A program made the translations under genes and the position numbers. The notes under the pieces were generated by a model, which did no database searches, was not told where the DNA came from, and was given only the letters and a program-made list of their open reading frames with translations. Below are positions 1-23,646 of a stretch of DNA of 23,646 bases, piece by piece (the stretch's first letter is position 1; every line of letters begins with the position of its first letter). The stretch spans positions 1-23,646 of the forward strand of contig JASNJN010000188.1 of the NCBI GenBank assembly GCA_030180075.1, read 5' to 3'. The stretch is from Mikrocytos mackini. Its lineage: Eukaryota > Endomyxa > Ascetosporea > Mikrocytida > Mikrocytiidae.

Positions 1-109
1 ATCTTTTAGAAATTATATAAAAATAAAAATTTCCAGCTTATTTTAGATCTGATTGTAATATTTGTATAGAAATTCGAAAAATCAAAAATTTCGTACTTGT
101 AATATATAA
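1..109. other. AT-rich left edge, no gene seen
   Basis: The first 109 bases are AT-rich and carry stops in the frame of the downstream transposase (TAG at 67, TAA at 103). I see no gene, tRNA or clear repeat end here. The NN at 110-111 may join sequence that is not truly contiguous with the transposase. Confidence 0.5.
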
Positions 110-111
110 NN
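110..111. other. Assembly ambiguity (NN)
   Basis: Two undetermined bases lie directly before the open frame of the MULE transposase fragment. The missing 5' part of that gene may have been lost or misjoined here. Confidence 0.9.
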
Positions 112-915
112 CGTAAAATTAATCAAAAAGTTAAATCCATTTCGAAAGAAAATGGAAATAAGATATTCTCGGACATATGCTTCCTACAACGTTCTATTAC
201 ACCAACGCTATTCAACAATGCCTTCCGCGCTTTAAAGATGTTGTGGAACAACTTCCCGGAATACAGCGATTTCATAGTTTACTTCGAAGATAATTACATT
301 AAAAAGAACTTTACATGGTTTGAAGGGTGTAGACCAGGTGTACCAAAAACCAACAATGCATTGGAAGGCTTTAACTTGGCCTTAAAGAAAACACATTTCA
401 ACTGGAGTAAGAACTACCTAATTCCTTTTATATCTAAACTAGGAACAATACTTGAAACTAAGGCAACTGAGTTTGGCGAACCAAATGGGTTTACCAAGTT
501 TCAATTAAGTTATTCCCGCGATGAATTTGAGGAAATAAACTCCAGAGAACATTTTATAGACTTATTATCTGAGACTGGGGTGACCTATTATCTTTATACA
601 AACGAAGAAACTGTAGACGAAGCCAATTTAAAGAAGCTGGCATGTAGATGTCTTAAGGGAGTGGACAACACGTTGAACTATGTGGATGTCAAAAAAGTTA
701 TAAGCACCCCTATACTCATTGCAAAACCCTTAACAGGAGTATGGGAAGACTTTTCATGTAGTTGTATCAGTTACAGGCGGAAAATGAAATGTTCCCATAT
801 ATTTAAGCTAGTCCATGATAAATTTGCATCCGATGCATTGAATTATAATGTGGACGCGTTGAAGAAAAACAAGAAAAGAAAAATTGAACCTAGATCCAGC
901 CTAATGAAAGAATGA
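112..915 (+). pseudogene. MULE transposase, C-terminal part (5' truncated)
   Basis: C-terminal part of a Mutator-like transposase, the enzyme that cuts and pastes its own element. The frame is open from the NN gap. Residues before the ATG at 238 (for example RSITPTLFNNAFRALK) read as protein, so that ATG is internal. Visible features, numbered from that Met, are TNNALEGFN with the third acidic catalytic residue at about E43, and a SWIM zinc finger of CxC...CxH form at C174, C176, C185 and H187. The tail is basic (KKNKKRK) and the stop is TGA at 913-915. The first two catalytic Asp residues lie outside the window or were lost. The sequence differs clearly from the MULE at 17.5-22.4 kb, so it is another family or lineage. 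No terminal inverted repeat is visible beside it. It could be an intact gene interrupted only by the gap. Confidence 0.8.
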
Positions 916-1117
916 TTAGATAAATATGAATCTAAATAAATAGTTAATAATCCATAGAAAATTACTCTTTTGTTCAACATATTTATTGATTATTTGGGAA
1001 AAATAACTAAGTGCTTTAGTAATATTTATTTGTAAAATCGATATCCAAATATTCTATATAAAATAAATTCCATAAGTTTAAATTGTGTACTCGATTTTCA
1101 TTACAATAAACAGAATC

Positions 1118-1255
1118 ATGTATTATTCCAACAGTTGTGTTATGTATTTCTTATTAACTTGTTACATATGCACTGGAGCTCGGAACAAGTTATCGTATTC
1201 AACGGAACAGGAATATATTTTCTGTGATCATATAAATGGAAAATATAAACTTTAA
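1118..1255 (+). CDS. Short ORF with signal-peptide-like start, 45 aa
   Basis: A 45-codon ORF begins at ATG 1118 and ends TAA 1253-1255, followed by further stops. The N-terminus has a hydrophobic run (VMYFLLTCYICTGA) that resembles a signal peptide, followed by about 25 polar residues. Four cysteines are present. I do not recognise it. It could be a small secreted peptide, the remaining N-terminus of a decayed secreted protein, or chance. It lies between the MULE fragment and the POL2 fragment in a region where every other gene is broken, which favours a relic. Confidence 0.3.
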   Translation: MYYSNSCVMYFLLTCYICTGARNKLSYSTEQEYIFCDHINGKYKL

Positions 1256-1286
1256 TAGTAATGAAGATTTGGGGATCATGTTACAT

Positions 1287-2119
1287 TTATATTGTTTTTA
1301 GTATTCGAATAAACGAAGACATTAGTTTTGCTGTTACTATTTCTCCTGGACTTTTATAAGTAAAGTCTTCAATATGTTTAGGTACGAATTTCTTATTTGT
1401 AATAAGAATAGACTCATCTTTTTCGTCTGTAATTGAAATAAGAAAGATTTCGTCTTTATTGGCGTCTGGAAAAAGTAAAAGTTCTTTGAAACATTCAATG
1501 TCAAAGCTAAGAGTTCTAAGTTTTGGTCTGTCTTCTCTATTCAGACACTCAATTCCTTCTACGTCACTTTCTTTTATTATTTGGTACCAACATCCTACCC
1601 GAATGTGTTTGTCTATTGCGTACCTGGTAACAGAATCCAAGTCGTATTCTTTAATTTCTTTTATATTCTTGAGAAGATCTCCATGCTTGTAGAAAGATGA
1701 TGATCGATATATAGTTTTCCGAAGTTCACTCAAGACTTTAGACATCCCCGCTTTAGTTTTGAAGGTTAGCTTATTGTATACTTTTTGTTGTTGTTAATGT
1801 GGTCCTCAGAAGATGTGTCGAACCTCTTTGTTTCTGTTATGAGAATAGCTCGTTTGTATATTTTCTGTGTAGGTCATCAATGACCAATAAGCGCGTGTCC
1901 TTGCGTATATATGTAGAAATATGATTGCAGTTGATGTTCGATTATGAAAGTCTCTAGGTTTTCGTTAACAAAGCAAAGGTTTATTAGAATCGGCTGGTCA
2001 TTGGAAATCGATACTTTGCTCTCCGATCTATGATACAACCATCCTGTAAGGTTGTAAGGCTTTGCTCTTATTAGTTTGAAATCGAATAGTGGTGTCTCGT
2101 AGTCGAAAACTTGTTCCAT
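1287..2119 (-). pseudogene. POL2: DNA polymerase epsilon catalytic subunit, N-terminal fragment, frameshifted
   Basis: N-terminal fragment of the leading-strand replicative polymerase, a family B enzyme. It starts at ATG 2119. The first piece (2119-1877) carries the family signature before the polymerase fold: a conserved TGWL followed later by QSYFYIYT. The frame then breaks at a TGA. Two short pieces in other frames (such as VIDDLHRKYTNELF) bridge to the second piece, which is open from about 1785 to 1287. That piece has IDKHIRVGCWY and then the exonuclease ExoI motif SFDIEC with LLLFPDANKDEI. LITN and EDF follow, a combination typical of Pol epsilon rather than delta. The frame stops just after this, so the rest of the exonuclease and the whole polymerase domain are missing. 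At least two or three frameshifts are needed to join the pieces. It is therefore a truncated relic, and a working copy would have to lie elsewhere. Confidence 0.8.
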
Positions 2120-2162
2120 AAAATCTGTTTGAAATTTTTTATTTTGACAAAGTTTCGCGGCT
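2120..2162. promoter_or_regulatory. 43-bp divergent intergenic region
   Basis: The starts of the POL2 fragment (minus strand, 2119) and the P2X-like gene (plus strand, 2163) face away from each other with only 43 bp between. If both were once expressed, this T-rich spacer must hold both promoters. Such spacing suits a compact parasite genome. No specific factor site is recognised. Confidence 0.35.
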
Positions 2163-3290
2163 ATGGTACTCTATAGAAACCCCACTTACGCGAACATAGA
2201 AAGCACTAAGCTAAATAGATTATACTGGGTAATGAGGATTATTGTGACTTTGTACCTCCTGTTTATTATCTATACTTCAGGAACTTACCTTGAAACCATC
2301 AAAGGACATGCCGTAGAAGACATAAGATTTAATGGGAATCTAACACTAGACGTAACAAACGTCATATTCGATTTATACGACATAATGCATGATACAGTAG
2401 TCACAAACTCGATCTACGTTCCAATAAACACTACAAAGAAGCTTAACCAACGAAAAGAAAAGGTAACTGGGATTCTCACCAAGACAAGAGCCCCTGAATA
2501 TTGTCTCTCCGAGAAGTTCTGTTCAACTGGCTGTAAAAATCAGCCTTTCCAGATGTTTGAATTACTTACAGAAGGAAAATGTTCAAGCGAAAACAAGAAT
2601 TACTGTGAAACACAAAGCTGATGTGACCCAATAATAGAAACTTCGCCTGTTTACAACTTTAAAATAACAAGCAACAGCTCTATAGACGTGAATATACGTG
2701 TGTTATTTGACAAACCCGAAACTAAAGTCATCTCTTTTGCCAAGAACATAAAAGTTACCGGCTTATTAGATCGAATTGAAGGACCAGGAGTCAAATATGA
2801 TAAGAAAACTGACCAATTTGAGCCTGCCGTTTTAATAGCATTCTACGACATTAATTGTGCTCCATTCTCTGGCTGTAAAGAAACCCTTAAAATACTTAGA
2901 TTGGATACAGGCACTACAGAAAAACGACCTTCCAAAGTGTTTAAAAAGTTCGTATTTAAATTCAATAAAAAGGAAGATATAGACGACGACTCAGATAGAC
3001 GAAATTTTGACGAATTCAGAGACTTGTACTATATGCACGGATTACGGATAACATTTGATGTACGTGCAAACAAATCTGTATTCAATCTTGTGAGATTTCT
3101 AATGACTATAGGATCTGCAGTGACTTATACACAAGTTGTGGACTTATTTATGGATTTGTGTATTTGGCTCATTCTGGGAGGATTTTCTTATGAAAATATC
3201 AAGTATTCGGGAAGAAAAGAAGATGATCAAAAGATGAAACTCATGTTTGAAAGGATAACAAAAGAAGTTGTAGAAGGAAAAGTTAAATAA
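2163..3290 (+). pseudogene. P2X-type ATP-gated cation channel homologue, interrupted by in-frame TGA
   Basis: P2X receptors are trimeric ATP-gated cation channels with two membrane helices and a cysteine-rich ectodomain. Here a short N-terminus leads into TM1 (about residues 22-46), followed by a P2X-like block (IFDLYD... then a TN-rich strand). Next come paired cysteines (C..KFC..GC, GKC..., YCE..). After the break are YDINC, the HGLRITFDV strand that corresponds to the family's YGIRFD, TIGSAVTYTQVVDLFMD as TM2, and YENIK, matching the conserved YxxxK after TM2. The two ORFs (2163-2621 and 2688-3290) are in one frame. The only stop between them is TGA 2619-2621, exactly where P2X proteins have the Trp of the CE...WCP motif. 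The total of about 375 codons is normal for P2X. It may be a TGG-to-TGA nonsense mutation, a readthrough site or a base error. Function at the membrane is inferred from the family. Confidence 0.8.
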
Positions 3291-3499
3291 ATGTAGATAT
3301 AAGTGTTGTTGGAAGATTGAGTTATGCAAATTGAAATTTAAAGGGTGTTTAGTGGTATTTTGGTTGAAATTAATTGTTTTATGTTTGTAATAATGGTGGG
3401 CTGTCATTTTTAATAGTTAATTTTCACATATGCTTTTGGCATATATGTATCAAACACATAGGGAATATAGCCATTTTATTTGTTGCTTGTATCGAAAGA

Positions 3500-4470
3500 A
3501 AATTGTCTTTTATATTTTGCAAAAATAAAATTTTGACAGAACATGAAAGAACATTTACAGACGCCCTCGCTCATTTAAACTCCTGGAAATTACACCCAGC
3601 AAATATTCACAAAAGACCACGCACATATTGAGGAATTTCTAACTTCCAAGTTCTCTACAAGTCGTACTCTAACAACTTTCCATGACAACATCATGATACA
3701 CTACATAAAGCACGCAGTTACGAATAGTCTTAATTTCCGGCCAGTCCTCATCATGTTCCGAAACAAATCACAGAATACAGGATATGTTAATTTAATTCCT
3801 GTCTTTTCTTCTCTACTTTCTCTTCTCTCTAATACTTAAATAGAAACAGAAAACAAAGATAAAGTCGAAACAACGCCACAGTACCGAGTTGAGTGCTACA
3901 AAAGCATCCTCACTGTTTTTAGGAACTACCAAATGTTCCTTCTTGAAGATCTTGTTAACATTTACTCAACAACTATTAAGGAGATGTTTAAAACTTCTGC
4001 AGAGTATTTCAAAAACACATATTTAAAGCGCTTCTCTGAAAATTTTTTAATACTTGAAAGAATGCAAAGTTACGTGCTAGAAAAAGACTTCTTGAAATTC
4101 TACGACGTTTATAGAACTGTGCGTCAATCTATTTTAATGGAGTACATAAAACTAGGGATGTACCAACATGCATACAGATTAATAACTCCTCTTCTTTACA
4201 TAAGCAACAAAACGAAATTAATATCTTTGATTATTTGAAAAAGAAGATTTAGAACTTTTCTTTAATGACATAGAAGCCGTACAAAGACAACAGTTTAACC
4301 TGCTCGGGTTAAGTTGTTTAGAACTTGAAAGACATAAAAGAAAACACAACTGCGATCTAATCAAAGGCGCCCTTTATATTCTTTGCAACAGAGATTTGTC
4401 TATTCGATTTGAAAGTAAACTTCCTGTTGAAAGAGAAGCAGAAGAAAATGTTTACAAAATAATAACTTAA
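3500..4470 (+). pseudogene. Unrecognised gene, broken by two frameshifts and a TAA
   Basis: Four coding-like stretches follow one another. The first ends at the stop at 3629-3631 (TEHERTFTDALAHLNSW). The second runs in another frame from 3594 to TAA 3837-3839. The third continues in the same frame from 3840 to TGA 4236-4238 and contains the 101-codon piece starting at ATG 3933. The fourth is shifted again and ends TAA 4468-4470 (NDIEAVQRQQFNLLGL). Composition is that of a soluble, mostly helical protein of about 320 residues rich in Leu, Tyr and Lys. No signal peptide, membrane span or known motif is seen, and the true start is unclear. The next broken gene follows 62 bp downstream on the same strand. 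The pieces read as one decayed gene. Confidence 0.5.
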
Positions 4471-4532
4471 TAGAAAAAGAAATTCGAACGCAAAAACAGT
4501 AAAACAAAGACTTTATTTTGATAAGCGAGAAT

Positions 4533-5664
4533 ATGGACGTTAAAACTTTGATTGAGGAATACATTAAGGAATTAAAAACTCTTGATCAAAATGAAACTGT
4601 TAGGACTGCGATCGAAGTTTAGGAGTATATTGTTTACCCTGAAACCTTTCTGACAAACAAATTATTAAACTTAGTAAACAATAAAGACTTACTAGATTCC
4701 TTGTTGAGTTTACAGATAGACAACCATGCTAGTGGAAACTTAGATCGTTTAATATTTCTTATAGTTAAAACGACGATATACAAAATTTACGAAATAATAA
4801 TGTCAGAAGAAGATGAGGAAATGGTAAAAGAAGAACTTTACGAACTACTTTGTATTGAAGAAGACATTGAAGAGTCGGAACTTTTAAGTTTGGTTACTAT
4901 TGACAAGTATGAAACCAAACAACATGATACTAAACAAAAGAATTGCAATCATTATGGGTCAGAATTTTGTTTTAAGTACAAATTCTTTGATTTTCTATTC
5001 ATGCAGCAAATTGATATAAAGAAGTACATTATTTTATTGCTCATTTCGGTGAGTAAACATCTAATAACAATTACAGAGGATGGAATTAAATTACGGAAGA
5101 TAGTTTCGAACATCCGTACTTTGGAGGGCGATGAAAGCACAGACAATAAAAGTTCTGGAACAACTAAAGATAAGAAAGAAGAGTTGAATATTGAAGATGT
5201 TAAAAAGGAGATATTTAATAAAGGGCTGAATGTGTTTAAAGAGGAGCTTAAAAGAGGGTTTTTTAATTTAATGAAGTTTCATAATGACAATTCATTGAAT
5301 AAAAGAGAATTTGAAATAGACGAACATATTGAACGTAAAAAAGGTGAATAAAGAAGACAAAGCTACTTTAAAGATTTATCTTAATACGGAAAACGATTGT
5401 GAAAACCAATACAAAGAAGACATGGAGCTATTTATAAATGAAGTAAACGGAAGATTAAACGAAGGATATAAAAAGGAAATAGAAGATTTCAATAGATTGG
5501 CATCGGAAATCAGACATATGAAAAACACAACATTATTTACCGAAGTATACTTATTTAATATGAAGAAACAAACTGTGTTAGAAATGGAGTCCAAAAAGAA
5601 TAAGACAAAGAATATTGAAACATATAATCCGAAGAAGAATACATTATTTGGTCATTTATTTTGA
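4533..5664 (+). pseudogene. Unrecognised acidic/coiled protein gene, in-frame TAG plus frameshift
   Basis: The ORF opens at ATG 4533 (MDVKTLIEEYIKEL). It meets TAG at 4620-4622 and continues in the same frame through 4701-5351. Near 5336-5341, a run of six A, the sense moves to another frame and ends at 5664 (TLFGHLF, TGA). Joined, it is about 375 residues. It contains an acidic Glu-rich part (residues ~90-130), one hydrophobic stretch (KKYIILLLISVSKHLI), and a Lys/Glu-rich C-terminal half likely to form a coiled coil. I do not recognise the family. The homopolymer at the second break could be a sequencing indel, but the TAG is a substitution and needs another explanation. It is oriented like the preceding broken gene. 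Confidence 0.5.
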
Positions 5665-6035
5665 TAAGTTAAGTAGTTAATTATTTATTTATTCTTTATT
5701 CTTTATTTGGAAAGGAATACGTTATGAGAATATATTTTACAAAATAAAGAGATGCTTTAATACATGGTAAAAAATTCTGTTGCGCAATATAGTGTTAAAT
5801 CTTAACAAAATTTACAAGTTTTATATTTACATACGTAAGATTTACAAATATGAAAATTTTTATTTATTTTCGAAACTTATTTGTTGCAAAATTGGTTCAA
5901 TAACTATTAACTAAACGTTAAAGTACCGAAACGGCACATGATAATTATAAAATCTCGCCAAATAAGATTCATTTTTAGTAAACATTTTTCGCATCTAATC
6001 CTGATAAACGATATCGTGATGATGATTTTAAACCA
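5665..6035. other. AT-rich intergenic segment
   Basis: There are about 370 bases with short TTTATT repeats near 5680-5710 and no coding frame I can support. The palindrome CGATATCG occurs near 6008. I see no tRNA or other structured RNA. Confidence 0.5.
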
Positions 6036-6480
6036 CTAATCAATTATTATTAATAAAGGCATTTGGGCCTTAACACCCCGGCGCTTCCTTGTGAAACCAA
6101 TGGACTCCGTCCGAATTGGCGGTTCATTTTGTCGTTCCTGAACTCCAACACCGTAACAGAGATTACCCCATGGGTATATATCCTGATTACAGCCTTGTCC
6201 TGGTTTCCTAGGGGCATATTTTAACCCTGTCATAACCATGATTAGGTTTCCAAATAACCTCAGTCAAGATCACGAAGTTTAGCTTATTCCCCCTCTGTAT
6301 TAGAGTTCTGCGTATAATTGATTGACGAGGTTATTGGGGAACCTACCAGGTCGCTGTGGTATCAACAATACCACGCCGTTTCTTCACCCAAAGCGATATA
6401 AACCAAGATCTTGTTTTAATCTGCGTGATGAGCCCTTTGGGTTGTTGCAAAGTTTCACATCCATTTCGTTGAGAATTGGT
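6036..6480. repeat. GC-elevated non-coding segment, probable repeat remnant
   Basis: This stretch is clearly richer in G+C than its surroundings and has no good coding frame. A 67-codon minus-strand ORF (6036-6239) lacks any recognisable pattern. A perfect 7-bp hairpin occurs at 6356-6374 (GTGGTAT, five-base loop, ATACCAC). I compared it by eye with rRNA signatures and found none. It resembles an untranslated or terminal part of a retroelement, but the ends are not defined. Confidence 0.3.
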
Positions 6481-6660
6481 GTTCATGATTCAAATTAAAT
6501 ATTTTAGAGTAAATTGCCTCTTCAAAAGAAAAGGTCAAAATTAGTTTAAAATGGCTTATGTTGATTTTTAACTGTTCTTCATGTTGGTTTTCTATCAACA
6601 TTTTGTAAATTTACAAAAATAATCTTCATTTTGATTCTCGTCTTATTTTCAGCTATAAAT

Positions 6661-6686
6661 CCCGTAACTTCTTAGAAATTTACGGG
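6661..6686. repeat. Short hairpin CCCGTAA / TTACGGG
   Basis: Seven-base perfect inverted arms at 6661-6667 and 6680-6686 are separated by 12 bases, in the AT-rich gap between two GC-elevated segments. It may mark an element boundary or be chance. Confidence 0.35.
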
Positions 6687-6732
6687 ACAGGACCAAAATA
6701 AATTGAAAATCGTTATCAGCAAGCTTTTTATA

Positions 6733-6959
6733 GGCCCGAGATCTACATGTTTAGTAAATAAATATAAAGGTTTGTTTAATATATATTGAAAAAGTTATTT
6801 CCTCTAAAATATGCCATTTTCATGATTTACCTTCCCTTTGGGCGGTTCACTGGGCCAGTGGCCAAGGAATCATGAATTGCTTCGGTCCGTTCTTCTTATT
6901 CCGGGCATTGCATCCCCGTGTTAAAGCGTAAATGACGGCCCAGATCAACATGTTTACTA
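6733..6959. repeat. Imperfect 23-24 bp direct repeat pair
   Basis: Copies lie at 6733-6756 and 6937-6959. Both begin GGCCC, then have AGATC, then ACATGTTTA near the end, with few differences. They are about 200 bp apart and the second sits inside the GC-elevated segment 6830-7080. They may be internal repeats of one element. Confidence 0.45.
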
Positions 6960-7085
6960 TCTGACTTTATTGTCTCATTAATGGAAGACCAGACAAAGGT
7001 TAGGTTATATACCGTTTTGAAGCCTAAAGGAATGTAGAGCCCTTGTTGTGTTAATTGTTACAACCTTAAGCTCTTTACTCCCGCT
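6830..7085. repeat. Second GC-elevated non-coding segment
   Basis: About 250 bases have more G+C than the surroundings and no open frame of note. The segment shares the short string GGCGGTTCA with the segment near 6119. It has no rRNA or tRNA pattern. It is probably part of the same repeat remnant as 6036-6480, interrupted or internally diverged. Confidence 0.3.
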
Positions 7086-7291
7086 CTGTCTTTGTATTAT
7101 ATTTTGTATTGATTTCTAAAAAAATTTTTAATATAAAATGTATGTATACCTATAATAACTATAATTTGTAATTATTACATGTGTAAAAATTATAAAATTG
7201 TAAATTTTATTGAAATAGAACTTTTAATATTAAAAAATATAATTTTTTTGTTTTGAAACATAAAAAATTGACTTTATATGTTTAATTTGCA

Positions 7292-7348
7292 AAACTTGTG
7301 GAGAAATCATAAACTTGTGGAAGAATCATAGATTTGTGGATAAATCAG
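7292..7348 (+). repeat. 19-bp minisatellite, cluster A (3 units)
   Basis: Three tandem units of 19 bp (starts 7292, 7311, 7330) follow the pattern aaacttgtggaagaatcat with a few changes each. The unit length is not a multiple of three, so it is non-coding. The same unit returns 114 bp downstream. Confidence 0.85.
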
Positions 7349-7461
7349 AATTTTTATTTAAAAAAAATTTTTGGCTCGAATAAGAGGTTTATTTCGCTAA
7401 AAATAATAAAAGGTATATTTTATTTATTTTAATAACCTATAAAATGATTTTTTTTACATAT

Positions 7462-7537
7462 TAATTTGTGGAAAAAACAGAATTTTGTGAAAATATCAAA
7501 AACTTGTGGAAGAATCATAAACTTGTGGACAAATCAG
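7462..7537 (+). repeat. 19-bp minisatellite, cluster B (4 units)
   Basis: Four tandem units (starts 7462, 7481, 7500, 7519) use the same 19-bp pattern as cluster A. The third unit is identical to the second unit of cluster A. The 113 bp between clusters is T/A-rich with no copies. Confidence 0.85.
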
Positions 7538-7924
7538 AATGAGCCCAAAAATTTTCCATAAAATTTTCTTATAGTTTTTAAAACGCAAGATTTAGAATAA
7601 AATTTATGTTTGAACAAATATTTCCGGAAAATATTCGTTATATCGATTTTTCAAAAATGGGTGTAATTGACCCCAAGTTTTATATTTCAATAATAATTTG
7701 AGGAATTTTTTCTTGAAAATTTTAAAGAGCTTTTATTTGTAGATTTCTCGGAAATACATGACATATTTTATAGGAAGTAAAAATTTTCTTTGAGGCTTTA
7801 AAATTTAATTTTTTTTAGCATAAATTAATAATTATATTGTTATGTCTAGTATCCTGGGTTTAGTTTTATAAATATGAACCTTGTTGTTATTTTTTCTGAT
7901 TATTATTTTTTTAATTTTTAAATT

Positions 7925-8340
7925 CTTCTAACATGTGTTCAGATCAAGAACTTTGATCTAAGAGAACTACACTCTTTACCATTAACAAGACACGCTTGTT
8001 TGTGTCGAGAATATGTGGATAGCATCGAAGCACATTCGTGTAAGAGCATAGACGCTATTGGATATGAAAACTATAAGGAAGTGTGATGCATCTACGAACA
8101 TTAATATTCTTACATAGTGACACAACGTTTGTACAAAGCGTTGACGAGAATAATAAAACTTAGCAGACTTACTTAAAAGACACCACTGATTTATTTAGAC
8201 TAAAATGCAAATTAACATGTTATAAGAATACATCTTTAGTGACTATAACATGTAAGCGTTACATCGAGTTTGCAAATTGCCCATATAAGTCCCAAGTTGT
8301 ATTTACATACCGAAGAAATCTGGAAAAAAGTGAACTTTAA
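7925..8340 (+). pseudogene. Coding fossil with Cys/His-rich pattern
   Basis: A frame open from about 7925 reads RELHSLPLTRHACLCREYVD and ends at TGA 8084-8086. The sense then passes to another frame (from 8083, VMHLRTLIFLHSDTTF), crosses one TAG at 8161-8163, and ends at TAA 8338-8340 after CKRYIEFANCPYKSQVVF. The spacing of aromatic residues and cysteines in the last part resembles the FLYWCH-type zinc finger found at the N-terminus of some MULE transposases, but this is a weak eye-match. One frameshift and one stop mark it as decayed. The protein is not otherwise recognised. Confidence 0.35.
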
Positions 8341-8602
8341 TTGAGCTTTATTTTTATCTAAATTTCTGTATATTCAATTTTAAATATATTCTAATGCTTT
8401 TTGCAAGGAATTTTTCGAGGTTTGGGGCTGTTCGTGACATTTAGTTCTGATTTTGTAAAATTTTTTAAGAACTTAAAATGGTTTTAAAATTAAAGACATC
8501 AAGGTATTATATTATGATAACATGATTCTATTCTATAGTGGTTTTAAGATGGGCAGTGTATGGTTTACAAAAAATATATTTTTTAAAATTTTAACTTTTG
8601 CA

Positions 8603-8941
8603 ATGAATTGTAGTTATTGTAATTACACAGCGACGGATCAACTGGCCCTATCTATCCATATAACAAGAATACATACCAAGAACAGCCCCTTCCCATGCAA
8701 TCTATGTTCTAAATCGCACAAAAGCAAATCTTCCTTCTCAAATCATAAACACAGTAAGACACATGTAATAAGAGCATTTAGAATGCATATGCAGTGTTAT
8801 GATATAGTTCAACCATTTCAGTTTAGAACGATAACAGACTTTCTAATTTCTACCTGTTCGATAATCTTGTATCAAGTTGTATTACAACAATACAATTCCC
8901 GATATGTTTGCCATAACCATACGGACCGATATGGTAATTAG
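8603..8941 (+). CDS. Two-finger C2H2 zinc-finger ORF
   Basis: From ATG 8603 the protein begins with CSYC, 12 residues, H, 4 residues, H. A second unit follows: CNLC, 12 residues, then HKHSKTH. These are two C2H2 zinc fingers, which usually bind DNA or RNA. An upstream in-frame ATG at 8522 adds a hydrophobic, non-finger leader and is a less likely start. After the fingers the frame continues about 50 residues with less protein-like composition and stops at 8941. Coding-like sense appears to move to another frame near 8870 (TIPDMFAITIRTDMVIRPF). This suggests a frameshifted relic that once continued to about 9000. It lies in a gene-poor stretch between other fossils. Confidence 0.45.
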   Translation: MNCSYCNYTATDQLALSIHITRIHTKNSPFPCNLCSKSHKSKSSFSNHKHSKTHVIRAFRMHMQCYDIVQPFQFRTITDFLISTCSIILYQVVLQQYNSRYVCHNHTDRYGN

Positions 8942-10448
8942 ACCGTTTTCAGTTATTAGCGAATTTGAATTGCTAAAAGATCATGGAAGAAAATATTAAT
9001 CTCTTAAGAAAAACGAACATGGCTATTAATCGGTATAATTTAAGTTGAAAAAGGAAGACAAATATTGAGGAATTAGGCGGAGTAGTTTGAAACGATAGAA
9101 ACTTATCAATGTTTAATTGCGATTCGGATAAATTAGTTATAAAAGGGATTTTAAATTGAAATTATTTATAATTAATATTTTAAATATAGTTTTTATTGTT
9201 TGTTCTTATTAATAAACGGATCGAATAAATTCATCAATACAAAATCAAACTATAAAGATCATTAAATGTATTAACAGGGTTAGTCTTGTGTTCTGTTAAA
9301 CCTTATTAATTGCTTTGATATTCAAAGCGGTCGACATAGCAAAATTTATATATTTCTTATGATTATTTCTACAGAACATCTATAATCTTTGTACACAAGT
9401 AAATGACTAACCAGACGAGTTGTAAACCATTTAAGTTGTTTGATAATCATTGTTGTGTGTTTTTTTCTTTCAAAAACTAAAAATTTACTTAAAAGAATAA
9501 ACATAGCTTAATTCTACAAATAGAACTTGTACATGTCCTAATCCTCCTTGCGCCAAACAAAGATTAATATACATATGATCGGACCCATTTCTTCAATGAG
9601 AACTCCATTACTCCAAACTATGGGGAGTTATTGATGTTATACATAGGGGAAATATGTTTAACTACAATCAAACACAACATATATGGTTCAGAATAAATAC
9701 AATGCCTAGTTTATTCTGCAAAATCATTCACACATCAAACACAGAAAACTCAAACTAAGTTTAAACTGTATGAACCACATTGATAGTATCACAAATCGAA
9801 TTAACTGAACACATCTGGGAACAGAGCTAACTTTAGAAATACAACGTACGATTTTGAAACGAAAATAAGGTTGTAAGGAATTAGTTTTAACGAATGAAGG
9901 AAATGAAGTTATATTTGGGCATGAATAAACATGTAAGAGTCCGAAGAATCCAATTTAAAGATCACTGGTTCGGATATTTTAGTGAGATATATAATTGAAT
10001 TATATATGGAAATATTTAAAATAAAATATATAATAAATATAAAATTTTAAAATTAATAATAATTTTAATATATTCAAACTTATATTCTATTAACATTTTG
10101 ATATTAATAATAAAGTAATTTTTATTCGATGACTAAATTAATACATAAACAAATGATTTAAAGCAGTAGCCCTTATTATTTAATTATTTTATGTTGTTGT
10201 AACCTACTTATTCTTGCTGCACATTCTTTATCGGCGTTATCTCATTGTAATTAAACCGTGGTTCACATGTATTTTATATTTAACTTTCGAATATTCCCCA
10301 GTATATGTTATATACTATAAGTACTTTATTATTAGGGCAGCCCATTTATTGCGCAATAAAAATGCATTATTTGCACTAACGTTTTTTTATTTTTGTACAT
10401 AATTTGCAGTAACAACTGGTTTAATAATCACATTATCAAACCACGAAA
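8942..10448. other. Gene-poor 1.5 kb, possible degraded coding sequence
   Basis: No intact gene is present. Short sense stretches broken by stops occur, the best at about 9650-9990 on the plus strand (for example THLGTELTLEIQRTILKRK and GCKELVLTNEGNEVIFGHE, split by TAA). They look like an old coding sequence, but the family cannot be named. 10000-10130 is extremely AT-rich. The 62-codon ORF at 10214-10402 has no support. Confidence 0.35.
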
Positions 10449-10459
10449 NNNANNATNNN
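10449..10459. other. Cluster of ambiguous bases
   Basis: Eight N among eleven bases directly precede an open frame. The 5' part of the next gene is probably lost or scrambled here. Confidence 0.9.
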
Positions 10460-10864
10460 CTTAAAGTCGATCCAAAGTACTTGTTTGATATTAAATTAAT
10501 ATCTCCTTTTGAATCGGTTAAAATAGGAGACTTGTTTCTGGTTTACATGGACCCTTCAATTGGTATTGAAACAGTAGTTGTAACTAAAATACACCCGGAC
10601 AATTCATTTGCGTTCCAAATTGAAGCTGTTTCGATTGCTGAAGAGAAAAAAGAAAACAAACATGGGAAATGTACTTATGAAAAGAAACCTTTTTCGGTAA
10701 TGAACAAAAATATAAAAGACTTTAAATATAAAATAATTCCTAATAACATTAACAACAAAAGTTTAGAGGAATTAATTAAAAACGAGAATATCATTATTAG
10801 CACATTAAACGAATTAAACGCAGAACGGTACAAAGTAGAGGATTACAAAAACGACACTTTTTAA
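10460..10864 (+). CDS. Hypothetical protein, C-terminal part, 5' end in N gap
   Basis: The frame is open from the N cluster (LKVDPKYLFDIKLISPFE) to TAA 10862-10864, about 134 codons. There is no ATG near the beginning, so the gene starts within or before the gap. The first half looks like a small beta-rich domain (VKIGDLFLVYM...IETVVVTKI...FAFQIEAVSI). The second half is Lys/Asn-rich and ends NAERYKVEDYKNDTF. No signal peptide, membrane span or known motif is seen. It converges on the CAF-1 gene with about 60 bp between the two ends, which supports it as a real gene in a compact cluster. Confidence 0.55.
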   Translation, partial: LKVDPKYLFDIKLISPFESVKIGDLFLVYMDPSIGIETVVVTKIHPDNSFAFQIEAVSIAEEKKENKHGKCTYEKKPFSVMNKNIKDFKYKIIPNNINNKSLEELIKNENIIISTLNELNAERYKVEDYKNDTF

Positions 10865-10925
10865 ATAATATAAATTTACGGCTTGTTCAAATTAATCTTT
10901 TAAAGTATAAAAGCGAAATAGATAT

Positions 10926-12977
10926 TTATTTATTGTCATTTTGGTTTGTTTTGTTACTCTTTTCAGGACTATTCTGGGAAAAGATGCTGCTAACATCGTT
11001 AACATAAACCGTTTTTAAAGTAGAAGAATATTGTGATGGATTCTGTGTTTCTTTATCCTCGCCAGTTATATCTATGACTAAATTTTCTTCTATGTACGGG
11101 TTCTGTGTGGTTTCTAAATTCGCAGTCTTTTTTGTTATCTTTTTAGGTTTAGCGGCTCTTTTTCTGGTCGCAACTTTCTTTATTGGTTTATCTTCTGTTA
11201 TTTCCGTTTCAATTCCTACATTTTTAGCTAACTTAGCCTTTTTAGTTTTAGTTACATTATTTTCGTTTTTCTTTTTAACATTTCTTTTCCTACTGGTTTG
11301 TTTCTTTATTTTTTCCTTTTCTTTTTCTTTCTCTTCTTTTTCTTCGTCCTTTAATAATTCTAAAACGAAAAAGTTTCCCATTGTATTCTTTTCATATTCT
11401 TTGAGTTTCTTTTCCACCTTACTATAATCAAACACAGGGCCCACTTCAAAAGGGTGTATTTTGCCTTTCTTCTTTGCGTTGTTATCATCTTCGTCTTCTC
11501 CGTTTTCCTTTTGTAAAAATTCATCCAAAGATTTTTCTTCCTCCGAATTTTCCTCATCTGTTTCAGATATAACATCTATGTCGTCGCCCTCTCCGTTAGA
11601 CCAACCCTCGTTGGAATCCTCTTCGTAGTTAATCAGCTCTTTGTCTTTAATGAAAGGGTTTCTTCTTTTGATAGTTCGGGAAGATCTTGTGTATTTTCCT
11701 GTGAAAGGAAGATGGGAGTCTTCAAAGTGTTGAATAAAAATATTGCCTGTTATTATGTCTTCTTTGTCTTTGTTATTTGTATTGTCGACCTTGGAATTAT
11801 TAAGCGGGTTGTTTTGGCTGTAAAATTGTAACTTGTGTGGTGTGAATGGATTAAACAAACACCCATTTTTATTCTTTGTTTTGATGTTTCTCTTTTCTTT
11901 TTTTGTTACAAACTTAGAAATATTAGAAGACAACGAAACTTGTTTTTTCTTTGGAGATTTTACAGCGACAGATTTTTGTTTCTTTAAGTTTTTGTTATTT
12001 TCCTTTTCTAATCTTTTAATTTCTCTTTCTTTTTCCAATTTTTCCTTTTGAAGTTGTTTCTTAACTTGTTTTTCATAATCGACGTATTTGATTATTTTTT
12101 GTTCCATTTTGTTTTCTTTCATTCTTTGTTTGAATGATTCTTTCAATTCCTTTAGAATGATTTGTTTGTGTTTATTGAACTGTTTTATTTTTTCTTGTGT
12201 TTTCTTTTCCTCAGCTTTTAGTACATAGTTTTTGTGTTTTATTTTTAAAATGGAAATTTCGTCTATCATTTTCTGTAGCTCTTTCAACTGTGCGTTGGTG
12301 GCCTTTTTGGGCGTCTTGGATCTTGTCCTGGGAACCTGCACTGCTTTTGCGTCGAGGGTATCTGGTGTGGCTAACGAATCATCGGGTACTTCTTTCGCAA
12401 TGTGGTTAAGCTCGTTGTATATATTGATGAACTTTAGATGAAGCAAAACAATTGGTTTGACATACTTCTTACGAAGGTACTTTTCAAAAGCCAATCTTTC
12501 GGCGAGGGCTTGCGGGAGGTGCTTGAATAGATCACGATTAATGGCTTCCCAAACAAAAAGGTGCTCATTGTCGTTGTTTTCCAATTTGTCTATCTCCTTG
12601 CCTTTAAAAATCTTGAATTGGGGCTTCCTTTTAGCTAGGGATATTATAACAGGCCTTATCTTTATTAGGAGGTCTGCCTCATCGAGCTTTCTTTCAGTTT
12701 CGGAGAAATTTGTGAGCATCGATATAATGTTGCTACATAGGTCAGTCAGGTTCAACATGGACTCTTCTATTAACAACTCAATGCATACTAACTCGGTTGG
12801 TGTGTCAAAGTTGTAAATCTCTAATTTTTGAAAATTAGTATAATCTTCAAGTCCTTGTAAATATTCAAGCAATTCTTGGTTCAGTGATCTACTAATTCCT
12901 CTATTAGTTTCTAATAAGTTTACTAGGTTTTTCTTGATATTAATATATAAAGGTTCGTACTTTTGAAGAAAATACAT
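10926..12977 (-). CDS. Chromatin assembly factor 1 large subunit (p150/Cac1-like)
   Basis: CAF-1 is the nuclear chaperone that deposits H3-H4 behind the replication fork. Its large subunit binds PCNA, DNA and histones. This 683-residue protein shows the expected order. A helical N-terminal region (1-200) of unknown role is followed by a highly charged KER region (about 229-335, Lys/Glu/Arg coiled coil). A PIP-like site sits at about 346-357 (Q...SNISKFV, aromatic pair incomplete). The CAF-1 signature RRNPFIKDKELINYEEDSNEGW (about 438-459) then leads into an acidic ED stretch to about 500. A second charged, basic tail (530-620) and a low-complexity end follow. The order KER, PIP, ED matches yeast Cac1. 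It is intact, single-exon, ATG at 12977, TAA at the end. The match is by signature and order, not by search. Confidence 0.85.
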   Translation of the reverse strand: MYFLQKYEPLYINIKKNLVNLLETNRGISRSLNQELLEYLQGLEDYTNFQKLEIYNFDTPTELVCIELLIEESMLNLTDLCSNIISMLTNFSETERKLDEADLLIKIRPVIISLAKRKPQFKIFKGKEIDKLENNDNEHLFVWEAINRDLFKHLPQALAERLAFEKYLRKKYVKPIVLLHLKFINIYNELNHIAKEVPDDSLATPDTLDAKAVQVPRTRSKTPKKATNAQLKELQKMIDEISILKIKHKNYVLKAEEKKTQEKIKQFNKHKQIILKELKESFKQRMKENKMEQKIIKYVDYEKQVKKQLQKEKLEKEREIKRLEKENNKNLKKQKSVAVKSPKKKQVSLSSNISKFVTKKEKRNIKTKNKNGCLFNPFTPHKLQFYSQNNPLNNSKVDNTNNKDKEDIITGNIFIQHFEDSHLPFTGKYTRSSRTIKRRNPFIKDKELINYEEDSNEGWSNGEGDDIDVISETDEENSEEEKSLDEFLQKENGEDEDDNNAKKKGKIHPFEVGPVFDYSKVEKKLKEYEKNTMGNFFVLELLKDEEKEEKEKEKEKIKKQTSRKRNVKKKNENNVTKTKKAKLAKNVGIETEITEDKPIKKVATRKRAAKPKKITKKTANLETTQNPYIEENLVIDITGEDKETQNPSQYSSTLKTVYVNDVSSIFSQNSPEKSNKTNQNDNK

Positions 12978-13401
12978 GTTCCATGGAGTTTAACTTTTTA
13001 AAAGATTTAAGAAAAATAAAATTTTGGAATTTTTTTAGTGCGGTTTGTATCTTTTTACACAGAGGTCTTCAACTACTTTGGGTGAGTAGGATATAATCGA
13101 ACATGATTATATGAAGATACAATGTTTTAAATAGAGAATCGTAGGTTTTTAAATTGGGATAAAATATTCCATATTTTGTAGGAATTTTGGTCACTTTTTA
13201 AAACATTGATACAACAATTTGATACAAAATCATAAAAGTTCCTACAAAATATGAAAATCGACCTTCTAACTACAATTTATTAGTTATTTTTAGAATTAAT
13301 GCGATTTAATGTTTGTATTCTATTTACTTATATCTCTTGAAGGTTTGATGTTTGAAGGTATTTTTAATTAGAGAATTTTTCCACACAAAATAACCAACTT
13401 T
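12978..13401. other. Intergenic spacer with inverted repeats
   Basis: 424 bases separate the start of the CAF-1 gene from the end of the next minus-strand gene. No ORF is supported. The spacer holds two inverted repeats: a small one at about 13091-13112 (ATATAATC / GATTATAT) and a larger one at 13170-13253. Confidence 0.5.
13170..13253. repeat. 19-bp imperfect inverted repeat
   Basis: Arms at 13170-13188 and 13235-13253 (CATATTTTGTAGGAA... and its complement) pair with one mismatch around a loop of about 46 bases. It may be a tiny fold-back element or a terminator-like hairpin. It lies upstream of the CAF-1 gene start. Confidence 0.55.
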
Positions 13402-13700
13402 TCATTTCCTTTCCAATCCTTTAATATTAATATTCTTAATCTTTTCATCAAATATTTGATAAAGAATATTTACCAACTCTTCCATATCCGCTTCCTTCAA
13501 AATACTACTCGATATCTCTTCACTCGTTGCTGTGGGCGTGCTCATATGTCTGGCATAAAGTTTGTTCAATACATTTTCTAGTCCTTTTAAGTCTTTTTTA
13601 TCCACTTCATATTTACTGTTTATTTTAAACTCTCCATCTTCTTTCTCTATGTCAAACAGCAGCACAAGTATATACAATATTTCGTAATTCCTTAAAACTT
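13402..13700 (-). CDS. C-terminal part of the 313-aa membrane protein, or separate small ORF
   Basis: The frame reads LEVLRNYEILYILVLLF and ends NIKGLERK with a stop at 13402. It has no ATG at its beginning (TTG only) and overlaps the end of the 313-residue ORF by about 13 bases. At the junction there is a run of five A on the minus strand. One more A would join the two frames as ...NIDKKLEVLRNYE. The simplest reading is a single protein of about 410 residues with a one-base deletion. It contains a short hydrophobic stretch and an acidic, helical remainder. No family is recognised. Confidence 0.5.
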
Positions 13701-14633
13701 CCAATTTTTATCAATGTTTTCCAGCGCCGCTTCTGCTATCTCCGAATCAATCTTTTCAAATTCTGCACTGTCCAAGTCAGGAATATCGTAAAGAAAATCA
13801 AATGTTTCTTTGTAGTAAAATTTTGCCTCCAAATTTATTAACTCTGTTATTTCTCTTAATAAATCAAAGTTTGTACTCTCCCGGGTTCTGAACCTTCTAA
13901 CTATACTTTTAAAACTGAGTTTAAAAAGCAAAAATTTCCCCAAATAATTTCTTTGGAATATTTTAATTGTGTAAAATTGTGCACTGTTTAACATTATCTT
14001 AGCCTCATCATTACGTTCTAATGGACTTGGGGACCTTTTGCTGTCGTCGTTTTTTTCTTTTTGCAGTAAATATTTGTAAGTATACAAATCGTTGTTTAAA
14101 GTGTCGAAGAAAACGCTGTCAAACGTTAGTTTGTATAACGATACTTCTAAGAGAGCTTCTTCTTCATTGTTCGAAATAACTTCAAGCAGTTTCATTGGTT
14201 GCGAAAGTAAAACAATTTCTTGTTTATTCTTTATGCTTGAATTACTATCTCCGAGCGAATTTTTTGATAGGAAGTGTTCTATAATTATTGAAAAGTTGTT
14301 GATTTGTGGGAGTTTGTTAGCTATGGCGTAGTCGTATACATGATCCTGGTACGTAAACTCCAACGGTGCAAAAAACAAACACGGCGATTTGAGATCTAAT
14401 TCCTCTTTGCCTTTCGAATCTTCAACAGGCTTTGGTTTTTCTTTCTTAAACTTGAAATACAAAAGAAGTCCGGCAACAGAAATTCCCATAATGAAAAATA
14501 AAAGACCCAAAAGTACAGACAATTTTATTTGTTTTTTAGAATCGTATTCGTGGACTTTGTACTCACGGTCTTCACGCCGCTTCCCTCTTTTGCGTCTTTT
14601 CTTCTTTGGTTGATTGAGGATAATGTATCCCAT
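13692..14633 (-). CDS. Single-pass (type II) membrane protein, unknown family
   Basis: The protein has 313 residues and starts at ATG 14633. The N-terminus is strongly basic (PKKKRRKRGKRR, residues 9-20). A hydrophobic helix follows (about 37-61, SVLLGLLFFIMGISVAGLLLYF) and then Lys-rich sequence. With no cleavable signal this predicts a signal anchor, with the basic tail in the cytosol and about 250 residues in the lumen or outside. The large part is mixed helix and strand with many Asn/Leu/Phe and no motif I recognise. It ends ENIDKNWKF*, probably prematurely because of a frameshift into the downstream frame. The upstream sequence carries TTTTAACTTTT shortly before the ATG, as does the gene at 17444. 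Confidence 0.65.
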   Translation of the reverse strand: MGYIILNQPKKKRRKRGKRREDREYKVHEYDSKKQIKLSVLLGLLFFIMGISVAGLLLYFKFKKEKPKPVEDSKGKEELDLKSPCLFFAPLEFTYQDHVYDYAIANKLPQINNFSIIIEHFLSKNSLGDSNSSIKNKQEIVLLSQPMKLLEVISNNEEEALLEVSLYKLTFDSVFFDTLNNDLYTYKYLLQKEKNDDSKRSPSPLERNDEAKIMLNSAQFYTIKIFQRNYLGKFLLFKLSFKSIVRRFRTRESTNFDLLREITELINLEAKFYYKETFDFLYDIPDLDSAEFEKIDSEIAEAALENIDKNWKF

Positions 14634-14928
14634 AAAGTTGAAAAGTTAAAATTGAATTGGCATAAACTGACAAACGTTACTTTGAAGTTGATGTAATGCT
14701 AGAAGTTGTGTAACGAATTAGCTAGGGTGCGGATTTTGTAAGTAATGTACAAAATAATGAGAGAGCACTGCAGAAAGGCATTTTATGGTCGTGAATTGGT
14801 CATAAACCTTTTATGTCAATAAATCGCTTATCCGTGACGGTTGGAATGTGTTCTTTCGCTATAAAGCTTGTCGGAGTGTATGAATAGGCAATGTACTCGT
14901 TAGAAGATTTTTCATTTTCAGAAGTAAA
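14634..14928. other. Divergent intergenic region
   Basis: Nearly 300 bases separate the divergent starts at 14633 (minus) and 14929 (plus). It should hold both promoters. A minus-strand frame at about 14800-14935 looks mildly protein-like (TPTSFIAKEHIPTVTDKRF) but overlaps the start of the PDI-like gene antisense and has no matching start. I treat it as unresolved. Confidence 0.4.
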
Positions 14929-16359
14929 ATGAAAAAATTTCAAATCCTTTCTATATTCTTCTATTGTATTCACCATTCGTTGCACGACCATATATCTTAC
15001 ACCGAGCACATATTTTCACATTTAGATACCCAACAACAACTATCCGATGCAATTCAAACAAACGGGTTTCTTGTAGTCAACTTTTACAATGATTCAGACA
15101 TTTCTTCACATATCTGGGAAGTGAAATTCCGAAAATTAATCACAACGTTAGATCTCCCGCTTGAGCACATATACGAAGTAAATTGCAGTGCCAGTGAGCT
15201 GTGTTTACACCACAATATTCATACTTTCCCGGTCGTTTTCCTCTTTAATAAGTACAAAACTTATAAAATTATTCCAAAAAAGAAGAAAACATTCAAAAAA
15301 CTTATTTCTAACATTTTCAGCTTTAATTTTAAAAGAATAAAAGATGAAAAAGAGTTCAAAAATGACACCACAAAATTAATTGATAAGGTACTTATAAAAG
15401 TAAATGTCGAGTTAGGCGAAAAAGAGTCCAAAGAATTAATAAATGTCTTTAGGCTAAATTCGGGAACAGAAGTATTTTTATTTGAAAATCTGTCAACGCC
15501 TTCGGAAGATGAATTCATAGCGCTGAATTTTGTGCGCATTACAGACTTAAATAGATATGACTTTGAAGTTAAAATATCCATAGATTTCGTCAACAATAGA
15601 AAACACTTCGAAAAGATTTCCAACTTACTCACTTTGAAATTAAAATCTTTTAGTTTGTTTGAATTGGATGACTTGTTACACAAAAAGAAGCCAGTGGTTA
15701 TTATTTATCTTAAACATGACTCTGAAGCTATTAAAGAAGAAGCCGAAATATTCACATTGTTAAAAGAGAACATTGAGTATTTCTATATTGTCAAGAACAG
15801 TTTCAATTCGGCTTTTATTGAAAGTCATTCGTTAAATGAAGAAAATAAATACCTACTTTTTATAAATGGAAAAAAATACAAACCAAAAACGTCTAAACTT
15901 CCCAACGTTGTCTCTTTACAGAATGAGCTAATGGAAGAAATCTTTGTAAATTCACCTTTAGAAACTAAGGATGGTTTATTTCACAAGGGAGATTATAGGC
16001 ATGGGTTTGAAGAACTAAACAAACTGCGGTTAGATGATTTTCTACATTCAAATGAAAGTGGAATTGTAGTAAGTTATTTGGGAGATCTTGAAAACGACAC
16101 TTATTTTATTCAAAAGGTAATAGAAGAAATTGTGAAAGAGTTTAAGTATTTCAAAAAGGGTATTATTGACAAGGGATTAAATGACCACAAGATTATTAAA
16201 AAAACAACACCTTTAGAATTAATTGGGTTTATAAATAAGGATAAAATAAATGTTAAGAGAGTTGATGTTGATGAAAAAGAATATAAAAAACAAATAAAAG
16301 AATTAAATGAATGGTTTAAGGAAAATAAAAAAGACAATGACGACGAAGAAGATTTATAA
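14929..16359 (+). CDS. PDI-like thioredoxin-fold secretory protein without CxxC
   Basis: 476 residues. The N-terminal stretch 1-20 is a plausible signal peptide (MKKFQILSIFFYCIHHSLHD), so it likely enters the ER. Residues 40-115 match a PDI a-type thioredoxin domain: the strand FLVVNFY, a loop, then VNCSASELC and the cis-proline strand HTFPVVFLF. Where active PDIs have CGHC, this protein has D-I-S-S, so it cannot do classical dithiol exchange by that site. Later parts (~230-330) include another strand pattern (PVVIIYLKHDS...) that may be a second, degenerate thioredoxin fold. The C-terminus is acidic and ends DDEEDL, which loosely recalls but does not equal KDEL/HDEL. It is likely a non-catalytic folding helper or structural protein of the secretory route. 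ATG follows CAGAAGTAAA. It is convergent with the next gene, 191 bp apart. Confidence 0.65.
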   Translation: MKKFQILSIFFYCIHHSLHDHISYTEHIFSHLDTQQQLSDAIQTNGFLVVNFYNDSDISSHIWEVKFRKLITTLDLPLEHIYEVNCSASELCLHHNIHTFPVVFLFNKYKTYKIIPKKKKTFKKLISNIFSFNFKRIKDEKEFKNDTTKLIDKVLIKVNVELGEKESKELINVFRLNSGTEVFLFENLSTPSEDEFIALNFVRITDLNRYDFEVKISIDFVNNRKHFEKISNLLTLKLKSFSLFELDDLLHKKKPVVIIYLKHDSEAIKEEAEIFTLLKENIEYFYIVKNSFNSAFIESHSLNEENKYLLFINGKKYKPKTSKLPNVVSLQNELMEEIFVNSPLETKDGLFHKGDYRHGFEELNKLRLDDFLHSNESGIVVSYLGDLENDTYFIQKVIEEIVKEFKYFKKGIIDKGLNDHKIIKKTTPLELIGFINKDKINVKRVDVDEKEYKKQIKELNEWFKENKKDNDDEEDL

Positions 16360-16550
16360 TTAATATTTAAGCTAAATTTAAAGTGTTGTTAATTTGAACA
16401 AAATAATATTTATGTGAAATATTTACTAATTAACTCAAAATCATTTGTTTGTTTATAATTCCATATAAATAGAACGTGATTATTGTTTAATAATCTCGTT
16501 TTAAATAGTTTTAAAGACACAACCAATTAGTCTAATTTTATACAACATAT

Positions 16551-17444
16551 TTATTTACCATTGAATTTCCCATAGATGAAAATGCACACAATTCCAACCA
16601 TTGCCAGTGAAAGCCCTACAATAATCAATATCTCCGTTACATAGAAACGTTTTTTTGGACTATCCGGTGTGTATTTTATTGGTTTTATCCCCGCCTTGAA
16701 GACATCACTGTAATTTTTGTTCCATAAATCTCTAAAATAGTTGAAAATATCTTTCTTTTGCATGCTATTTGGGTCCATTTTCCCCAAGTCATCATTTTCT
16801 AAATTCAAGACATCAACCAAAACATTATCATCGGTGTGATAATGATATCCATTATCAAATTTCGTAACCATTATTTTGTAGACATTCTTCATAGCATCGT
16901 GGTCGAAATAAAAAGAGTACGCCTTATACAAGCTAAACTTATGATTTATATCAAGCCAATCGGAATCTTTGGTTATTGCAAAATGGGATATGTTGGGATT
17001 TGTTGCTGTATTCTTTGCCTCAATGGATATGTTCCTACCAATCTTTGTAGTTCGGTTTAGCATTGGTATAACATCACCAGGCCTGTTTTTAATGTCATCG
17101 AAAAGTGCTTGAATAGTCTCTACTGAGCTTCCCTTTGTGAATGATGGTTCGTATATATATTTACTCGATGAATGCAAATATCTACAATTGGTGTAGTATT
17201 GAGATGTGCGCAGCTTAAATGTAAACGACATAATGTGTGTTAACATTAAACCCGGGTCGATGTTATAGAAGTCTTCGGGGTCCTCCAAGTTGATGTAAGT
17301 GATCTGGAGGAATGCAAATACCGAGGGGGATGATTTTAGAACTTCATCTAAGTAAGTAAATACAACAACCCCTCGCGTTGAAATTGGGATCTCGAGCGAA
17401 GGTCGTATAATGAAGGCTAAAGCGAGAAAATAAAGGTTGATCAT
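16551..17444 (-). CDS. Type I membrane protein with signal peptide, unknown family
   Basis: 297 residues starting at ATG 17444. Residues 1-20 form a likely signal peptide (MINLYFLALAFII...). About 245 residues of ectodomain follow, with one Cys at about 87. One membrane helix lies near the C-terminus (about 269-291, ILIIVGLSLAMVGIVCIFIY), with a short basic tail (GKFNGK). Several Asn-x-Ser/Thr sites are visible (NRT, NIS, NYS), but glycosylation cannot be assumed in this lineage. No known domain is recognised. It is probably a surface or secretory-membrane protein. The MULE left end lies only about 50 bp upstream of the ATG, so the native promoter is likely cut off or altered. The retained upstream bases include TTTAACTTTT. 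Confidence 0.65.
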   Translation of the reverse strand: MINLYFLALAFIIRPSLEIPISTRGVVVFTYLDEVLKSSPSVFAFLQITYINLEDPEDFYNIDPGLMLTHIMSFTFKLRTSQYYTNCRYLHSSSKYIYEPSFTKGSSVETIQALFDDIKNRPGDVIPMLNRTTKIGRNISIEAKNTATNPNISHFAITKDSDWLDINHKFSLYKAYSFYFDHDAMKNVYKIMVTKFDNGYHYHTDDNVLVDVLNLENDDLGKMDPNSMQKKDIFNYFRDLWNKNYSDVFKAGIKPIKYTPDSPKKRFYVTEILIIVGLSLAMVGIVCIFIYGKFNGK

Positions 17445-17482
17445 TTTTAAAAGTTAAATTTTTGATTTGTCAATGTTGGTTA

Positions 17483-17494
17483 TAGACTTAGCGT
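17483..17494. repeat. Target-site duplication, left copy
   Basis: The 12-bp string TAGACTTAGCGT stands directly before the MULE left end and recurs at 22406-22417 after the right end. The size is slightly above the usual 8-11 bp for Mutator-like elements. Confidence 0.8.
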
Positions 17495-17817
17495 CGGGTC
17501 TCCTTGTACCAAAATTCCTATATCATATTTTTATCTATAATTGATATATATTGTTTATTCAGTTATTAATATATCCCTGATCCATTTTCTCACGTCAAAT
17601 CTTGCATTAGACCAAAAAAACTCTTGTTGGCTCGAACTAAGTTAACTTTTTTGAAATGTTTTAGATAAGGACAATATAGTGGTTTGTTTAGATAATAATG
17701 GGGATTAAACATGTAGCTGTGATGTTTATTTAAGAATCCTCCATAAATTCCAATTTTCAAAACTTAAAATTTTAAAGAAGGCTATTTCCAACACATACAG
17801 AGCTCTTGGAACTTACA
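17495..17817 (+). repeat. MULE terminal inverted repeat, left
   Basis: This matches the complement of 22080-22405 almost base for base. Shared strings include CTCCTTGTACCAAAATTCC, GGGGATTAAACATGTAGCTG and AACTTAAAATTTTAAAGAAG. Similarity stops just after CTTAC near 17817. Confidence 0.9.
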
Positions 17818-18507
17818 GTACCCCTCCAAAATAGAATAACTATGCTAATCATATGTACAGATTTCACACTGAATAACCTTACCAGAAACCCAATTAGCCC
17901 GATTTTGTGTTAAATACAAATACTTCATACTTGTTCAAGCACTAAACACAAAAGATACTCTACATAATCTTCAATAAGCGTATGTGTTTCGCAACAAGAT
18001 AAAACATTTATAAACTTACTTATTGGAGATAATACGCCGATATTCAATCAATATTTTCCCAGCTTCTTGAACAAACAAGAAATTATACATAAACCGACTT
18101 ATTTTAATATCAAAACCTATTCCTAGATGCAAAGAAACAAACACTTCTTCAAAGCTGGGTTCAAATCGAACAGTATAACACAGAATTAGTATAAAAGGTT
18201 AGATGTATTTTGAAATGAAGTAGAAAGATCAACGAATATTGTTATTGAATTAGAGTTTGACAGTTAGGGCTGGGGTTTTGTGATGTTCACAAAATGTTGG
18301 ACATAGGTCTACTAAAATTCCGAATCGAATTGATTAAAAAATAAAACAAAAAGGAAAACCAATGGCAATTTTTTAGAAAGTTTATTATATAATATCATTC
18401 GAGAATATTGTACATTTCAAAATTTATTAACAAGTTTTTATAGTCAATACTGACTTTAATGGATAATGTAAGTTTTGTATAAGAGCCATTTATAAACCTC
18501 GGTTATT
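17818..18507. other. MULE interior, non-coding
   Basis: About 690 bases inside the MULE with no supported ORF and moderate AT-richness. It probably includes original element sequence downstream of the transposase. Nothing else is recognised. Confidence 0.4.
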
Positions 18508-18857
18508 TTTTTTTAAACAGCATACAGGCATAATTAATTAGATCTGTGCTCTGTTACTTCCAACCGTGTTGGTGGTTCCTGTTCCCTTTCTGCGGAGAAA
18601 GGACCCCTCCTACTTCCTTTTCCCTTTTCTTTTCTCTTTCTTTCAATAAGGACTTACGCCACCTAATAATTTTGTCAAAGACAATGTTAGTTGCCTCCTA
18701 AACCGGAGGTGGCCTCACCTCAGAAGGATCGGCTCTTTAAGGGTGTGTATGGGCAAGTAGCCCTGCACCAGTCTTTAAGTGTACGTGACACTAAGGTTGG
18801 CTGCCTGAACGCTCTCTCTCTTTGGGTCCTTTCTCCTTGTATAAACCTTCGGTTATT
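18491..18857. repeat. Direct repeat pair flanking a GC-richer insert
   Basis: TATAAACCTCGGTTATT at 18491-18507 and TATAAACCTTCGGTTATT at 18840-18857 differ by one extra T. They bracket a segment of clearly different composition, as a target-site duplication would. Confidence 0.6.
18508..18839 (-). mobile_element. Candidate retroposed insert (5'-truncated LINE or SINE-like)
   Basis: About 330 bases are richer in G+C than the surrounding MULE and are bracketed by an imperfect 17-18 bp direct repeat. A run of T lies right after the left repeat (18505-18514), which on the minus strand would be a poly-A end. This fits target-primed insertion in minus orientation. It has no ORF of note; the plus-strand ORF 18691-18909 shows no protein pattern. 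Other readings are solo repeats or old MULE interior. Confidence 0.4.
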
Positions 18858-18989
18858 TATTATATTAATTATTCGTCTATCATCTATTTCTTTTTTAAAA
18901 TTCCAATAATGTTTTTAGTGGCGCCTTTTCTCTTTCCTTTGGATTTTAATGGAACAATATTAACCGAATCTAGTATAGTGTTATTAATA

Positions 18990-19641
18990 CAGTGAACACT
19001 CGATACAACAAAGTTTTGTAAAATTCAAGATTTTTGTTTGTTATACGCGAAAATTTGTTATATGAGGAGTAGTTCTAGGTAGAATTTTTCAATACGTGGC
19101 GTGGTACAAATTCATATCATACTTTAAATGTGTTTTTCATCTCTATTAACATTTATTAAAACATAATTAATTTTTTGAAAAGTGAAAAAAGCTTTTTAAG
19201 CCACTCAATATGATATTTCTTTGATAATTTCAAAATTTATTTCGCCAAAAAAGTACTTTTTCAAAAATAATTTGTTAATGGACTTCGAAATTTCTTTAAA
19301 ATGCCATATTATATCTTATAAACCATACCAAATAAAACAAACCATTTACTATCAAAAATTTTCAGTAAATTTCACATATTTGGAAAAAATTCTGTGTTGT
19401 TTGTTAGATTTAAATTCCGATAGTAAATTTTTAAAAGATTACATTTTCATAAATTTTCATAACATTAAATTTAATTATTCTAATACAAAAACATAATTTC
19501 TACAAAAAATTTCGGAAAATATTATTATTGACGAAAATTTTTTTCGAACAATTTGGTAGGGAATTGGCGAAAATTTTCAAATTTTTGATTTTACTACGCG
19601 AATTTGTTGTAGCTTTTGTTTGTTATAGAGAGGTTTGACTG
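18990..19641. mobile_element. Non-autonomous pogo/Tigger-like (Tc1/mariner) element, 652 bp
   Basis: The left end reads CAGTGAACACTCGATACAAC and the right end, reversed, CAGTCAAACCTCTCTATAAC. Such CAGT...AACCTC..TATAAC ends are typical of pogo/Tigger elements. A TA dinucleotide flanks both ends (18988-18989 and 19642-19643), as expected for this superfamily. The interior is AT-rich with no transposase, so it is a MITE-like copy. It inserted into the 3' end of the MULE transposase gene. Confidence 0.7.
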
Positions 19642-21541
19642 TATTATGTTTTTCAAGTGCTTGTTTATAATCTGTTGATTCAGAAAGGTTCTGTTGGGTC
19701 TTTGACAATGATTCCACTTTAGTAGTTCCGGGGTTTTCTGGTTTAAATGCTGTATACTGTGTTTTGTATATGTTAAGTGGTATCATAGTTTTACGTGTTT
19801 GTAATCTACTTTTTGCATAAATATTGTCCTTTGGTGAGTGGTCTGTGTACAAGTTATCATTTGAATTGTAAGTTAAGTCATCTTTAGCACTCATTATAGT
19901 CTGTATGGAATTAGTCATTACATTGTTCTTGATATCTTTGATGGTTTCATTACCTATTTTTAAGTTACTTTCATTAAGATTGACAGATTCTAATTTATCG
20001 GTTGCTGTTACACACAAAGAGTCGATAATATCTTCCAACTGCTTCATATTGCTTCTTTTAACGCTTTCAAAAATAGTTTCATATAATCTAGCGAGCTTTT
20101 GGTGTAAAATTTGTCCTCTATTAGAAATTACACTGTTTATATTTTCTGTTATTGATTTTAGTCCCTTGTATATTTCGTTTCTTGTTTTAGAGCGTGGTTT
20201 TTTAATAATGGTAACAGAAACTGGTGGTAGTATTACATTTTCTTGTTTCTTTTCCGCATTGTATTTGAATAAATGATGGTTGATCCTTATAAATTCCATC
20301 ATATAAGCACGCGTATTATAGAGATGAAATAAAGACTCAAGTTTCCTATAATCATTTTTCAACATTATATGTTGACATGGAACTCCTGTCCGATTGAGAA
20401 AACCACAAGAGCAATAAGATGCGGTTGTCATATACTTTCCCGAGGTCGTATTGGTATAAACAATTCTTGACTTTTTATATTGTTCTAGAGCAGTTGAATA
20501 AGCGTAAGGAGTAATGTGGTCCCAAAGATAGCTAATTTCATTATAATCAATACTTTGGACTCTATAGAAATCGCGTATGTACTTCTGGGATATTAAGTTT
20601 AAATCGTAAGTATGAAACTTTAGCAATTCGGATAAGGCTATTTCTAATGTAGTTTTTAACCTACATATCTTCTTCACTTTCCCAAAATAACGCTCAACCC
20701 TATTAGTTGTGGACGTGTTATGTAAAAACTCTTGCGGTTCGATAAAAAGATTCCATTGTTCATATATCGGAAGCCAATTAGTAGACAAATAGAGTTTAAC
20801 TTTTGCGTTCTTTATTTTGTTGTAGTTTGACATTAGTTCGTGCATTGTTTCAGCATACACCATTTTCTGTATATTTTTGAGAATAGTCGACTTTTCCTTT
20901 GAAGATATATTGAATTTTTCAATCTTAATTTCGCGCCCTAGTGCACGCAACACATGAAACCTACATAACTTAAGCTTGATGCGGTTAAATACATCCTTAA
21001 CCGCGCTGCGTTCAGACAAATCTTTGTCTGTGAAAATAACTTTTAAATGTGAAGTCTGCTTATTGTTTCGTTTTAATATACTCAGAGCTTCGGTTAGTAG
21101 TTGCTTGGATTCTGTTTGTAATAAAAACCATGCGATAGGAAGAGCATTGCCATTTCCGTCTATAGTTATCAATGCGAAAAATGAAAACCCTTGGTTGGTA
21201 ATATTAAATGTGGAGTCCATAAGAGCTATTTTGTAATAATGGTTTAGAGCATTCTTCATGAGTAGATCCTGAAATACAATGCCATTGAGTATAGTTTTGT
21301 TATCAATGATATAGCTGACTTCTCCCGCTTTTTGTAATAAATGGCCTGCCTCTTTCAATGTCATTTTATTTTTTTTCCTTAGATGATTATGTATTTTTTT
21401 CGTACTTATACTGAACCCAAGCTTTGTGCTCAACTGAACCGTTAATGATGGAATTGATGCTTTAACTTCAATAGCATTGAAAATATATTCTGTTTGCTCT
21501 TCTGTAAATCGAAACCTGGAATTATAAATAACATCAGGCAT
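19577..21541 (-). CDS. MULE transposase, main part (DDE catalytic core and SWIM finger)
   Basis: This 654-codon frame encodes the catalytic core. The first Asp is in ALMDSTF (about 109) and the second in FTDKD (about 172 or 174). The MULE-typical CRFH is at 193-196 and the third acidic residue is in NRVERYFG (E283). A SWIM zinc finger follows, with C377, C379, C389 and H391. The long C-terminal tail (400-654) is of low conservation. The last residues after ...EKHN (TVKPLYNKQKL...) and the TGA stop are encoded by the right end of the inserted pogo/Tigger-like element, so the original C-terminus is lost. The ATG at 21541 is internal: sense continues upstream (FDFNHIHEA), and the N-terminal domain lies in another frame. 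Resemblance is to ZSWIM/Phantom-like MULE transposases. Confidence 0.85.
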   Translation of the reverse strand: MPDVIYNSRFRFTEEQTEYIFNAIEVKASIPSLTVQLSTKLGFSISTKKIHNHLRKKNKMTLKEAGHLLQKAGEVSYIIDNKTILNGIVFQDLLMKNALNHYYKIALMDSTFNITNQGFSFFALITIDGNGNALPIAWFLLQTESKQLLTEALSILKRNNKQTSHLKVIFTDKDLSERSAVKDVFNRIKLKLCRFHVLRALGREIKIEKFNISSKEKSTILKNIQKMVYAETMHELMSNYNKIKNAKVKLYLSTNWLPIYEQWNLFIEPQEFLHNTSTTNRVERYFGKVKKICRLKTTLEIALSELLKFHTYDLNLISQKYIRDFYRVQSIDYNEISYLWDHITPYAYSTALEQYKKSRIVYTNTTSGKYMTTASYCSCGFLNRTGVPCQHIMLKNDYRKLESLFHLYNTRAYMMEFIRINHHLFKYNAEKKQENVILPPVSVTIIKKPRSKTRNEIYKGLKSITENINSVISNRGQILHQKLARLYETIFESVKRSNMKQLEDIIDSLCVTATDKLESVNLNESNLKIGNETIKDIKNNVMTNSIQTIMSAKDDLTYNSNDNLYTDHSPKDNIYAKSRLQTRKTMIPLNIYKTQYTAFKPENPGTTKVESLSKTQQNLSESTDYKQALEKHNTVKPLYNKQKLQQIRVVKSKI

Positions 21542-21565
21542 AGCTTCATGAATATGGTTAAAGTC

Positions 21566-22038
21566 GAATTTATAAAATGAAATTTAATTTCGTTATTGGA
21601 AATAACCAAGTTTAGAAAGATTTTACACGGGCATCCTATTTTGAACGAACTTCCTTTTCTAAACTTTTGGGTTGAAATTCGAAGCTCTCCAAAGAAACAT
21701 TCAAACTCTATTCGTTCATAGACAAATTGTGCCGTTAAATCTTGTTGTTTTGAGTTATTTGCATGTGAAGTCTGTAGGAAATTTCTTATTTTGATAGGTA
21801 ACTTGGAAATTTGTAACTTAGTTGAACGTTTAATTATAAAATAGTGCCCTAGTTCTGCCCAATATGTAGACAAACATGATAATAAAGAGTTCAAATCTGT
21901 TACATGGCGAAAATATTCATGTTTTATGTTGGAATTGTACTGAATAATATTTGCTTCTTCAGAATTTTTGGGGTCTGTTTGATATTGAGAAAAATCGCCC
22001 AAATTTGCTTTTGGGGGTGCTACTTTAATGTATTTCAT
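21566..22038 (-). CDS. MULE transposase, N-terminal domain, separated by one frameshift
   Basis: Starting at ATG 22038 (MKYIKVAPPKANLGDF), about 155 residues precede a frame change near 21566-21580. They end with GCPCKIFLNLVI...EIKFHF. In the other frame the sequence goes on FDFNHIHEAMPDV. CPC and HIH together make a CxC...HxH zinc-binding pattern like the FAR1/FLYWCH/WRKY-GCM1-type N-terminal fingers of MULE transposases. Joined, the transposase would be about 820 residues. The annotated tail of this frame down to 21442 (MKLCLMLFIIPGF...) is out-of-frame sequence. The break is beside TTTT/AAA runs, so it may be a base-calling indel. Confidence 0.7.
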
Positions 22039-22079
22039 TGAAGAATATAGTTTGGAGTGATATGTAAATTGATTTAATA

Positions 22080-22405
22080 TGTAAGTTTCAAGAGCTATGT
22101 AGGTGTTGGAAATAACCTTCTTTAAAATTTTAAGTTTTGAAAATTGGAATTTATGGAGGATTCTTAAATAAACATCACAGCTACATGTTTAATCCCCATT
22201 ATTATCTAAACAAACCACTATATTGTCCTTATCTAAAACATTTCAAAAAAGTTAACTTAGTTCGAGCCAACAAGAGTTTTTTTGGTCTAATGCAAGATTT
22301 GACGTGAGAAAATGGATCAGGGATATATTAATAACTGAATAAACAATATATATCAATTATAGATAAAAATATGATATAGGAATTTTGGTACAAGGAGATT
22401 TAACG
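22080..22405 (-). repeat. MULE terminal inverted repeat, right
   Basis: Inverted copy of 17495-17817, about 325 bp. A handful of substitutions and a small length difference at the outer tip separate the two copies. The transposase start (22038) lies just inside. Confidence 0.9.
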
Positions 22406-22417
22406 TAGACTTAGCGT
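22406..22417. repeat. Target-site duplication, right copy
   Basis: TAGACTTAGCGT, identical to 17483-17494, directly follows the right TIR. Confidence 0.8.
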
Positions 22418-22467
22418 GACCCAAAATGATAGTTGTAGATTAAATATATGATGAATACCGGTGTTAA

Positions 22468-22731
22468 CTATGCATACTTTGATATAATTGGTTGTTTATA
22501 GAGGCGTATTCGCTGTGTTGCTTTGTAGATAAAGTAGGAATAATATACTTTGTCGAATTTTTTTGCTTTTTTATACGGCATTGTTATCGATTTAAACAAC
22601 GATATTCGTGTTTTATATGTGTTATTGTTCATTTTCGACCTGTTTTTGTAAAAAAATTTGTACGAAGGGGACCACAAGGGTTCGGCAAATTCCATGTTTT
22701 TTGGGTCGATTCCGTGATTTGCTCCGTCTTT
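22468..22731 (-). pseudogene. Coding fragment, unrecognised
   Basis: The minus strand is open from about 22731 and reads EIKDGANHGIDPKNMEFAEP, then LWSPSYKFFYKNRSKM, ending at 22468 (PIISKYA). An ATG lies at 22695. Composition (Lys, Asn, Tyr, few odd residues) is protein-like, while the overlapping plus-strand frame (open 22483-22920) has no early ATG and is very Phe-rich, as expected of an antisense shadow. The plus frame is longer, however, so the choice is not certain. No family is recognised. It may be a relic that lies beside the MULE insertion site. Confidence 0.35.
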
Positions 22732-22807
22732 TATTTCTTAGTGGTTAAATTCTTGAAAAGAAAATTTTCTAAAGAAAGTGAAAAAGTTGGTATTGTTTTG
22801 GTGAACA

Positions 22808-22850
22808 AAAAAATATTTTCAAAAATATTTTCAAAAATATTCTTTAAAAT
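22808..22850 (+). repeat. Short AT tandem repeat, about 12-13 bp unit
   Basis: AAAATATTTTC-type units repeat about three times, the last one diverged. It is non-coding or translates as NIF/ENIF repeats on the minus strand. Confidence 0.6.
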
Positions 22851-22969
22851 TTTCATGAGTAGCAAAAACACAAAAAACTTAACGTTGTTATGCAAAATGT
22901 TCAAAAATGACATATGTTGAAGATCTGAGTTTTCTATATAAAATAAGTTTCAAAGTCCTCACATGTGAG

Positions 22970-23285
22970 CAGGGTTGGTCGGTTGGTCGGTTTAAACCGG
23001 TAAAAACCGTTCCGATCAAAACGTTGAGGATGTTATGTTCGGATAAAACCCCTTATTTGGTAGGGAAAATTTCCAGAAAATTTTTGCTGCAAATTTATCA
23101 GGTTCTTGTTAAATTTTAAGTTTACATTTTGTGATTTAGATTTAGATGATTTTTTATTATTCAATAAGCATTTTGTTTCTTATTTTATGGCATTACGCTT
23201 CATTGTTTGATAGGATATTAAAATTGAAAATTTTTGTATATTTTTCAAAATCATGTTTTGTAATTTTTCGAACGGTTTAAACCAG
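22970..23285. mobile_element. Candidate hAT-like MITE, about 316 bp
   Basis: The left end begins CAGGGTTGGTCGGTTGG, which resembles hAT ends, and holds the palindrome CGGTTTAAACCG at 22988-22999. A second CGGTTTAAACC lies near the right limit (23273-23283). Flanks are similar: ACATGTGAG before and ACATGAG after. There is no ORF of note. The right end does not mirror the left beyond the palindromic core, so it may be truncated. The assignment is tentative. Confidence 0.35.
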
Positions 23286-23646
23286 ACATGAGAATAACCG
23301 ACCCGACCGCCCGAACCCGACCCGATCGGGTCGGGTTCGGGCGGAAGAAGGACCCAAAATCGCTAAANAGCCTACTTTCCAGACTGTTACAGAATTTCTA
23401 ACTTCTCCCTTTATTTTGTTGTCCTTTTTCATATTCATTATTGCGTAACCTATTCCGCCCACAATTATGATAGCGACTACAGCAATTACACCTAAAACGA
23501 TTTTGTTTTTATCGCCCTTGTCTGAACCAGATTCTTCTTTGTCTTCTACTTCCTTCTTTTCGTTGTCCGGTTTACTTTGATCTGTAGATTTATCCTTTTC
23601 TTCGCTGTCTTCATCCGTTTTTACATCTTCCCCATCTTCTTTGTTT
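23277..23646 (-). CDS. C-terminal part of a single-pass membrane protein, runs off right edge
   Basis: The minus-strand frame is open from the window edge. It begins with an acidic, Lys/Glu/Asp-rich linker of about 45 residues (EDGEDVKTDEDSEEKDKS...). A clear membrane helix follows (IVLGVIAVVAIIIVGGIGYAIM), then a basic tail (NMKKDNKIKGEVRNSV). The protein is thus membrane-anchored near its C-terminus, with the acidic stalk on the other side. The last about 25 codons read through one N (23368) and the 38-bp palindrome, and look nothing like the rest. The natural end may have been lost to an insertion there. The family is not recognised; it may be a surface protein. Confidence 0.55.
   Translation of the reverse strand, partial: NKEDGEDVKTDEDSEEKDKSTDQSKPDNEKKEVEDKEESGSDKGDKNKIVLGVIAVVAIIIVGGIGYAIMNMKKDNKIKGEVRNSVTVWKVGXLAILGPSSARTRPDRVGFGRSGRLFSCLV
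23307..23344. repeat. Perfect 38-bp GC-rich palindrome
   Basis: The sequence from CCGCCCGAACCCGACC through the centre CGATCG is exactly self-complementary over 38 bases with no loop. It is almost pure G+C with A/T only at fixed steps, in a strongly AT-rich region. It could form a cruciform or be a fused pair of element ends (CGGGTTCGGG-type tips). Confidence 0.95.
23368..23368. other. Single ambiguous base
   Basis: One N lies between the 38-bp palindrome and the membrane-protein frame. Local assembly may be uncertain because of the palindrome. Confidence 0.9.

What the first reader, a model, noticed from the sequence alone, without database searches (positions are those of the whole stretch)
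2163..3290. P2X-type ATP-gated channel homologue in a compact parasite-like genome
Seen: TM1, cysteine-rich ectodomain, HGLRITFDV, TM2 and a post-TM2 YENIK in the P2X order and length. Known: P2X channels occur in animals, some protists and early-branching fungi. I am not aware of a described microsporidian one. If the host genome is microsporidian, this is either an ancestral gene kept from early fungi or a gene acquired from an animal host. A channel sensing ATP would be notable in a parasite that imports host ATP.
Basis: partly seen in the sequence, partly recalled or inferred. Interest (0 to 1): 0.8.

Follow-up and report, generated by a model that had tools for sequence, protein, structure and literature searches.

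The report
Broken P2X-type channel gene copy
The stretch is a real but stop-broken copy of a P2X-family ion-channel gene from an oyster parasite that is not a microsporidian; intact sister genes exist, and at least one of them seems to have lost the usual ATP-binding residues.

Summary
Window 2163-3290 holds a P2X-family (PF00864) gene in one frame, cut by an in-frame TGA at 2619-2621. The genome is almost certainly Mikrocytos mackini (Rhizaria, Ascetosporea), not a microsporidian: its second P2X gene is 100% identical over 425 aa to a transcript of TSA GAHX01, the M. mackini transcriptome.

The held genome (13.6 Mb, probably only longer contigs) has at least two paralogues. P2X-A is intact, in the transcriptome, on C328 and C329. 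P2X-B is intact on C172, divergently paired with POL2 (DNA polymerase epsilon). The window copy is P2X-B in a 3.3-kb block, 93% identical to C172, whose three genes are all broken. C621 carries the same stop; C323 and C572 hold older relics of the pair.

C172 and window copies differ mainly at third codon positions (dN/dS 0.083), so P2X-B was selected as a protein. Of six recalled ATP contacts P2X-A keeps 0 in 12 of 12 pairwise alignments; P2X-B keeps 0 or 1, depending on the alignment. ATP sensing is unsupported for P2X-A and undecided for P2X-B. No paper found reports a rhizarian P2X.

The parts
2163..2618 (+). P2X-B copy, upstream open piece: short N-terminus, TM1, first half of ectodomain with five of the six head-domain cysteines (the sixth is the first residue after the stop)
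   Evidence: ORF; profile 3-215 in the joint frame; hydropathy; alone no P2X hit
2619..2621 (+). in-frame TGA that breaks the gene, in a column that is invariant in the intact relatives compared; the C621 copy carries the same stop
2622..3290 (+). P2X-B copy, downstream open piece: second half of ectodomain, TM2, short C-terminus with a YxxxK-type motif
   Evidence: PF00864 28.9 bits, E 8e-07, for 2625-3287; best PDB match P2X, E 0.15, weak
2220..2276 (+). predicted TM1
   Evidence: Kyte-Doolittle, 19-residue window, mean 1.87
3036..3062 (+). HGLRITFDV, aligned with the GIRFDI strand before TM2 of animal P2X
3120..3191 (+). predicted TM2
3189..3203 (+). YENIK, fits the C-terminal YxxxK motif of P2X
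   Evidence: motif described in PMC3853471 passages
1317..2119 (-). broken 5' part of POL2 (DNA polymerase epsilon catalytic subunit; exonuclease domain), four indels and stops; the C172 copy is an open 2131-aa frame
   Evidence: identity as polymerase epsilon from the C172 copy
2120..2162 (.). 43-nt spacer between the divergent POL2 and P2X-B start codons, same length on C172
   Evidence: sequence; 2 mismatches in 44 columns, no indel
3537..4571 (+). broken copy of the next gene of the block (350-aa open frame on C172, no Pfam hit), three indels and stops
1317..4573 (.). duplicated block, 93.3% identical to C172 (L011 3560-6823); left junction at 1317 also present at the end of contig C311

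Best explanation
The window carries a recently broken copy of P2X-B, one of at least two P2X-family channel genes of a mikrocytid (almost certainly Mikrocytos mackini, an intracellular oyster parasite in Rhizaria). Intact members encode two-TM subunits with a cysteine-rich ectodomain that should assemble as trimeric cation channels, as in P2X of known structure (inferred). P2X-A probably does not use the canonical inter-subunit ATP pocket, because none of six contacts is found; P2X-B has at most a partial pocket, without the equivalents of K67 and K313 in any alignment tried (shown by alignment; loss of ATP gating is inferred). The likeliest working is a cation or Ca2+ channel gated otherwise than by the standard ATP site, in a cell surrounded by host cytosol (inferred). 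The window copy was under coding constraint for most of its history and then decayed with its neighbours after the POL2/P2X-B/downstream block was duplicated. Two older relics show that the pair has been copied before (shown).
For: P2X family: PF00864 at 1e-32 (P2X-A), 3e-38 (P0002) and 5.3e-14 (P2X-B). The three-sequence mikrocytid profile matches 34 distinct PDB sequences, 33 named P2X receptors and one 'putative uncharacterized protein' (5f1c), best E 4.6e-25. Organism: P2X-A is 100% identical over 425 aa to GAHX01001715; GAHX01 is the M. mackini transcriptome. Selection: 44 of 58 differences between window and C172 copies fall at third positions, dN/dS 0.083; same bias in POL2 (38 of 54) and the downstream gene (60 of 83). 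Decay: in-frame TGA shared with C621, indels in both neighbours, window-branch changes less constrained than C172-branch changes (8 of 18 against 3 of 21 outside third positions, Fisher p 0.07, C323 relic as outgroup, first 830 of 1128 positions). ATP pocket: P2X-A has 0 of 6 contacts in 3 of 3 MAFFT modes and in 12 of 12 pairwise alignments; P2X-B never has Lys at K67 or K313 (same calls).
Against: Identity to animal P2X is low (P2X-B finds its best PDB match only at E 0.0019), so pocket alignment is uncertain. For P2X-B the picture depends on the method: 0 of 6 in 3 of 3 MAFFT modes, but 1 of 6 in 10 of 12 pairwise alignments, most often a Lys at K69 (8 of 12), with F294 kept in 10 of 12 and Lys for R295 in 8 of 12; phmmer also lays its IKG on the VKG of P2X7. 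P0002 keeps K313 throughout (1 of 6 in 10 and 2 of 6 in 2 of 12). Dictyostelium P2XA is ATP-gated although it lacks all the conserved cysteines (PMC3853471 passages). No relative of P2X-B was found among 1608 candidates scored, so there is no sign that it is transcribed. The AlphaFold models were poor (mean pLDDT 33.5 and 39.8). P2X-B has no indel where 4.3 would be expected at the neighbours' rate (P about 0.013), so it may have stayed useful longer than the neighbours.
Confidence: 0.75

Rival explanations
1. The window gene is functional: the TGA is read through or recoded, so the channel is made at full length.
For: Very low dN/dS also downstream of the stop (0.073) and no indel in 1128 bp while both neighbours have indels.
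Against: Both neighbouring genes in the block are broken by indels and stops. An intact copy exists on C172. TGA ends 1 of 11 ORFs of about 200 aa or more counted in six fetched loci. A recent stop leaves the same low dN/dS, and the window branch looks relaxed, though weakly.
Confidence: 0.08
2. The P2X-family channels of this parasite, P2X-B above all, are ordinary ATP-gated receptors with a diverged pocket, sensing ATP in a vacuole lumen or at the host interface.
For: P2X family with strong profile support; P0002 keeps K313; in most pairwise alignments P2X-B has a Lys at K69, F294 and Lys at R295; Dictyostelium P2XA shows that very divergent P2X can be ATP-gated (PMC3853471 passages).
Against: P2X-A keeps 0 of 6 contacts in every alignment tried, and P2X-B never keeps K67 or K313. 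A plasma-membrane ATP-gated channel facing host cytosol would be held open or desensitised (inference).
Confidence: 0.25
3. The gene is host (oyster) or other contamination in the assembly.
For: [quoted passage not shown]
Against: P2X-B lies beside an open, intron-free POL2 frame with a 43-nt spacer. It scores higher against P2X-A, which is in the parasite transcriptome, than against animal P2X in the PDB. Relics of the same pair lie on other contigs.
Confidence: 0.04
4. A microsporidian P2X.
For: AT-rich, transposon-bearing, intron-poor sequence resembles larger microsporidian genomes (reading, no call).
Against: 100% match over 425 aa to an M. mackini transcript.
Confidence: 0.02

Closest known systems
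Animal P2X receptors (P2X1-P2X7; PF00864)
   Same: Two TM segments, large cysteine-rich ectodomain, conserved RLD and GxR..F stretches, TM2 with G-[SA]; 375-425 aa; profile E down to 4.6e-25 against PDB chains.
   Different: Low identity; the stretch with C217 and C227 is deleted in the alignments; ATP contacts absent from P2X-A and at most partial in P2X-B and P0002.
Primitive P2X of Dictyostelium, Ostreococcus, Monosiga and basal fungi
   Same: Single-celled or early-branching hosts, divergent ectodomains, incomplete cysteine sets (PMC3853471 passages).
   Different: OtP2X keeps the two key lysines (equivalents of Lys69 and Lys308 of rat P2X2; same passages); P2X-A keeps neither, P0002 keeps the second. 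No direct sequence comparison with these was made here.
P0002, P2X-family protein of 401 aa on an ENA contig of 17,580 bases
   Same: 43% identical to P2X-A over 91%; same eight cysteine columns and same shortened ectodomain.
   Different: Keeps Lys at K313. Source unnamed; probably Paramikrocytos canceri (inference: that assembly is deposited at ENA).

Membership tests
P2X family (PF00864) | Profile match over the curated cut-off | tested here: met
   Window downstream piece 28.9 bits, cut-off 27; upstream piece alone no hit; intact P2X-B 52.5, P2X-A 114, P0002 132.3 bits
P2X family (PF00864) | Two TM segments flanking a large ectodomain, termini inside | tested here: met
   TM1 and TM2 by hydropathy in P2X-A, P0002, P2X-B and in the two window pieces; orientation not tested
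P2X family (PF00864) | Ten ectodomain cysteines in five disulfides | tested here: inconclusive
   Eight cysteine columns invariant among P2X-A, P0002 and P2X-B. In register with P2X4/P2X7: 126, 132, 149, 159, 165 and 270 in all three, 261 in two of three, 116 in none; 217 and 227 fall in a deletion. Fewer than ten is known in other primitive P2X
P2X family (PF00864) | N-terminal YxTxK/R | tested here: inconclusive
   P0002 YETIR fits; P2X-A YESNR near; P2X-B YRNPT does not
P2X family (PF00864) | C-terminal YxxxK | tested here: met
   YENIK in the window (3189-3203) and on C172; not kept in P2X-A or P0002
P2X family (PF00864) | Trimeric cation channel | not testable with these tools
   No usable structure model; no electrophysiology
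ATP-gated P2X receptor (functional class), P2X-A | Canonical ATP contacts K67, K69, T186, N293, R295, K313 (P2X4 numbering and role recalled) | tested here: not met
   0 of 6 in 3 of 3 MAFFT modes and in 12 of 12 pairwise alignments
ATP-gated P2X receptor (functional class), P2X-B (the window's gene) | Same six contacts | tested here: inconclusive
   0 of 6 in 3 of 3 MAFFT modes; 1 of 6 in 10 and 0 of 6 in 2 of 12 pairwise alignments; K67 and K313 not kept in any of these 15
Microsporidian genome | Sequence identity with a microsporidian | tested here: not met
   P2X-A identical to a Mikrocytos mackini transcript. SSU rRNA search did not complete
Functional protein-coding gene (window copy) | Uninterrupted frame | tested here: not met
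   TGA at 2619-2621, also in the C621 copy

The most novel reading that the evidence does not exclude
Mikrocytids kept P2X channels through strong reduction but dismantled the ATP pocket, so that in a cell surrounded by host ATP the channel does another job: an ATP-independent ion pathway, or even a large-pore metabolite conduit in a parasite whose genome paper found no clear ATP transporter.
Probability: 0.12. Interest if true: 0.75.

Novelty: new variant of a known kind. Interest (0 to 1): 0.43.

Why it matters
P2X channels are thought of as ATP sensors. An intracellular parasite lineage that retains and selects P2X-family proteins while at least one of them lacks the ATP contacts would show what the fold does without its usual ligand. 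It would also add a channel to a parasite for which the genome paper reports 61 transporter genes in 17 families and no clear ATP transporter (PMC10245619 section 8). The window itself matters less: it is a decaying copy, and it warns that single contigs of this transposon-rich genome mix working genes with recent pseudogenes.

Tried and rejected
Microsporidian origin: rejected by the transcript match. TGA as a reassigned sense codon: rejected because both neighbours in the block are broken by indels and stops. Intron spanning the stop: rejected because the C172 copy aligns without a gap over 1128 bp. Viral carriage of P2X: one scan of viral contigs, 183 pattern matches, none confirmed. Structure models of P2X-A and of the window's downstream piece had mean pLDDT 33.5 and 39.8, so no fold search was run on them. 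A tree with animal, protist and fungal P2X was not built: the three protein searches returned only P0001 and P0002, limited by shared 5-residue words and by scoring about 8000 candidates, so this says nothing about other Rhizaria. A look for a 16-nt intron of GT-N12-AG form in 13641-13760 found none.

Full report
What is there. In one frame of the + strand, 2163-3290 encodes a P2X-family protein cut by TGA at 2619-2621. The downstream piece alone (2625-3287) matches Pfam P2X_receptor at 28.9 bits (cut-off 27, E 8e-07); the upstream piece alone has no P2X hit. The six-frame genome search, which counts stops, gives 45.9 bits for both parts in the frame.

Which organism. The window is contig C171 of a held genome, G000, of 13,619,690 bases in 733 contigs. 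A second P2X gene of that genome (P2X-A, on C328) encodes a 425-aa protein 100% identical to EukProt entry GAHX01001715. The passages seen of PMC9998036 list GAHX01 as the Mikrocytos mackini transcriptome. M. mackini is a rhizarian (Ascetosporea) parasite of oysters that resembles microsporidians in way of life (PMC10245619: outline with abstract, passages, sections 7 and 8). The published assembly is 49.7 Mb in 16,018 contigs; the 14 G000 contigs whose length I saw are all above 10 kb, so G000 is probably a long-contig subset (inference) and all copy counts are lower bounds. An SSU rRNA check was asked for seven times and never answered.

The gene family. Searching G000 with P2X-A gives 5 places: C328 and C329 (P2X-A, both intact), C172 (P2X-B, intact), C171 (the window, with the TGA) and C621 (P2X-B, truncated, with the same TGA). 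The C328 and C329 loci are 99.7% identical over 7.1 kb and then part: alleles, or a duplication. P2X-A and P2X-B are 27% identical. Outside this genome the only relative found was P0002, 401 aa, 43% identical to P2X-A, on an unnamed ENA contig, probably Paramikrocytos canceri (inference). P2X-A is in the transcriptome; for P2X-B no relative was found among 1608 candidates scored.

The block. Window 1317-4573 is 93.3% identical to C172. On C172 the order is POL2 (open frame of 2131 aa, minus strand), a 43-nt spacer, P2X-B, then a gene of 350 aa without a Pfam match. POL2 is DNA polymerase epsilon: thumb domain E 8.7e-53, best PDB match polymerase epsilon catalytic subunit A at E 4.7e-242. In the window POL2 is cut off at 1317 and has four indels, the downstream gene has three, and P2X-B has the stop but no indel. 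The left junction at 1317 recurs at the end of contig C311 (96.8% over 283 bp), so a one-off misassembly is unlikely. C323 carries a decayed POL2/P2X-B pair at 67% DNA identity over 1231 bp, and C572 another at 66% over 500 bp.

Selection and decay. Between window and C172, differences at codon positions 1, 2 and 3 are 8, 6, 44 in P2X-B, 8, 8, 38 in POL2 and 13, 10, 60 in the downstream gene. P2X-B dN/dS is 0.083, and 0.073 downstream of the stop (stop codons left out). All three genes were therefore under coding constraint for most of the divergence. With the C323 relic as outgroup (806 columns within the first 830 of 1128 positions), the window branch has 8 of 18 changes outside third positions and the C172 branch 3 of 21; 10 further differences could not be polarised (Fisher p 0.07). 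This fits recent loss of constraint on the window copy but is weak. The relic itself differs from C172 mostly at third positions (133 of 268), so it too was long constrained before it decayed. Zero indels in P2X-B against about 4.3 expected at the neighbours' rate (P about 0.013) goes against equal decay of the three genes.

Does it sense ATP? The mikrocytid profile matches 34 distinct PDB sequences at E 0.001 or better, 33 of them named P2X receptors and one 'putative uncharacterized protein' (5f1c). Six ATP contacts of P2X4 (K67, K69, T186, N293, R295, K313; numbering and role recalled) were looked up in several alignments. In three MAFFT modes they are S, I, K, K, Y, D in P2X-A; Q, I, Y, T, Y, K in P0002; D, R, S, K, F, Y in P2X-B. 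In 12 pairwise alignments per protein (two references, two modes, three gap settings) P2X-A keeps 0 of 6 in 12 of 12; P0002 keeps 1 in 10 and 2 in 2, always with K313; P2X-B keeps 1 in 10 and 0 in 2, most often a Lys at K69 (8 of 12), with F294 in 10 of 12 and Lys at R295 in 8 of 12, but never K67 or K313. phmmer lays P2X-B's IKG on the VKG of P2X7, while the mikrocytid alignment puts other residues there. So the pocket is gone in P2X-A, and P2X-B, the window's gene, is undecided. Eight cysteine columns are invariant among the mikrocytid proteins; six are in register with animal P2X in all three, and C217/C227 lie in a deletion. Ostreococcus P2X keeps the two key lysines, while Dictyostelium P2XA is ATP-gated without the conserved cysteines (PMC3853471 passages).

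What is in print. Searches of the held library for P2X with Rhizaria (0 papers), P2X with Plasmodiophora, purinergic receptor with Rhizaria (2 papers, listing only, neither on rhizarian receptors by title) and P2X with five rhizarian names, any two terms (107 papers, 10 listed, none of the ten with P2X; 97 not seen) found no report of a rhizarian P2X. The main text of the M. mackini genome paper has no occurrence of P2X or channel; its supplements were not seen. P2X is not in the main text of the Ascetosporea comparative paper PMC11069148 (passages). P2X with microsporidia gave 10 papers, 9 listed; in PMC3410928 (passages) no cation channel was found in three microsporidia. Passages of PMC6356682 and PMC11085791 were also seen. 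Only open-licence papers are held.

Verdict. The interesting part lies in the intact paralogues: a selected P2X family in a probable energy parasite, with the ATP contacts gone in one paralogue and doubtful in the other.

Noticed in passing
window 17495-22405: Complete-looking MULE-type DNA transposon: inverted repeats 17499-17817 and 22080-22398 (319 bp, 98.7% identical), transposase ORF 19577-21583 (PF10551 E 2.7e-15, PF21056 1e-23), and TAGACTTAGCGT directly repeated just outside both ends (17483-17494 and 22406-22417).
   Followed up: partly
L024 (C572), L025 (C323), L026 (C311), L027 (C563), L028 (C38), L029 (C8), L030 (C312), L031 (C388): Fragments similar to POL2 (DNA polymerase epsilon) at very different identities, most with stops, across the genome; two of the nine fetched loci also have P2X-B relics beside them. 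Some of the weaker matches may be other family B polymerases.
   Followed up: partly
window 10926-12989 (-): 687-aa ORF with a chromatin assembly factor 1 subunit A dimerisation domain (PF12253, E 8.8e-12).
   Followed up: no
window 103-915 (+): 270-aa ORF that reads like a MULE/SWIM transposase fragment (my reading); no Pfam match of that kind.
   Followed up: no
L012 3801-4072 (C621): The C621 copy of P2X-B ends in an inverted, palindromic repeat of its 3' end, near ORFs that read like transposase and integrase (the ORF names are my reading).
   Followed up: no
L009 and L010 (C328, C329): P2X-A lies among ORFs that read like a polo-type kinase, ribosomal protein S6, an H2A variant and an RNA polymerase small subunit (read by eye, not searched).
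   Followed up: no
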